DNA of 64,000 nucleotides, taken from the NCBI RefSeq assembly GCF_003234085.1, contig NZ_QKSD01000015.1, positions 31,979-95,978 of the forward strand. The letters are read 5' to 3'. Positions 1 through 64,000 of the stretch are shown here, piece after piece. The number at the start of each line of letters is the position of its first letter. Position 1 is the stretch's first letter. The translations under genes and the position numbers were made by a program. Under the pieces are notes generated by a model, which saw nothing but the letters and a program-made list of their open reading frames with translations, did no database searches and was not told the origin of the DNA. This DNA is from Curtobacterium sp. MCPF17_052. GTDB lineage: Bacteria; Actinomycetota; Actinomycetes; Actinomycetales; Microbacteriaceae.

Positions 1-1
1 C

Positions 2-370
2 CTGACCGAAGCGGATGCTGCCTCGGTCGGAGCGATGCTCGTGGCGCAAAACGAAGCCGCGTTCAACGATGTTCACGAGTGGGAGGACCCGCATGCCCCC
101 TACGAGCACGCCTCTCCGCTCCGCGACGATTGGTCGGCGGTCGCCGTGCTGAAGGCGTTGCAGCACTACGTGTACCACGCGTTTCTCGACGAGGACCATG
201 ACGAGTGGACGTCGAATGAGGCGGGCATGTTCTGCTCCGCGCTGTCCGGGTCGATTGTCGCAAGCGTCCCTGGGTGGGATCCGACGACCTGGACGCCAGC
301 AGTGCTGCGCGCGGCGCCAGGGTACGTCGAGGCGCCGCTGGAGATCAACAGAAGCTCCTCTGCGCCCTGA
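2..370 (+). CDS. Hypothetical protein, 3' part only
   Basis: The reading frame is open from the first bases of the window, so the gene starts upstream and about 122 residues of its C-terminal part are visible. An internal ATG at 35 could be read as a start but has no ribosome binding site. The protein is acidic and mostly soluble, with an aromatic and histidine-rich stretch in the middle (LQHYVYHAF) and no signal peptide or membrane segment. I do not recognise a family. The stop at 368-370 is followed by gene-poor DNA, so no neighbour informs its role. Confidence 0.5.
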   Translation: MTEADAASVGAMLVAQNEAAFNDVHEWEDPHAPYEHASPLRDDWSAVAVLKALQHYVYHAFLDEDHDEWTSNEAGMFCSALSGSIVASVPGWDPTTWTPAVLRAAPGYVEAPLEINRSSSAP

Positions 371-1111
371 AGCGGCCCCGGATGGGGGGAAAGCCCGGTA
401 GATGATCGGCCGTTCAAGGGCTTGTTGGCAGCGTCAAGGCCAAGTTCGGCGGCGCCGATTCCCAGGACGACAGCGGAGATGCCTGAGCGCGTGCAAGCGA
501 TACGCGTCACCACCAGCCGAGATGCGGCGCTCACGGCGGCGCAGTGGGAACCGCCGAAACTTCGCTCATTGATCCGTCTCGATAGACGATCGGCTATCGA
601 GACACCAGGACCTGGCAACCGAGAAGGTCGAGCGGGACTGCTGCAGGTTCGGTTGACTCCTGACGGGTAGGGGGCGTTGGCTCCGCCTTTTCACGACGGG
701 CGGTTCCATGACGGAATACGTTGGCCGTTCGGGTCTGCCCGCTGAGCTTCCCAGCGACATCAGCGCGACCTCGTCTGCTACTGCGCGGCGAGCTCTGGTG
801 CCAGCGGGACCTATTTCTGGCCCGGCCGCGGTTCCCGACGATGGCCATGCCGAGGTGGATCGTGGAGCTGGCGACGGGAGCCGCCCCCTCGCAGCGGTGT
901 TCGACGCCACCCGCAACGAGCAATGCGGCGGGCCTGACAGAGGCCGGGGCTGCACGGCCCGTCAGGAACTGACAGTTGTGATTGCTCCTTTTCCCTCACC
1001 TGAACTGCTTGAGCCGGCTGATCAGCGCTGACAAGTTCGTTCAGAAGCTGACACGAAAGCTGACCGCTCGACCGGTTCCGTCATGTGCACCGACGAGTGC
1101 AGGTGCGGTCG
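371..1111. other. Gene-poor stretch, no supported gene
   Basis: About 740 bases hold only short open frames on both strands. None has the strong third-position GC bias of the neighbouring genes, a ribosome binding site or a recognisable motif. Visible features are a 10-bp inverted repeat at 576-603 and, near 1016-1070, several spaced copies of a GCTGAC-like word. It could be degraded coding sequence or an old insertion scar, but no transposase or integrase fragment can be identified. Confidence 0.5.
576..603. repeat. Perfect 10-bp inverted repeat
   Basis: GTCTCGATAG at 576-585 and its exact complement CTATCGAGAC at 594-603 are separated by 8 bases (ACGATCGG). The arms are not GC-rich and no T-run follows, so it does not look like a terminator. 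An operator or recombination site is possible. Nothing nearby identifies a protein that would bind it. Confidence 0.5.
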
Positions 1112-2191
1112 TCAGTGGTCGTGGTGGAGTGGCCATGCCGGGAACGGGTCGCCGTACCGCCTCCAGCTCGTCGGGCCGGCGAGGAGTTCGTCGTCCGTGA
1201 GCAGGCACGCGTGCAGGGCGGCGATGATCTCGTCGCGGTCGAGGTGCTCGCCGAAGAAGACCATCTCCTGGCCGACCGGCGCATCCGGATCCCAACTCGC
1301 GATGCCCGTGGGGTCGAGGGACACCGTGTCGCCGGCGCTGCGCCAGGAGCCGTGGTGGTCGGGGCGGGTGGCGAGCTGGACCAACCCGCGCGACCGGGCG
1401 ATACGGCCGACCTGGTCGGGGACGAGTCGATGCCGGACCGAGTCGAACAGGCGGTCGGGGTGGAACGGTCGGGGGTCCCGGAACACGAGGACGTCGACCC
1501 CGTTCCGGGACGCTGCCGGGAGGTCGGGCTCGGCGAGGGCTCGAGTCCACCCCATCCGCCGCCCGATGCGGCGGGCGCAACCCCGGCCTCCAGGCCATCC
1601 TGTCGGCTGCCGCGCCGTCGCGAGGGACGTGACCACTGCTGCGTCCGGGTTGAGGCGCTGCACCAGGCCGACGGTGCTGCGGAGCTGCTCCGGGGGCACG
1701 TCCGCTGCGTCGGCGAGCACGACGACCGTGGCGAACTCGAGCTGTGATGCCAGGGACTCGGCAGTGACGAAGTCGACGGCGGGGGCCGGCGCCGCCGACA
1801 GCAACCAGCGGTGGACGTCCCAGACCCGCGCCACGGTCACCAGATCGTGCAGTTCTGCCGGCGGGCCCTCGTTGCGTCGGCCCTCGAGTTCGGTCTCGAG
1901 CACGAAGCCCACTTCCATCACGTCCGCCTCCGCATCGAGCTCGATGACGGTTCGGCCGGTGGCGCCGGCATGAGCGGCTGCGAGTGCACGCTCCGCGAGG
2001 ACGAGGGCGAACTCCCCGCTGTCCTCGGTCTCGTCCGTGATGTCGCTGGCCGGGGCGTCCTCGGCCAGCGCTCCCGCGATCATCCGGGAAACCCGGGAGC
2101 GTTCCGTCGGGTCCAGTCCGCTGACGAGGGCGACCCGGAGGGCCGGGGCTGGTGGGCGGGCGGTGTCTCGGGCTTCCGTGGAACGGTCCAT
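1112..2191 (-). CDS. CobW-like protein (zinc-starvation associated)
   Basis: 359 residues. The C-terminal half has the CobW C-terminal domain, including FRDPRPFHP (near residue 245), RSRGLVQLATRPD, and the closing segment LDRDEIIAALHACLLTDDEL. The protein ends in a His-rich tail (LHHDH). At the N-terminus the expected GTPase P-loop (GxxGxGKT) is replaced by SGLDPTERSR, so nucleotide binding is doubtful. The CxCC metal motif of COG0523 proteins is not seen. Start chosen at ATG 2191 (MDRSTEAR); an upstream in-frame ATG at 2221 would run through the Zur-like box. It is divergent from the zinc-free L36 gene with that box between them. This fits a zinc-starvation role such as a metal chaperone; the function is inferred from family and context. 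Confidence 0.75.
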   Translation of the reverse strand: MDRSTEARDTARPPAPALRVALVSGLDPTERSRVSRMIAGALAEDAPASDITDETEDSGEFALVLAERALAAAHAGATGRTVIELDAEADVMEVGFVLETELEGRRNEGPPAELHDLVTVARVWDVHRWLLSAAPAPAVDFVTAESLASQLEFATVVVLADAADVPPEQLRSTVGLVQRLNPDAAVVTSLATARQPTGWPGGRGCARRIGRRMGWTRALAEPDLPAASRNGVDVLVFRDPRPFHPDRLFDSVRHRLVPDQVGRIARSRGLVQLATRPDHHGSWRSAGDTVSLDPTGIASWDPDAPVGQEMVFFGEHLDRDEIIAALHACLLTDDELLAGPTSWRRYGDPFPAWPLHHDH

Positions 2192-2205
2192 GCCGACTGC
2201 TCTAG

Positions 2206-2220
2206 TGAGAACCATTATCA
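2206..2220. promoter_or_regulatory. Zur-like operator between the CobW-like gene and L36
   Basis: TGAGAACCATTATCA is an imperfect 7-1-7 palindrome with TGA...TCA ends, close to the actinobacterial Zur box type. It lies 12 bases before the L36 start and 14 bases before the CobW-like start on the other strand, so one site could repress both. Read on the minus strand it contains GATAAT, a good -10 element for the CobW-like gene. A nearly identical 15-mer lies at 2419-2433. Confidence 0.75.
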
Positions 2221-2232
2221 ACAGGAGTCGTC

Positions 2233-2355
2233 ATGAAGGTCCGGAACTCACTCAAGTCCCTGAAGAAGCTGCCCGGTGCGCAGGTCGTCCGCCGCCGCGG
2301 TCGCACCTTCGTCATCAACAAGCTGGACCCGCGCGGCAAGGGGCGCCAGGGCTGA
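2233..2355 (+). CDS. rpmJ2: Ribosomal protein L36, zinc-independent paralogue
   Basis: 40 residues, [20 protein letters not shown] followed by [20 protein letters not shown]. This is the YkgO/type-B form of L36: it has the RRRGRTFVI core but no cysteine, so it lacks the zinc ribbon of the usual rpmJ product. Such paralogues replace the zinc-binding form when zinc is scarce and are typically repressed by Zur. A ribosome binding site AGGAG sits at 2223-2227, directly downstream of the Zur-like box. The gene is easily missed because of its size. Confidence 0.92.
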
Positions 2356-2404
2356 GACCGGCCGTCGCGCTCGGGGCGATTTGGCGGACCGATCCGTCTC
2401 CCTC

Positions 2405-2410
2405 TAGCGT
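2405..2410 (+). promoter_or_regulatory. -10 element of the substrate-binding protein gene
   Basis: TAGCGT lies 7 bases upstream of ATG 2418, the spacing seen at many genes in this window. Transcription should begin at or next to the ATG, giving a leaderless mRNA. The Zur-like box at 2419-2433 would then cover the transcription start. Confidence 0.5.
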
Positions 2411-2417
2411 CACGATC

Positions 2418-3421
2418 ATGAAAACCATTATCACTACCACGGTGGTCGTCGCGGCGCTCGCCCTCCCCGGGTGTGCGAACTCCTCCGCGTCCGGTCGGTC
2501 GTCCACGACCCCGTCGGCCGTTTCCACGCTGACGAGCTGCGGCATGCAGCTGACCGTCCCCGCGCCTCCCGAACGGGCGGTGACCCTGGAGCAGGGCGCG
2601 ACCGAGGTCATGCTGGCGCTCGGACTGCAGGACCGGATGGTGGGGACCAGCTACCTCACCGACGCCGTGGCCCCGGCGTGGCGATCGGCCTACGACGACG
2701 TGCCGGTGCTCGCCGAGCAGTACCCGAGCACCGAGCAGCTCCGCGAGGCGAACCCCGACTTCGTCTACTCGATGCGCGCCTCTGCGTTCGCGTCCGACGC
2801 TGCCGGGAGTCGTCAGGAACTCATCGACCTCGGCGTGCCGGCCTACCTGTCCGCGAACGACTGCGAGGACCCGGCGCTCGTCCCCGACGAGGTCGGCTTC
2901 GACGCGATCCTCGACGAGGTCACCGACATCGCTCGGGTCTTCGACGTCGAGCAGCGGGGCCGCGACCTCGTCGCCGAGCAGCGGGACACCCTCGAGCGGG
3001 TGACGGCAGCAGCCTCGGACACGGGGGCGCCGTCCGTCGTCTGGCTCTACTCCTCGGTCAACGGGCACCGGTGGTGGCCGGTGCGAACGGGCTCGCCGAC
3101 ACCATGGGCCGTGTGGCGGGCGCGACCAACGCCTTCGACGACCTGGATGCGCAGTGGAGCGAGACCAGCTGGGACGAGATCGCGCAGCGCGACCCGGACG
3201 TCATCGTCGTCGCCGACCTGTCCCGCGGCCTGCCCGGCGACAGCGCCGACGACAAGATCGACCAGCTCCGGTCCGACGCCGTCACGAAGGACCTCAGCGC
3301 CGTCCGCGACGACCACCTGATCGCCGTCCCGGCGACGGAACTCGACCCCTCGGTGCGGAGCATCGACGCCCTGGAGACCGTCTCCACCGCCCTGACCGAG
3401 TACTCGGAGGACCGACGATGA
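2418..3421 (+). pseudogene. Class III ABC substrate-binding lipoprotein, frameshifted
   Basis: The N-terminal part (to about residue 217) has a lipoprotein signal with lipobox LPGC (Cys19) and a periplasmic metal/siderophore-type binding fold (TLEQGATEVMLALGLQDRMVG). The frame then shifts by one base at about 3060-3065. Before it the protein reads VVWLYSSVNG. After it the -1 frame continues with APVVAGANGLADTMGRVAGA and runs to the stop at 3419-3421. Restoring one base in the GGG at 3063-3065 would give about 334 residues. The family resembles that labelled proposed F420-0 transporter (TIGR03868, from memory). The stop overlaps the methyltransferase start. Either a recent inactivation or a sequencing error; the partner genes are intact. 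Confidence 0.8.
2419..2433. promoter_or_regulatory. Zur-like operator overlapping the start codon of the ABC binding-protein gene
   Basis: TGAAAACCATTATCA differs from the box at 2206-2220 at one position. It begins on the second base of ATG 2418, so the same bases encode the first codons (MKTII). A repressor bound here would block initiation from the -10 element at 2405-2410. It ties the downstream transporter to the same regulon as the zinc-free L36. Confidence 0.72.
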
Positions 3422-4194
3422 CCACGACCACCACGCCCACCCCTGCCGAGACCGAGCAGGCGCTCGGCCTCCTCGCGGCCTGGGACGCCCAGCAGGCTGC
3501 CTACATCACCAACCGCGAGCAACGCTTCGCGATCATGCTCGACGTCGTCGACCAGGTCGTGCCGCAGGGTGGCATCGTCCTCGACCTGGCGAGCGGACCT
3601 GGCTCGATCAGCCAGCGGGTCGTCGGCCGGCGGCCGGACATCACCTGCATCGCGCTCGACCACGACCCGGTGCTCCTGGAACTCGGGCGGACGGCGCTCG
3701 CCGGGCAGCCGGTGCGTTTCGTCGACGCCGACCTCTGGGACCGCGACTGGACGGCGGGCCTGGACGGCGCGATCCCCGACGCGGTCCTCAGCTCCACCGC
3801 CCTGCACTGGTTGCCGTCGGACGTCCTCAGCCGCGTCTACAACGACCTCGGGTCGATCGTGCCGCCCGGTGGTGTGGTGCTCAACGCCGACCACCTCCGT
3901 CACCTCGACGGCCGCACGCTGTTCGCCGAGCTCAGCGCACTCGACGACGAGCGCACCCAGCAGGCCGACCGGGCGTCGGGCGCGCTCGACTGGGACCAGT
4001 GGTTCGCGGAGGTCACCGCGGTCGAGCGGTACGGCCGGCTCGCCGCCGAGCGGGAGCGCCGGTTCGAGCACCGACCGCCGAACCCCGAACTCAGCCTGGG
4101 CTTCCACGTCGCGGCACTCGAAGTCGCCGGCTTCATCGAGGTCGGTCCGATCTGGCAGTACCTCGACGACTTCGTCGTGCTCGCCCGACGGTGA
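3418..4194 (+). CDS. Class I SAM-dependent methyltransferase in the ABC cassette
   Basis: 258 residues. The SAM-binding loop is VLDLASGPGSISQRV (about residues 53-67), followed by an acidic end of strand 2 (ALDHD) and the motif SSTALHWL typical of small-molecule methyltransferases. The start ATG overlaps the preceding stop, and the stop overlaps the permease GTG, so it is made together with the transporter. Its substrate is unknown. A methyltransferase inside a Zur-controlled uptake cassette suggests it may modify the imported ligand or help make it. That role is inference. Confidence 0.8.
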   Translation: MTTTTTPTPAETEQALGLLAAWDAQQAAYITNREQRFAIMLDVVDQVVPQGGIVLDLASGPGSISQRVVGRRPDITCIALDHDPVLLELGRTALAGQPVRFVDADLWDRDWTAGLDGAIPDAVLSSTALHWLPSDVLSRVYNDLGSIVPPGGVVLNADHLRHLDGRTLFAELSALDDERTQQADRASGALDWDQWFAEVTAVERYGRLAAERERRFEHRPPNPELSLGFHVAALEVAGFIEVGPIWQYLDDFVVLARR

Positions 4195-5210
4195 GCGCGA
4201 CCGCGCTCCGCGGTGCCGTCGTCGTGCCGGTGCTCATGGCCGCGCTCGTCGTGGTCGTCGTCGCGGGCGTGACGCTGGCCGGAGGCTCGATCACGTGGGT
4301 GGACACGGTGCGGTCGATCGGCACCCACCTCGGTCTGCCGGTCACCCCGCTGGCCCGGCTCGCGGACTCCGTGGTGTGGCAACTGCGACTACCGAGGGTC
4401 CTGCTCGCCGCCTCGGCCGGTGCGGGACTCGCGGTGAGCGGCTGCGTGTTGCAGGCCGTGACCCGCAACGTGCTCGCGGAGCCCTACCTGCTCGGGATCT
4501 CGTCCGGTGCGTCGACGGGGGCGGTCCTCGTCCTGGTGCTCGGTCTCGGCGCGGGATCCGTCACCCTGGCCGGCGGCGCGCTGGTCGGTGGGCTCGTCTC
4601 GTTCGCGCTGGTGTTCGCGTTGATGGGACGGGACACCGCGAGCACCAGCCGAGTCGTGTTGACCGGGGTCGTCGTCGGGCAGTTGTTCGCCGCCGTGACC
4701 TCCCTCGTCGTCACGGCCTGGGGCGACGCGGAGGCGACGCGGGGCATCACGTACTGGCTGCTCGGGTCCCTCGCGGCCGCGCGGTGGTCCGCGGTGGTGG
4801 TCTGCGCCGTGGTGGTCGCGGTCGCGACCGCCGTGTTCGTCGCCGTCGCACCGGCGCTGGACGCCTTCGTATTCGGGCACGACGCCGCCGTGGCCCTCGG
4901 CATCGACGTCCGGCTCCTGCGGGTCGTCGTGCTCGTCGGCGCAGCGGCGACGACCGCCGCGGTCGTCGCCGCGGTCGGGGCGATCGGTTTCGTCGGACTC
5001 GTGGTCCCGCACGCCGCCCGCATGCTCGTCGGACCCGGCCACCGCCTCCTGCTGCCGGTGTCCGCCCTCGCCGGCGGAGTGTTCCTCGTCGTCGCGGACC
5101 TGGCCGGGCGACTCGCGTTCGCACCGCACCAGATCCCGGTCGGTGTCGTCACGGCGCTCATCGGAGTGCCGACCTTCCTGGTGGTCCTCCGCCGAGGGCA
5201 GCGCGCATGA
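4191..5210 (+). CDS. FecCD/BtuC-type ABC transporter permease
   Basis: 339 residues with about nine or ten membrane helices. Family segments include RLPRVLLAASAGAGLAVSG, the BtuC-like LAEPYLLGISSGAS, and the cytoplasmic coupling region GAIGFVGLVVPHAARMLVG near residue 265. GTG start at 4191 within the GTGA overlap. It would form the membrane channel for the class III binding protein upstream and the ATPase downstream. The family has been named a proposed F420-0 permease. The Zur-like sites upstream argue for a metal chelate instead (inference). Confidence 0.88.
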   Translation: MSATALRGAVVVPVLMAALVVVVVAGVTLAGGSITWVDTVRSIGTHLGLPVTPLARLADSVVWQLRLPRVLLAASAGAGLAVSGCVLQAVTRNVLAEPYLLGISSGASTGAVLVLVLGLGAGSVTLAGGALVGGLVSFALVFALMGRDTASTSRVVLTGVVVGQLFAAVTSLVVTAWGDAEATRGITYWLLGSLAAARWSAVVVCAVVVAVATAVFVAVAPALDAFVFGHDAAVALGIDVRLLRVVVLVGAAATTAAVVAAVGAIGFVGLVVPHAARMLVGPGHRLLLPVSALAGGVFLVVADLAGRLAFAPHQIPVGVVTALIGVPTFLVVLRRGQRA

Positions 5211-6034
5211 CCGCGGCAGGGTCCGAGCCCGGCGAGCGCGCGGCGGGGTCCGAACCCGGTCTGCTCTCGGCGCGACGAGTGGGACGCTCCGTCCACGGCG
5301 TGCGACTCCTGACGGAGGTCGACCTGGTCGCGCCACGCGGGTGGATCACCGGGATCGTGGGCCCGAACGGGTCGGGCAAGTCGACGCTCGCCCGGTGCCT
5401 GGCCGGGGTCACGCCTCCGGACAGCGGAGCCGTCCTGCTCGACGAGGCGGACCTGCACGCGTTGCCGCGCCGATCGGTGGCCCGCCGTCTCGCCTTCGTC
5501 GAACAGCAGGGGCACACCGACATCGACCACCGGGTCCTCGACGTGGTGCGGCTCGGGCGACTGCCGCACCGCTCACGCTTCGGCGGTCCCGACGAGGGTT
5601 CCGACCGGATCTGCCGGGAGGCACTGGCGGCGGTGGGCATGGCGGGGACCGAGCAACGCCGCTGGAACGGGCTGTCGGGCGGCGAACGACAGCGGGTCCA
5701 GATCGCTCGTGCGTTCGCGCAGGAACCCGAGGTGCTCGTCCTCGACGAACCCCTCAATCACCTGGACGTGCACCACCAGTTCGAGCTCCTGGACCTGCTC
5801 CGAGACGGGTCCCGCACCGTCGTGGTCGTCCTCCACGACCTGGACATGGCGGCTCGCTACTGCGACCACGTGGTGGTGCTGTCGGAGGGACGGGTGGCGG
5901 CGGCAGGGGCACCGCGGACCGTGCTCACACCGGACCTGTTGGAGCGGGTGTTCCGGGTGCGCGGCCGAACGCGCGAGGCCTCGGAGGGCCTCCGGGTCGA
6001 TCTCCTCGGCACCGCGTCCGAAGGGGCGCGCTGA
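5207..6034 (+). CDS. ABC transporter ATPase, FecE/BtuD type
   Basis: 275 residues with a full set of motifs: Walker A GPNGSGKST (about residue 50), Q-loop in FVEQQGH, signature LSGGERQRV, Walker B EVLVLDEP and H-loop VVVLHDLDMA. The first 20 residues are an extra GSEPGERAAGSEPG-like leader containing a short duplication. ATG 5207 overlaps the permease stop. It powers the FecCD permease. All residues needed for ATP hydrolysis are present, so the cassette would work if the binding protein is functional or replaced. Confidence 0.9.
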   Translation: MTAAGSEPGERAAGSEPGLLSARRVGRSVHGVRLLTEVDLVAPRGWITGIVGPNGSGKSTLARCLAGVTPPDSGAVLLDEADLHALPRRSVARRLAFVEQQGHTDIDHRVLDVVRLGRLPHRSRFGGPDEGSDRICREALAAVGMAGTEQRRWNGLSGGERQRVQIARAFAQEPEVLVLDEPLNHLDVHHQFELLDLLRDGSRTVVVVLHDLDMAARYCDHVVVLSEGRVAAAGAPRTVLTPDLLERVFRVRGRTREASEGLRVDLLGTASEGAR

Positions 6035-6195
6035 CCGTGCTCCGCCGGGTCGGCCGGTCCTCGGGCTGTCCGCTGGCCCGGTCGTGCTCGGTGTGCCGTG
6101 CCGTCGAGCAGTCGCACGCCTCGGCTGCGGAAGCGCCGACGGGTGCGGTCGGACCGTCATCGGTGCACACTTGCTGCACCGAACGAGGAGGCCCC

Positions 6196-6579
6196 GTGTT
6201 CCGACCCGCCAGCGCCTACAGCGGCTTCAGCGTCGACGACGTCGACGCCGCCGTGGCCTTCTACGCGGGAGTGCTCGGCGTGGACGTCCGCGTCCTCGTC
6301 CCCGGACAGATGATGCAGCTCCTGTTGCCGGGCTCGGACGTCCCGGTGCTGCTCTACGGCAAGCCTGACCACACCCCGGCGACCTTCACCGTGCTCAACT
6401 TCGTGGTGGACGACATCGACACGGCGCTCGACGACCTGGCGGCGCTCGGGGTCCGGCCGACCGACGGCGGACAGTGGGCGGACGACCGCCAGGTCCTCCG
6501 CGGGCGATCCCGCGACATGGGGCCGGACATCGCCTGGTTCACGGACCCGGCCGGCAATGTCTTCTCCGTGCAGCACTGA
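6196..6579 (+). CDS. VOC/glyoxalase-fold protein
   Basis: 127 residues with two beta-alpha-beta-beta-beta halves. The first is YSGFSVDDVDAAVAFYAGVLG; the second has LNFVVDDIDTALDDLAALGV and ends with FTDPAGNVFSVQH, the usual glyoxalase/bleomycin-resistance C-terminus. GTG start at 6196, preceded by GAGGAGG at 6186-6192. A single gene in its own unit, convergent with the EamA exporter gene. The substrate cannot be told from sequence. Confidence 0.85.
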   Translation: MFRPASAYSGFSVDDVDAAVAFYAGVLGVDVRVLVPGQMMQLLLPGSDVPVLLYGKPDHTPATFTVLNFVVDDIDTALDDLAALGVRPTDGGQWADDRQVLRGRSRDMGPDIAWFTDPAGNVFSVQH

Positions 6580-6636
6580 TCGCACGGGCGAGACCCGGGC
6601 GGCCGGGTCGCGCTGAGCGAGACCAGGGCAGCCCGG

Positions 6637-7593
6637 TCAGGACCGACCGACCGGCGGCCACCCTCTGTCGACGGGCGGCCGCCCTGGGCCGCCCGCGTCG
6701 CCCGACTCGTTCGTCGGGGCGACCGCCAGCACGACGAGCACGACCGCGATGACCCCGAGCCCGACCCAGCCGACCGCCGTCAGCCGTTCGCCGACCACCA
6801 GGACGGCGAGCACCGCAGCCACGGCCGGTTCGGTGAGCGTGACCGTCGTCGCCGTGCTCGCGGAGACCGTCGTCAGGCCGTAGCCGAACAACAGGTAGCC
6901 GAGGAACATCGGCACGAGGGCCATGTACATCCCGACGGCGAGGTCCTGCGGAGTCGCCAGCAGCGGCGCCCCGGTGACGGCGAGGACCGGCATGAGGAGC
7001 AGCCCGCCGCCGCCGAACACCGCGCCCATCGCCGCTGCCCGCGGGACGCCCTCGTCCATCAGGCGGTGTGCGACCCAGGAGTACACGGCGTAGCCGGCAC
7101 CGGCCACGAGCCCGAGCAGGACCCCGAGGACCGTCGCCCCGGCCGGGCGCGCGGCGTCCTCGAGTCCGGAGAGGCAGAGCAGCACGCTGCCCAGGACGCC
7201 GAGCATGGCGGCGAGGATCCACCACCGGCTGAGCGGGCGCCGGTCGACGACGCGTTCCAGCACCCCGGAGGCCAGGGGCGCGGACGCGAGTGACACGACC
7301 GACCCGACAGCCACGCCGGCCGTGTGCATCGAGCTGTAGAACGCGAGCGGGTAGACGGCGACCGCGAGGGCACCGACGACGACGAGGCCGCGGCGGTGCC
7401 GGAGCTGCGTGCGCGCACCACGCAACGCCCGGGCGCCGACCACGGCCTGCAGCAGACCGCCGACACCGAGTGCCGCGGCCCCGATCGCCAGCGGGCCGAC
7501 GTCCGGGGCGAAGGTCGCCGCGGTCCCAGTGGTGCCCCAGAGCAGCGACGTGACCGTGATCGCGAGCAGGCCGGTGCGGCGTCCGTCCGTCAC
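6637..7593 (-). CDS. EamA/DMT-family exporter
   Basis: 318 residues and about ten membrane helices in two EamA repeats. The first begins [18 protein letters not shown]; the second contains [20 protein letters not shown] and ends in [20 protein letters not shown], the typical closing helices. GTG start at 7593, with GGAGG in the bases just upstream on the minus strand. The gene is divergent from nadE. Members export amino acids, purines or metabolites; no specific substrate is indicated. Confidence 0.85.
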
Positions 7594-7686
7594 AGTCGCA
7601 CCTCCGTCGTCACGGTCACCGTAGTGGTCCGGATGCCGTTCACGAGCAGGTGCCGAGAACCCGTGCGGACGACGGTGGCGCGGGCG

Positions 7687-7692
7687 GATACT
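7687..7692 (+). promoter_or_regulatory. -10 element of nadE (leaderless)
   Basis: GATACT ends 6 bases before GTG 7699. No separate ribosome binding site is needed if the mRNA begins at the GTG, as at other genes here. Confidence 0.45.
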
Positions 7693-7698
7693 GGGGGA

Positions 7699-8526
7699 GT
7701 GCGAGAACTCCAAGCCGCCATCGCCGCGGACCTCAACGTCCAGCCGACCATCGACCCCGAGCAGGAGGTCACCCGGCGCGTGGGCTTCCTGCGCGACTAC
7801 CTGCTGACCACCGGCGCGAAGGGCTACGTCCTCGCCGTCAGTGGTGGGCAGGACTCCACCCTGGCCGGACGTCTGACGCAGCTCGCCATCGAGTCGCTCC
7901 GGGCCGAGGGACACGCCGCCGAGTTCACCACCGTCCGGATGCCGTACCGCGTGCAGGCCGACGAGGACGACGCCCAGCTCGCCCTGCAGTTCATCGCCGC
8001 GGACCCCGGCATCGTCGTCAACATCGAGCACGGCGTCGACGGGGTCGTCCAGGACACCGCGGACGCCGGCGTCGCCCTGAGCGACTTCGTCAAGGGCAAC
8101 GTGAAGGCGCGGATGCGGATGGTCGCGCAGTACGCCGTCGCCGGGCAGCGCGGCTACCTGGTCGTCGGCACCGACCACGCCGCCGAGGCCGTCACCGGCT
8201 TCTTCACCAAGTACGGAGACGGCGGCGTCGACCTCACCCCGCTGACCGGCCTGACGAAGAGCCAGGGTCGCCAGCTGCTCGAGCACCTCGGCGCACCGGC
8301 CCGCCTGTACGAGAAGGCCCCGACCGCCGACCTGCTCGACGACCTGCCGGGCCAGACGGACGAGGCGAACCTCGGCCTCACCTACGCCGAGCTCGACGCC
8401 TACCTGCAGGGCCACGACGTCCCCGTCGAGGTCGCCGAGGCGATCGAAGCCCGTTACCGCGCCACGGAGCACAAGCGTCAGGTGCCGGCGACCCCGTTCG
8501 ACGAGTGGTGGCACGCGACGACGTGA
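7699..8526 (+). CDS. nadE: NH3-dependent NAD+ synthetase
   Basis: 275 residues, the length of the ammonia-dependent class without the nitrilase (glutaminase) domain. The PP-loop ATP-binding motif is [10 protein letters not shown] (residues 45-54). Further family segments are [30 protein letters not shown] and [22 protein letters not shown]. It adenylates nicotinate adenine dinucleotide and amidates it to NAD+, the last step of NAD synthesis. GTG start at 7699, downstream of a -10 element with leaderless spacing. A strong terminator follows the stop. Confidence 0.95.
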
Positions 8527-8539
8527 CCGTCAGGTGACG

Positions 8540-8580
8540 GACGGGAGGCTCCCCACCGATCCGGTGGGGAGCCTCCCGTC
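8540..8580. terminator. Bidirectional hairpin terminator after nadE
   Basis: A 19-bp perfect stem beginning GACGGGAGGCTCCCC, with a 3-base loop at 8559-8561, lies 14 bases past the nadE stop and before the convergent gene at 8608. There is no clear T-run, as is common for GC-rich actinobacteria. The stem shares GACGGGAGGC with the hairpins at 9269 and 46457. Confidence 0.75.
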
Positions 8581-8607
8581 CGTCTCGCCGTCTGGCCGTC
8601 TGGCCGG

Positions 8608-9015
8608 TCAGGCGGGCTCGTGTCCTTCACCGTCGAGATCCGGGTGTCCGGCGTCCTGGCGGCCGGCGTCCTGGTGTCCCGCGTCCTGGCGCTCGGCGAG
8701 GCGTTCCTGCCAGAGGATGCTGCGCGCCGCGCCCTCGAGGACGTGCTCGACCGGGTGCCCGGTCTGTGCCGCGAGCGCGCCGCTGAGGCCAGCGGTGAGG
8801 GTGCCTCCGGCCTGCGCCAGTCGTTCGACGACCTCTTCCTGGCGCGGGGTGAGCGGCACGTCGACCAGTTCGTCGACGGCATCGCGGATGTTCGCCTCGC
8901 TCGCTTCCAGTGCGGTCTCGTCGCCGGACTGCAGGGCCGCGGCCTCGCCGACCACGACGAGACCGAGTCGAGCTGCGTCCTGCTCCGGGCGACGGGTGTC
9001 GTTCTCGTCAGTCAT
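8608..9015 (-). CDS. Hypothetical protein with Asp-Ala-Gly repeat tail
   Basis: 135 residues, acidic, without signal peptide or membrane helix. The body is alpha-helical in character (LTPRQEEVVERLAQAGGTLTAGL, residues about 62-84). The last 30 residues contain three imperfect copies of RQDAGHQD-type units before DLDGEGHEPA. ATG 9015 is chosen because the protein upstream of it is compositionally unlike a coding region; the start has no clear ribosome binding site. No family recognised. Convergent with nadE. Confidence 0.6.
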   Translation of the reverse strand: MTDENDTRRPEQDAARLGLVVVGEAAALQSGDETALEASEANIRDAVDELVDVPLTPRQEEVVERLAQAGGTLTAGLSGALAAQTGHPVEHVLEGAARSILWQERLAERQDAGHQDAGRQDAGHPDLDGEGHEPA

Positions 9016-9268
9016 GGACTGGACCGTACGCGCCACGCCTGCGCGCGTTCCGGACATCGGGCGGAGCGGGTCAGTACTGACGCCGCCGGGAGCGGCGATC
9101 GGGGCGGCCGACGTCGATGCCGAGGCGAACGCGTCCGTTGACCCGCGTTGCACCGTCGGCCGGTGCCTCCCGGGTGGCCGGGGCATCCCGGCTGGGCGCT
9201 GTCTCCGAACCGGCTGCCGTCGAGGCGCCGGGAGTCCGCGTCGACGACGGAAGCCTGGCACACGACGA

Positions 9269-9306
9269 ACGGGAGGCCCGGTACCAGCTGGTACCGGGCC
9301 TCCCGT
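9269..9306. terminator. Perfect 38-base palindrome, terminator-like
   Basis: Two uninterrupted 19-base complementary arms meet at 9287/9288. The outer part is again ACGGGAGGCC. It lies between the end of the GlsB gene on the minus strand (9345) and the start region of the 135-residue gene, so it probably terminates the glsB transcript. Confidence 0.65.
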
Positions 9307-9344
9307 CGTGTGGTCAGCGCGTCAGCGCCGGCACGTGCCGCTGG

Positions 9345-9626
9345 TCAGCGGCGGTTGCCGCGACCCGCGACGCGCGTGTAGATGAGCACGACGATGATCG
9401 CGCCGATGATCGACCCGATGAGGCCGGACGGCTGGAAGAAGCCGTCCGCGAGGTCATGGCGGAAGATCAGGAAGCCGAGCAAACCGCCGACGAACGAACC
9501 GACGATGCCGAGGATGATGGTCATCAGGATCGACATGTGCTGCCGACCCGGGATGACCAGCCGTGCGATGGCGCCGGCGATGAGGCCGACGACGATGAGG
9601 CCGATGATGGTGCCGAGTACACCCAT
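9345..9626 (-). CDS. GlsB/YeaQ/YmgE-family membrane stress protein
   Basis: 93 residues with three membrane helices. Family residues include LVIPGRQHMSILMTIILGIVGSFVGG and the closing GSIIGAIIVVLIYTRV, typical of transglycosylase-associated (DUF/COG2261) proteins. ATG at 9626 with AAGGAG a short distance upstream on the minus strand. These small proteins are commonly induced by envelope or general stress; the mechanism is not known. Flanked by a palindromic terminator downstream. Confidence 0.9.
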   Translation of the reverse strand: MGVLGTIIGLIVVGLIAGAIARLVIPGRQHMSILMTIILGIVGSFVGGLLGFLIFRHDLADGFFQPSGLIGSIIGAIIVVLIYTRVAGRGNRR

Positions 9627-9743
9627 GTTGTTCTCCTTGTTCTGCGGCCGGTCCGAGGCTGCGACAGTTCGCCGAGCTCAGGGCCGAGGCCTGAGTCAAC
9701 ACGGGCTCGGCTCAGTGGCCTCCCAGGGAAGCCGTCGGCCTGG

Positions 9744-10007
9744 TCAGAGTGCGCCGGATGCCTCGAGTTCGCCCTGCAACTCCACGTCCGACGGCTCGAC
9801 GAAGTGCTTGCCGTTCGGCAGCACCACGACGGGGATGTTCTTGCGGCCGCTGATCGCCTCGGCACGGTCGGCTGCCGAGAGGTCGGCCTCGACGTCGACG
9901 TACTCGTAGTCCACGCCCAGGCGATCGAGCAGCGCCTTCGAACGACGGCAGTCGCGGCACCAGTCCGCGCCGAACATGGTCACCTTGTCGAACGTCTCGT
10001 GAGTCAT
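9744..10007 (-). CDS. Glutaredoxin-family protein (mycoredoxin-like)
   Basis: 87 residues with a thioredoxin fold. The redox motif CRDC (Cys17, Cys20) lies in MFGADWCRDCRRSK, and the cis-proline segment NIPVVVLPNG and C-terminal ELQGELE match short actinobacterial glutaredoxins/mycoredoxins. It would reduce mixed disulfides with low-molecular-weight thiol (mycothiol in this group, by inference). ATG 10007 has no strong ribosome binding site; an in-frame GTG four codons upstream is an alternative start. It is divergent from the PrsW gene, 75 bases away. Confidence 0.82.
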   Translation of the reverse strand: MTHETFDKVTMFGADWCRDCRRSKALLDRLGVDYEYVDVEADLSAADRAEAISGRKNIPVVVLPNGKHFVEPSDVELQGELEASGAL

Positions 10008-10069
10008 GTCGGTCCATACGTCCACCGCGCCTTCCGTATTCCCGGTGACCGCCTCCGTGGACGCGGGAG

Positions 10070-10075
10070 CACGAT
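10070..10075 (+). promoter_or_regulatory. -10 element of the PrsW gene (possible leaderless start)
   Basis: CACGAT ends 7 bases before ATG 10083. It lacks the leading T of the TANNNT pattern but keeps the spacing seen at neighbouring genes. Confidence 0.35.
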
Positions 10076-10082
10076 GGGGCGC

Positions 10083-11039
10083 ATGACGCTCGAGACCGAT
10101 GTGCACGTCGGCGCACACCCGCACCACCGGCACGGCTGGTGGTGGAAGACCCTGCTCGGCGGGTTCCTGCTCTGGGTGGTGACGATCATCGTCACCATCG
10201 CCACCCAGAACACGAACCTGGTGCCGACGATCATCCTGATCGGCAGCTTCCTGGTGCCGTTCACGGTGGTGCTGTTCGTCATCGAACGGGTCACCGGCAC
10301 GGTCAGCACCATGCAGTTGATCACCGCGTTCTTCGTCGGCGGGGTCCTCGGGGTGCTCGGGGCGTCGCTGCTGGAGTCCGACCTGCGACCGGGTGCCGGG
10401 CTGTACCTGCTCGTCGGCTTCGTCGAGGAACTGGTCAAGGGCGTGCTGCTCGTCGTCGTCGGGTGGCGGGTCCGCCCGAAGACCGCTCGGCAGGGGGCGC
10501 TCCTCGGTGCGACCGTCGGAGCCGGGTTCTCGGCGTTCGAGTCCGCCGGCTACGCCTTCAACGCCGCGATCACCACCCGCGGCATCGACCTGTCGTCCCT
10601 GCTGCAGACCGAGGTCGCCCGCGCCGTGCTGTCCCCGGTCGGCCACGTCCTCTGGACCGCGATCCTCGGCGCCGTCCTGTTCGGGGTGGCGCACGGGCGG
10701 CCGAGGTTCCGATGGGCGTGGTCGGTGCTCGTCGCGTACGTGGTCGTGTCGGTGCTGCACGGGCTGTGGGACTCGAACTCGACGATCTCGACCCTGCTGG
10801 CGTTCGTGTTCACCGGGACGCCGTTCTCGGCGGCGCAGAACGGGTACGTACCGTCCTCGCTCGCCGGCGTCGTGACGACGCTGTACATCGCCGGGCTCGC
10901 CGTCGTGTCCGTCATCGGCGTCGGCGTGCTCGTCGGCGTGCTGCTGCACTACCGGCGGCAGGCGCGGCGCCTCGACGCCCGGCAGCACGCGGAGCTCGGC
11001 GCCTGGGCCGGGTCGCCGCCGCCACACCCGCTCCGCTGA
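10083..11039 (+). CDS. PrsW-family intramembrane metalloprotease
   Basis: 318 residues and about eight to nine membrane helices. PrsW motifs are visible in order: FVEELVKG (Glu pair near 116-117), SAFESAGYAF (about 150), HVLWTA (about 186) and HGLWD (about 225), which supply metal-binding Glu and His. The N-terminus has a His-rich cytosolic stretch (HVGAHPHHRHGWWW). PrsW enzymes cleave membrane proteins such as anti-sigma factors; no anti-sigma factor lies nearby. The AHCY-like gene begins 29 bases downstream with its own -10 element. Confidence 0.88.
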   Translation: MTLETDVHVGAHPHHRHGWWWKTLLGGFLLWVVTIIVTIATQNTNLVPTIILIGSFLVPFTVVLFVIERVTGTVSTMQLITAFFVGGVLGVLGASLLESDLRPGAGLYLLVGFVEELVKGVLLVVVGWRVRPKTARQGALLGATVGAGFSAFESAGYAFNAAITTRGIDLSSLLQTEVARAVLSPVGHVLWTAILGAVLFGVAHGRPRFRWAWSVLVAYVVVSVLHGLWDSNSTISTLLAFVFTGTPFSAAQNGYVPSSLAGVVTTLYIAGLAVVSVIGVGVLVGVLLHYRRQARRLDARQHAELGAWAGSPPPHPLR

Positions 11040-11056
11040 GGGTGCACGCAGCGCCC

Positions 11057-11062
11057 TACGAT
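11057..11062 (+). promoter_or_regulatory. -10 element of the AHCY-like operon (leaderless)
   Basis: TACGAT followed by exactly 6 bases and ATG 11069. The layout matches tyrS, where the same hexamer stands 6 bases before the start. It suggests that the three-gene unit has its own promoter, separate from prsW. Confidence 0.5.
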
Positions 11063-11068
11063 GGGCGC

Positions 11069-12796
11069 ATGCCGCGCGCCGACCCGACAGCCCGCGCCGA
11101 CCCGGCCGTGCTGGCCTGGGCCTCCGCTGCCGTCAGGCACACCGCCCGGGTGACGAACATGCTCCTCGCGGCCCGGCGCTTCCGCATCGTCGGCGGTGAC
11201 CCGCGGGACGCGGCCGTCCTGCACGACCTGCTGACGGGGTTCGGTGCCCGTCCTGCCGACGGCGCGACGGGCGTGGACCAGCTCTGGTGCCTCGGCACCC
11301 CGGAAGAGTCGGTCACGGCCGTCGAGCAGGCCACCGCTGACCGGCCGCGCGGCTCGACGCTGCTCGTCATCGACGCCGGCCGCCACGTACCAGCCGTCGA
11401 CGAGGACGCCTTCGGCCCGACCGCGCTCGCCCGACCCGGCGTGCTCGGCGTGCCGACGACCTCGGACGACGTGTTCCTCGTCTCCACCGGCCGGGACCCC
11501 GAGGACGGCCCCGCCGCCGAGGCCCGCATCCGCTGGGCCCGCCGCTCCATGCCCGTCTCGCGTGCGGTCGCCGACGACCTCCGGCAGGGCGGCCTGCTCC
11601 GCGGCACCCGCATCGGTGTCAGCCTGTTCCTCGAGCCGAAGACCGCGGTGCTCGCCCTGCTCCTGCAGGACGCCGGCGCCGAGGTCGTCGCCTACGCCCA
11701 CGCGGACGAGACCGACGACGCCGTCGCGGACGTCCTCCGCCGCACGGGCATCCCGGTGCACGCGAGCAGCGCGGCGTCCGTGTCGGAGCAGCGGGACCTG
11801 GCGCTCGCGATGCTCGACACCCGCCCGCACGTGCTCCTCGACGACGGGTCGCACGTCATCCGGCTGGTGCACCAGGAACGACCGGACCTGCTGCCGACGA
11901 TGCTCGGGGCCGCCGAGGAGACCACGAGCGGCCTCCGCCCGCTGCGCGTCATGGCGTCACGCGGCCAGCTCGGGATCCCGGTCGTCGCCGTGAACGACGC
12001 CCGCACCAAGACGTTCTTCGACAACCGGTACGGCACCGGGCAGTCGACGGTGTTCGCCGCGCTCGACCTGCTCGACCGCCTCGACACGACGGTGCGGGCG
12101 GTCGTGCCGGTGGGGAGAGGCTCGGCCGTCGTCGCCGGGTACGGTCACGTCGGCGAGGGGGTCGCCCTGGTGCTCCGCGCACTCGGGTTCCGGGTCACCG
12201 TCGCAGACCCCGACCCGGTCCGGGCGTTGCAGGCCCTGTTCGCCGGGTACGCCGTGGCCCCGCTCACCGAGGCCGTGCGCGACGCCGACCTGGTGATGAG
12301 CGCCTCCGGGGTGCCGGACACGATCAGCCTCGCCGTGTTGCGAGCGTGCGCTCCCGGAACGGTCGTCGCGGTCGCCGGCGGGGTGGACCAGGAGGTCGCG
12401 CTCGACGACGCCGTCGCCGCGGGAGCCGTACGGACGCAGATCGGGCGGAAGGTCGAGCGGGTCAGCATGCCGGACGGCCCGCACGTGCTGCTGCTCGACG
12501 GCGGCGGCTGCATCAACATCACCGGTGCCGAGGGCAACCCGATCGAGATCATGGACCTGTCCTTCGCGGCGCAGCTCGGTGCCGTACGGATGCTCGTCGA
12601 ACGCGGGGACGAACTCGAGCGGGCCGTCGTGCCGATCGACCCCGAGGTGGACGCGGTGACCGCCCGCGCGGCGCTCGCCGCGTTCGGGACGGTGGTCGAG
12701 CCTCCCGGCAGTCCGGTCGGCACGACCTGGCCCGCGGCGCAGCCCGTGGACCGTGCGCCGGACGTCTGGACCCGACGGTTCGGGGACCCGGCGTGA
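11069..12796 (+). CDS. S-adenosylhomocysteine hydrolase homologue with altered active site
   Basis: 575 residues, longer than usual because of an extra N-terminal domain (about 1-150). AdoHcyase landmarks follow: FLEPKTAVL, LLDDG, EETTSG (E283/E284), NDARTKTFFDNRYG (K314, D318), the NAD-binding loop GYGHVGEG (357-364) and GAEGNPIEIMDLSFAAQ. The catalytic Lys and acidic residues are kept. All three conserved active-site His of human AHCY (55, 301, 353) appear replaced, by Phe187, Gly438 and Asn490. The C-terminal KPxxYRY tail is missing. The start is coupled by GTGA overlap to a deaminase-like gene. It probably still binds NAD and a nucleoside; it may act on S-inosylhomocysteine or a related nucleoside (inference). 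Confidence 0.8.
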   Translation: MPRADPTARADPAVLAWASAAVRHTARVTNMLLAARRFRIVGGDPRDAAVLHDLLTGFGARPADGATGVDQLWCLGTPEESVTAVEQATADRPRGSTLLVIDAGRHVPAVDEDAFGPTALARPGVLGVPTTSDDVFLVSTGRDPEDGPAAEARIRWARRSMPVSRAVADDLRQGGLLRGTRIGVSLFLEPKTAVLALLLQDAGAEVVAYAHADETDDAVADVLRRTGIPVHASSAASVSEQRDLALAMLDTRPHVLLDDGSHVIRLVHQERPDLLPTMLGAAEETTSGLRPLRVMASRGQLGIPVVAVNDARTKTFFDNRYGTGQSTVFAALDLLDRLDTTVRAVVPVGRGSAVVAGYGHVGEGVALVLRALGFRVTVADPDPVRALQALFAGYAVAPLTEAVRDADLVMSASGVPDTISLAVLRACAPGTVVAVAGGVDQEVALDDAVAAGAVRTQIGRKVERVSMPDGPHVLLLDGGGCINITGAEGNPIEIMDLSFAAQLGAVRMLVERGDELERAVVPIDPEVDAVTARAALAAFGTVVEPPGSPVGTTWPAAQPVDRAPDVWTRRFGDPA

Positions 12797-14184
12797 CCGA
12801 CCAGCGGGTGGGCCCGCCGGTCGTGGCCGACTCGACGACGACCGTGCACTCGGCGCGGATCGTCGTGCCGATGACCGCACCGCCGATCGCCGACGGGGCC
12901 GTGGCGGTCCGTGACGGCCGGATCCTGCACGTCGGCGAACGCTCCTGGGTGGTGGACCAGCTCGACGGCACCCCGTTCACCGAGCGGCGGTGGCGTGGGG
13001 CGCTGCTGCCCGGACTCGTCAACGCGCACTCGCACCTGCAGTACACCGGCATGGCCAGTGTCGGGCGAGGCCAGTACGACGGGTTCGAGGACTGGGCGTC
13101 CGCGTTCAACACCGTCTACGCCGAGCCGCACGACTGGCGCGCCGAAGCCGCGGCCGGTGCCGTGCAGTCCATCGCCGCCGGTGTGACGAGCATCGCCGAC
13201 GTCGTCACCGACCTCGAAGCGGCGAGCGCCCTCCAGGACGCCGGCCTCGGCGGCATCGCCTACTGGGAGGTGATGGACTGGGAGAACGCGGCCTGGCAGC
13301 AGCACGGCCGCGACCAGGTGCTCGGCGAACTCGCACGCATGCCGGCCACCCCCGGCGCCGGGCTGTCCCCGCACGCGCCCTACTCGCTCGACGTGGCGCC
13401 GCTCCTGGAGCTGCCCGACATCGTCCGGCAGCGGGGACTCCGCCTGCACCTGCACCTCGGTGAAGCAGCGTTCGAGGGGGAGCGTGCCGCCGTCGAGCCG
13501 GTCCCCGGGTTCGAGGGCGTCGTCGGCGTCGGCCACGGCGCGGACTGGCACCTGGCGAACGTGCCGTCCTTCCGGGCGATGCGGGCCCTCGGGTTCGGGG
13601 CGAGTGCGACCTCGTTCGTCGACCGGCTCGGCGTGCTCGGCCCCGACTGCCACATCGCGCACGGCGTCTACATGACCGCGGTCGACCGGGCGCTGCTCCG
13701 GGCCCGCGGCACCGCGGTCGCGCTCTGCCCACGGTCGAACGCCGTCATCGGGCTCGATCCGCCGCCCGTCGCGGACTACCTGCGGGAGGGCAGCCCGATC
13801 GCCGTCGGTACCGACTCCCTGTCGTCGTCGCCGTCCCTCGACCCGATGGCAGACGTCACCGCCCTGCACCGCATCGCCCGCGCCCAGGGGTACTCCGGGC
13901 GGGACCTGCACGAGCGACTGCTCGCGGCGGCGACGCTCGGCGGGGCGCACGCGATGGGTCTGGCCGTCGGACCCGACCGGATCGGGCACCTGGCCGTCGG
14001 TGCCCGTGCCGACCTGGCCGTGTTCGACGTCGACTCGCGCACGGTGCCCGACGCGCTCGCCGAACTCGTCGAGGACGGGGCCGGTCGCGCCGCCGCCACC
14101 GTCATCCGCGGGGTCGTCCGGACAGCCGACTCTGCCCGGGTCGCCCCGGGCCCCTCCACCACCCCCAGCAAGGAGTCCCGATGA
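12793..14184 (+). CDS. Amidohydrolase, SAH/MTA deaminase-like
   Basis: 463 residues of the ATZ/TRZ (cytosine deaminase-like) amidohydrolase group. Metal site: NAHSH (H79, H81), LHLHLGE (H221), HIAHG (H290) and GTDSLSS (D341), all present. SPHAPYS (H194) matches the substrate-binding His of S-adenosylhomocysteine/methylthioadenosine deaminases. C-terminal segment IGHLAVGARADLAVFDVD is typical. GTG start overlaps the stop of the AHCY-like gene, and its stop overlaps the cupin gene. Coupling to an AHCY homologue supports a purine-nucleoside thioether substrate, though guanine or chloro-triazine-type substrates cannot be excluded. Confidence 0.82.
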   Translation: MTDQRVGPPVVADSTTTVHSARIVVPMTAPPIADGAVAVRDGRILHVGERSWVVDQLDGTPFTERRWRGALLPGLVNAHSHLQYTGMASVGRGQYDGFEDWASAFNTVYAEPHDWRAEAAAGAVQSIAAGVTSIADVVTDLEAASALQDAGLGGIAYWEVMDWENAAWQQHGRDQVLGELARMPATPGAGLSPHAPYSLDVAPLLELPDIVRQRGLRLHLHLGEAAFEGERAAVEPVPGFEGVVGVGHGADWHLANVPSFRAMRALGFGASATSFVDRLGVLGPDCHIAHGVYMTAVDRALLRARGTAVALCPRSNAVIGLDPPPVADYLREGSPIAVGTDSLSSSPSLDPMADVTALHRIARAQGYSGRDLHERLLAAATLGGAHAMGLAVGPDRIGHLAVGARADLAVFDVDSRTVPDALAELVEDGAGRAAATVIRGVVRTADSARVAPGPSTTPSKESR

Positions 14185-14678
14185 CCGACACCGCACCCCG
14201 CCCCGGCATGGTCGCCCGCCGCACCGTCTCGGGGGAGCTCATCGAGTGGCTCGACGTCCCGCAGCGGGCGCGAGCGCTCGGCATGGAGCCGCACCCCGAG
14301 GGCGGCTGGTACGTCCGGACGTGGACCTCGCCCGCGACCGTGCAGACCGCGGCGGGGGAGCGACCCGCGGCGACGCTCATCCACTTCCTCCTGCCCCCGG
14401 GCGAGGCCTCTGCCTGGCACCGGGTCACGAGCGACGAGATCTGGATGTGGCACGGGCCGGACTCGGTCGAGCTCGAACTCGGCGGGTCGGGGGACCAGCC
14501 GGAGCCGGGCGCACGGATCACCCTCGGGCCGGATGCCGGGCGCGACCGGGTGAACGACGCACAGGCGTTCGTCCGCGGCGGTGTCTGGCAGCGGACGATC
14601 CCGCACGAGGGCGAGGTGCTCCTCAGCTGCCTGGTGTCGCCCGGTTTCTCGTTCGAGGACTTCACCCTCGCCGACTGA
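14181..14678 (+). CDS. DUF985 cupin protein
   Basis: 165 residues. Cupin_5/DUF985 hallmarks are HPEGGWYVRTW (about residue 37), LIHFLLPPGEASAWHRVTSDEIWMWHGP and the closing LVSPGFSFEDFTLAD. Members are small beta-barrel proteins, some related to sugar or nucleotide isomerases; activity here is unknown. ATG 14181 overlaps the amidohydrolase stop and has AAGGAG at 14170-14175. As third gene of a coupled unit it may act on the product of the pathway. Confidence 0.88.
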   Translation: MTDTAPRPGMVARRTVSGELIEWLDVPQRARALGMEPHPEGGWYVRTWTSPATVQTAAGERPAATLIHFLLPPGEASAWHRVTSDEIWMWHGPDSVELELGGSGDQPEPGARITLGPDAGRDRVNDAQAFVRGGVWQRTIPHEGEVLLSCLVSPGFSFEDFTLAD

Positions 14679-14762
14679 TACATCATGCTTGCCATGCGGA
14701 GGTCTTGAGTTCTACGTTCGTCGGGCCGGTGGTTGAGCCGGCTCTGACGGAAGGACCTGACC

Positions 14763-14900
14763 ATGATGCGATCCCGACGAGCGACGGTGATCCTGGCCAC
14801 CGGGGTGACCTCCGCGGTCGCGACCAACGGGGCCCGATGTGGGAGCAAGTCGCTGCTTGTCCACCCGTTCGACGGGTCACGGGCACCCCGCTGTGTCTGA
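14763..14900 (+). CDS. Possible small protein
   Basis: A 45-codon frame beginning MMRSRRATVILATGVTSAVA, with a GGAAGG-like site upstream (about 14750). The start has the look of a short basic leader with a hydrophobic stretch, but the remainder (VHPFDGSRAPRCV) fits no family I know. It overlaps the start of the next small gene. Weak support. Confidence 0.25.
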   Translation: MMRSRRATVILATGVTSAVATNGARCGSKSLLVHPFDGSRAPRCV

Positions 14901-15108
14901 GCGTCGTGGACACCGCGTGTCCATTCCGTTCCTGCTCCGGCTGCCGGTCGCGATCCCGGTCAGTGCGTCGTTGGTGGCTTGTAGTGTGTTCGCCATGAAC
15001 GTGCCGACGACATCCGGTGGCTGGGTGACCGGGGTGTCCGCCGGTGTGGCGCTGTTCCTGGCCAACATCTCCACGGGTGCTGCCATCAACGCGCGGCGGC
15101 GCCGCTGA
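14893..15108 (+). CDS. Small membrane protein of unknown function
   Basis: 71 residues from GTG 14893; GTG 14917 is an alternative start. Two predicted membrane helices (FLLRLPVAIPVSASLVACSV and GWVTGVSAGVALFLANIST) are followed by a basic tail NARRRR, so both ends should face the cytoplasm. No family recognised and no clear ribosome binding site. It sits alone upstream of the amino acid transporter operon. Confidence 0.45.
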   Translation: MSERRGHRVSIPFLLRLPVAIPVSASLVACSVFAMNVPTTSGGWVTGVSAGVALFLANISTGAAINARRRR

Positions 15109-15214
15109 GGCCGGAGCGTCACGTTCGGGGCAGGAACCGCGTCGAGCGGCCGTTGGTATCCCACGGCCAGTACACTCGGTTCCTGCCCTGTTCCCCTCTG
15201 ACGAAGGCCAGACC

Positions 15215-16036
15215 GTGACCCGACCCCTCCGCCTGACCATCGCCCTCGCCACGGCCCTCGTCGCCGCGACCGCCCTCGCCGGCTGCTCGTCCGGCGGTGG
15301 TGACAACGCTGCCGGCACCGTCACCGACGGCAAGCTCACGATCGCCACCGGCCAGCCCGCGTACTCGCCCTGGGTCGAGGACGACGAGCCGCAGTCCGGC
15401 AAGGGCTTCGAGGCCGCCCTGGCGTACGCCGTCGCGAAGGAGATGGGCTACAGCAAGGGCGACGTGGTCTGGAAGCGCAGCACCTTCGACAGCGCCATCG
15501 CACCGGGTGCGAAGGACTGGGACCTCAACCTGCAGCAGTTCTCGATCGACGCAAAGCGCAAGAAGGCCGTCGACATGTCCTCCGCGTACTACACGACCAC
15601 GCAGGCGGTCGTGACGAAGAAGTCGTCCGCCGCCGCCGGGGACACCACCGTCGCCGCCCTGAAGAAGGACACCATCGGCGTGGCCGCCGGGTCGACGAGC
15701 ATCCAGAGCGTCAAGGACGTCCTCGGCGTGACGCCGCAGGTCTTCAACTCCAACGACGACGCCGTCCTGGCGCTCAAGTCCGGTCAGATCGACGCCATCG
15801 TCACCGACCTGCCGACGGCCTTCTACATCTCGGCCTCGCAGGTCGACGGCGGCACCGTGTCGGCGCAGTTCCCCGCCGACGGCGAGGGCGACCAGTTCGG
15901 CATCGTGCTGCCGAAGGGCTCGAAGCTCACCAGCAAGGTCGACGAGGCGCTCGACTCGCTCGACGACGCCGGCACGCTGCAGGACCTGCAGACCAAGTGG
16001 CTGTCCTCCGAGACGAACACCCCGGTCCTGAAGTGA
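15215..16036 (+). CDS. Polar amino acid ABC transporter, substrate-binding lipoprotein
   Basis: 273 residues. Lipoprotein signal with lipobox LAGC (Cys24), then the SBP family 3 fold: KLTIATGQPAYSPWVEDDEPQSG, FDSAIAPGAKDWDLNLQQFSID, ALKKDTIGVAAGSTS and the closing FGIVLPKGSKLTSKVDEALDSL. It captures an amino acid or related polar solute outside the membrane. GTG 15215 is used. A TACACT -10-like element lies at 15171-15176. Followed within 8 bases by the permease gene. Confidence 0.9.
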   Translation: MTRPLRLTIALATALVAATALAGCSSGGGDNAAGTVTDGKLTIATGQPAYSPWVEDDEPQSGKGFEAALAYAVAKEMGYSKGDVVWKRSTFDSAIAPGAKDWDLNLQQFSIDAKRKKAVDMSSAYYTTTQAVVTKKSSAAAGDTTVAALKKDTIGVAAGSTSIQSVKDVLGVTPQVFNSNDDAVLALKSGQIDAIVTDLPTAFYISASQVDGGTVSAQFPADGEGDQFGIVLPKGSKLTSKVDEALDSLDDAGTLQDLQTKWLSSETNTPVLK

Positions 16037-16043
16037 CGCGGGC

Positions 16044-16922
16044 ATGACGTCCCCCGCGGGCGCCGGCACGCCGCTGGTCTCGCCGGCGCCGAGCCAGGTC
16101 GAGCGCGAACGGCAGCTCTACCGTCGGCAGCGTGGTCGCCGATCGGTCACCGTCTCCGTCGTCTCGACGCTGGTCGTCGTCGCGCTGGTCTGGTTCGGCG
16201 TCGTCAACACCCCCGGGTGGGCGGCGGTGCAGCAGTCCTTCTTCGACCCGCAGGTGGCGTGGGAGACCCTGCCGGACGTCCTGCTCGGGCTCTGGCTGAA
16301 CGTCCGGATCCTGTTCTTCGCGAGCATCGGCGTCGCCGTCCTCGGCACCCTGCTCGCGGTCGTCCGTGGTCTGCGGAACCCGGTGTTCTTCCCGCTGCGG
16401 ATGCTCGCCACCGGCTACACGGACCTGTTCCGCGGACTGCCGCTCATCATCGTGCTCTACCTGGTCGGCTTCGGCCTGCCCGGGCTCGGGGTCTTCCCGC
16501 GCCTGGCGCCGGAGTTCTGGGGCACGATCGCGATCGTGCTGACCTACTCGTCGTACGTCGCCGAGGTGCTCCGTGCCGGCATGGAGGCGGTGCACCCGTC
16601 CCAGCGCCTGGCCGCCCGGTCGCTCGGCCTGTCCCACGCCCAGACGCTGCGGTTGGTCGTGCTGCCGCAGGCGATCCGCAAGGTCACGCCCGCGCTGATG
16701 AACGACTTCGTGTCGATGCAGAAGGACGTCGGGCTCGTCTCCATCCTCGGTGCCGTGGACGCGGTCCGCAGCGCGCAGATCGCCCAGGCGGAGCAGACGA
16801 ACTTCACGCCCTACCTGGTCGCCGGCCTGCTCTTCGTCCTCATCAGCCTGCCGCTCATCCGGGTCACCGACGCGATCGCCCGGAAGCAGCAGCAGCGCGA
16901 ACAGATCGGAGGCGCGGTGTGA
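16044..16922 (+). CDS. Polar amino acid ABC transporter permease
   Basis: 292 residues, an N-terminal cytosolic tail of about 35 residues and roughly five or six membrane helices. The coupling-helix region EAVHPSQRLAARSLGLSHAQTLRLVVLPQAIR is the EAA loop of HisM/GlnP-type permeases. The only permease in the operon, so it presumably forms a homodimer with the GlnQ-type ATPase. The stop overlaps the GTG of the ATPase gene. Confidence 0.92.
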   Translation: MTSPAGAGTPLVSPAPSQVERERQLYRRQRGRRSVTVSVVSTLVVVALVWFGVVNTPGWAAVQQSFFDPQVAWETLPDVLLGLWLNVRILFFASIGVAVLGTLLAVVRGLRNPVFFPLRMLATGYTDLFRGLPLIIVLYLVGFGLPGLGVFPRLAPEFWGTIAIVLTYSSYVAEVLRAGMEAVHPSQRLAARSLGLSHAQTLRLVVLPQAIRKVTPALMNDFVSMQKDVGLVSILGAVDAVRSAQIAQAEQTNFTPYLVAGLLFVLISLPLIRVTDAIARKQQQREQIGGAV

Positions 16923-17665
16923 CCGACGAGACCGCTCCCGTCCTCGAACTGCGGGGCCTCCGCAAGTCCTTCGGCGACCAGGAGGTCCTGCGCGGCATCG
17001 ACCTGGCCGTGCACCGCCACGAGGTCATCTGCGTCATCGGGGCATCAGGCTCGGGCAAGTCGACGCTGCTGAAGACCGTGAACCTGCTCGAGGGGATCGA
17101 CGACGGCCAGGTGCTGCTGCAGGGCGAGGACGTCTCCGACCCCCGCGTCGACGTGGACGCCACACGTGCCCGGATCGGCGTCGTCTTCCAGCAGTTCAAC
17201 CTGTTCCCGCACATGAGCGTCCTCGACAACGTGACCCTGGCCTCGCGGAAGGTGCACCGGGCCTCCCGTCCGGAGGCCGAGGCGAACGCGCGCCGCCTGC
17301 TCGACCGGATCGGACTCGGTGACTTCGCCGGTGCGTTCCCCGACCGGTTGTCCGGCGGCCAGCAGCAGCGCGTGGCGATCGTCCGCGCCATCGCGTCGGA
17401 CCCGGAGCTGCTCCTGCTCGACGAGGTCACGAGTGCGCTCGACCCGCAGCTCGTGGGCGAGGTGCTCGACCTCGTCACCGAACTCAAACAGCAGGGCTCG
17501 ACGATCCTCATGACGACGCACGAGATGCACTTCGCCCGGGACGTCGCCGACCGGATCGTGTTCCTGCACCGTGGCGAGGTCGTCGAGCAGGGCGCTCCCG
17601 CGGCGGTCCTCGACGACCCGCAGCACCCGGCGCTCCGCACGTTCCTGGCGCGGGTCCGGGCGTAG
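16919..17665 (+). CDS. Polar amino acid ABC transporter ATPase (GlnQ type)
   Basis: 248 residues with Walker A GASGSGKST, Q-loop VVFQQFNLFPHMSVLDNV, signature LSGGQQQRVAI, Walker B LLLLDEVTSALDP and H-loop TTHEMHFA, all as in GlnQ/HisP. GTG start in the overlap with the permease stop. It energises the transporter. The final gene of the operon, facing the convergent quinone oxidoreductase gene across a hairpin that includes both stop codons. Confidence 0.93.
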   Translation: MTDETAPVLELRGLRKSFGDQEVLRGIDLAVHRHEVICVIGASGSGKSTLLKTVNLLEGIDDGQVLLQGEDVSDPRVDVDATRARIGVVFQQFNLFPHMSVLDNVTLASRKVHRASRPEAEANARRLLDRIGLGDFAGAFPDRLSGGQQQRVAIVRAIASDPELLLLDEVTSALDPQLVGEVLDLVTELKQQGSTILMTTHEMHFARDVADRIVFLHRGEVVEQGAPAAVLDDPQHPALRTFLARVRA

Positions 17666-17711
17666 CGGGGCAACCTCGCCGACCTCCCCGGAACCGCCGC
17701 CGCCCCGCTAC
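17662..17711. terminator. Possible hairpin between convergent genes
   Basis: GTAGCGGGGC at 17662-17671 pairs with GCCCCGCTAC at 17702-17711 across a 30-base loop. The arms contain the stop codons of the ATPase and of the oxidoreductase. The large loop makes this a modest candidate for a shared terminator. Confidence 0.4.
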
Positions 17712-18685
17712 AGCGCGAGCAGCAGCTTGCCGATGACGTCGCCGGACGCCAGCCGGCGGTGCGCCTCCGCCGCGTCGGCGATCGGCAGCACCGCGTCGAC
17801 GACCGGTCGCACCCGACCGTCCGCCACGAACGGCCACACGTCCCGACGGACGGCGGCGACGATCGCCGCCTTCTCGGCAGCGGGACGTGCCCGGAGCGTC
17901 GTGCCGCTGACGGTCGCGCGCTTCCGCATCAGCTGCCCGATCGGCAGCGTCGCGTCTGCTCCGGCACCCGCGGCGATGATCGCCAGGTGGCCGTTCGGCG
18001 CGAGGACCTCGAGGTTCCGGTGCAGGTAGGACGGGCCGACGACATCGAGGACGACGTCCACGCCGACACCGTCCGTGAAGGCCAGCGCCCGTTCGACGAA
18101 GTCCTCCTCCCGGTGGTCGATCACCAGGTCCGCGCCGAGCTCCCGGGAGGCCCGGACCTTCCGCTCACCGCCGGAGGTCGCGATCACGCGGGCGCCGAGG
18201 GCCTTCGCCCAGAGCACCGCGTGCGACCCCATGCCGCCGGTCCCGCCGTGCACGAGCAGTGTCTGGCCGGGTCGGAGTCCGGCGAGCATCCCGATGTTCG
18301 AGTAGACGGTGCAGGCCGCCTCGGGCAGCCCGGCCGCGGACACCAGGTCCAGGTCGTCGGGCACCGGCAGCAGTTGCGCCTGCGGGACGACGGCGAGCGA
18401 GGCGTACCCACCGCCGCTGAGGAGCGCGCAGACCCGGTCGCCGACCGCCCAGTCGGTGACGCCCACGCCGAGGGCACGGACGGTGCCGGACACCTCGAGC
18501 CCGAGCACGTCCGAGGCTCCGGGCGGCGGCGGGTAGTTCCCCTGTCGCTGCTGCAGGTCGGCGTTGTTGACGCCGGCGGCGGCGACCTCCACGAGGACCT
18601 CGCCGTCACCGGGGACCGGGTCGGGCAGTTCGCCGAGGGTCAGGACGTCGACGTCGCCGGGCTGGGTGATGGTGATCGCACGCAT
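17708..18685 (-). CDS. Quinone oxidoreductase-like NAD(P)H dehydrogenase (MDR family)
   Basis: 325 residues. Medium-chain reductase of the PIG3/Qor type: N-terminal GroES-like domain (EVAAAGVNNADLQQRQGNYPPPPG), then the NADPH-binding loop VHGGTGGMGSHAVLWAKALGA (about residue 143-163) and VLDVVGPSYLHRNLEVLAPNGHL. It lacks the zinc-ligand cysteines of alcohol dehydrogenases. It would reduce quinones or other electrophiles with NADPH. The start at 18685 lies 6 bases from a TACGGT -10 element, so it is probably translated from a leaderless mRNA. Confidence 0.87.
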   Translation of the reverse strand: MRAITITQPGDVDVLTLGELPDPVPGDGEVLVEVAAAGVNNADLQQRQGNYPPPPGASDVLGLEVSGTVRALGVGVTDWAVGDRVCALLSGGGYASLAVVPQAQLLPVPDDLDLVSAAGLPEAACTVYSNIGMLAGLRPGQTLLVHGGTGGMGSHAVLWAKALGARVIATSGGERKVRASRELGADLVIDHREEDFVERALAFTDGVGVDVVLDVVGPSYLHRNLEVLAPNGHLAIIAAGAGADATLPIGQLMRKRATVSGTTLRARPAAEKAAIVAAVRRDVWPFVADGRVRPVVDAVLPIADAAEAHRRLASGDVIGKLLLAL

Positions 18686-18691
18686 CCTTCG

Positions 18692-18697
18692 ACCGTA
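18692..18697 (-). promoter_or_regulatory. -10 element of the quinone oxidoreductase gene (leaderless)
   Basis: On the minus strand TACGGT is followed by 6 bases (CGAAGG) and ATG 18685. The same hexamer and spacing occur before galU. Confidence 0.45.
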
Positions 18698-18768
18698 CGC
18701 GCCCGCCCGCCCGGCACCCGTCGCGCGACCGGCCGCCCGGAGGGAGCCGTCGGTACTGTCGGTCGCGA

Positions 18769-18790
18769 ACGTGTCCGATCAGGGACACGT
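18769..18790. promoter_or_regulatory. Inverted repeat near the transcription start of a lipoprotein gene
   Basis: ACGTGTCC (18769-18776) and GGACACGT (18783-18790) are separated by 6 bases. A TACTGT -10-like element lies at 18754-18759, so the repeat begins about 9 bases downstream of it and ends 20 bases before ATG 18811. It could be an operator or a 5'-UTR hairpin. The word TCGCGAAC also flanks it on both sides as a direct repeat. Confidence 0.35.
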
Positions 18791-18810
18791 CGCGAACCCA
18801 GGGGGATCCC

Positions 18811-19326
18811 ATGTCCACGAAGCACCTCACCGTCCTCGCGACCGCCGCACTCGCCGCGGTCCTGCTCACCGGCTGTTCCGGTGGCGGCAGCACGACGGGG
18901 ACGGGTTCGGCGTCGCAGGGGGCGACGACCGGTGCGAGCTCGGGCGGGTCGTCGAGCGCCCCGACGAAGGCCGCCGAAGCCTCGGGTGGTCAGTCGAAGG
19001 CGGACGCGTGCCAGGCCTTCGAGAGCAAGGTCCGGTCTGCCGCCGAGGGGCTGCAGTCCCAGGCCGCGAAGCTGCAGTCCGACCCCGCGGCCGCGGTCGC
19101 GAAGCTCAAGGAGCTCGACTCGAGCATCGACGACGGTGTCGACGCGGTGACGAACACCGAGGTGAAGGGCAAGGCCGAGGCGTTCCAGAGCGCCTACGGC
19201 GACATGGTGACCCGCCTCGAGGCGATCACGAAGGACCCGAAGTCCGCCGACCTGTCGGCGTTCCAGGACTCCGCGACCGCGGTCCAGACCGCCGGTACCG
19301 ACTTCGACTCGACCTGCGCGTCCTGA
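18811..19326 (+). CDS. Lipoprotein of unknown function
   Basis: 171 residues. Lipobox LLTGC (Cys22) is followed by a Ser/Gly/Thr-rich linker of about 35 residues and then an alpha-helical domain with two cysteines (DACQAF, about residue 68, and DSTCAS at the C-terminus) that may form a disulfide. ATG 18811 with AGGGGG about 7 bases upstream. No family assigned; likely membrane-anchored and exposed to the outside. Followed by a strong terminator. Confidence 0.75.
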   Translation: MSTKHLTVLATAALAAVLLTGCSGGGSTTGTGSASQGATTGASSGGSSSAPTKAAEASGGQSKADACQAFESKVRSAAEGLQSQAAKLQSDPAAAVAKLKELDSSIDDGVDAVTNTEVKGKAEAFQSAYGDMVTRLEAITKDPKSADLSAFQDSATAVQTAGTDFDSTCAS

Positions 19327-19344
19327 GTCGCGACGCACGTCGGT

Positions 19345-19394
19345 GACGCACCACGGGCCTCCAGGCCGAGCAGCCTGGAGGCCCGTGGTGCGTC
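19345..19394. terminator. Strong bidirectional hairpin terminator
   Basis: A perfect 22-bp stem (GACGCACCACGGGCCTCCAG...) with a 6-base loop at 19367-19372 lies between the lipoprotein stop and the convergent aldo-keto reductase stop. One of the strongest hairpins of the window. Confidence 0.85.
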
Positions 19395-19409
19395 CGGTGG
19401 ACCGGCCGA

Positions 19410-20291
19410 CTACGCCGCCTGGTCCGGTCGCGACGCGTCGAGACGGGCGACGTCCTCCGGCCCCAGCTTGACGGTGGCCGCCGTGACGGAGTCGAGGATC
19501 GACTGCGGACGCGACGCTCCCGGGATCGGGACGACGACGTCACTCTTCGCCAACTCCCACGCCAGGGCGATCACCTGCGGGGTGACGTCGCGCTCGCGGG
19601 CGAGGACGGCGAACTCCTCCGCCGTCGTGCCGAGGTCCGCCGCGCCGCCGATGCCGCCGAGGGGGCTCCACGGCAGGAACGCGATGCCGAGCTCGTCGCA
19701 GAGCTCGAGTTCCGGCTCGCTCGAGCGGAACACGGGGGAGAACCGGTTCTGGACCGAGGCGAGTCGACCGCCGAGGACCTCGTTCGCCTCCCGGATCTGG
19801 TCGACGGTGGCGTTCGAGATGCCCGCCATGCGGATGACGCCCTCGTCGAGCAACTCGGCGAGCGCCCCGACCGAGTCCGCGTACGGCACGGCGGGGTCCG
19901 GGCGGTGGAACTGGTAGAGGCCGATCGCGTCGACGCCGAGGCGCTTCGCGGAGGCCTTCGCCGCCTCCTTGAGGTACGCCGGGTCGCCGTTCTGGGCCCA
20001 GGCGCCTGCCTCGGGTCGGAGGTGCCCGCCCTTGGTCGCGATGAGGACCGCGGAGGTGTCGCCCGAGTACTCCCGGACGGCCTTCGCGATGAGCTCCTCG
20101 TTGTGCCCGACCTCGTCGTGGGCGGCCAGGTGGTAGGCGTCCGCGGTGTCGATGAGGGCGACGCCGGCCTCGAGGGCGGCGTGGACGGTGGCGACGGAGC
20201 GCCGTTCGTCCGGCCGCCCCTCGATGGACATCGGCATGCCGCCGAGTCCGATGGCGCTGACGGACGTGTCTCCGATGACTCGTTGCTTCAT
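19410..20291 (-). CDS. Aldo-keto reductase
   Basis: 293 residues with a TIM-barrel fold. The catalytic tetrad is complete by position: Asp48 and Tyr53 (ALIDTADAY), Lys87 (IATKGGH) and His129 (YQFHRPDP). C-terminal cofactor segment VVPIPGASRPQSILDSV is typical of NADPH binding. It would reduce an aldehyde or ketone; the substrate is unknown. Single gene on the minus strand, terminated by the hairpin at 19345-19394. Confidence 0.9.
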   Translation of the reverse strand: MKQRVIGDTSVSAIGLGGMPMSIEGRPDERRSVATVHAALEAGVALIDTADAYHLAAHDEVGHNEELIAKAVREYSGDTSAVLIATKGGHLRPEAGAWAQNGDPAYLKEAAKASAKRLGVDAIGLYQFHRPDPAVPYADSVGALAELLDEGVIRMAGISNATVDQIREANEVLGGRLASVQNRFSPVFRSSEPELELCDELGIAFLPWSPLGGIGGAADLGTTAEEFAVLARERDVTPQVIALAWELAKSDVVVPIPGASRPQSILDSVTAATVKLGPEDVARLDASRPDQAA

Positions 20292-20347
20292 CCGCCCAGC
20301 ATGCGCCGGCGGGCGGATCCGGCGTCCAGCGGGCTCACCGCTCGACG

Positions 20348-20827
20348 TCAGGAGGTCCGCAGTTCAGCGGTCCCCACGCCCCCGTCACGGCCGGAGCGCT
20401 GCTGGTCGAGGGCCTGTGCGAACAGCACCGTGCCCCAGGTGACGACGGCGACGGTGAGGACGAACCCGATGCCGGCGATCCACCAGGACGTGCGACGACG
20501 GATCCAGGCCCGGACCGCGAACACCAGGGTGACCACGCCGACGACGAAGGCGCCGCCGACGGCCAGGACGGCACCGCCGATGAACCCGCCGGGCGCGCAG
20601 GAGACCCCGGACGAGCCGCAGGACGTCGCCGCGGACGCGACCGCGATGACGCCGGCGACGGCCGCGACCACGGTGAGGACCGCACCGGCGGCCAGCAGGA
20701 GGACGGTCGACACGCGGTCGGCGATCCTGCCCGGCGGGAACAGCGACGTGGCACCCTGCTCCCACGCCACACGCTCTGCCTCAGAGTGCCGCTGCGGTCC
20801 GGTTCCGGGGACGTTCGACCAGGTCAT
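20348..20827 (-). CDS. Membrane protein of unknown function
   Basis: 159 residues. A cytosolic N-terminus of about 38 residues is followed by three membrane helices (VLLLAAGAVLTVVAAVAGVIAV, GGAVLAVGGAFVVGVVTLVFAV, WWIAGIGFVLTVAVVTWGTVLF) and a short polar tail. A loop with two cysteines (SCGSSGVSCAP) after helix 1 would face outside and may be disulfide-linked. No family recognised. Starts 10 bases after the CoA-ester lyase stop and may be co-transcribed with it. Confidence 0.65.
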   Translation of the reverse strand: MTWSNVPGTGPQRHSEAERVAWEQGATSLFPPGRIADRVSTVLLLAAGAVLTVVAAVAGVIAVASAATSCGSSGVSCAPGGFIGGAVLAVGGAFVVGVVTLVFAVRAWIRRRTSWWIAGIGFVLTVAVVTWGTVLFAQALDQQRSGRDGGVGTAELRTS

Positions 20828-20836
20828 GTGTCCGTC

Positions 20837-21709
20837 CTACCGGGGCTCCACCCCGAACGCCTGGGCGAGGCGCTGGATCTTCTGCGCGCGACCCAGGCGC
20901 GGCAGGTCGGATCCGTCACGGATCACCCGCCCACGGGCCTCGAAGTCGTCGAGGAAGTCCTGCGCCCACGCGACGTCGGTCGGCGTCGGTGAGATGACCT
21001 CGTTGATGACGGGCAGCTGCTCGGTGTCCAGGCAGAGCTTGCCGGTCAGGCCGAGCGACACCGCGACCTGCGACTGCTCGCGGAGGATCGGGTGCGAGGA
21101 ACCGACCGTGGGGCCGTCGATCGGACCGGGCAGGTCACCGACGCGGGAGGCCACGACCAGACGCGAGCGGGGGTACGCCATCGCCAGGGTGTCCGCGCTC
21201 GTGCCGGTGTCGCGGCGGTAGTCGCCGCTGCCGAACGCCAGGCGGAACGCACCCTGCGCCTTGGCGATGCTCGTCGCCTCCTCGATCCCGACGGCGGACT
21301 CGACCAGGGCGATCACCGGCGTGTGGCCGCCGAGGCGGTGCCAGGTGTCGGTGACCTGGGCAGGGCTCTCGGTCTTCGCGAGCATCACACCCTGCAGGCC
21401 CGGCAGGCCGCGGAGCGCCTCGAGGTCGTCCTCCCAGAAGTCGGTCGTGACGTCGTTCACGCGCACCCAGGCCTCGCCGGAGCCCGCCAGCCACGCCGCG
21501 ACCGTGGCGCGGGCAGCGGGCTTCGCCGCAGGGTCGACGGCGTCCTCGATGTCCAGGATCACCTGGTCGGCGCGTGAGCGGGTGGCACCGTCGAACCGGT
21601 CCTCGGCGGTGCCGGCGACGAGCAGCCACGAGCGCGAGATCTCGGCGGGGACCGATCGACGCCGGGAGACGGCAGGGGTGGACGGAGCGGGTCGGTCGTC
21701 GGTGGCCAT
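20837..21709 (-). CDS. HpcH/HpaI aldolase / CitE-like CoA-ester lyase
   Basis: 290 residues. TIM-barrel family with DIEDAVDP (metal-ligand region, about residue 50), RVNDVTTDFWEDDLEAL, LVESAVGIEEA (Glu ligand) and AFGSGDYRRDTGT. This matches CitE-like enzymes that cleave or form malyl-, citramalyl- or related CoA esters with Mg2+. No citrate lyase alpha or gamma genes are nearby, so it acts alone. ATG 21709 is preferred over 21727 because the family-like region starts soon after and GGAG precedes it. Confidence 0.85.
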   Translation of the reverse strand: MATDDRPAPSTPAVSRRRSVPAEISRSWLLVAGTAEDRFDGATRSRADQVILDIEDAVDPAAKPAARATVAAWLAGSGEAWVRVNDVTTDFWEDDLEALRGLPGLQGVMLAKTESPAQVTDTWHRLGGHTPVIALVESAVGIEEATSIAKAQGAFRLAFGSGDYRRDTGTSADTLAMAYPRSRLVVASRVGDLPGPIDGPTVGSSHPILREQSQVAVSLGLTGKLCLDTEQLPVINEVISPTPTDVAWAQDFLDDFEARGRVIRDGSDLPRLGRAQKIQRLAQAFGVEPR

Positions 21710-21818
21710 GCTCCGTTGGTACCACACGCTGGCGTCCGGGCTCGGCGCGGCCGACGGTGCGACCGGGCGAAAACCCGGAACCGCGGGCTCATTGCCGGAG
21801 TGCCACTGCGCTTCCGCC

Positions 21819-21824
21819 TACAGT
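21819..21824 (+). promoter_or_regulatory. -10 element of the helicase-like gene (leaderless)
   Basis: TACAGT is followed by 6 bases and GTG 21831. This is the evidence used to choose GTG 21831 over GTG 21870, which has a GAGGA ribosome binding site. Confidence 0.45.
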
Positions 21825-21830
21825 GGGCGT

Positions 21831-24800
21831 GTGTGGCGAGTGGACAGGACGACCGGCGATGAGGACGACGTGACGAACGACGACGCCTCGGTCGACGGCG
21901 GAGCGGCGGAGGGCACGGACCTGCCCGACGAGCGGTCCGCACTGCGCCCCGAACTCCAGGTCACCAGCCCGCACGCGATCAGCCTCGGTGACCCGCGCCT
22001 GACCGCGGGCAACGCGGCCGAGCCCGCGTGGGACGCCTGGCGCGAGCAGCTCGCAGGCGTCGGTGGCACCAGCCCGCTCGTGCACTTCGCCGACCACCCG
22101 CGCGGGCGCATCGAGCTCTCGACGACCCATCCCGGCGGTCTGGCGCAGTTCATCACCGGCAAGACGACACTGCTGTCGAGCCTGATCCGCGACGAGGTGG
22201 CACTCCGAGCCGCTCGCGTCGCCGCCGGGCACGTCGAGGCGAAGGGCACCGAGCTCGCCACGGTCCGTGGGATCGACGCGGTGAAGCTCGGCATCGGCAT
22301 CGCCGACTGGCAGCACGGCGACGAGCACTTCCGCGGACCCGTGTTGCTCCGCCCGCTGGCGATCCGCCGCCACGGCCGGGACTTCGAGGTCCGGCTGCTC
22401 GGTGAACCCGTGCTCAACCCCGGGCTGTCCGACGCGCTCCGCGAGCAGTTCGGTGTGACCTTCGACGCGCAGTCCTTCGTCGCCCTCGCGCAGCAGGACG
22501 GCTCGTTCACCCCGAACCCGGTGATCGACCGCCTCCGCGGCCTCACCGCACACATCCCCGGCTTCACCGTGCACGCCCGGCTCGTCGTCTCGACGTTCGC
22601 CGAGGTCGCCACCGGACTCGTCGAGGACACCGACGACCTCGCTCACCCCGTGCTCGACGCCCTCGCCGGCAACCCCAGCGCCAAGTGGCAGGTCGAGCAG
22701 TCGTACCACCCGGTCGAGCAGACGCCGTCGGACGAGCGCTCACCGGAGACCGACACCCTGCTGCTCGACGCGGACGACGAGCAGGAGAACGTGATCGCAC
22801 AGATCACGGCCGGCAACTCCATCGTCGTGAAGACGCTGCCCGGGACCGGTGGCACGCAGACGATCGTGAACGCCCTCGGTGGCCTGGTCGCCGCGAACAA
22901 GCGCGTGCTGGTGGTCAGCCCCCGTCGCGCCACGCTCCGCGGCATCGCCGCCCGCTTCGGCGAGGTGCACCTGCCGGGCGTCGCCGTCACGCCGGGCACC
23001 CTGCGCCGTGACGTCGTCCGGGCCATCGCCCGCAACGAAAAGTCGAGCCGTCCGAACCTCCGCGAGGTCGACGACGCCCTGGTCCGGCTCCGCAAGGTCC
23101 TCACCGACTACCGCGGCGCCCTCACCCGCACCGACCCGGACTTCGGCGTCAGCGTGCTCGACTGCCTGGTCGAGCTGTCGCGGCTGTCCCTGCTGCCCGT
23201 CGCCCCCTCCACCACGGCCCGGCTCTCGAAGCAGTCCGTCGTGTCGATGGTGTCCGGCCGTGCCCGCGTCGCCGAGACCATGGTGAGCGCCGCCAACCTG
23301 GGCGAGTTCCGCTACGGGCCGGACGACTCGCCCTGGTACGGCGCGAAGTTCAGCTCGAGCGACGGTGCCCAGCGCGCCCACGCGACGGCGCGGGAGCTCG
23401 ACGGCGGATCACTGCCGGCCCTCCTGCAGCGTGCGCACGACCTGGTCGCCTCGACGCACATGCGGCAGTTCACGACGATCAACGAGCTCGGCATCTACCT
23501 GCGCCTGCTCACCGAGATCCGCGACACCCTCGACCGCTTCCTGCCGATCGTCTTCGACCGGTCGGTGTCCGAGCTCGTCGCCGCCACCGCACCCCGGGGC
23601 GAGGGCGCGCCGATGTCCAGCACCAACCGACGCCGCCTGAAGAAGCTCGCGCGGGAGTACGTCCGTCCGGGTGTGCACGTGTCCGACCTGCACGAGGCGC
23701 TCACCCGCGTCCAGCAGCAGCGCGTCCTCTGGCAGCGCTACGTCGCCGCCGGTGTCAACCCCGAGGTCCCCACCGGCATCGCGGACGTCCAGGTGCTGTT
23801 CTCGAACGTGGTGGAGGACCTCGCGCGCCTCGACGAGCCGCTCGGCCGCGCCAGCCGTGACCAGCAGCTCGCGAACCTGCCGATCGAGCGGCTCGTGCCG
23901 ACGATCGCCGAGCTGGCCGCCGAGTCCGACGTCCTGCACAACCTGCAGGAGCGCACCGAGCTCATGCAGACGCTCCGCGACCTGCAGCTCGAGCCGCTCC
24001 TCACCGACCTGGCGAACCGGCACGTCCCCGACGTGCAGGTGCCCGCCGAGCTCGAGCTCGCCTGGTGGCAGTCCGCGCTCGAGACCATGCTCGAGTCCGA
24101 CCGTGCGCTCCTCGGCGCGAACACCGACATGCTCGACCGGGTCGAGGCCGACTTCCGACTCGTCGACGACGCGCATGCGGCCGGGGTCTCCCAGGGCCTG
24201 GCGTGGCAGCTCGCCGAGAACTGGAAGGTCGGGCTCGTCGACTGGCCGGAGGAGTCCGCGGCGCTGAAGAGCCAGCTCCGGGACGGCGCGATCACCTCCC
24301 GTCTGCTCCACGATTCGGCACCGCACCTGTCCCGCGCCATCGCCCCGGTCTGGCTGGCCTCGCCGTACGAGGTCGCCCAGATCGCGGACACCATGCCGTT
24401 CGACACGGTGATCCTCGTCGACGCCGGCGCCGTCACCATCGCCGAGACCGTCGGCGCCGTCCGCCGGGCCCGCCAGACGGTCGTGTTCGGCGACCCGGTC
24501 ACCCAGACGCCGTCGCCGTTCCGCATCGCCGTCGACCCGGAGCACCGCGCCCTGCAGGTCGACGAGGAGACCCTCGACGCCCTGCACGCCGACTCCGCCC
24601 TGGCGAAGCTGTCCACGCTGCTGCCGACCCTGTCGCTCACCCGCTCGTACCGGGCTGGCGGCGAGGACCTGGCCGAACTGGTGAACCGTCGTTTCTACGG
24701 CGGCCGGATCGAGTCGCTGCCGTGGGCCGGGTCGTTCCTCGGTCACGGGTCGATCGCGCTCGACTACGTCAGCGAGGGCAAGGCCGTGCCGGACCCCGAG

Positions 24801-25640
24801 TCCGGCGCCGTCGAGAGCGTCGACGCCGAGGTGGACCGTGTCGTCCGCCACGTCATCGAACACGCCCGTACCCGACCGACCGAGTCGCTCATGGTCATCA
24901 CGGCCTCGGCGAAGCACGCGGTCCGGGTCGAGCAGGCCGTCCTCGCCGCAGCACAGGGTCACAAGGACCTCACCGAGTTCGTCATCGGTGACCGTCCCGA
25001 GCCGTTCATCGTCGCCACGCTCGAGCAGTCCGTGGCGCAGAGTCGCGACCGCGTCGTGTTCTCGATCGGCTACGGGCGCACCCCGCACGGCCGCGTCCTC
25101 CGCGACTTCGGTCCGCTCGGCAAGCCCGGCGGGGAGCGCCTGCTCGCCGTCGCGATGACCCGCGCCCGTCGCTCGATGGTCATCGTCACCTGCTTCCAGC
25201 CGTCCGACATCGAAGCGGAGCGGATGGGCCACGGCACCGTCGCCCTCGCCGAGATCCTGGCCGAGGTCCGCGCCCGCACCACCGCCGAGTACGTGCCGGA
25301 CGACTCCGACCCGCTGCTCGTCGACCTGGCCCGTCGGCTCGAGATGCGCGGCATCCCGGTCGCGCTCGGGCACCGCGGCAAGCTCGGCCTGGTCGCCGCG
25401 CACGGCGGCGTCTGCGTGACGATCGAGACGGACGCGTCCCTGGTGAAGGGGTCGCTCCGCGAGTCGCTGCGCCTCCGCCCCGAGGTGCTCCGCCGACTCG
25501 GATGGCACTACGTCCGCGTGCACGCGTTCCAGCTGTTCTCCGACCCGGACCGGGTCGCGAACACGGTCGCGCAGGTGCTCGGCGTCGACCGCGGCGCCAC
25601 GCAGGAGATCTCGATCCCCCCGGTGCCCGCACGCCGATGA
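21831..25640 (+). CDS. Large SF1 helicase-like protein with C-terminal nuclease-like domain, ATPase motifs degenerate
   Basis: 1269 residues from GTG 21831. The plan is that of Microbacteriaceae DNA2/NAM7-type helicases fused to an MTES_1575-like restriction-endonuclease fold. N-terminal domain to about 320; Walker A region VVKTLPGTGGTQTIVNALGG (333-352), where Gly341 stands in place of the essential Lys; long helical insertion (about 400-820); Walker B region FDTVILVDAGAVT (857-869), where DE is now D-A; helicase domain 2 with LTRSYRAGGEDLAELVN and LLAVAMTRARRSMVIV. The nuclease-like end (about 1160-1269) contains VCVTIETDASLVKGSL and LGWHYVRVHAFQLFSDP. ATP hydrolysis looks unlikely, yet the long frame is intact. 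Its stop overlaps a 110-residue gene. Role unknown; DNA-related by family. Confidence 0.75.
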   Translation: MWRVDRTTGDEDDVTNDDASVDGGAAEGTDLPDERSALRPELQVTSPHAISLGDPRLTAGNAAEPAWDAWREQLAGVGGTSPLVHFADHPRGRIELSTTHPGGLAQFITGKTTLLSSLIRDEVALRAARVAAGHVEAKGTELATVRGIDAVKLGIGIADWQHGDEHFRGPVLLRPLAIRRHGRDFEVRLLGEPVLNPGLSDALREQFGVTFDAQSFVALAQQDGSFTPNPVIDRLRGLTAHIPGFTVHARLVVSTFAEVATGLVEDTDDLAHPVLDALAGNPSAKWQVEQSYHPVEQTPSDERSPETDTLLLDADDEQENVIAQITAGNSIVVKTLPGTGGTQTIVNALGGLVAANKRVLVVSPRRATLRGIAARFGEVHLPGVAVTPGTLRRDVVRAIARNEKSSRPNLREVDDALVRLRKVLTDYRGALTRTDPDFGVSVLDCLVELSRLSLLPVAPSTTARLSKQSVVSMVSGRARVAETMVSAANLGEFRYGPDDSPWYGAKFSSSDGAQRAHATARELDGGSLPALLQRAHDLVASTHMRQFTTINELGIYLRLLTEIRDTLDRFLPIVFDRSVSELVAATAPRGEGAPMSSTNRRRLKKLAREYVRPGVHVSDLHEALTRVQQQRVLWQRYVAAGVNPEVPTGIADVQVLFSNVVEDLARLDEPLGRASRDQQLANLPIERLVPTIAELAAESDVLHNLQERTELMQTLRDLQLEPLLTDLANRHVPDVQVPAELELAWWQSALETMLESDRALLGANTDMLDRVEADFRLVDDAHAAGVSQGLAWQLAENWKVGLVDWPEESAALKSQLRDGAITSRLLHDSAPHLSRAIAPVWLASPYEVAQIADTMPFDTVILVDAGAVTIAETVGAVRRARQTVVFGDPVTQTPSPFRIAVDPEHRALQVDEETLDALHADSALAKLSTLLPTLSLTRSYRAGGEDLAELVNRRFYGGRIESLPWAGSFLGHGSIALDYVSEGKAVPDPESGAVESVDAEVDRVVRHVIEHARTRPTESLMVITASAKHAVRVEQAVLAAAQGHKDLTEFVIGDRPEPFIVATLEQSVAQSRDRVVFSIGYGRTPHGRVLRDFGPLGKPGGERLLAVAMTRARRSMVIVTCFQPSDIEAERMGHGTVALAEILAEVRARTTAEYVPDDSDPLLVDLARRLEMRGIPVALGHRGKLGLVAAHGGVCVTIETDASLVKGSLRESLRLRPEVLRRLGWHYVRVHAFQLFSDPDRVANTVAQVLGVDRGATQEISIPPVPARR

Positions 25641-25969
25641 CCGATCGGCGATCGCGGCCCGCACGTCGGGCCGCCCGGCCCGCTGGTCCGGTCACGCCGA
25701 CCACGGAACAGCTGACCGGCGCGTGGACGCCCGAGGCGACCAGCCCGCGGACGGGAGGCACGCAGCCGACCGCAGCCGAGCCTCCCGTCCCGCAGGTGGC
25801 GGCCGACACCGCATCGGCACCGTCCCGTGGTCTCGTCCGGTCCGGCCGTCGCGTCACCACGACGCCCGTCCCGGGCAGTGATCCGACGCCGTCACCCGAG
25901 CCCCCGCGGCACGGGACGGGGGAGAACGACGACCGTCTCCTCCGCGACCGACCGCCGCACTGGGGCTGA
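25637..25969 (+). CDS. Small Pro/Thr-rich protein coupled to the helicase-like gene
   Basis: 110 residues, low complexity: an Arg/Ala-rich start (MTDRRSRPARRAARPAG), a Pro/Thr/Ala-rich middle and a conserved-looking end DDRLLRDRPPHWG. Probably disordered, with the C-terminal segment the likely functional motif. ATG 25637 overlaps the upstream stop (ATGA), so it is translated with the helicase-like protein and may bind it. An inverted GGGAGGC repeat lies inside the coding region (25751-25790). No family assigned. Confidence 0.6.
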   Translation: MTDRRSRPARRAARPAGPVTPTTEQLTGAWTPEATSPRTGGTQPTAAEPPVPQVAADTASAPSRGLVRSGRRVTTTPVPGSDPTPSPEPPRHGTGENDDRLLRDRPPHWG

Positions 25970-26011
25970 CCGGTACGCTGAGGGTCAGCGAACCCCGAAC
26001 GGAAGCGTGTG

Positions 26012-26599
26012 ATGACGGAGCCCTCCCGGCGGACCCGGCCCGACTGGCAGACGTGGCCGAACCTCATCACGATGGTGCGGTTCGTCCTCATCCCGGTCTA
26101 CGTGGCGCTCGTCGTCGCCGGCCACCCCGGATGGGCGCTGACCTCGCTCGTCGTCCTCGGCGTCAGCGACTGGGCGGACGGGTTCCTGGCACGCCGGCTG
26201 CACCAGGAGTCGGCGCTCGGCAAGGCCCTCGACCCGATCGCCGACCGGCTGGCGATCGTCGCGATCGTGCTCTCGCTCGTGCTCGTCGGGCTGCTGCCGT
26301 GGATCGTCGTCGCGATCGTGGTGGCCGTCGACCTGGCGCTCCTCGCCCTGTCGAGCGCGTGGTTCCGCGGCAACCCGGACCTGCGCGTGACGTGGACCGG
26401 CAAGATCCGGTCGGCACTGTTGTTCGTCGGGTTGCCGGTGCTGCTGTTCTCGTCGACCTCGGTCGCGGTGGACCACCTCTGGATCCGGAACGTGGCGCTC
26501 GTGTTCGTCTGGCTCGGGACGATCGGCCACGTCCTGGCGGGGCTGCAGTACGCGGCCGAGATGTCCCGGAAGCACCGGACCCAGCGCGCTCCGGCGTAG
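26012..26599 (+). CDS. CDP-alcohol phosphatidyltransferase (PgsA-like)
   Basis: 195 residues, about five or six membrane helices. The CDP-alcohol signature is complete: D53, D56-G57, A60-R61, G70, D74 and D78 in SDWADGFLARRLHQESALGK followed by ALDPIADR. The enzyme transfers phosphatidyl from CDP-diacylglycerol to an alcohol, most likely glycerol 3-phosphate or a cardiolipin-type acceptor. ATG 26012 has GGAAG at 26001-26005; a GTG codon directly before it is in frame. Single gene, convergent with mscL. Confidence 0.88.
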   Translation: MTEPSRRTRPDWQTWPNLITMVRFVLIPVYVALVVAGHPGWALTSLVVLGVSDWADGFLARRLHQESALGKALDPIADRLAIVAIVLSLVLVGLLPWIVVAIVVAVDLALLALSSAWFRGNPDLRVTWTGKIRSALLFVGLPVLLFSSTSVAVDHLWIRNVALVFVWLGTIGHVLAGLQYAAEMSRKHRTQRAPA

Positions 26600-26646
26600 G
26601 CGCGTCCCGGCCGCCCGGCGCGCCCGGCGGCGGGGGCGGCTGAGCC

Positions 26647-27153
26647 CTACAGCTTCGTCGAGCCCGCGATCCCGGGACCCGCGGGCGCGGTCGACGGTGC
26701 GACGTGGGCGCCGCCGCCGGCCGGGACCGCTGCATCGTCGCCACCCTGACGGCGGAGCAGGTCGCGGATCTCGAGCAGCACCTCGACGTCGGTCGGCGGG
26801 ACGTCCTGCGGCGTCTGCTCCTCGTTGTTCGCCACCCGGTCGAAGGCCACCTTCTTGAGGTGGTTCACCGGGACCACGAGTGCGAAGTACACGACGGCGG
26901 CGACGATGACGAAGTTCAGGACCGCACCGATGATCGCGCCGAACAGGATCGGTGCGCTGCCGCCGGAGACGGTCGGGATCTCCCAGACCAACGCCTTGTC
27001 GAGGCTCGACGCGTTGAACACGGCACCGATGAGCGGGTTGATGAGCGAGTTCACGATCGTCGTGACGATGGCGGTGAACGCAGCACCGATGACGACCGCG
27101 ACCGCGAGGTCGATGACGTTGCCGCGGAGCAGGAACTCCCTGAAGCCCTTCAC
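26647..27153 (-). CDS. mscL: Large-conductance mechanosensitive channel
   Basis: 168 residues. N-terminal amphipathic helix MKGFREFLLRGNVIDLAVAV and TM1 with VVIGAAFTAIVTTIVNSLINPLIG, then a periplasmic loop and TM2 VLNFVIVAAVVYFALVVPVN. The C-terminal helix VEVLLEIRDLLRRQ is conserved, followed by an extra Ala/Gly/Pro tail of about 30 residues. It opens on membrane stretch to release solutes during osmotic downshock. GTG start at 27153 with AAGGGGG just upstream on the minus strand. Confidence 0.95.
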   Translation of the reverse strand: MKGFREFLLRGNVIDLAVAVVIGAAFTAIVTTIVNSLINPLIGAVFNASSLDKALVWEIPTVSGGSAPILFGAIIGAVLNFVIVAAVVYFALVVPVNHLKKVAFDRVANNEEQTPQDVPPTDVEVLLEIRDLLRRQGGDDAAVPAGGGAHVAPSTAPAGPGIAGSTKL

Positions 27154-27226
27154 GTGAGCCCCCTTCTGTCGTGGACGGCCACCGTGCAGCGGCCCGCTCC
27201 AACCTATCCAGGAGGCGCGGAGGTGG

Positions 27227-27592
27227 TCAGGATCCCGAGGCCGACGATCCCGAGCTCGAGGCGCTCGGCGTGCTCGGCTTGCTCGCGGACGACCCGGAGC
27301 CCGACGACCCGGACGCAGAGGACCCGGAGCCCGACGACCCGGAGCCGGACGACCCTGAGCCGGACGACCCTGAGCCGGACGAGCTCGATCCGGACCCGCC
27401 CTCGCTCTTCGGCGTCGGCCGCGAGTCCGTCCGGTAGAAGCCGCCCCCGTTGAAGGTCACGCCGACCGGCGAGAAGACCTTGCGCAGGACCCCGCCGCAG
27501 ACCGGGCACTCGGTCAGGGTGTCGTCGGAGAAGGACTGCTTGATGTCGAACGCGTTGCCGCACTCGGTGCAGCGGTACGAGTAGGTGGGCAC
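27227..27592 (-). CDS. FmdB-family zinc ribbon protein with Ser/Gly repeat tail
   Basis: 121 residues. The first 45 form the FmdB ribbon: VPTYSYRCTECGNAFDIKQS with CxxC pairs at 8/11 and 29/32 (ECPVCGG). The last 60 are a repeated GSGSS-type sequence encoded by 15-base tandem repeats. GTG start at 27592, one base after the stop of the cyclo-ligase gene, so the two are co-transcribed. FmdB proteins are small and of unclear function; zinc binding is likely. The tail length is probably variable between strains. Confidence 0.85.
   Translation of the reverse strand: MPTYSYRCTECGNAFDIKQSFSDDTLTECPVCGGVLRKVFSPVGVTFNGGGFYRTDSRPTPKSEGGSGSSSSGSGSSGSGSSGSGSSGSGSSASGSSGSGSSASKPSTPSASSSGSSASGS
27285..27390. 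repeat. 15-base tandem repeats in the fmdB tail
   Basis: About six to seven imperfect copies of a unit such as GAGCCGGACGACCCG. On the minus strand they encode the SGSGS tail of the FmdB-like protein. The same bases read on the plus strand would give Glu-Pro-Asp-Asp repeats, but that frame has no gene features. Confidence 0.8.
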
Positions 27593-27593
27593 G

Positions 27594-28178
27594 TCAGCTC
27601 CGGAACGTGATGATGCGTGACGGCGTGATGATGCCGTCCACGGGTTCGTCGTGGGCTTCGCGCGGGACCTCGTCGAGGTACTCCGCATCGAACACCACAG
27701 CATAGACGGGCGGGCGCTTCGCCATGGACCCGAGGGTCTTGTCGTAGTAGCCGCGACCCCATCCCATGCGGACCCCGTCGTGGCCGACCGCCGCCGCGGG
27801 GGTGAGGATCGCGTCGACGTCGTTGATCGCCAGGGGGGAGAGCACCTCGCCGACGACCTCGGGCATGCCGAACAGCCCTTCGCGCTCGGAGGAGCCGTCG
27901 CCGACCGCCCAGTCGAGCAGCCCGTCCTCGCGGGTGACCGGGAGCAGCACGCGGAGGCCCCGGTCGAACGCCCAGTTGAGGAAGGGGCGCACGTCCGGTT
28001 CATCGGGCGCGGAGAGGTACACGGCGACCGAGGTGATCTGGCGCTCCTCGACGAACCGCTGCAACGTCGCCGTCAGGGACAGTGAGTCGGCGTCGCGTTC
28101 GGTCGAAGTCCGGCTGCGCCGCCGCTGCCGGAGGTCGGCTCGCAGGGCACGCTTCTCGTTCCCGAGATCGGCGGTCAT
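27594..28178 (-). CDS. 5-formyltetrahydrofolate cyclo-ligase
   Basis: 194 residues. NagB/5-FTHF cyclo-ligase fold: N-terminal KRALRADLRQRRRS, DEPDVRPFLNWAFDRGLRVLLPV, the substrate/ATP segment ILTPAAAVGHDGVRMGWGRGYYDKTL (about 132-157) and the end AHDEPVDGIITPSRII. It converts 5-formyl-THF to 5,10-methenyl-THF using ATP. ATG 28178 lies 7 bases from a TACACT -10 element on the minus strand. First gene of a unit with fmdB, divergent from galU. Confidence 0.92.
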   Translation of the reverse strand: MTADLGNEKRALRADLRQRRRSRTSTERDADSLSLTATLQRFVEERQITSVAVYLSAPDEPDVRPFLNWAFDRGLRVLLPVTREDGLLDWAVGDGSSEREGLFGMPEVVGEVLSPLAINDVDAILTPAAAVGHDGVRMGWGRGYYDKTLGSMAKRPPVYAVVFDAEYLDEVPREAHDEPVDGIITPSRIITFRS

Positions 28179-28185
28179 GGCGACG

Positions 28186-28191
28186 AGTGTA
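28186..28191 (-). promoter_or_regulatory. -10 element of the cyclo-ligase gene (leaderless)
   Basis: On the minus strand TACACT is followed by 7 bases and ATG 28178. Confidence 0.45.
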
Positions 28192-28269
28192 GCGATCGCG
28201 GGCGATGCGGCTTCCCGCCGATCTCGCTGTCCCCCTATCCGTTGACATGCCCTGGAAATGGGGATCGGA

Positions 28270-28275
28270 TACGGT
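28270..28275 (+). promoter_or_regulatory. -10 element of galU (leaderless)
   Basis: TACGGT followed by 6 bases and ATG 28282. A perfect TTGACA lies at 28242-28247, but its spacing to this -10 is 22 bases, longer than usual, so its part in the promoter is uncertain. Confidence 0.5.
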
Positions 28276-28281
28276 CGCTGC

Positions 28282-29172
28282 ATGGGCTTCCAGATTTCGA
28301 AGGCCGTGATCCCCGCCGCAGGGCTGGGCACGCGCTTCCTCCCCGCGACCAAGGCGATGCCGAAGGAGATGCTCCCCGTCGTCGACAAGCCGGCCATCCA
28401 GTACGTCGTGGAAGAGGCCGTCGATGCGGGTCTCACCGACGTCCTGATGATCACCGGGCGCAACAAGAACGCGCTCGAGAACCACTTCGACCACGTGTCG
28501 GAGCTCGAGGAGACCCTCCGCAAGAAGGGCGACCACGAGAAGCTGCAGAAGGTCAACCAGTCGACCGACCTCGCGGACATGCACTACGTCCGTCAGGGCG
28601 ACCCGCTCGGCCTCGGCCACGCGGTGCTCCGCGCGAAGATGCACGTCGGCCGCGAACCGTTCGCCGTGCTCCTCGGCGACGACATCATCGACGCCCGTGA
28701 CCCGCTCCTCAAGCGCATGATCGAGGTCCAGGGCGAGAAGAACGCGACGATCGTGGCGCTCCTCGAGGTCCCGGAGTCGCAGACCCACCTCTACGGCATC
28801 GCGACCGTGGAGGAGACCGACACCGACGACGTCGTGAAGATCACCGGCCTGGTCGAGAAGCCGGCCCAGGGTGAAGCCCCCTCGAACCTCGCCATCATCG
28901 GCCGCTACGTGATCCGCCCCGAGGTCTTCGACGTCCTCGAGAAGCAGGAGCCGGGCAAGGGCGGCGAGATCCAGCTCACGGACGCGCTCATGAAGATGGC
29001 GAGCGCCGAGGAATGGACAGGTGGCGTGTACGGCGTCGTGTTCCGTGGACGCCGCTACGACACCGGTGACAAACTCGACTACATCAAGGCGATCGTGCAG
29101 CTCGCCTCGGACCGTGAGGACCTCGGGCCGGACCTCAAGTCCTGGCTCAAGGAGTTCAACGCGGGCGAATGA
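28282..29172 (+). CDS. galU: UTP-glucose-1-phosphate uridylyltransferase
   Basis: 296 residues from ATG 28282 (MGFQISKAVIPAAG). Nucleotide-binding loop GLGTRFLPATKAMPKEMLPV (14-33), VEKPAQGEAPSNLAIIGRYV and GGEIQLTDAL are GalU signatures. It makes UDP-glucose, the precursor for glycans, trehalose and exopolysaccharide, so it can feed the surface-glycan genes at 35-43 kb. An ATG at 28258 is in frame but lies within the promoter; the -10 spacing supports 28282. Stop overlaps an upstream ATG of the acetyltransferase. Confidence 0.94.
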   Translation: MGFQISKAVIPAAGLGTRFLPATKAMPKEMLPVVDKPAIQYVVEEAVDAGLTDVLMITGRNKNALENHFDHVSELEETLRKKGDHEKLQKVNQSTDLADMHYVRQGDPLGLGHAVLRAKMHVGREPFAVLLGDDIIDARDPLLKRMIEVQGEKNATIVALLEVPESQTHLYGIATVEETDTDDVVKITGLVEKPAQGEAPSNLAIIGRYVIRPEVFDVLEKQEPGKGGEIQLTDALMKMASAEEWTGGVYGVVFRGRRYDTGDKLDYIKAIVQLASDREDLGPDLKSWLKEFNAGE

Positions 29173-29261
29173 GTCGACCCATCCCGTACGGGGCCGGTGC
29201 ACCCGGACCCGTACGGGACACCCGTCCCGACCAGATCGGGACCCCGGAGGAACCAGAAGCG

Positions 29262-29921
29262 ATGACGACGATCCCGACCCTCACCCACGGGCGGGTCACC
29301 ATCCGCCCCCTCCGGGTCCGTGACTCCCGCGACCTCGACCTCGCGCTCGCCGGCAACCGCTCCTGGCTCCGCACCTGGGAGGCGACGAACCCCTCCGGCA
29401 TGGCGTCCTCCGACGTCCGGGGGAGCATCCGCGCACTGCAGGCGAACGCCCGGGCCGGGTTGGGCCTCCCGTTCGCCATGGAGTTGGACGGTCGCTTCGT
29501 CGGCCAGCTCAACGTGTCCGGGATCACCTACGGCTCGCTCGCGAGCGCGTCGATCGGGTACTGGGTCGTGCAGGACGCGGCCGGTCACAACGTGACCCCG
29601 ACCGCGGTCGCCCTCGCGACCGACCACTGCTTCCGCGTCGTCGGCATCCACCGTCTCGAGATCTGCATCCGGCCGGAGAACGCCCCGAGCCTCCGGGTCG
29701 TCGAGAAGCTCGGCTTCCGTTACGAGGGCCTGCGCCGCCGGTACATCCACATCAACGGCGACTGGCGTGACCACTTCTGTTTCGGCCTGGTCGCCGAAGA
29801 GGTCCGCGACGGCGTCCTGGACCGCTGGGTCCGTGGGCAGGTCCCGCTCGGCGCGGGCCGTGTGCCGGACGAGGCCTGGGACGAAGCGGCCGTGCCGCTG
29901 CCCGTCTCCCCGCGCGGCTGA
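29262..29921 (+). CDS. GNAT acetyltransferase, RimJ-like
   Basis: 219 residues from ATG 29262, which has GGAGG at 29246-29250. ATG 29169, overlapping the galU stop, would add 31 residues of low-complexity sequence and is less likely. GNAT features are RPLRVRDSRDLDLALAGNRSWL, YWVVQDAAGHNVTPTAVALA (acetyl-CoA loop), RLEICIRPENAPSLRVVEKLGFRYEGLRRRYIHINGDWRDH, as in RimJ/RimL N-terminal acetyltransferases. The target is unknown. In the galU transcription unit. Confidence 0.85.
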   Translation: MTTIPTLTHGRVTIRPLRVRDSRDLDLALAGNRSWLRTWEATNPSGMASSDVRGSIRALQANARAGLGLPFAMELDGRFVGQLNVSGITYGSLASASIGYWVVQDAAGHNVTPTAVALATDHCFRVVGIHRLEICIRPENAPSLRVVEKLGFRYEGLRRRYIHINGDWRDHFCFGLVAEEVRDGVLDRWVRGQVPLGAGRVPDEAWDEAAVPLPVSPRG

Positions 29922-30048
29922 CCGGGCCTGCGGCCGACGGTCCGCGTCGCGCCGATGCCGGGCGGGAGGCCCGTCCCCCGTTCGACGGATCCGTCGCGAC
30001 TCGCTCGACACGCTCCCGGCAATGGGCGTCCCGGTGGTGCGCTCCCCC

Positions 30049-30054
30049 TACCGT
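30049..30054 (+). promoter_or_regulatory. -10 element of the 30061 gene (leaderless)
   Basis: TACCGT followed by 6 bases (TGCCCC) and ATG 30061. Confidence 0.45.
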
Positions 30055-30060
30055 TGCCCC

Positions 30061-31206
30061 ATGGGATTCGGGACCTGGGGCGGCGGCGTCGTGCTGCTCG
30101 TGGCGGCAGTGCTCTGGGTCGTGTACCTGATGCCCGCGTGGGCTGCGCGACGTCAGTACCTGGCGACCGAGCGGAACGCGATCCGCCTGCAGCAGACCCT
30201 CCGCATCCTGGCGCAGACCGCAGAACTGCCCGACGAGGTCCGCGTGGAGATGAACGCGAAGTCCCTCGCCGAGGCGCAGCGCGTCGCCCGGTCGGAAGAG
30301 GCCAAGCGCGCCGCCATCGTCCGCGCCCACGAAGCCGCACGGCAGCGGGAGATCACCCGTCGTCTGGCCGCTCAGGCGCCCGTGCTCGAGCAGGTGTCGT
30401 CCGTGCCCGCACTCACCGCGATGCGGATGCGTCGCTCGCGCCTCGGCGCCACGACCCTCGGCGCGCTCGGACTCCTCACGGCGATCGTCGTCCTCGTCGC
30501 CGCACCCGGTGCCTGGATCCTCGCCGTCGCCGGACTCGTTGCGGTCGGTGGCTCCGCCGCGGTGCTCGCGCAGCTGCACCAGGTCGCCACCGCACGGCGC
30601 CGTCGGGCTGCAGCCGGCGCGCCGGAGCAGCGCCGGGCCTCCCGTCCGGCCACCACCTGGACGGACCCCGCACCGCCGCTGTCGGCAGAGCAGCCCGAGG
30701 CCGCGCCGGCCGAGCGCACCTGGACGCCCGGGGCGGTCCCCAAGCCGCTGTACGTGCAGGCGCCCACGGCGCCCGAGCCGTCGCCGGAGTCGTCGGCCGT
30801 GCTCGCCGCGCGGTTGCGGGAGCGTGTCGCGCAGGCGAAGGCCGAGGCGGACGCCGAGGCGGCCGCGATCCGGGCGGCCGGGTCCGACCCGTCGCTGGCG
30901 CGGGTGTCGCGGATGCGTGCGGACGTCGAGGACGCCGCGGCGGCACTGTCCTCGCACGACCAGGGGCGGCTCGCGGAGCGGCTCGGGCTCCGCGCGGCGC
31001 CCGCGTCGGTGGCTCGGTCCGGGTCCTCGTCGTCGTCCTCGTCGTCGCCCGCGGAAGCGTCCGGGTCGGACTCGTCCGCTCCTCGTGACGTCCCGGCTGC
31101 ACCCCCCGGCCCGCCCAGCCGCTGGGCCGGCATGGGGGTCCTCGGCGACGACGCGTACGGACAGACCGACCTCGATGCGATCATGCGTCGGCGTCGCGCG
31201 GTCTGA
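30061..31206 (+). CDS. Membrane protein with Ala-rich cytosolic domain, unknown function
   Basis: 381 residues. One N-terminal helix (GGGVVLLVAAVLWVVYLMPAW), a charged helical segment, two more helices (about 127-165), then a long Pro/Ala/Glu-rich cytosolic part with an AKAEADAEAAAIRAAG helix (about 260-280), a Ser run (about 320-330) and a conserved-looking end DDAYGQTDLDAIMRRRRAV. This arrangement recurs in Microbacteriaceae next to tRNA genes (from memory). No function known; a scaffold or division-related role is only a guess. Confidence 0.75.
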   Translation: MGFGTWGGGVVLLVAAVLWVVYLMPAWAARRQYLATERNAIRLQQTLRILAQTAELPDEVRVEMNAKSLAEAQRVARSEEAKRAAIVRAHEAARQREITRRLAAQAPVLEQVSSVPALTAMRMRRSRLGATTLGALGLLTAIVVLVAAPGAWILAVAGLVAVGGSAAVLAQLHQVATARRRRAAAGAPEQRRASRPATTWTDPAPPLSAEQPEAAPAERTWTPGAVPKPLYVQAPTAPEPSPESSAVLAARLRERVAQAKAEADAEAAAIRAAGSDPSLARVSRMRADVEDAAAALSSHDQGRLAERLGLRAAPASVARSGSSSSSSSSPAEASGSDSSAPRDVPAAPPGPPSRWAGMGVLGDDAYGQTDLDAIMRRRRAV

Positions 31207-31282
31207 CCGGCAGCGGCACGCCCGACCGCTGCGACCCGATTTCGGGTTCGCTGCACCGCGGTGCTATCGTGGTCGAGCACTT

Positions 31283-31358
31283 GGGGCTATGGCGCAGTTG
31301 GTAGCGCGTCTCGTTCGCAATGAGAAGGTCAGGGGTTCGAATCCCCTTAGCTCCACCA
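31283..31358 (+). tRNA. tRNA-Ala (anticodon CGC)
   Basis: 76 bases with encoded CCA. Acceptor stem GGGGCTA / TAGCTCC with the G3:U70 pair that identifies alanine tRNA; D-arm GCGC/GCGC; anticodon stem TCTCG/TGAGA with loop TTCGCAA, giving anticodon CGC for codon GCG; T-arm AGGGG-TTCGAAT-CCCCT. A hairpin at 31371-31400 follows and probably ends the transcript. Confidence 0.96.
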
Positions 31359-31370
31359 GGTAGCAGCACA

Positions 31371-31400
31371 CAGGCCCGGAACCGTTCGGTTCCGGGCCTG
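31371..31400 (+). terminator. Terminator after tRNA-Ala
   Basis: CAGGCCCGGAACCG and its complement CGGTTCCGGGCCTG are separated by TT; the folded form has a GTTC-type tetraloop on a 13-bp stem. It starts 12 bases after the tRNA CCA end. Confidence 0.75.
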
Positions 31401-31518
31401 ACGTGTTCCCGCCGTCGCATCCGGCTCTCCACAGGTCTCGTCCTGGGGCTGTCGGCGCGTCACACCCGGCCCCTAGACTCCTGCTGCGCCCGGCCCGGGC
31501 GGACACCAGGGGAGTGCC

Positions 31519-33420
31519 ATGCACCGCTTCACACGAGCGCTCGCGACCATCGCGGCAGCAGTCGTCGTCTCGACGGGGTTCGTCGTCGGCCCGGTCGCGT
31601 CAGCTTCCGCCGCGGTCCCCGCCGCCGGGACGACGGGCGCGACGACCGCACCGGCGACGACGGCACCGGGCTTCGGTCGCTACACGCCGCTCGCGGCACC
31701 GACCGTCTGGCGGGGCACCGTGCGGACGACGCCGACGACGGTCACACTCCCCGGGATCCCGGCGACGGCGACCGCCGCGACGCTCGTCGTGCAGGTCGCC
31801 GCCCCCACGGCAGCCGGCGTCGTCTCGGTCGTGCCGGTCGGCAGCGCCGAACGTCCGCCCCTGCAGGACTACGTCCGCGGCCGCGCGGTCGCCGGCACGA
31901 CCACCGTGGCGGTCTCCGGCGGTCGGGTCCAGGTGGTGCTCTCGGCAGGGACGGCGACGGTCTCGCTCGTCGTCGCCGGGTCGTACGGCAGCAGCGGGTC
32001 CACCTACGCGCCGGTGACCCCCGCGTCGCTCTTCTCCGGGACCGTCGCGGCGACCAGACCCACCACCGTCCGCGTCACCGGTCGGGCCGGCGTGCCGGTC
32101 GGGGCGACCGCCGCGGTCCTCGACGTCCGGGTCAGCAGCCCGGCGGGGGCCGGCAGCGTGAGCGTCACCGCGCAGGGCGTGTCGAACCGGGCTGCCGTCA
32201 CCCAGGCGTTCTCGTCGAAGGGCCTGTCGATCGCGAACACCGCGACGGTGCGACTGCCCGCGAGCGGCGCGGTCGACGTCCGCACCTCGGGCGTCGCCTC
32301 GGGTGTCACGGTCACCGTCGTCGGCTACTGGTCGGCGAAGGCCTCCGGTCTGGTGTTCGTGCCCGCCGACGGCGCACGGGTCGCCTCGACCACGGTCAGT
32401 TCGACGGTGCAGCGGGTGCGTGTCGCCGGCGCCGGCGGCATCCCGACGACCGCACGAGCCGCCGTGTTGACCGCCCGGACGAAGGGGCTCAGCGCCAGCG
32501 GCTGGTTCCACGTCGGCGCAGCCGGTGCCGCCGTGGCCACGACCCAGGTGGTCGTGAAGTCGCAGTCGCTCGCCGCGACGGTGACCGTACCGATCGCCCC
32601 GACCGGCACCGTGCAGACGCGGGCCAAGGCCGGCAGCGGGGCGCTCAACCTGGACGCGGTCGGCTACTTCGTCGACGGGTCCTCCGGCGTCGGCACCGGC
32701 GCGGACGTGTCGTACCCGCAGTGCGGCTCGGCGTTGCCGACCGATCAGGCGTTCGGTGTCGTGGGGGTGAACGCCGCCCTGGCGAACACCACGAACCCGT
32801 GCTTCAGCAGCCAGCTCGCCTGGGCAGGTCTCTCGGCCGGTGGGACCGCCCAGCCGAAGGCCCAGCTCTACGTGCTCTTCGCGAACCCCGCCGCCGCGGC
32901 CGCCTCGACCTGGCCGACGTCGAACGTGTTCAAGGGGTACGCGCCGAAGAACCCCTACGGTTCGTGCTCGACCCGCGCCGGCGGGAAGCCGCAGAACAGC
33001 CCGGCGTGCTCCTTCCTCTACGGGTACGCCCTCGGCGGTGACGACACGACGAAGCGCGGTGTCGCGAACCCCGGCTCCCACCGCTGGTGGATCGACGTCG
33101 AGACGCAGTTCTCCCACCAGACCGACACCGCCTTGAACCGGACCGTGCTCGAGGGCATGATCGCCGGGCTGCAGAGCGGCGGCGCGAAGTCCATCGGGTT
33201 CTACTCGACGGCAAGCCAGTGGGCGACCGTCGCCGGCGTCGTCCCGAAGACCAGTACGGCGTACGGCCGCAGCAGTTGGATCGCCATCGGCCCGGGCACG
33301 CTCGCCGCGGCGCAGAAGGCGTGCTCCGCGCCCGGGCTCGCCGGTGGCAAGACCGCGATGACCCAGTACGTCACCACGTTCGGGAAGACGACGATCGACC
33401 GTGACGTCTCCTGCACCTGA
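31519..33420 (+). CDS. Secreted protein: three beta-repeat domains plus glycosidase-like C-terminal domain
   Basis: 633 residues. Signal peptide (hydrophobic core VVVSTGFVVGPV, cleavage near ASASA). Three related domains of about 110-115 residues follow (about 51-158, 159-274, 275-389). Each starts with a Y/F-x-P segment and W/F-x-G-T-V, and the second and third close with VxVVGYW or LDAVGYF. The C-terminal 240 residues (VSYPQCGSALPTDQAFGVVGVNAA, WWIDVE, IGFYSTASQW) resemble the GH25-like/DUF1906 type TIM barrels used on peptidoglycan. Likely a wall-bound or secreted cell-wall enzyme. No sortase motif or anchor. ATG 31519 with AGGGGA upstream. Confidence 0.75.
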   Translation: MHRFTRALATIAAAVVVSTGFVVGPVASASAAVPAAGTTGATTAPATTAPGFGRYTPLAAPTVWRGTVRTTPTTVTLPGIPATATAATLVVQVAAPTAAGVVSVVPVGSAERPPLQDYVRGRAVAGTTTVAVSGGRVQVVLSAGTATVSLVVAGSYGSSGSTYAPVTPASLFSGTVAATRPTTVRVTGRAGVPVGATAAVLDVRVSSPAGAGSVSVTAQGVSNRAAVTQAFSSKGLSIANTATVRLPASGAVDVRTSGVASGVTVTVVGYWSAKASGLVFVPADGARVASTTVSSTVQRVRVAGAGGIPTTARAAVLTARTKGLSASGWFHVGAAGAAVATTQVVVKSQSLAATVTVPIAPTGTVQTRAKAGSGALNLDAVGYFVDGSSGVGTGADVSYPQCGSALPTDQAFGVVGVNAALANTTNPCFSSQLAWAGLSAGGTAQPKAQLYVLFANPAAAAASTWPTSNVFKGYAPKNPYGSCSTRAGGKPQNSPACSFLYGYALGGDDTTKRGVANPGSHRWWIDVETQFSHQTDTALNRTVLEGMIAGLQSGGAKSIGFYSTASQWATVAGVVPKTSTAYGRSSWIAIGPGTLAAAQKACSAPGLAGGKTAMTQYVTTFGKTTIDRDVSCT

Positions 33421-33514
33421 GTCGGCCTGACCGGGGCGGGCTGCTCGCGGGTGGTCCGTCCTTGCGGCGGCCGGGGCGCACTGGCACCATGAGCCCCGGA
33501 CGAAGGAGCCCATC

Positions 33515-33988
33515 GTGACCTCACGACTCAACCCGTACCTCGGCTTCCGCGACGACGCCCGGCAGGCGCTGGAGTTCTACCGATCGGTGTTCGGCGGCGA
33601 TCTGCGCATCGGGACCTTCGCCGAGATGGGGGCCGTCCAGGACCCCGCCGATGCGGACAAGATCATGCACGGGCAGCTCGAGACCACCCGGGGCTACGTG
33701 CTCATGGCGTCGGACACCCCGTCGTCGATGAGCCGGTCGGACACGAACAACATCTCGATGTCACTCTCCGGTGACGGTGCGGACGCCGACGACCTCCGCG
33801 GGTACTTCGCGGCGCTCTCCGACGCCGGCACGGTCCTCGAGCCGCTGACCCAGGCACCGTGGGGTGACGAGTTCGGCATGGTCACGGACCGGTTCGGGAT
33901 CACGTGGCTCGTGAACATCACCGTGGCGCCACCGACGCCGCACCAGGCGACGCCGCACCAGCCGACGCCCGAGCAGCCCGAGGCCTGA
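33515..33988 (+). CDS. PhnB-like VOC-fold protein
   Basis: 157 residues. 3-demethylubiquinone methyltransferase-like/PhnB glyoxalase fold: LNPYLGFRDDARQALEFYRSVFGG, IMHGQLETTRGYVLMASDTP, LSDAGTVLEPLTQAPWGDEFGMVTDRFGITWLVN. The last 20 residues are a Pro/Thr/Gln repeat (TPHQATPHQPTPEQPEA). GTG start at 33515 with GAAGGAG 6 bases upstream. A widespread family of unclear biochemical role. Confidence 0.88.
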   Translation: MTSRLNPYLGFRDDARQALEFYRSVFGGDLRIGTFAEMGAVQDPADADKIMHGQLETTRGYVLMASDTPSSMSRSDTNNISMSLSGDGADADDLRGYFAALSDAGTVLEPLTQAPWGDEFGMVTDRFGITWLVNITVAPPTPHQATPHQPTPEQPEA

Positions 33989-34115
33989 ACGGCCTGGCAC
34001 CTGATCGCCCTGGCACCTGATCTGCCGCGAGCCTGACCAGCCGCGGCCGGACCGGTCCGAGTCCGCCGAGTCGGTGGTCGATCTCACGACTGCGTCGCCT
34101 AGCCTGGGACGCGTC

Positions 34116-35174
34116 ATGACTGCCCCGATCACGCGCCGTACCCTCCTGTCCCTCGCCGGCATCACCGGTGTCGGCCTCGTCGCCGCTGCCTGCTCGTCCG
34201 ACGGCCCGGGTGCCGGGTCCTCGACGCCGCGCGCTTCGGGTGCCGCCGGCTCCGGTGACGCCACGAGGCCGGCGAAGCGCTCCGGCGCGAAGCCGACGGC
34301 CACGTCCGTGGAGCCCGCCGAGGTCCCGCTCGCCGGCGGTGTGACCGTGACGGTCTCCGGCACGGGGCTCGCCGCAGTGGCGGGGGTCACGGTCGGCGGT
34401 GTCGCTGCCCGCGACGTGTCCGCCACCGCGACGACGGTCACCTTCACCGCCCCGCACCAGGCGATGTACACGGCCGGATCGGCGGATGTGGCACTGTTCA
34501 CGACGGCGGTGCAGCCGGTCCCCTCGGTGAACCAGACGTCCGACGGCAACGGCAGCGCGGCCAACGACGGGCAGGTCGGCGCGACGCAGGACTCGGCCAC
34601 CGCGAGGCCGACCCCGACGGCGGCTGCCGTGCCCGACACGAGCTCCGCGGTCGTCACCACGACGGTGGCCTACGCGGCGAAGACCGACGTCGACCGGCAG
34701 CTGCAGTACGCCATGCGGCACTGGTCGGACTACAACACGGCCGAGTACGGCACGATGAACCCGATCGGTGGGGACTGCGCGAACTACGTGAACCAGACGC
34801 TCCAGGCCCGCGGGTGGCAGCAGCGCAGCGACTGGTACAACCGAGCCGGTGGTGCACAGCACTCGGCCACCTGGACCTACTGCCCGGCGATGGACCCGTG
34901 GCTCGACCAGAACGCCTCGGCGTTCGGCCTGACCCGGCGGACGTCCGACGAGCGCCAGCACGTGAAGGTCGGCGACATCGTCATGTTCGACTGGAACGCG
35001 AACGGGTCGCCGGACCACACGACCATCGTGTCCGAGGTGTTCACCGAGCCCGACGGCACCATCCGCATCAAGTCGGCGAGCCACAACCAGGACGGACCGT
35101 ACCGGGACCTCGACGAGATGATCACGGTGCAGCACCCGGGTGGGACTGCCTGGTTCCACACGTTCGACGCCTAG
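34116..35174 (+). CDS. Lipoprotein with IPT/TIG-like and putative amidase domains
   Basis: 352 residues. N-terminus TRRTLLSLAG has a twin-Arg pair (residues 7-8) and is followed by VAAACSS (Cys26), suggesting a Tat-exported lipoprotein. Residues about 63-130 look like an IPT/TIG beta-sandwich (VEPAEVPLAGGVTVTVSGTGL). After a linker, the C-terminal 165 residues match the Amidase_6 type: YNTAEYGTMNPIGGDCANYVNQTL (catalytic Cys), PDHTTIVSEV (His) and SASHNQDGPYRDLDEMI. Likely an NlpC/P60-like cell-wall hydrolase anchored outside the membrane. ATG 34116. Confidence 0.82.
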   Translation: MTAPITRRTLLSLAGITGVGLVAAACSSDGPGAGSSTPRASGAAGSGDATRPAKRSGAKPTATSVEPAEVPLAGGVTVTVSGTGLAAVAGVTVGGVAARDVSATATTVTFTAPHQAMYTAGSADVALFTTAVQPVPSVNQTSDGNGSAANDGQVGATQDSATARPTPTAAAVPDTSSAVVTTTVAYAAKTDVDRQLQYAMRHWSDYNTAEYGTMNPIGGDCANYVNQTLQARGWQQRSDWYNRAGGAQHSATWTYCPAMDPWLDQNASAFGLTRRTSDERQHVKVGDIVMFDWNANGSPDHTTIVSEVFTEPDGTIRIKSASHNQDGPYRDLDEMITVQHPGGTAWFHTFDA

Positions 35175-35201
35175 CGGCGGCCGGCGGGAGGCCCGCACCC
35201 C

Positions 35202-36458
35202 TCAGGGGAACCCGAGGAACCAGAGCAGCACGACCGCGACGGCCTGCAGGCACACGCCCGTCACGAGCCACCCCACCGCCCGGCGTCGAGTCGCCAGGAA
35301 CACGTCCGACCCGAGCAGCGGTGCGGCGGGCATGAGCAGCCGGGGCAGGCTCTGCTGCGGCAGGAACACCGCGACGAGGTAGGCGACGTAGGCGACCACG
35401 AAGCCGAGCACCTCCGGACCGAGCGCCCGGACCTCACGTCGCCCGAGGAACCACGCCGTGGCCGCCAGGACGACCACGACGAGGACGAGCCCCGCCGGCC
35501 CGAGCCACCGTCCGGCCATCAGGAACCACGGGGTCAGCGGCGTGAAGTCGACCCGGCCGACGAACCCGACCCACCAGGACAGCTCCGTGTCGAGGTACGC
35601 CCCGGGCCGCCCGGTGACCGCCGACGCGACGACGGGCCAGGCGAGCCCGGCCGCGGCCACCACCAGACCGGCGACGACGACCGCCGCCCGTTCCCGCCAC
35701 GGGAACGTCTGCTGGACGCCGGCCGGCGCTCCGGCAGCGCGACGGGCAGCGATCCACCGGACGACGAGGTGCACGGCGACCGCCACCGCCAGGGCCAGCA
35801 CGCCCGGCCGGGTGAACGCGGCGACCACCCCGAGCCCCGCCACCAGCCAGTACCGCCGCCGGACGAGCGCGAGCAGCGCCCCGAACAACAGCAGCAGGAA
35901 CATGCTCTCGGCGTAGGCGACCTGCAGCAGGTATCCGGTCGCCCCGAACGCGAAGAGCGCCGTCGCCCACCGGGCACGGCGGGCATCGGCGACGGCGAGC
36001 ACGAGGCGGAACAGCACCACGCACGCGCCCGCACCGCAGGCCGACGCGACCAGGACACCGGCCACCCAGAACGAGGCCCCGGTCGCGCTCATCACCGCGC
36101 GGACGACCCCGGGGAAGAGCGGCAGGAACGCCCACGGGTTCGGTACGACGTGGCCGGACCCGTCCGTCGGCAGGACGTGCGGGTACCCGTGCTCGGCGAT
36201 GGTCCGGTAGAAGGACGCGTCCCACGACCCGGAGAACGTGGCGAACGACGGATCGCGCCGGTACGAGGCGAAGTGCCACCCGTTCGTGGTCGCCAGCAGG
36301 TAGACGGTCCCGAGCAGGACGGTGCTGAGCACCCGGGAGGCCAGCCACAGCAGCAGGGGAGTGGTCCACCCGCTGGAGGGGGCCTCCAGGACGGCCGTCA
36401 CCGCCCGGCGGAGGCGGGTCGGTCCGGAGGCCCGGGTCGTCTCCAGCAGGTCCGTCAC
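35202..36458 (-). CDS. PIG-V-like mannosyltransferase / GT-C glycosyltransferase
   Basis: 418 residues with about ten to twelve membrane helices. The first external loop has GSWDASFYRTIAEHGYP (W-D near residue 77), the catalytic-Asp region of GT-C enzymes of the PIG-V type, followed by NPWAFLPLFPG. It would use a lipid-linked sugar (polyprenyl-phosphate mannose in this group) outside the membrane. GTG start 36458 is chosen; a longer upstream frame is low-complexity Arg/Ser. Convergent with the amidase gene and 64 bases from the end of the GH2 gene on the same strand. Confidence 0.8.
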   Translation of the reverse strand: MTDLLETTRASGPTRLRRAVTAVLEAPSSGWTTPLLLWLASRVLSTVLLGTVYLLATTNGWHFASYRRDPSFATFSGSWDASFYRTIAEHGYPHVLPTDGSGHVVPNPWAFLPLFPGVVRAVMSATGASFWVAGVLVASACGAGACVVLFRLVLAVADARRARWATALFAFGATGYLLQVAYAESMFLLLLFGALLALVRRRYWLVAGLGVVAAFTRPGVLALAVAVAVHLVVRWIAARRAAGAPAGVQQTFPWRERAAVVVAGLVVAAAGLAWPVVASAVTGRPGAYLDTELSWWVGFVGRVDFTPLTPWFLMAGRWLGPAGLVLVVVVLAATAWFLGRREVRALGPEVLGFVVAYVAYLVAVFLPQQSLPRLLMPAAPLLGSDVFLATRRRAVGWLVTGVCLQAVAVVLLWFLGFP

Positions 36459-36522
36459 GCGCCCGATCCTCCCAGACGCACCGGGGTCAGCTCCCGGCAC
36501 GACCGCCCTGCCGCCTCCGGTG

Positions 36523-38403
36523 TCAGCGTTCCGGCGTTCCGAGGACAGCGCGGCGGATCCGCTCGATCGGCTCCTTCGGCGTCCGGTCCGCGTTGAGGAG
36601 CCCGTTCGTCTCCTGCATCGTGTCGGTGAGCTGCGTCCAGCAGCTGCCGGCCAGGAACGAGCTCGCCCGCACGGCGTCGTACAGGGCGGTGATGCGAGCG
36701 ATCCAGTCGTCCCCGTCCGCCGCCGTCGTGTACCCCCAGGCATCGTCGCGCTGCGCACCCGGCTGGTGGTTCACGCCACCGAACTCGGTCAGCATCACCG
36801 GCTGCCCGCGGTCCACCGCACCGCCCACCAGGACCAGGCGGTCGGCCGGTCCGAGACCCGCGAGGAGCCGGGTCCGCGCCTCGTCGTCGGCGTAGGTGCG
36901 TGCCAGACGGTCTCCGTCGCCTTCGTAGTCGTGCACCGAGACGATGTCGGAGTCCGGGTGCTCCCAGCCGTCGTTCGAGATGACCGGCCGGGTCGCGTCG
37001 AGCGCTCGGGTGACGTCCGCCAGGGCCCGGGCGTAGGCCTGCTGGGCGGGGTCGGTCGCGATGTGCTGCACGCCCCAGCTCTCGTTCGCCGGGACCCAGG
37101 TCACGATCGACGGGTGCGAGGCGTCCCGCTCCACGGCGTCCATCCACTCCCGCATCAGTCGCTGCACCGCGGTGGGGGAGAACGCGTAGGCGCCCGGGGC
37201 CTCGCCCCAGACCATCAGCCCGAGCCGGTCCGCCCAGTACAGGAACCGCGGGTCCTCGATCTTCTGGTGGTTCCGCGCGGCGTTGAACCCGAGCTCCTTG
37301 ATGAGCTCGACCTCCCGGCGCAGGGCCTGTCGTGTCGGGGCCGTCAGGTGCGAGTCCGGCCAGTAGCCCTGGTTGAGAACGCTCCGGACGTCGATGCTGC
37401 GGTCGTTGAGCAGGAACCGACCGCCGCCGACCCGGGTGGTCCGGATGCCGAAGTAGGAGCTCACGGCGTCGAGCGGGTCACCCTCCGGGGCCAGCAGGGT
37501 CACGACGGCGTCGACCAGGTGCGGCGCGTCCGGGGTCCACTGCAGTTCCTGCTCCGCCTGACCGTTCGCCTGTCGGGCGATCGGCACGACGAGTTCGCTC
37601 TCGTGGGCGGTCGCACCGACGGTGGTCTCGACGGTGGCGAGGTGCTCGTCGTGTTCGGTCCAGGTGGCTTCGACCCGGAGGCGCGTGCCGACCGGGTGCG
37701 CACCGGTCAACCGGACGGTGAGGCGCATCGTCTCGTGGTCGACGTTCGTCCAGCGGAGCGAGCGGATCGCGGTGGCCGGGACGGCCTCGAGCCAGACGGT
37801 CTGCCAGATCCCGGTCGTGCGGCGGTACCAGATGTCGTGCGCCTGCTCGTGCCAGTCCTGCTTGCCGCGGGGCTGGGTGAGGTCGTGGGGGTCGTCCTCG
37901 GCGCGGACCACGAGGGTGTAGGGCGTGGTGGTGCCGGTGCTCGTGCCGGTGGCGGTGCTCGTGGCGGTGCCGAGCGCCTCCGTCACGTCGAGGGTGAAGG
38001 GCGTGTGGCCGCCCTCGTGCCCGCCGATGAACTGCCCGTCGATCCAGACCCGGGCGCGGTGGTCGACCGCGCCGAAGTGCAACAGCACACGGGGTGCCTC
38101 GGCGCCGTGCCCGGCCGCCGCCAGGTCCGCCGCCGTGATCTGCCGCGAGTACCAGACGACCGGGTGGAAGCCCGGCTCGTCGATGCCCGAGGCGACGGAC
38201 TCCGGCGGGAACGGCACCGTGATGTCGCGCGCGTCCGTGAACCCGTTCCGCCAGGCGGGGTCGTCACCGGTGTTGCGGAAGGACCAGGTGCCGTCGAGGT
38301 CCGCCCACGCGGACCGCATCATCTGGGGGCGCGGGTACTCGCCGTCCTGACGACTGGCGAGCGGGAGGGCCGTGGCGGCGTCGTTGCCGAGGTGCGCGTT
38401 CAT
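36523..38403 (-). CDS. Glycoside hydrolase family 2 protein
   Basis: 626 residues. Order: sugar-binding jelly roll (LDGTWSFRNTGDDPAWRNGF; VWYSRQITAA; LLHFGAVDHRARVWIDGQFIGGHEGGHTPF), immunoglobulin-like domain, then TIM barrel with RSVLNQGYWPDSHLTAP, GFNAARNHQKIEDPRFLYWADRLGLMVWGE. Acid/base Glu in WVPANESWG (about E441) and nucleophile Glu in MLTEFGG (about E539). It hydrolyses a beta-galactoside, glucuronide or mannoside; no signal peptide, so cytosolic. Two extra Thr/Ala-Thr repeats (ATSTATGTSTGTT) lie in domain 1. Divergent from the exopolysaccharide-type operon. Confidence 0.9.
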   Translation of the reverse strand: MNAHLGNDAATALPLASRQDGEYPRPQMMRSAWADLDGTWSFRNTGDDPAWRNGFTDARDITVPFPPESVASGIDEPGFHPVVWYSRQITAADLAAAGHGAEAPRVLLHFGAVDHRARVWIDGQFIGGHEGGHTPFTLDVTEALGTATSTATGTSTGTTTPYTLVVRAEDDPHDLTQPRGKQDWHEQAHDIWYRRTTGIWQTVWLEAVPATAIRSLRWTNVDHETMRLTVRLTGAHPVGTRLRVEATWTEHDEHLATVETTVGATAHESELVVPIARQANGQAEQELQWTPDAPHLVDAVVTLLAPEGDPLDAVSSYFGIRTTRVGGGRFLLNDRSIDVRSVLNQGYWPDSHLTAPTRQALRREVELIKELGFNAARNHQKIEDPRFLYWADRLGLMVWGEAPGAYAFSPTAVQRLMREWMDAVERDASHPSIVTWVPANESWGVQHIATDPAQQAYARALADVTRALDATRPVISNDGWEHPDSDIVSVHDYEGDGDRLARTYADDEARTRLLAGLGPADRLVLVGGAVDRGQPVMLTEFGGVNHQPGAQRDDAWGYTTAADGDDWIARITALYDAVRASSFLAGSCWTQLTDTMQETNGLLNADRTPKEPIERIRRAVLGTPER

Positions 38404-38424
38404 GTCCCCATGCTGGCGGAAGCG

Positions 38425-38438
38425 GTACAGCGTTGTAC
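38425..38438. promoter_or_regulatory. Operator-like palindrome upstream of the GH2 gene
   Basis: GTACA-GCGT-TGTAC. It sits about 21 bases upstream of the GH2 ATG, where a repressor would block initiation. Possibly a sugar-responsive regulator site; no regulator gene is adjacent. Confidence 0.4.
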
Positions 38439-38533
38439 AGGGCGTGGAGCGCACCTCGTGATCTGCGCGCTGGCCGCCGTGAGCAGCAGCGCGCACCGGG
38501 CCGGAAAGCGCGCCCCCCGCACTTCCGCAGCGC

Positions 38534-38551
38534 CTTGCGCGAACGCGCAAG
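38534..38551. promoter_or_regulatory. Palindrome upstream of the GT2 promoter
   Basis: CTTGCGCGAACGCGCAAG has 7-base perfect arms around GAAC. It ends 16 bases before the proposed -35 element, a position suited to an activator. Confidence 0.45.
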
Positions 38552-38567
38552 AGTGCCCCGCAGCCCC

Positions 38568-38597
38568 TTGTCGCCTGGTCGGCGCTCCGCCTAGCGT
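38568..38597 (+). promoter_or_regulatory. Promoter of the exopolysaccharide-type operon
   Basis: TTGTCG at 38568-38573 and TAGCGT at 38592-38597 with 18-base spacing. Transcription would start near 38604, leaving a leader of about 110 bases, unlike the leaderless genes elsewhere in the window. Confidence 0.45.
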
Positions 38598-38715
38598 CCT
38601 CAGCACGACGCCGTACCGACCGCCGTGTGAGCCACCCACTCGCCGACCGTCCGCGCCCGGCCACCCACCGAGCGCCCCGGATCATCCACCCTGCCAGTCC
38701 GAAGGACCCGAACCC

Positions 38716-40251
38716 ATGGACACCCTGGCCGCGCTCGCCGCATCCCAGACATCGACCCAGGTCGTCATCGACCAGCTCGTCGCCTTCGGCCACGAAGCCC
38801 TCAAGTACGTGCCCGTCGGCATCGCCGGTGTGATCGTGTGGGCCCTGTGGCTCTACCGCGTCGTGCTGTCGGCGCGGGCGAAGCCGATCGTGAACGGCTT
38901 CCGCACCACGACCTCCGTCGTCGTGCCGAGCTACCACGAAGACCCCGACATCCTGCTCCGTTGCCTCGAGTCCTGGCGTTCGCAGAACCCCGACGAGATC
39001 ATCATCGTGCTGGACGTCGCCGACACCGAGGCCTACCAGCGCATCGTCGCCGTGGGCGACCCGACCGTGAAACCGATCCTGTTCCACCACGTCGGCAAGC
39101 GCAGCGCCCTCGGCCAGGGCATCCGGCTCGCGCGGTACGACGTCGTCGTCCTCGTCGACTCCGACACCAGCTGGGAGCCGGGACTGCTCGAGAACGTGCA
39201 GATGCCCTTCGTGGACACCACCGTCGGCGGTGTCGGGACACAGCAGAACGTCTACCAGCGGAACTCGAGCATCTGGCGGATCATCGCCGACTGGCTCGTG
39301 AACCTGCGGTACTTCAACTACGTGCCAGCGATGGGCGCTGCCGGTGCCGTGCCCTGCCTGTCGGGACGCACCGCCGCGTACCGTCGCTCGGCAGTGCTGC
39401 CCGTGCTCGACAACCTCGAGAACGAGTTCTTCCTCGGCCGTCGCTGCGTCGCCGGCGACGACGGACGGCTGACCTGGCTGGTCCTCGCCTCGGGCTTCAA
39501 GACCGTGCACCAGGAGAGCGCGAAGGCCCTCTCGATGTTCCCGGCCACCGGCAAGGCGTTCTTCAAGCAGCGCATCCGCTGGAGCCGCAACTCGTACCGG
39601 ACGTACCTGACGGCCATCGCCAAGGGGTGGATCTGGCGCGTGCCCTTCGTCACGAAGATCACCGTGCTGCAGATCATCCTGACGCCCGTGACCATGGGCA
39701 TCACCATGTGGTACCTGCTGTTCAGCCGACTGGAGCTCAGCGTCATCGGCGCGGGGTTCACCCTCGCCTGGCTGCTCGCCGGTCGTGCCGTCCGTGGTTT
39801 CTCGAACCTGCGCCGTCACCCGCTCGACCTCTTCGTCCTGCCGATCCTGGCCGTCGTGGTGATCGTCATCGCCCTGCCGATCAAGGTGTTCTCGTTCATC
39901 ACGATGAACAAGCAGGGCTGGCTGACCCGGCACGCCGACCAGATGGGCGGTGACGGACAGACCGCGGCGACCCTCGACGGTCCCGGCGCACGCCCGGCGG
40001 CACAGACCGTACTGACCCCGACCCCCGCTCCGGCCTTCGCGGCCACTGCGGCGCCGGCGGTGGGCGCGCCGACGATGGCAGCCTCCACGGTGGCAGCCCC
40101 GGCGATGGCAGCGGCCGCCGTCGCAGCGCCGACCACGGAAGCGGCGGCCGCGTCCCTCACCCCCGAGCCTGCCGCCGCGACCACCTCGGGGACGCAGCGC
40201 GCGTCGCAGCCGGCGACGAGCCTCCAGGCCGGAGAGGTGGCAGCAGCATGA
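38716..40251 (+). CDS. Processive family 2 glycosyltransferase (polysaccharide synthase type)
   Basis: 511 residues. One membrane helix near 31-52, a GT-A domain, then four or so C-terminal helices. Catalytic features: VVVPSYHEDPDILLRCLESW, VGKRSALGQG (128-135), DSDTSWEPG (D148, D150), GDDGRLT (about 258) and QRIRW (about 293), the D, D, D, QxxRW set of hyaluronan synthase/Alg8/NodC-like processive enzymes. The last 90 residues are Ala/Pro/Thr-rich. It would polymerise a UDP- or GDP-sugar and export the chain. Its stop overlaps the beta-helix gene, so the three genes are coupled. Confidence 0.87.
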   Translation: MDTLAALAASQTSTQVVIDQLVAFGHEALKYVPVGIAGVIVWALWLYRVVLSARAKPIVNGFRTTTSVVVPSYHEDPDILLRCLESWRSQNPDEIIIVLDVADTEAYQRIVAVGDPTVKPILFHHVGKRSALGQGIRLARYDVVVLVDSDTSWEPGLLENVQMPFVDTTVGGVGTQQNVYQRNSSIWRIIADWLVNLRYFNYVPAMGAAGAVPCLSGRTAAYRRSAVLPVLDNLENEFFLGRRCVAGDDGRLTWLVLASGFKTVHQESAKALSMFPATGKAFFKQRIRWSRNSYRTYLTAIAKGWIWRVPFVTKITVLQIILTPVTMGITMWYLLFSRLELSVIGAGFTLAWLLAGRAVRGFSNLRRHPLDLFVLPILAVVVIVIALPIKVFSFITMNKQGWLTRHADQMGGDGQTAATLDGPGARPAAQTVLTPTPAPAFAATAAPAVGAPTMAASTVAAPAMAAAAVAAPTTEAAAASLTPEPAAATTSGTQRASQPATSLQAGEVAAA

Positions 40252-42281
40252 GCACCGACCCGACCCGCACCACGTCCCTCCGTCGTCGCCGCATCGCCAC
40301 CGCTTCCGCGCTGGCCCTGACGCTCGCCGGCGCCGGCGCCCTGTCCCTCCCGACCGCGGCACAGGCCGCGACCGCCGGGTCGACCCCGGACGCCGGAGCG
40401 TCGACCGTCGTCACGGGCGAGGCGTACCCCGGCAGCCCGAACAAGGAGGCCAAACTGGTCGCCGCCGAGAACGAACGCATCTACAACGTGCGAGCCCTCG
40501 CCTCGGCAGCGCGGTGGAGCGGCCTCGTGACCACGAAGCCGTACCGACTCGCCACGGGCAGTTCGTACACCCTGGTGCTCGTCGCCCGCGGTTCCGCGTA
40601 CACCGTCGACGACCTCAAGCAGCTCGCGCCCTCCACGTTCGTCAAACAGCCCGACGGTTCGTACCTGCTCAGCGAGAACATCGTCGTGGAGAACGGCGCC
40701 ACCCTGCAGCTCGCGAGCCCGGACGGCCTGCACATCCACATGGAGAGCGACGACCGCGGCTTCGTGTCGATCGTCACGCAGGCCGGAGCCCTGCAGATCG
40801 CCGGCTCCGCCAAGGCCCCGGTCACGATCGACTCGTGGGACCCGCAGGCCGGCAAGGTCGACACCGACACCACCGACGGTCGTGCCTACGTCCGCGTCCA
40901 GGGCGGAACGGCGACGCTGAGCTACGCGTCCTTCCGCGACCTCGGCTTCTGGAGCGGCACGACCGGCGGCGTCTCGCTCACCGGCACCGACCTGTCCACG
41001 CTCGATTCGGCGTCGGGCACCCAGGCGGCGAAGACCCTCCGCACCACGAAGGACGTCTTCGGCACCACCCTGCTCCCCACCGGTGCCGTCGACGGGACCA
41101 CCCCGGGTGAGAGCACCGCCGCCGGGTCCTACAGCTTCGTCTCGGCGAAGATCCAGCACACCGAGTTCGACGGCAACGCGTACGGACTGTTCCTCACGAG
41201 CGCCGACGGGGTCGTGATGTCGGACTCCACGATCGAGAACTCGCTCATCGACGGCCTCGTGCTGCACCGTTACGTGACGAACAGCACGTTGTCCTCGGTC
41301 GACTCCCACGACAACGGGGTGGACGGGATCAAGATGACCCGCGCCTCCACCGGCATCGTGCTCAGCCAGGTGACCGCCAACCGGAACGGACGCAACGGCA
41401 TCACGCTGAACGGCGGGGCGCTCGCCGACGGGCCGAACGCCGTCGGCATGCCCACCGGCGACTACGGCAACAACTCCCTCACCGACAGCACCGCGTCCGA
41501 CAACGGGCGGTACGGTGTCGAGGTGCTCGGAGGCGAGAACGTCAAGGTGAGCGGTTCCACCATGGACCGCAACCGGATGGGCATCGTCGTCGGTCAGGAC
41601 GCCGTGAAGACCATCGTGCGCAACAACGTCATCAAGGGCTCGACCCAGAACGGCATCTCGGTGCTCGACGGCGTCCGGGCCTCCGAGGTCAGCGACAACA
41701 CGATCGCGGGCGCCGACATCGGGGTCTACAGCCGAGGCTCCGACGCCGACGTGGACGGCAACGAGATCTCCGGCGCGCGGACTCACGGCGTGACGGTCGT
41801 CGGCCCGTCGAAGGGCACGACCGTGACCGACAACTCGGTGTCCGGGCGCGGACCGAGTGCGATCGACCTCGCTCGCTCGGACCAGGCCGTTCAACACGGC
41901 AACACCACGACCGGCTGGCACTCCACCAAACCGCTGCTCGTGACGCTACGCGGCATCTTCCAGCCACTCACCGTGCTCTGGCTGATCCTGCTGCTCATCG
42001 TCCTGGTCGCAGCCATCGGTGGTGTCATCCGCGGCCGTCGGGGCGAGGCCCGCGAGCACCCGTACGCCAAACTCGCTCCCCTGTCCTCCTTCACCCGGGG
42101 CGTCGTCGACCCGACCACGCTGGGCCTGCCCGCCTCGCCGATCTCGTCGCCGATGGCGGAGGCCGGACCGCACCAGGCAGGTACGGGCCACGCAGCCGCG
42201 GACCAGGACGGCAGCCGGCGCGCAGCCCACGCAGCCCCGGCCGCAGACGTCGACGCGGCGCTCGCCGCGACGGGCCGGTGA
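40248..42281 (+). CDS. Exported right-handed parallel beta-helix protein with C-terminal membrane anchor
   Basis: 677 residues. Signal peptide (LALTLAGAGALSLPTAAQAA). About 100-250 is a beta-rich domain. From about 300 to 545 runs a repeated beta-helix pattern with N-ladders (SVDSHDNGVDGIKMTRAS, NRNGRNGITLNGG, ASDNGRYGVEVLGGENVKVSGS), as in pectate lyases and the alginate epimerase AlgG. A C-terminal helix (LTVLWLILLLIVLVAAIGGVI) and RGRRGE anchor it in the membrane; the 100-residue tail is cytosolic. Probably modifies or guides the polymer made by the synthase. ATG 40248 overlaps the GT2 stop. Confidence 0.83.
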   Translation: MSTDPTRTTSLRRRRIATASALALTLAGAGALSLPTAAQAATAGSTPDAGASTVVTGEAYPGSPNKEAKLVAAENERIYNVRALASAARWSGLVTTKPYRLATGSSYTLVLVARGSAYTVDDLKQLAPSTFVKQPDGSYLLSENIVVENGATLQLASPDGLHIHMESDDRGFVSIVTQAGALQIAGSAKAPVTIDSWDPQAGKVDTDTTDGRAYVRVQGGTATLSYASFRDLGFWSGTTGGVSLTGTDLSTLDSASGTQAAKTLRTTKDVFGTTLLPTGAVDGTTPGESTAAGSYSFVSAKIQHTEFDGNAYGLFLTSADGVVMSDSTIENSLIDGLVLHRYVTNSTLSSVDSHDNGVDGIKMTRASTGIVLSQVTANRNGRNGITLNGGALADGPNAVGMPTGDYGNNSLTDSTASDNGRYGVEVLGGENVKVSGSTMDRNRMGIVVGQDAVKTIVRNNVIKGSTQNGISVLDGVRASEVSDNTIAGADIGVYSRGSDADVDGNEISGARTHGVTVVGPSKGTTVTDNSVSGRGPSAIDLARSDQAVQHGNTTTGWHSTKPLLVTLRGIFQPLTVLWLILLLIVLVAAIGGVIRGRRGEAREHPYAKLAPLSSFTRGVVDPTTLGLPASPISSPMAEAGPHQAGTGHAAADQDGSRRAAHAAPAADVDAALAATGR

Positions 42282-43495
42282 CGCGGATGACGAACCTGTT
42301 CGAACGACATCGCGTCCAGATCGTGTCCGGCGCCGTCGGTCTCGTGGCCGGAGCCGTGCTCGTCGGCGGGATCTGGGGCGTCAGCGCCGCGGTCCGCGAC
42401 CCCGAGACGGTCGCAGCGCCCGTGCCGACCTCCTCGGCGACCGCCGACCCCGGCCGCACGCCGAGTGCCAGCCGCACCCCGAAGCTCGGCACGCTGGATG
42501 ACGACGGCGGATCCGACAGCGGGAAGTCCGACGAGGGCGGCGGCGCCACCAGCGGCACGGCGAACGGCTCCGCGGGGACGGCCACCGCCGCCCCGGCCGC
42601 CGCGTGCACGTCGCCGACCATCCGCGTCAGCACCTCGGACGCACTCACGTCCGCACTCGAGGACGCCGAGGCAGGGGACGTCATCGCCCTCGCCGACGGC
42701 ACCTACGACGGGACCTTCGAGGGGACGGCGAAGGGCACGGCCAGCCAACCGATCGCCCTCTGTGGCGGGAGCGGGGCGGTCCTCGACGGCGGTGACCCGT
42801 CCGACGGCTACGTCATGCACCTCGACGGTGGTGCCTACTGGACGCTTTCCGGGTTCACGGTGCAGAACGGCCAGAAGGGCGTCATGCTCGACGACACGCA
42901 GCACTCGGTCCTCCAGGGGCTCACGGTCCGGAAGACCGGGGACGAGGCGGTGCACGTCCGCGGCAACAGCAGCGACAACACGGTGCGCGGCAACCACGTC
43001 TCCGAGACCGGACTGCGGAAGCCGCAGTTCGGCGAGGGCATCTACATCGGCTCGTCCAAGAACAACTGGTGCGACGTGTCCGACTGCAAGCCGGACCGCA
43101 GCGACCGGAACGTCGTCACGGAGAACACGGTCACGGGCACCGCAGCCGAGAACGTGGACATCAAGGAGGGGACGACCGGTGGTGTGCTGTCGGACAACTC
43201 CTTCGACGGTGCGGGCATGCAGGGGCAGAACCATGCGGACTCCTGGGTCGACGTGAAGGGCAACGGCTGGAGCGTCACCGGGAACCGCGGGGTGCACTCG
43301 ATCCTCGACGGGTTCCAGACGCACGAGCTCCTGGACGGCTGGGGCACGGACAACACGTTCTCCGGCAACACCGTGGACCTCGGCAACAGCGACGGTGTGG
43401 CCTTCGCCTTCCGCCCGGTGCTCGGCAACACGGTGTCGTGTGACAACGACGTGGTCGGCTCGAACGAGTTCTCGACCACGAAGTGCACGCCCTGA
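42278..43495 (+). CDS. Membrane-anchored parallel beta-helix protein
   Basis: 405 residues from GTG 42278 (overlap with the previous stop); ATG 42287 is an alternative. One N-terminal signal-anchor helix (IVSGAVGLVAGAVLVGGIWGV), a Ser/Gly/Thr-rich linker of about 80 residues, then a beta-helix (about 110-405) with DVIALADGTYDGTFEG, DGYVMHLDGGAYWTLSGFTVQNG and repeats such as NTVRGNHVSETG. Four cysteines in the helix may form disulfides. This resembles the DUF1565/Beta_helix lyase-type proteins. Third gene of the coupled unit, convergent with the CHAD gene. Confidence 0.83.
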   Translation: MTRMTNLFERHRVQIVSGAVGLVAGAVLVGGIWGVSAAVRDPETVAAPVPTSSATADPGRTPSASRTPKLGTLDDDGGSDSGKSDEGGGATSGTANGSAGTATAAPAAACTSPTIRVSTSDALTSALEDAEAGDVIALADGTYDGTFEGTAKGTASQPIALCGGSGAVLDGGDPSDGYVMHLDGGAYWTLSGFTVQNGQKGVMLDDTQHSVLQGLTVRKTGDEAVHVRGNSSDNTVRGNHVSETGLRKPQFGEGIYIGSSKNNWCDVSDCKPDRSDRNVVTENTVTGTAAENVDIKEGTTGGVLSDNSFDGAGMQGQNHADSWVDVKGNGWSVTGNRGVHSILDGFQTHELLDGWGTDNTFSGNTVDLGNSDGVAFAFRPVLGNTVSCDNDVVGSNEFSTTKCTP

Positions 43496-44947
43496 TCAGA
43501 GACGGGCGAGCAGCTCGCGCCCGCGTCTGAGCCGACGGTCGGCCCGCTGACGGCCGACCGTCGCGAGGACCCCGGCGGTGAAGTCCGCCTCGTGCCGCAG
43601 GGCCGCAACGGCGTTCGCGGCGTCCAGTCCGTCCCCCAGGGACGCCTGGGCCCGGCGGAGCCGGCCGAGGTGTCGGTGCGTGCCGGCGAACCCACCTGCA
43701 GCGTCGATCGCGAAGCGGAGCCGCCGCGCGGCCTTCCTGGCGTCGTGCAGCACCTCGAGGTCAGCAGACCGTGTCGCCGCGTCCCGCACCCGGCGCACGC
43801 GACGACGCTCCCGGTGGAGTCGCCGCTCGACGAAGGGTCGTACGGCGTCCCCGGCGCGCGGACCCGGCGGTGCGTCGGCGATGAGCGCGTCGAGTGCGTC
43901 CAGTGCGCCGAACCACTCGGCAGAGCACAGCACCTCGTCGAACCCTGCCGTCGCGTCCCCGTGCGCCGACCGCAGGCGGCCCACGAGTCCGGCGAGCGTC
44001 ACGTCGTCGACGAGTCCCTCCGGCGCACGGCCCGCGAGCCTCTGGACCGAGGCGGCCAGGACCTCGGCGTCACGGACCGTCCCGGCAGCACGTCCGACGG
44101 CGCCGAGGCTCCGTCGCACCGACTCGCTGGCGTCGCGGTCGAGCGCGCCCCGGTAGACCACCAGGACGCTCCGGATCCGTCGGAGCGCCCCTCGGAGAGC
44201 GTGGACCGCGTCGGGTTCCCGGCGTCGGACGAGCGGGTCGAGCCGGACCGCGTCGGCGCGGAGCGTGGCCAGCGCGTCGACGACGAACCGGGCGGCCGTG
44301 CCGGATGGATGACGGTGCGACGTGGACGGCCGGCGAAGCGGTGCGAGCCGCGGTACCGGAGCGCGGTCGGCAGCACCGCCGCCGCCGTCCGTGTCCGGTC
44401 CGCCCGCGTCGGTGTCCGCATCCTCGGCCGCGTCCCGGAGCGCCCGCTCCACCCCGCGGACGAGCGCGTGGCCGCTGCCGTCGTCCGCCAGCGCCCACCA
44501 GCGACCGGCCCGGAGCACAGCCTCGTCCGGCGAGCCCTCGTCGACCCGGACGTCAGCGACCTCCGCCCGTACCCGGCCGTCCCGACTGTGCAGGACCAGG
44601 AGCGACGTCGTGGTGTCGCGCAACCGGACGACGGTCAGGGGCCGACCGCGCAGGTGCACCGCCAGTTCCGGGACCGGTGCGTCCGCGCTCCGGTCGGCGA
44701 GGTGCTCCGGACCCTCGCCGCGATCGACCGTCCAGGTGCCGTCCTCGCCGCGCACGAGCTCGACCCCGGCCGCGGCGAGCACCCCGTCGGACGTGTCCCA
44801 GACGGCCTCACGCACCATCACGTCCGGGACCCGCCCGACGACGTCCGCGTAGGGCTCGAGGGCGGGGAGTCGCCGGGCGTCCGGGACCCGCCAGGTCACG
44901 CGAGGAGCCGGGAAGTCGTCGTCGTGGGGATCGTCTCGCTGGTGCAT
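43496..44947 (-). CDS. CHAD-domain protein with degenerate CYTH-like N-terminus
   Basis: 483 residues. The C-terminal 265 form a CHAD domain, all-helical and rich in paired Arg/His: PDAVHALRGALRRIRSVLVVYRG, ERRLHRERRRVRRVRDA, VLHDARKAARRLRFAID. CHAD binds polyphosphate or other polyanions. The first 200 residues resemble a CYTH barrel (GTWTVDRGEGPEHL, VHLRGRPLTVVRLRDTTTS) but the ExExK metal motif is absent, so it is unlikely to be a triphosphatase. ATG 44947; divergent from the maltokinase-like gene, with a GACACT -10-like element 7 bases upstream. Confidence 0.82.
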   Translation of the reverse strand: MHQRDDPHDDDFPAPRVTWRVPDARRLPALEPYADVVGRVPDVMVREAVWDTSDGVLAAAGVELVRGEDGTWTVDRGEGPEHLADRSADAPVPELAVHLRGRPLTVVRLRDTTTSLLVLHSRDGRVRAEVADVRVDEGSPDEAVLRAGRWWALADDGSGHALVRGVERALRDAAEDADTDAGGPDTDGGGGAADRAPVPRLAPLRRPSTSHRHPSGTAARFVVDALATLRADAVRLDPLVRRREPDAVHALRGALRRIRSVLVVYRGALDRDASESVRRSLGAVGRAAGTVRDAEVLAASVQRLAGRAPEGLVDDVTLAGLVGRLRSAHGDATAGFDEVLCSAEWFGALDALDALIADAPPGPRAGDAVRPFVERRLHRERRRVRRVRDAATRSADLEVLHDARKAARRLRFAIDAAGGFAGTHRHLGRLRRAQASLGDGLDAANAVAALRHEADFTAGVLATVGRQRADRRLRRGRELLARL

Positions 44948-45088
44948 GCGAGTCAGTGTCGTCCGGACCGCCCCGGCGCCGGGGCGGTCCCCGCGAACTG
45001 TGGACAGCCTCCCGGCCGGACCGCCCCTGTGCAGGGAGGGCGACACCGTCCTCCGCGCGATCCCGCGGACCGGCGCAGCAGCGACGGG

Positions 45089-45094
45089 TAGCGT
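45089..45094 (+). promoter_or_regulatory. -10 element of the maltokinase-like gene (leaderless)
   Basis: TAGCGT followed by 7 bases and ATG 45102, the same hexamer and spacing as at 2405. Confidence 0.45.
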
Positions 45095-45101
45095 CCCCGA
45101 C

Positions 45102-46421
45102 ATGACCGACGCTGTGCACGCCGACCCCTTCGAGACCGCCGTCGCCGGCTGGATGGCCGACCAACGGTGGTACGCCGCCAAGGGCGGGACCCCCAGGATC
45201 CGCGTGGTCGCCGAACAGACCGACACCACCGCCGACGCGACGATCCGCACCCTCTTCGTGCTGGACGACGCCCCGACCGGCCCCGTCCTCTACCAGGTGC
45301 CGCTCACCGTGCGACCCGCAGCGGTCCCCGAGCTCGCCCACGCCCTGGTCACCGAACTCGACGGCGCTGCGGTCTACGACGCTCCGCACGACGTCGCCTA
45401 CGCACGCTGGCTGCTCGGCCGGATCGAGGCCGACGGCGAACACATCGGGCCGGTCACCGACGCTCGCGTCCTCAGCGGCGAGCAGTCCAACACGTCCGTC
45501 ATCTGCGGGACCGCCGAGAACGGACAGGTCATCACGAAGGTCTTCCGCGTCCTGCACGACGGTGAGAACCCCGACGTCACGACGCAGCGGGCGCTGTCGA
45601 GCGCCGGGTCGGTCCGCGTCCCGCGCACCTTCGGTGCCCTGGCGGGGGAGTGGCCGGACGAGGCGCAGGTCGGCGGGACCGCACACGGGCACCTCGCCTT
45701 CGCGCAGGAGTTCCTGCCCGGGCTGGAGGACGCGTGGCGCGTCGCCCTCACCGCAGCTCGGAACGGCGAGTCCTTCGCCAGCGCGGCCGACCGGCTCGGT
45801 GCTGCGCTCGCCGAGGTGCACACGGTCCTCGCGGGTGCGATGCCCACGGCGACGTCCGGCCCGGACCAGGTCGACGAGGCGATCGCGACGATGCGCCGCC
45901 GCCTCGACACCGCGGCTGCCGAGGTGCCGCAGGTCGCCGAGCACGCCGCCGCCGTCGGTCGCGTCTACGACCGTGCCGCCTCCGTGCCGTGGCCGACCAT
46001 GCAGCGCATCCACGGAGACCTGCACCTCGGTCAGGTGCTGTCGGCCCCCGAACCCCGGGGCTGGGTCTTCCTCGACTTCGAGGGTGAGCCCCTCCGCCCG
46101 ATGCCGGAACGCTCGCGGCCGGACGTCGCACTCCGCGACGTCGCCGGCATGCTCCGGTCCTTCGACTACGTCGCAGGCGCGCTGGCGCATGAGGACGAGC
46201 CGGTGGAGACAGGCGACTGGGCGCACGAAGCACGCACGGCGTTCCTCGACGGGTACGAGCGAGGCAGCGGGTCCGACCTGCGCGCACACCGGGCACTGCT
46301 CGACGCGTTCGAGCTCGACAAGGCGGTCTACGAGGTCGTCTACGAGGCACGGAACCGACCGACCTGGGTCGGCATCCCGGTCGCCGCGGTCGACCGGTTG
46401 GTGGCGCGCGCGGACGGTTGA
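45102..46421 (+). CDS. Maltokinase-like sugar kinase
   Basis: 439 residues. N-terminal cap domain (ADQRWYAAKGGTPRIRVVAEQ), then an aminoglycoside-phosphotransferase-like kinase: EQSNTSVICG, catalytic loop RIHGDLHLGQVL (about 302-313) and metal site FLDFEGEP (about 322-329), ending RNRPTWVGIPVAAVDRL. This is the maltokinase family. Mak phosphorylates maltose in the GlgE route to alpha-glucan; related actinobacterial enzymes phosphorylate glucosamine. No treS, glgE or glgB is nearby, so the glucosamine-kinase option is open. Confidence 0.82.
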   Translation: MTDAVHADPFETAVAGWMADQRWYAAKGGTPRIRVVAEQTDTTADATIRTLFVLDDAPTGPVLYQVPLTVRPAAVPELAHALVTELDGAAVYDAPHDVAYARWLLGRIEADGEHIGPVTDARVLSGEQSNTSVICGTAENGQVITKVFRVLHDGENPDVTTQRALSSAGSVRVPRTFGALAGEWPDEAQVGGTAHGHLAFAQEFLPGLEDAWRVALTAARNGESFASAADRLGAALAEVHTVLAGAMPTATSGPDQVDEAIATMRRRLDTAAAEVPQVAEHAAAVGRVYDRAASVPWPTMQRIHGDLHLGQVLSAPEPRGWVFLDFEGEPLRPMPERSRPDVALRDVAGMLRSFDYVAGALAHEDEPVETGDWAHEARTAFLDGYERGSGSDLRAHRALLDAFELDKAVYEVVYEARNRPTWVGIPVAAVDRLVARADG

Positions 46422-46456
46422 CGGCGAGCGGCTGCGTCCGCGGCGCGACCGGATGA

Positions 46457-46500
46457 CGGACGGGAGGCCCGTGGCGACACCGCCACGGGCCTCCCGTCCG
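46457..46500. terminator. Strong bidirectional hairpin terminator
   Basis: A 20-bp perfect stem starting CGGACGGGAGGCCCGTGGCG with a 4-base loop (ACAC) between the convergent kinase and DUF1844 genes. Shares the GACGGGAGGC outer stem with 8540 and 9269. Confidence 0.85.
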
Positions 46501-46510
46501 ATCTGCCCGA

Positions 46511-46876
46511 CTAGTTGACGGGGCCGGTGTACTTCTCGCCCGGGCCCTTGCCCGGTGCGTCGGGGATCGCCGAGGCCTCGCGGAAGGCCAGTTGCACCGA
46601 CCGCAGCCCGTCGCGGAGCGGACGCGCGTGCTGGTCGCCGATCTCCGTGGCGGCGGCGGTGACGAGGCCGGCGAGCGAGGTGATGAGCTTCCGCGCTTCG
46701 TCCAGGTCGGTCTGCTGCTCCGGGTCGTCGGCTAGACCCACCTTGACGGCGGCAGCGCTGAGCAGGTGGACGGCCACGGTGTTGATCAGTTCGATCGCGG
46801 GGACCTCGGCGATGTCGCGTGCGGCCTCGTCGGACTCGTCGAATGCTGGGGCCGGGTTGCTCGGGGTGTCGGTCAC
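46511..46876 (-). CDS. DUF1844 protein
   Basis: 121 residues. DUF1844 core: ARDIAEVPAIELINTVAVHLLSAAAVKVGL, DLDEARKLITSLAGLVTAAATEIG, and the closing LRDGLRSVQLAFREAS. Small helical protein of unknown function, commonly beside infC in Actinobacteria, as here. GTG start at 46876 with GAGGAG 4 bases upstream on the minus strand. Divergent from infC. Confidence 0.9.
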   Translation of the reverse strand: MTDTPSNPAPAFDESDEAARDIAEVPAIELINTVAVHLLSAAAVKVGLADDPEQQTDLDEARKLITSLAGLVTAAATEIGDQHARPLRDGLRSVQLAFREASAIPDAPGKGPGEKYTGPVN

Positions 46877-47207
46877 GGTGCTCCTCTGCTAGACTCGCCG
46901 ACGGCAGACACTGTCCGCGCGCCCGGAACCTTCCGGATGCGCCGGATCGTTCCGGTTCGAACCGGGACGGCCCGGATCAGGACAGCGTCACGAAAGAGGA
47001 GTTCCTCCCACCCGCGGCTGCACCAAGGCTACCGGGTCACCACCGCTCCGCCGGGGTCCACCATGTGGGCATCGGCAGGCCGGACCGCAAGGGTCGGCGT
47101 CGGGCGGCTGCCGAACGGGTCCCGATCCGTGCGTCAGATCTCCTCTCTCGTGCCGTCGTCCCGGGCAAACGCCCCGGACGGCCACCACCTGATTGAAGGA
47201 GCTCCGC
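46877..47207 (+). other. 331-base leader region of infC-rpmI-rplT
   Basis: No gene seen. A TAGACT -10-like element at 46890-46895 could start the transcript near 46902, which would give a leader of about 300 bases. A hairpin-forming TTCCGGTTCGAACCGGGA occurs at about 46950-46967, and GC-rich stems follow. The length suits translational or attenuation control by IF-3 or L20, as known in other bacteria, but no known leader motif could be recognised by eye. Confidence 0.45.
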
Positions 47208-47867
<660 letters not shown>

Positions 47868-47929
47868 GTCCTCCCAGACCGCTTCCGCGCTCGACGCGGC
47901 CCCCATCCACCCCACGGAAAGGCATCAAC

Positions 47930-48124
47930 ATGCCCAAGCAGAAGACCCACTCCGGGTCGAAGAAGCGCTTCAAGGTCACCGGCAGCGGCAAGATCATGAA
48001 GCAGCAGGCCGGTATGCGCCACAACCTCGAGGTCAAGTCCTCCAAGCGCAAGGCCCGCCTCAACGAGGACCAGGTCCTCTCGAAGGCCGACGCGAAGAAC
48101 GTCAAGAAGCTCCTCGGCCACTGA
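47930..48124 (+). CDS. rpmI: Ribosomal protein L35
   Basis: 64 residues, [20 protein letters not shown] followed by a strongly basic stretch and the L35 end [11 protein letters not shown]. It is part of the 50S subunit. ATG 47930 is preceded by GGAAAGG. Between infC and rplT, the usual bacterial order, so probably co-transcribed. Confidence 0.97.
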
Positions 48125-48153
48125 GTCGACCCGGATCGTAAAGGAACAGATCA

Positions 48154-48537
48154 ATGGCAAGAGTCAAGAGAGCGGTCAACGCCGCCAAGAAGCGTCGCGT
48201 CATCCTCGAGCGCGCAGAGGGCTACCGCGGCCAGCGGTCGCGCCTCTACCGCAAGGCGAAGGAGCAGGTCACCCACTCCCTCGTCTACGCGTACCGTGAC
48301 CGTCACGCGAAGAAGGGCGAGTTCCGTCGCCTCTGGATCCAGCGCATCAACGCTGCGTCGCGTGCGAACGGCCTGACCTACAACCGCCTCATCCAGGGTC
48401 TGAACCTGGCCGGCGTCGAGGTCGACCGTCGCATCCTCGCGGACCTCGCGGTCAACAACGCCGAGACGTTCGCCGCGCTCGTCGAGACCGCCAAGAAGGC
48501 CCTGCCGGCCGACACCTCGGCGCCGAAGGCAGCCTGA
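48154..48537 (+). CDS. rplT: Ribosomal protein L20
   Basis: 127 residues, starting [20 protein letters not shown] with the conserved [30 protein letters not shown] and [14 protein letters not shown]. Binds 23S rRNA early in 50S assembly. ATG with AAGGAAC upstream. Last gene of the infC unit, followed by a hairpin terminator. Confidence 0.97.
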
Positions 48538-48555
48538 GCCACGTCACCCGTGCAC

Positions 48556-48589
48556 CGGAACCCCCACTCCCTGCGGAGTGGGGGTTCCG
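48556..48589 (+). terminator. Terminator of infC-rpmI-rplT
   Basis: A 15-bp perfect stem CGGAACCCCCACTCC / GGAGTGGGGGTTCCG with loop CTGC, 18 bases after the rplT stop, followed by TCGTT. Confidence 0.85.
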
Positions 48590-48644
48590 TCGTTCCCGGC
48601 GTCGGTCGACCGCGGTCCGGTCGTGCCGGGCATCCGGTCGTTCC

Positions 48645-48650
48645 TAGACT
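48645..48650 (+). promoter_or_regulatory. -10 element of the rRNA methyltransferase gene (leaderless)
   Basis: TAGACT followed by 6 bases (GGGTAC) and GTG 48657. Confidence 0.5.
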
Positions 48651-48656
48651 GGGTAC

Positions 48657-49514
48657 GTGAGCGAACTCCTCGAGAACCCCCGTGCCGGCCGAGTGAAGGC
48701 CGTGGCCGCCCTGGCCAAGAAGGACGTCCGTGCCGAGACCGGGCTGTTCCTGCTCGAGGGCCCGCAGGCCGTGCGCGAGGCGATCGAGTACCGCCCCGAG
48801 CTCCTCCGCGAGCTGTACGTCACGCCGACCGCGGCGGCGCGCCACGGTCTGGACGACGCCCCGGTCGACACCTGGTTCGTCACCGAGCAGGTGCTCGACG
48901 CGATGGCCGACACCGTGACGCCGCAGGGCGTGGTCGCGGTGTGCCAGCAGTTCCCGACGTCGGTGAAGGACGTCTTCCCGGACGCCCGCCTGGAGGCCCG
49001 TGCCGATCCTGATGCGTCGGGCGCCCTCCCCGGACTGGTCGCGATCCTCGAAGAGGTCCGTGACCCGGGCAACGCCGGCACGATCATCCGTGCCGCGGAC
49101 GCCGCGGGTGCGGACGCCGTCGTGCTCACCGGGCGCAGTGTCGACCCGTACAACCCGAAGGTGGTCCGCTCCACCACCGGGTCACTGTTCCACGTGCCGG
49201 TCTCGGTCGGCGTGACCCTGGTGGACGCCATCGAGCGCGCACGGGGGCTCGGCTACACGATCCTCGCGGCCGACGTCTCCGGTGACGACCTGCCGGACGT
49301 CCGGGCCGACGGCGTGTTGGACGGGCCCACGGTGTGGGTCTTCGGCAACGAGGCCCGCGGGCTGACGGCCGAGGACCTGGCGCTGGTCGACCGGGCGGTG
49401 AAGGTCCCGATCTACGGCCGGGCCGAGTCGATGAACCTCGCGACCGCTGCCTCGGTGTGCCTCTACGAGAGTGCGTTCGCGCAGCGGACCCGTTCCTCCA
49501 CAGCCACGGACTGA
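48657..49514 (+). CDS. TrmH/SpoU-family RNA 2'-O-methyltransferase
   Basis: 285 residues. N-terminal substrate-binding domain (GLFLLEGPQAVREAIE), then the SPOUT knot: motif 1 EVRDPGNAGTIIRAADAAGADAV, motif 2 VWVFGNEARGLTAEDL, motif 3 VKVPIYGRAESMNLATAAS. It methylates a ribose in rRNA or tRNA. Its place just upstream of pheST is common in Actinobacteria. GTG 48657 with a leaderless promoter layout. Confidence 0.92.
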   Translation: MSELLENPRAGRVKAVAALAKKDVRAETGLFLLEGPQAVREAIEYRPELLRELYVTPTAAARHGLDDAPVDTWFVTEQVLDAMADTVTPQGVVAVCQQFPTSVKDVFPDARLEARADPDASGALPGLVAILEEVRDPGNAGTIIRAADAAGADAVVLTGRSVDPYNPKVVRSTTGSLFHVPVSVGVTLVDAIERARGLGYTILAADVSGDDLPDVRADGVLDGPTVWVFGNEARGLTAEDLALVDRAVKVPIYGRAESMNLATAASVCLYESAFAQRTRSSTATD

Positions 49515-49567
49515 CTCGCCTCCGTCCACAGTGCAGCTGGGGAGGGCGACGGTATCCCAGCGGCCGG

Positions 49568-49573
49568 TAGGCT
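49568..49573 (+). promoter_or_regulatory. -10 element of pheST (leaderless or very short leader)
   Basis: TAGGCT followed by 8 bases and GTG 49582. A leader this short leaves no room for a T-box or a Phe-rich leader peptide. Confidence 0.45.
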
Positions 49574-49581
49574 TGGCTCTC

Positions 49582-50621
49582 GTGTCAGAACCTCTCGAGA
49601 TCAGCGAATCGGCGGTCGCCGGCGCCGTGGAAGCGGCCCTCGCCGCGGTCCGCGCCACGACGACCGTCGCCGAGCTGAAGCAGGCCCGTGCCGAGCACAC
49701 GGGCGAGCAGTCGACGCTCGCCCGGATGAACGCGTCGATGCGCAGCGTCCCGCCGGAGCAGAAGGCGGCCGCGGGCAAGCTCGTCGGTCAGGCCCGGAGC
49801 CGGGTGAACCAGGCGATCGCGGCGCAGGAGTCGGTCCTCGCCGAATCCGAAGAGCGTGCACGTCTGGACGCCGAGCGTGTGGACGTCACCGCGCTGCCGT
49901 CGCGTCGCACGCCCGGTTCGCGGCACCCGCTGTCGGTCCTCAACGAGACCGTCGCCGACGTCTTCGTGGGGATGGGGTGGGAGGTCGCCGAGGGCCCCGA
50001 GCTCGAGCACGAGTGGTTCAACTTCGACGCCCTCAACTTCGACCAGGACCACCCGGCACGGGCCATGGCGGACACGGTGTTCGTCGAGCCCGTCGACCGG
50101 CACCTGCTGATGCGCACGCACACCTCACCGGTCCAGGTGCGGTCACTGCTGTCCCGTGACCTGCCCCTCTACGTCATCGCCCCGGGTCGCGTGTACCGCG
50201 CCGACGAACTCGACGCCACGCACCTGCCGGTCTTCACCCAGGTCGAGGGCATCGCGATCGACAAGGGCCTGACGATGGCGCACCTCCGCGGCACGCTCGA
50301 GCACTTCGCACGTCAGGTGTTCGGTGACGAAGCCCAGATCCGACTGCGTCCGAACTACTTCCCGTTCACCGAGCCGAGCGCCGAGATGGACGTCTGGCAG
50401 CCGAATGCCAAGGGCGGCGCGCGGTGGGTCGAGTGGGGTGGCTGCGGCATGGTCAACCCGAACGTCCTGCGGGCCGCCGGCATCGACCCGGACGAGTACC
50501 AGGGCTTCGCCTTCGGCATGGGCATCGAGCGGACGCTGCAGTTCCGCAACGGCCTGAACGACATGCGTGACTTCCTCGAGGGCGATCTCCGCTTCTCGCA
50601 GCAGTTCGGAACGGTGGTCTG

Positions 50622-50622
<1 letters not shown>
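49582..50622 (+). CDS. pheS: Phenylalanyl-tRNA synthetase alpha chain
   Basis: 346 residues. N-terminal coiled coil (about 1-95), then class II catalytic core: motif 1 region GSRHPLSVLNETVADVFVGMGW, HTSPVQVRSLLSRDLPLYVIAPGRVYRADELDATHLPVFTQVEG (motif 2) and motif 3 GFAFGMGIERTLQFRNGLNDMR. With PheT it forms the alpha2beta2 enzyme that charges tRNA-Phe. GTG 49582 follows a -10 element by 8 bases. The stop overlaps the pheT start by one base. Confidence 0.96.
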
Positions 50623-53114
<2,492 letters not shown>

Positions 53115-53187
53115 TCCACGACGGATCACCGCCCGGGGTCGCCGCCTCCGACTCTCTCGACGAACAGTCCGACCAAAGGTGGAACCC

Positions 53188-54285
53188 ATGTCCGTATCCG
53201 TCGCCGTGGCGGGAGCCAGCGGCTACGCGGGTGGCGAGTTGTTGCGCATCCTCTCCGCTCACCCCCAGTTCGACGTCAGGACGGTGACGGCGTTCTCGAA
53301 CGCCGGACAGCCGCTGATCGCGACGCAGCCGCACCTCCGATCGCTCGCGCACCTCACCCTGGTGGAGACGACGGCCGAGAACCTCCGCGGGCACGACGTG
53401 GTGTTCCTCGCGCTGCCGCACGGCCAGTCCGGTGCGATCACCGCCGAACTCGACGCGGACACCCTCGTGGTGGACTGCGGCGCTGACCACCGCCTGACGG
53501 ACGAGAGCGCCTGGGCGGCCTTCTACGGTGGCGACTTCCACGGCGCATGGACCTACGGCCTGCCCGAACTGCTGCACGCTCCGCCCGCCCCGGGTGCCGC
53601 GGAGGAATGGCGCGACGTCGACGACATCGTCGCCCAGGGCCGGCAGCGGACCGAGTTGGCCGCGACCAAGCGGATCGCCGTCCCCGGCTGCAACGTCACC
53701 GCGGTGACGCTCGGCATCCAACCCGGTGTCCAGGCCGGGCTGGTCGAGTCCGACGACATCGTCGCCGTGCTCAGCGTCGGACCGAGCGGTGCCGGCAAGA
53801 AGCTCGAGCCGACGTACCTCGCCGCCGAGATCATGGGCTCGGCCAGCGCGTACGCGGTCGGCGGCAGCCACCGGCACGTCCCGGAGATCCAGCAGAACCT
53901 CCGGGTGGCAGGGGCCTCGGACGTGCGCATCTCGTTCACCCCCGTGCTCGTGCCGATGGCCCGTGGGATCCTCGCCACGACGACCGCGCGCCTGGCACCC
54001 GGCGTCACCGCGCACGACGTCCGCCTCGCCTGGGAGCAAGCCTACGCGGACGAACCGTTCGTCCACCTGCTGCCCGAGGGCGTCTTCCCGCGGGTGGCGG
54101 ACACGATCGGTGCCAACACGGCCCTGGTCGGCATCGCGGTCGACGAAGCGGCCGGTCGGGTCGTCGCCGTCACCGCGCTCGACAACCTCGCCAAGGGGAC
54201 CGGCGGCGCAGCCGTGCAGTCCGCGAACATCGCGCTCGGGTTCCCCGAGACGCTCGGCCTCAGCGTGGACGGAGTCGCCCCGTGA
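53188..54285 (+). CDS. argC: N-acetyl-gamma-glutamyl-phosphate reductase
   Basis: 365 residues. NADP-binding start [29 protein letters not shown], catalytic Cys in [13 protein letters not shown] (about residue 170), and [11 protein letters not shown] with the conserved His. It reduces N-acetylglutamyl phosphate to the semialdehyde, third step of arginine synthesis. ATG 53188 with AAAGGTGG upstream. First gene of argCJBDFGH; argC and argJ overlap by GTGA. Confidence 0.96.
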
Positions 54286-55511
54286 CCGACATCACCGATG
54301 CACCGGGCGCGGACGACGCGGCCACGGGCCTCCCGTCCGCTGACGGCGCGCTGCAGGGCGTCACGGCCGCGGTGGGCTTCCGGGCCGCCGGCGTCACCGC
54401 CGGCCTGAAGACGAGCGGCAAGCCGGACGTGGCGCTCGTCGTCAACGACGGTCCGTCCGACGCCGTGGCCGCCGTCTTCACCTCGAACCGCGCCCAGGCG
54501 CACCCGGTGATCTGGTCCCGCCAGGTCGTGGGGGACGGGGTGGCGCGAGCCGTCTTCCTCAACTCGGGAGGCGCGAACTGCTTCACGGGTCCGTTCGGCT
54601 TCCAGACGACGCACCTGACCGCCGAAGCGGTCGGCGACGCCCTCGGGATCGGCGCCGGCGACGTGGTCGTGTGCTCTACCGGCCTCATCGGTGTCGGCGA
54701 CCAGACCTTCCGCGACGGTGTCCTCCGCGGCGTGACGCTCGCGGCCGATGCCCTCACCGACGGCGGGGGAGCGGCTGCCGCGACGGCGATCATGACGACC
54801 GACACGAAGCCGAAGCAGTCCGTCGTGACCGTCGACGGCTGGACGATCGGGGGCATGGCCAAGGGTGCGGGCATGCTCGCGCCGGGCCTGGCGACGATGC
54901 TCGTGGTCATCACGACGGACGCCTCCCTGACCTCCGACGAACTCGACCAGGCGCTGCGGGCTGCGACCCGGGTCACCTTCGACCGTGTCGACTCGGACGG
55001 CTGCATGTCGACGAACGACACCGTCGTGCTGATGTCCTCCGGCGCGTCGGGAACGACCCCCGAGGTCGGCGACTTCCGGGAGGCCCTGACCGCCGTCTGC
55101 GCGGACCTCGCCCGGCAGCTCCAACAGGACGCCGAGGGCGCCGCGCACGACATCGCGATCGAGGTCGTCGGTGCCGTGAGCGAGGACGACGCGGTGGCGG
55201 TCGGCCGGAGCGTGGCCCGGAACAACCTGTTCAAGGCGGCCGTCTTCGGCAACGACCCCAACTGGGGTCGGGTCCTCGCCGCGATCGGCACCACCGATGC
55301 CGAGTTCGACCCGTACGCGGTCGACGTCTCGATGAACGGCATCCGGGTCTGCCATGCCGGCGCTCCGGACCAGCCGAGCGACAGCGTCGACCTCAGCCCG
55401 CGGGACACCCACGTGCTCATCGACCTGGGGGTCGGACCGCATGCGGCGACGATCCTGACGAACGACCTGACGCACGACTACGTCCACGAGAACAGCGCGT
55501 ACTCCAGCTGA
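54282..55511 (+). CDS. argJ: Glutamate N-acetyltransferase / N-acetylglutamate synthase
   Basis: 409 residues. Autocleavage site at [10 protein letters not shown], where the Thr becomes the nucleophile of the beta chain; family segments [39 protein letters not shown] and [15 protein letters not shown]. It moves the acetyl group from N-acetylornithine to glutamate, making the cyclic pathway, so no separate argE is needed. GTG start within the argC stop overlap. The N-terminus is extended by about 22 residues compared with the conserved start [13 protein letters not shown]. Confidence 0.95.
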
Positions 55512-56524
55512 TGAGCGATCCGGACCTCTCGAAGGAAGAAGAGCACGAGCTCGCGACCGTCAAGGCCGCGACCCTCATCGAGTCCCTGCCGTGGTTGAAG
55601 CGGTTCTCGGGCAAGATCGTCGTCGTCAAGTTCGGCGGCAACGCGATGGTGAACGACGACCTGAAGCGTGCGTTCGCCGAGGACATGGTCTACCTGCGGT
55701 ACGCCGGACTGCACCCGGTCGTCGTGCACGGCGGCGGTCCGCAGATCTCGGCGGCGCTCAAGGAACAGGGCATCGAGTCCGAGTTCCGCGGCGGCTACCG
55801 CGTCACCACGACCGAAGCGATCACCGTCGTCCGCGACGTGCTGGCAGGTGAGGTGAACCGCGAGATCGTCGACCTGATCGACGAGCACGGTGCCGGCCTC
55901 GGTGTCGGCGTGTTCGGCGACGGCGGGTCGCTGTTCACGGGCGAGAAGAAGGGCGTCGTCGTGGACGGCGAGCACTTCGACCTCGGTCACGTCGGCGACA
56001 TCACCCACGTCGATCCGTCCGGCGTCCTCGCGGCGATCCGGGCCGACCGCATCCCGGTGGTGTCGAGCATCGCGATCGACGACGCGCACCCGGACCAGGC
56101 GCTCAACGTGAACGCCGACGCCGCTGCGGCCGCGCTGGCGATCGCGCTCAACGCGTCGAAGCTGATGATGCTGACCGACGTCCCCGGCCTGTACCGCAAC
56201 TGGCCCGACCGGGACTCGATCATCGACCTCATCGCCGTCGAGGAACTCCGGCAGCTGCTGCCGACCCTCGAGTCGGGGATGATCCCGAAGATGACCGCGT
56301 GCCTGGACGCCGTGGTCGGCGGTGTCGGCGGCGCGACCATCATCGACGGTCGTATCCCGCACTCGATCCTGCTCGAGGTCTTCACCCTGCGTGGTGCGGG
56401 CACCGAGGTGATCCCGGACCCGAGCCGACGGACCGAGAACCAGAACACGCACGCCGAGATCGGCCGCCGCGCCGCCGGCGAGCACACCACCCCGCACCAC
56501 GACGAGAAGGGCACCCCACGGTGA
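55511..56524 (+). CDS. argB: Acetylglutamate kinase
   Basis: 337 residues. Amino acid kinase fold: IVVVKFGGNAMVND, VVVHGGGPQISAALKEQGIESEF, VNADAAAAALAIALNASKLMMLTDVPGLY, SGMIPKMTACLDAVVGGV and HSILLEVFTLRGAGTEV. The last 35 residues are an extra polar, His-rich tail beyond the usual end. It phosphorylates N-acetylglutamate, normally the arginine feedback step. ATG overlaps the argJ stop by one base; the stop overlaps argD GTG. Confidence 0.96.
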   Translation: MSDPDLSKEEEHELATVKAATLIESLPWLKRFSGKIVVVKFGGNAMVNDDLKRAFAEDMVYLRYAGLHPVVVHGGGPQISAALKEQGIESEFRGGYRVTTTEAITVVRDVLAGEVNREIVDLIDEHGAGLGVGVFGDGGSLFTGEKKGVVVDGEHFDLGHVGDITHVDPSGVLAAIRADRIPVVSSIAIDDAHPDQALNVNADAAAAALAIALNASKLMMLTDVPGLYRNWPDRDSIIDLIAVEELRQLLPTLESGMIPKMTACLDAVVGGVGGATIIDGRIPHSILLEVFTLRGAGTEVIPDPSRRTENQNTHAEIGRRAAGEHTTPHHDEKGTPR

Positions 56525-57747
56525 GCACCCAGACGCAGACCGAGACCTGGAACGACCGGTTCGGGGCGTCGCTCATGCGATCCCTGACCCCGCCGAAGAT
56601 CATGCTCGAGCGCGGCGAGGGCTGTCGCGTCTGGGACGTCGACGGCAACGAGTACCTCGACTTCCTCGCCGGCATCGCGGTGAACTCGCTCGGCCACGCC
56701 CACCCGGCGCTGGTCGAGGCCATCAGCGATCAGGCCGCCAAGCTGGTGCACGTGTCGAACTACTTCGCCACCCCGCCGCAGCTCGAGCTGGCCGAGCGCC
56801 TCAAGCGGATCTCCGGCGCCGGGGACGCCGGCCGCGTGTACTTCGGCAACTCCGGCGCGGAAGCGAACGAGGCCGCGTTCAAGCTCGCACGCCTGAACCG
56901 CGGGACGGACGGTCGCAAGACCCGGATCCTCGCGCTGCAGCAGGCGTTCCACGGCCGGACCATGGGAGCGCTCGCCCTCACCGGCAAGCCCGCTCTGCAG
57001 GAGGACTTCCTGCCGATGATCCCCGGAGTCGAGCACATCGAGACCTCGATCGAGGCCCTCGAACGCTCGATCGACGACTCCGTCGCGGCTCTCATCCTCG
57101 AGCCGATCAAGGGCGAGGCCGGCGTGGTCGACCTGCCCGAGGGCTTCCTGCAGGCCGCTCGGAAACTGACGGAGGAGCACGGCGCCCTGCTGATCCTCGA
57201 CGAGATCCAGACCGGCATCGGCCGGACCGGGGCATGGTTCGCGTTCCAGAACACCGGCGTGATCCCGGATGCCATCACCGTCGCCAAGGGCATCGCCGGC
57301 GGGTTCCCGATCGGCGCCCTCGTGACCTTCGGTGCGGCGTCCGACCTGTTCTCGGCGGGCCAGCACGGGTCGACCTTCGGCGGCAACCCGCTCGGCACGA
57401 GGGTCGCGAACGCGGTCCTGGCCGAGATCGAGCGAGCGGGTCTCGTCGAGGGCGCCGTCATCAAGGGGGAGCGGATCCGTGCGGGCATCGGCGCGCTCGG
57501 CTCCGACCTGGTGGAAGAAGTCCGCGGGAGCGGCCTGCTCATCGGCGTCGGCCTGCGCCAGCCGGTCGCCGCGGCCGTGTCCGCCGCCGCGCTCGACCGC
57601 GGTCTCATCATCAACGCCCCGAACGAATCGAGCCTGCGCATCGCGCCGCCGCTCATCGTGTCCGACGACGAGATCGACGAGTTCCTCGCGATCCTCGCCC
57701 AGAGCATGGCGGCCGTCACGGGCGCCGACCAGGAGACCACCGCATGA
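56521..57747 (+). CDS. argD: Acetylornithine aminotransferase
   Basis: 408 residues. Class III PLP aminotransferase: YLDFLAGIAVNSLGHAHP, YFGNSGAEANEAAFKLAR (phosphate site), LLILDEIQTGIGRTG (Asp to the pyridine N), and Schiff-base Lys in ITVAKGIAGGFPIGA, with HGSTFGGNPLGTRVANAVL. It transaminates N-acetylglutamate semialdehyde to N-acetylornithine and may serve succinyldiaminopimelate too. GTG start within the argB overlap. Confidence 0.95.
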   Translation: MSTQTQTETWNDRFGASLMRSLTPPKIMLERGEGCRVWDVDGNEYLDFLAGIAVNSLGHAHPALVEAISDQAAKLVHVSNYFATPPQLELAERLKRISGAGDAGRVYFGNSGAEANEAAFKLARLNRGTDGRKTRILALQQAFHGRTMGALALTGKPALQEDFLPMIPGVEHIETSIEALERSIDDSVAALILEPIKGEAGVVDLPEGFLQAARKLTEEHGALLILDEIQTGIGRTGAWFAFQNTGVIPDAITVAKGIAGGFPIGALVTFGAASDLFSAGQHGSTFGGNPLGTRVANAVLAEIERAGLVEGAVIKGERIRAGIGALGSDLVEEVRGSGLLIGVGLRQPVAAAVSAAALDRGLIINAPNESSLRIAPPLIVSDDEIDEFLAILAQSMAAVTGADQETTA

Positions 57748-58685
57748 CCCGCCACTTCCTCCGGGACGACGACCTGACCCAGGCGGAGCAGTCCGCCATC
57801 CTCGACCTCGCCGTCGAGATGAAGCGCGACCGCTGGGGGAGCAAGCCGCTCGCCGGCCCGCAGAGCGTCGCGGTGATCTTCGACAAGTCGTCGACCCGGA
57901 CCCGCGTGTCCTTCCACGTCGGCATCAGCGACCTCGGCGGCAGCCCGCTGATCATCTCGACCGCGAACAGCCAACTCGGCGGCAAGGAGACCCCGACCGA
58001 CACGGCTCGCGTGCTCGAGCGCATGGTGTCCGCCATCGTGTGGCGCACCTACGGCCAGGCCGGGCTCGAGGAGATGGCAGCGAGCACCACCGTGCCCGTC
58101 GTCAATGCCCTCTCGGACGACTTCCACCCGTGCCAGCTGCTCGCCGACCTGCTGACCATCCGTGAGCACCGCGGTGCCCTCGCCGGTCAGACCATCGCCT
58201 TCGTGGGTGACGGGGCCAGCAACATGGCGCACTCGTACCTGCTCGCCTGCGCGACCGCCGGCATGCACGTCCGCGTCGGAGCTCCGGCCGAGTTCGCCCC
58301 GGCCGCACAGGTCGTCCGCGACGCCGAAGCCCGCGCCGCGGAGACCGGCGGCTCGGTGCTCGTCGTGACCGACCCGGTCGCAGCGGTCGCCGGCGCCGAC
58401 GTCGTCGTCACCGACACCTGGGTGTCGATGGGCAAGGAGGACGAGAAGCAGCAGCGCCTCGAGGTCTTCCACGGCTACCGCGTCGACGACGAGCTGCTCG
58501 CACACGCCGCAGACGACGCCGTGTTCATGCACTGCCTGCCCGCCGACCGTGGCTACGAGGTCACGGCCGAGGTCATCGACGGCCCACGCAGCATCATCTG
58601 GGACGAGGCGGAGAACCGTCTGCACGCCCAGAAGGCCCTGCTCGCCTGGCTCCTCGCCGCCAACGCGACGCCCACCGGCAACTGA
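57744..58685 (+). CDS. argF: Ornithine carbamoyltransferase
   Basis: 313 residues. Carbamoyl phosphate motif [43 protein letters not shown], and the ornithine-side motifs [11 protein letters not shown] and [13 protein letters not shown]. It makes citrulline from ornithine and carbamoyl phosphate. ATG 57744 overlaps the argD stop. argG follows after 26 bases, leaving no room for the argR gene that often sits here. Confidence 0.96.
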
Positions 58686-58711
58686 CAACCACCCCAGCAA
58701 GGAGAACACTC

Positions 58712-59908
58712 ATGGCAGACCGCGTCGTACTGGCCTACTCAGGAGGCCTCGACACCTCCGTCGGCATCGGCTGGCTCAAGGACGCCACCGGCAAAGAGGT
58801 CGTCGCACTGGCGGTGGACGTCGGCCAGGGCGGCGAGGACATGGACGCCATCCGGCAGCGCGCGCTCGACTGCGGTGCGGTGGAGTCCGTCGTCATCGAC
58901 GCCAAGGACGAGTTCGCGGACGACTACCTCGTCCCCGCCCTCAAGGCGAACGCGCTGTACCAGAAGCGCTACCCGCTGGTGTCCGCGTTGAGCCGCCCGC
59001 TCATCGCGAAGCACCTCGCCCTCACCGCCAAGCAGCTCGGGGCCGACAGCGTCGCGCACGGCTGCACCGGCAAGGGCAATGACCAGGTCCGCTTCGAGGC
59101 CGCCGTCGCCGCCATCGCTCCGGACCTGACGAGCGTCGCCCCCGTCCGCGACCTCGCCCTGACCCGTGACAAGGCGATCGTCTACGCGCAGGAGCACAAC
59201 CTGCCGATCCTGCAGAGCAAGAAGTCCCCGTACTCGATCGACCAGAACGTCTGGGGTCGTGCCGTGGAGACCGGGTTCCTCGAGGACCCGTGGAACCCGC
59301 CGATCGAGGACCTCTACGCCTACACGCAGGACCCCTCCGTCCCGCGGGACGCCGACGAGGTCACCATCACGTTCGAGCAGGGCGTGCCGGTCGCGATCGA
59401 CGGCCAGCGCTTCAGCGTCCTGCGCATCGTGCAGGAGCTCAACGCCCTCGCCGGCAAGCACGGCGTCGGCCGCATCGACGTCGTCGAGGACCGTCTCGTG
59501 GGCATCAAGTCGCGCGAGGTCTACGAAGCCCCGGCAGCGATGGCGCTCATCGCCGCGCACGAGGAGCTCGAGAGCCTCACCCTCGAGCGTGACGTGAACC
59601 GCTACAAGCGCGGTGTCGAGTCGGAGTGGGCCGACCTGGTCTACGACGGCCTCTGGTTCGGTGGGCTGAAGCGCAGCCTCGACGCCTTCATCGACTCCAC
59701 GCAGGAGTACGTGTCCGGCGACATCCGCCTGCAGCTGCACGGTGGTCGTGCCACGGTGACCGGTCGTCGTTCGGAGCAGAGCCTCTACGACTTCGACCTC
59801 GCCACCTACGACACCGGCGACACGTTCGACCAGTCGCTGTCCAAGGGCTTCATCGAACTGTGGTCGCTGCCGAGCAAGATCTCCGCTCGCCGCGATCTCG
59901 CGAACTAG
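58712..59908 (+). CDS. argG: Argininosuccinate synthase
   Basis: 398 residues. N-type ATP PP-loop [56 protein letters not shown]. It joins citrulline and aspartate with ATP hydrolysed to AMP. ATG 58712 with AAGGAG at 58699-58704. A hairpin lies between argG and argH (59937-59969), so argH expression may be reduced or separately controlled. Confidence 0.97.
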
Positions 59909-59936
59909 CCGGAACACAGCGCAGCACCACCCTGTC

Positions 59937-59969
59937 GGACGGGCCGGAGCGAACCGCCCCGGCCCGTCC
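59937..59969 (+). terminator. Hairpin between argG and argH
   Basis: GGACGGGCCGG (59937-59947) pairs with CCGGCCCGTCC (59959-59969) over an 11-base loop, 28 bases after the argG stop. No T-run; it may be an attenuator, an RNA-stability element or a weak terminator. Confidence 0.45.
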
Positions 59970-59981
59970 CACACCATCTGA

Positions 59982-61530
<1,549 letters not shown>

Positions 61531-61531
<1 letters not shown>

Positions 61532-62196
61532 TGACGACCACCCCGCTCCTCACCGTGCTGTCCGAGCCCGCCCCGGTCTCCGCCCCGGCCCTCCTCGGGG
61601 CCACCGTGGCGGGCAAGGGCGTCACGCTGCGCATCACCGAGGTCGAGGCCTACTTCGGTCCCACCGACCCCGGGTCGCACGGGCACCGCGGGATGACGGC
61701 CCGCAACCGACACCTCTTCGGCCCACCGGGCACCCTGTACGCGTACCGGTCCTACGGCATCCACACCTGCGTCAACGTCGTGAGCGGACCGGACGGCGTC
61801 TCGTCCGGGTCGTTGCTCCGAGGGGCAGAGGTCGTCGCGGGCGTCGAGACCGCACGCCAGCGGCGCGGTCCTTCCGTCGCGGACGTCGCCCTCGCGCGTG
61901 GACCGGGCAACCTCGGCGTCGCTCTCGGCGCCATCCTCGGCGAGGACGACGGGACGTCGCTCCTCGACGGCTCCGGCCCGTACCGCCTCGCCCTGGCACC
62001 CGGACTGGAGGCCCGACTCGCCTCATCGACGCCGGCTGCGGTCGTCGACGACCTCCTGGCCGCCGGCACGATCGCGCGTGGTCCACGCACCGGGGTCGGC
62101 GGTGTCGCTGGTGGCGCCTCGTTCCCGTGGCGTTTCTGGCTGCGGGACGAACCGACCGTCTCCGCGTACCGGCGTCACAAGGGCGCCCTGGACTGA
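61531..62196 (+). CDS. DNA-3-methyladenine glycosylase (AAG/MPG family)
   Basis: 221 residues. Methylpurine-DNA glycosylase fold: GVTLRITEVEAYFGPTDPGSHGHRGMTARNRHLFGPPGTLYAYRSYGIHTCVNVV, with the catalytic Glu in TEVEAY (about residue 36), then LARGPGNLGVALGAI. Length and motif order match the human AAG-like family rather than AlkA. It excises alkylated bases in base excision repair. ATG 61531 has GAGGGAG upstream and is coupled to the 19-codon frame above. Confidence 0.92.
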
Positions 62197-62216
62197 AGGG
62201 TGTGCCTCGGCGCCGG

Positions 62217-62222
62217 TACGAT
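62217..62222 (+). promoter_or_regulatory. -10 element of tyrS (leaderless)
   Basis: TACGAT followed by 6 bases and GTG 62229, the same as at 11057. This excludes a T-box leader upstream of tyrS. Confidence 0.5.
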
Positions 62223-62228
62223 GACGGG

Positions 62229-63542
62229 GTGTCCAGTGATACCGCTCCCGATGTCCTGACGCGCCAGCAGAACGACCCGACCTTCGCTTCGGTGTGGGAC
62301 GAGCTCCGCTGGCGTGGTCTGGTGCACGTCTCGACCGACGAGACCGCCCTCAAAGAGGCCCTCGACGCCGGACCTGTCACGTACTACTGCGGCTTCGACC
62401 CGACGGCTTCGTCGTTGCACTGCGGCAACCTGCTGCAGCTCCTCACGATGCGCCGGCTGCAGCTGGCAGGACACAAGCCGCTCGCGCTCGTCGGCGGGTC
62501 GACCGGCCTGATCGGTGATCCGCGTCCGACGGCGGAGCGAACGCTCAACACCCGCGAGACCGTCGTGGAGTGGGTCGGTCGTCTGCAAGCCCAGGTCTCC
62601 CGCTTCCTCAGCCCCGACGGTGAGAACGGCGTCCGTCTGGTGAACAACCTGGACTGGACCGCACCGCTTTCGGCCATCGACTTCCTGCGCGACATCGGCA
62701 AGTACTTCCGCGTCAACTCGATGCTGAAGAAGGACGCCGTCGCCGCCCGGTTGAACTCCGACGCCGGCATCAGCTACACGGAGTTCAGCTACCAGATCCT
62801 GCAGGGGCTGGACTTCCGCGAGCTGTACCGGCAGTACGGGTGCACCCTGCAGACCGGCGGGTCCGACCAGTGGGGCAACCTGACCTCGGGGACGGAGCTG
62901 ATCCGGCGTACCGAGGGTGTGGCCGCGCACGCGCTCGGGACGCCACTCATCACGAACTCGGACGGCACGAAGTTCGGCAAGAGCGAGGGCAACGCGATCT
63001 GGCTCGACGGCGCGATGACGTCGCCGTACGCCTTCTACCAGTTCTGGCTCAACACGGCGGACGCCGACGTGATCGCCCGCCTCCGCGAGTTCACGTTCCT
63101 GTCGCGTGCCGAGATCGAGCGGCTCGAGCAGGCGGTGGCCGACGAGCCGTTCCGCCGGGAGGCCCAGCGCACCCTGGCAGCGGAGGTCACCACCCTGGTC
63201 CACGGCGCGGACGCGACGCAGGCGACCATCGATGCGTCGGCAGCACTGTTCGGCAACGGTGACCTCGCTGCACTGGATGCCGAGACCCTCCGTTCCGCGA
63301 TCGCGGAGCTCCCCGGGTCCGTCGCCATCGAGGGAACCGCGGACCTCGCTCGTGCCCTCGTCGACACGGAACTCGTCAAGTCCCTCGGTGAGGCACGGCG
63401 TGCGATCACCCAGGGCGGTGTCTACGTGAACAACGAGCGAGCTGAGGACCCGGCGGCGACGCTGGCGTCCCTCGCACTGCCGGCGGGTGTACTCGTCCTC
63501 CGACGGGGGAAGAAGACCCTGGCGGGCGTGACGGTCTCCTGA
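62229..63542 (+). CDS. tyrS: Tyrosyl-tRNA synthetase
   Basis: 437 residues. Class I synthetase: YYCGFDPTASSLHCGNLLQL (HIGH variant HCGN), GGSTGLIGDPRPTAERTLN, QTGGSDQWGNLTSG and the KMSKS variant KFGKSEGNAIWL. C-terminal S4 RNA-binding domain (about 370-437, SLGEARRAITQGGVYVNNERAEDP). It charges tRNA-Tyr. GTG 62229. The rrn promoter region begins right after the stop. Confidence 0.97.
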   Translation: MSSDTAPDVLTRQQNDPTFASVWDELRWRGLVHVSTDETALKEALDAGPVTYYCGFDPTASSLHCGNLLQLLTMRRLQLAGHKPLALVGGSTGLIGDPRPTAERTLNTRETVVEWVGRLQAQVSRFLSPDGENGVRLVNNLDWTAPLSAIDFLRDIGKYFRVNSMLKKDAVAARLNSDAGISYTEFSYQILQGLDFRELYRQYGCTLQTGGSDQWGNLTSGTELIRRTEGVAAHALGTPLITNSDGTKFGKSEGNAIWLDGAMTSPYAFYQFWLNTADADVIARLREFTFLSRAEIERLEQAVADEPFRREAQRTLAAEVTTLVHGADATQATIDASAALFGNGDLAALDAETLRSAIAELPGSVAIEGTADLARALVDTELVKSLGEARRAITQGGVYVNNERAEDPAATLASLALPAGVLVLRRGKKTLAGVTVS

Positions 63543-63596
63543 TCCAGGCCCCGTCAATGTGTTGCAGTGTGCGACACGCCCGGGATGTGGGGTGGG

Positions 63597-63626
63597 TTGG
63601 TGGTGGGGGTGGGGGCTGCGTAAAGT
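63597..63626 (+). promoter_or_regulatory. rrn promoter P1
   Basis: TTGGTG (63597-63602) and TAAAGT (63621-63626), spacing 18 bases, followed by AATCCC at the probable start. Lies in a GT-rich stretch. Confidence 0.5.
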
Positions 63627-63729
63627 AATCCCTCGTCACCCCAAAGGTGCGGCGGAGCGGCTGGAGCGAAAGCCCAGAGCACGTCGGCCCTCAAGCGGGA
63701 CCATCCTCCACTGGAGATCGGATCTGGCC

Positions 63730-63758
63730 TTGTGCTGGTTCGCTTCGACGCTTAGGAT
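63730..63758 (+). promoter_or_regulatory. rrn promoter P2
   Basis: TTGTGC (63730-63735) and TAGGAT (63753-63758), spacing 17 bases. Tandem promoters are usual before rRNA operons. Confidence 0.5.
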
Positions 63759-64000
63759 GACTACTCCACCGGTTCTCTCCTTCGGGATGAGCCACTGGAT
63801 CTGGTCGCACGGTTGTGTGGCTGGGTTCGACGACATCGGTGGGTTCGAGAACGACAGCCTCTCTGGCGTGACATCGTGTTGGTGTTGTTTGGGGAGTGCG
63901 TCTGGTCCTTGAGAACTCAACAGCGTGCACATTGTCAATGCCAATTTTATTGACCTCGTGCTCGATTGGTTTCGGCTGGTCGGGTCATGAAGCAATTCCT

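Follow-up and report, generated by a model that had tools for sequence, protein, structure and literature searches.

The window, a 64,000-nucleotide stretch of Curtobacterium DNA, contains what sequence comparison indicates to be a real, conserved operon of six genes, a larger unit than the first-pass annotation described. We propose, with a probability of about one half, that its products import an adenosyl α-amino acid thioether, likely S-adenosylhomocysteine (SAH) or a molecule closely related to it, remove the amino group of its adenine and then cleave the resulting inosyl compound at the 5′ position. We are less sure that the substrate is SAH and of what the end product is. The cutting step, assigned here to a divergent homologue of adenosylhomocysteinase (AHCY; the homologue is denoted AHCYL), likely uses an AHCY variant of new chemistry, since the known water-adding residues are lost in AHCYL.

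Organization and conservation of the operon

The AHCYL, deaminase and cupin genes overlap by their start and stop codons, as first described, with a GTGA junction between AHCYL and the deaminase and an ATGA junction between the deaminase and the cupin (Table 1). They had been taken for the whole unit; the genes for a substrate-binding lipoprotein (SBP), a permease and an ATPase downstream (15215–17665) were missed and belong to it as well. The promoter ascribed to the trio was not recovered: the gene upstream ends 29 bases before AHCYL, and a scan of a type that suits actinobacteria poorly found no sigma-70-type site. Pfam scores are 90.8 bits for AHCYL (AdoHcyase_NAD), 114.2 bits for the deaminase (Amidohydro_1) and 128.5 bits for the cupin (Cupin_5/DUF985), the last passing a gathering score of 25. 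The best AHCYL matches are from Curtobacterium, with identities of up to 97%.

Table 1. Features of the operon (window positions).
Feature	Position	Strand	Remarks
AHCYL, divergent AHCY homologue	11069..12796	+	ATG start, 575 aa
AHCYL N-terminal domain, about residues 1–145	11069..11503	+	Degenerate duplicate of an AHCY NAD-binding Rossmann domain
Nucleobase motif F-L-E-P-K, AHCYL residues 187–191	11627..11641	+	E-x-K kept, His55 position is Phe
Deaminase, amidohydrolase superfamily, metal-site residues kept	12793..14184	+	GTG start, 463 aa
Cupin_5 (DUF985) protein	14181..14678	+	ATG start, 165 aa
Family-3 (polar amino acid) SBP	15215..16036	+	
Amino-acid-type ABC permease	16044..16922	+	
Amino-acid-type ABC ATPase	16919..17665	+	

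A contig scan of GTDB species confirmed 386 AHCYL relatives, of which the best 80 by score, not a random draw, were taken as named loci. These are mostly from Demequina and Microbacterium, with others from Agromyces, Frigoribacterium, Salinibacterium, Leifsonia, Frondihabitans and Curtobacterium. In all of these best 80 of 386, the deaminase starts between 30 bases before and 81 bases after the AHCYL stop on the same strand, and the idea that the genes are chance neighbours was therefore rejected. Within the same best 80, the cupin is present in 77, the SBP in 79 and all six genes in 75, which bears out the expectation that the trio is conserved together. Among the named loci, three are short and end early (L195, L231 and L235) and two have no cupin match (L197 and L200). 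The importer is divergent in L255 and L256. Across 119 loci with 35 genus labels, some of which may be one genus, the six operon families span 21–32 labels and the next family 5, the loci having been picked for AHCYL or the deaminase. A single open frame holds both AHCYL and the deaminase in five genomes (G437, G497, G547, G591 and G870).

Of 60 genomes of the window's genus, 58 contain AHCYL (E 1e-60). In the family, the deaminase (E 1e-80) and AHCYL (>220 bits) each occur in 48 of 299 genomes, and at these cut-offs 47 of the 49 genomes with either gene have both; the exceptions are G445, with a deaminase and no AHCYL, and G378, with only a decayed AHCYL (L125). The deaminase is found in 34 of 297 genomes at the order level (E 1e-60) and in 3 of 296 at the phylum level (E 1e-50), namely the window's own, G247 and G137, the G137 protein being only 32% identical. 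The gene caller fails on the AT-rich loci L125, L129, L131 and L132, where tblastn was used. Distinct sequences, as given below, were counted after removal of identical cores, and truncated copies of one gene were possibly counted twice.

The active site of AHCYL

AHCYL has the substrate, cofactor and dimerization domains of the AHCY fold. It scores 337.8 against NCBIfam model NF004005 (cut-off 275), 290.3 against TIGR00936 ahcY (cut-off 497.6) and below the cut-offs of three others. It appears as a clade of its own in a tree that omits L125, all but four Curtobacterium-type rows and cores of fewer than 300 residues. Lys314 and Asp318 are retained, as noted at first. The residues for 3′-oxidation and C4′-proton transfer (Glu156, Thr157, Lys186, Asp190, Asn191 and Asp131, the role of Asn191 being presumed) are kept in 156 of 156 distinct AHCYL sequences; three of the six are missing from L125, a decayed relative. 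The six positions are likewise invariant in genomes of 1.4–1.9 Mb (G359, G440 and G500).

The equivalents of human His55, His301 and His353 are Phe187, Gly438 and Asn490. The reported absence of the three histidines thus holds; the loss of His353 is not in itself catalytic, as this residue touches the base through its main chain in mouse SAH hydrolase (SAHH), according to an excerpt of PMC4647836. Position 439, equivalent to Phe302, is never Phe in the 156 AHCYLs, a grouping defined by positions 187, 189, 191 and 490 and hence circular for these four. A count based on adjacency to the deaminase avoids this circularity: in these 147 AHCY homologues, E-x-K is always kept (147/147), the His55 position is never His (0/147) and position 438 is Gly in 146 and Met in one. 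The HxExK motif of S-inosylhomocysteine (SIH) hydrolase is thus incomplete. The E-x-K motif goes with SIH preference in the available text of PMC10978960, which supports the deaminate-first order suggested by the first-pass annotation. The kept E-x-K and lost His55 together fit a deaminated substrate, yet leave no known way of adding water at C5′.

These losses also bear on the idea that AHCYL is a non-catalytic partner and the deaminase the sole enzyme, the operon scavenging nitrogen or purine from an imported nucleoside. Animals have AHCY-like regulatory proteins, and the catalytic His position that is never His would suit such a role, as would the two genomes, described below, in which an intact SIH-type enzyme is encoded in tandem with AHCYL. 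A dead enzyme would be expected to drift, however, yet the six positions for oxidation and proton transfer are the same in all 156 sequences, small genomes included, and we regard this idea as unlikely.

The N-terminal domain

The additional N-terminal domain noted earlier is predicted by a structural model to consist of alternating strands and helices over residues 12–139. Its direct comparison with the AHCY NAD domain was not significant (probability 4.9). In one genus (g243), a free-standing gene of 224 aa precedes AHCYL (L119:6271–6942), with relatives in L102 and L103. In hhalign comparisons, its product matches the NAD domain of AHCY (probability 90.6, E 1.3e-6) as well as the N-terminus of AHCYL (P0002; probability 95.9, E 6.3e-9); it also matches an NCBIfam AHCY model (E 1.4e-7). 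Because this gene provides the bridge that the direct comparison does not, the homology searches indicate that the N-terminal domain arose by duplication of the cofactor domain of AHCY and has since degenerated. In G247 and G422, the AHCYL frames (403 and 411 codons) are too short to include it.

Deaminase, importer and cupin

The deaminase keeps positions 79, 81, 221, 224, 290 and 341 in 155 or 156 of 156 sequences. We take His79, His81, His221, Glu224, His290 and Asp341 at these positions, all of them invariant in set A3, to form the mononuclear metal site of amidohydrolase deaminases, which is consistent with the full site claimed at first. The fold is nearest to 5′-modified-adenosine deaminases, with 22–24% identity over the aligned part to MTA/SAH/adenosine deaminases (4gbd from P. 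aeruginosa, 4f0r from Chromobacterium and TM0936); the protein differs from them in being tied to AHCYL. It reaches no curated NCBIfam deaminase cut-off (107.6 versus 522 bits; 33.4 versus 779), and its SPHAPYS motif is therefore not enough to assign it to the SAH/MTA deaminases.

The SBP scores 75.2 bits against the Pfam family-3 model (cut-off 26.4) and is closest to Gln/Arg binders. Like the polar-amino-acid ABC importers, it has the Arg and Asp ligand positions; unlike them, it reaches none of the NCBIfam cut-offs listed. Among the 118 distinct SBPs encoded at module loci, all have Arg115 and 113 have Asp198; the two residues align with the Arg and Asp of AncQR and ArtJ, and we assume that they serve as ligand contacts. 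This pattern makes a ligand with an α-amino acid group very likely. Together with the deaminase and E-x-K, such a ligand would point to an adenosyl amino acid, with SAH as the first candidate. Another adenosyl metabolite (aminofutalosine, 5′-deoxyadenosine, MTA or a nucleoside antibiotic) is an unlikely substrate, given that the SBP ligand positions are nearly invariant and that MTA and 5′-deoxyadenosine have no α-amino acid.

The cupin (P0001) matches the 3loi/3lzz sequence (E 7.3e-11). In an excerpt of PMC11594714, the entry for the DUF985 protein 3LZZ includes bound GDP, which gives a faint hint that DUF985 cupins might hold a 6-oxopurine. A gene for an FMN monooxygenase of the NtaA/DmoA family adjoins the deaminase in G445, where AHCYL is absent, and a 77% identical match does so in G834; in 8 of the best 80 of 386 loci, a related gene is encoded upstream on the opposite strand. 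Such enzymes presumably belong to sulfur metabolism. A convergent MTAN-like gene lies between the cupin and the SBP in L166 and L170; none was detected elsewhere among the fetched stretches.

Genomic background

The proposed check for canonical ahcY or mtn/luxS turned up both a canonical AHCY (465 bits) and an MTA/SAH nucleosidase (117.7 bits) in the genome of the window. Among 27 hand-chosen genomes, canonical AHCY (>400 bits) occurs in 10 and LuxS in 16, with both in G445 and neither in G359 and G550, so that 25 of 27 carry one or the other. Of 10 genomes, 4 have a nucleosidase above its cut-off, one of them the window's, and G359 and G550 yield no match. Most of these 27 hosts therefore have no gap for the module to fill, and in them it does not stand in for AHCY or MTAN/LuxS; in G359 and G550 it might. 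The trio as the sole SAH route was rejected on these grounds, and housekeeping SAH recycling, the role first suggested for it as the cell's own route, is unlikely. A riboswitch that could have identified the substrate was sought in 27 loci: none of the SAM/SAH type reached the gathering score, and the matches were confined to tRNAs and a single fluoride riboswitch.

Tandem, interrupted and second-lineage loci

An intact HxExK enzyme precedes AHCYL in G247 and G422; the deaminase comes directly after AHCYL in G247, whereas in G422 sugar-type importer genes stand between the two. Since this enzyme stands beside it, AHCYL is unlikely to be a plain SIH hydrolase in these genomes. This arrangement argues against a bacterial copy of the methanogen route, in which the deaminase would make SIH from the cell's own SAH and AHCYL would be an ordinary SIH hydrolase yielding inosine and homocysteine. 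The lost His55, His301 and Phe302 equivalents, the conserved importer and the other SAH route in 25 of the 27 chosen genomes also speak against such a copy, and we consider it rather unlikely.

In six genomes, a gap of about 1.7–3.9 kb separates AHCYL from the deaminase. The inserts are DUF222 proteins (two genomes of one genus), an MFS protein with a carboxylesterase, an ECF importer and a sugar-type importer; because they differ among the six genomes (the two open frames of L121 aside), the intervening genes were rejected as pathway parts.

In a second family (f18), five AHCY homologues from five genomes have Pro or Ala at position 55, Gly at 301 and Val at 302, and keep His353. Four of them group in the tree with HxExK enzymes, apart from AHCYL, with support that is not strong (85/64). 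Four of the five fetched loci are flanked by ECF ATPase and T genes (L141, L142, L143 and L146), the S component in L142 scoring under its cut-off; L144 has no ECF genes beside the homologue. In one genus of the Microbacteriaceae, the AHCYL operon itself contains an ECF trio (L119). The same residues thus seem to have been lost twice, each time beside an importer.

Proposed reaction

In our main reading, the ABC importer would take up the amino-acid nucleoside through its α-carboxylate and α-amine, and the metal-dependent deaminase would convert adenine to hypoxanthine, giving the inosyl form. AHCYL would then oxidize the 3′-hydroxyl with bound NAD+, Asp258 (the Asp131 equivalent) would pull the 4′ proton, and the 5′ thiol amino acid would be expelled. 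The end product would be inosine if water were added otherwise, or a 4′,5′-didehydro product if none were; it is less sure because the water-activating His55 and the His301–Phe302 gate are gone. The cupin would probably handle the sugar or nucleoside product, which is the weakest step.

A narrower and rather doubtful version is that AHCYL acts as an NAD-dependent lyase on an inosyl thioether or sulfonium, such as deaminated SAM, and performs the first half of the AHCY reaction only. C3′ would be oxidized, the C4′ proton removed and the thiol or thioether amino acid expelled without water, and the 4′,5′-didehydro nucleoside would pass to the cupin. A sulfonium substrate would explain the lost histidines, since its leaving group would depart neutral, with no need of an acid, and positively charged side chains close to the sulfur would be unfavourable. 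The ECF-linked loss in f18 would then be a second origin.

Relation to known systems and implications

The apt precedent, as first proposed, is Methanocaldococcus jannaschii, where DadD (MJ1541) and the SIH hydrolase MJ1388 share with the present pair the deaminase superfamily and an AHCY relative with the E-x-K hypoxanthine motif. There, HxExK includes the catalytic His and the gate is present, according to the available part of PMC10978960, whereas AHCYL lacks both and has gained a second Rossmann domain. That part of the source mentions no importer or cupin; the present operon has both. From AHCY/SAHH, AHCYL retains the fold, the NAD site, the 3′-oxidation residues and Asp131, and it differs in lacking His55, His301 and Phe302, in having E-x-K instead of T-x-Q/E, in the N-terminal domain of most members and in its operon. 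Judging by their listings, none of the papers returned by our literature searches, which reached few subscription journals, describes this operon.

If the proposal is true, many actinobacteria would possess a dedicated system for the uptake and dismantling of S-adenosyl amino acids, which have received little attention as suppliers of sulfur, nitrogen and purine. DUF985 cupins would gain a pathway, and the name adenosylhomocysteinase would be corrected for many proteins without the catalytic histidine. The proposal would also bear on SIH use in bacteria: in an excerpt of PMC10978960, two Streptomyces SAHHs are reported to make a small amount of SIH and not to cleave it, and other enzymes are suggested. 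AHCYL would also offer a natural test of whether elimination is separable from hydration in AHCY.

Accessory genes of the AHCYL operon and other AHCYL copies

The gene upstream of the divergent AHCY homologue (AHCYL) encodes a hydrophobic product, ends 29 bases before AHCYL and may be co-read with the operon. A small open frame, whose 37-aa product is hydrophobic with a basic tail, separates the cupin from the substrate-binding lipoprotein gene. The same genome carries a canonical AHCY and an MTA/SAH nucleosidase, both outside the window. In two genomes, both labelled family f72, an MTA/SAH-nucleosidase-like gene lies convergently within the operon. At two other loci, the deaminase immediately neighbors an FMN monooxygenase gene, which is perhaps another C–S cleaving partner.

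The AHCYL copy in genome G378 has decayed motifs, and no deaminase match adjoins it. One genome of the window's genus contains a second, split copy with a stop. The AHCYL search at E 1e-60 returned no match in genomes G335 and G349 of that genus.

A second lineage with lost histidines

At four loci, an AHCY homologue adjoins ECF importer genes. These homologues carry Pro or Ala at the His55 position and lack the gate His. They seem to represent a second lineage that lost the same residues as AHCYL.

Features at the window, its genome and the fetched loci (L) or searched genomes (G)
Feature	Location	Strand	Remark
Hydrophobic-product gene	window 10074-11039		
Small open frame	window 14995-15108		
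Canonical AHCY	G000:C9:44905-46362		465 bits
MTA/SAH nucleosidase	G000:C28:141068-141733		
MTA/SAH-nucleosidase-like	L166 11353-12216	-	
MTA/SAH-nucleosidase-like	L170 6993-7919	+	
FMN monooxygenase	L136 5872-7266		
FMN monooxygenase	L169 7383-8720		
Decayed AHCYL	L125 6690-8408	-	G378
Split AHCYL	G338:C1:3940763-3942437		
AHCY homologue + ECF genes	L141 1039-5674		
AHCY homologue + ECF genes	L142 9657-14220		
AHCY homologue + ECF genes	L143 9218-13812		
AHCY homologue + ECF genes	L146 8446-13057
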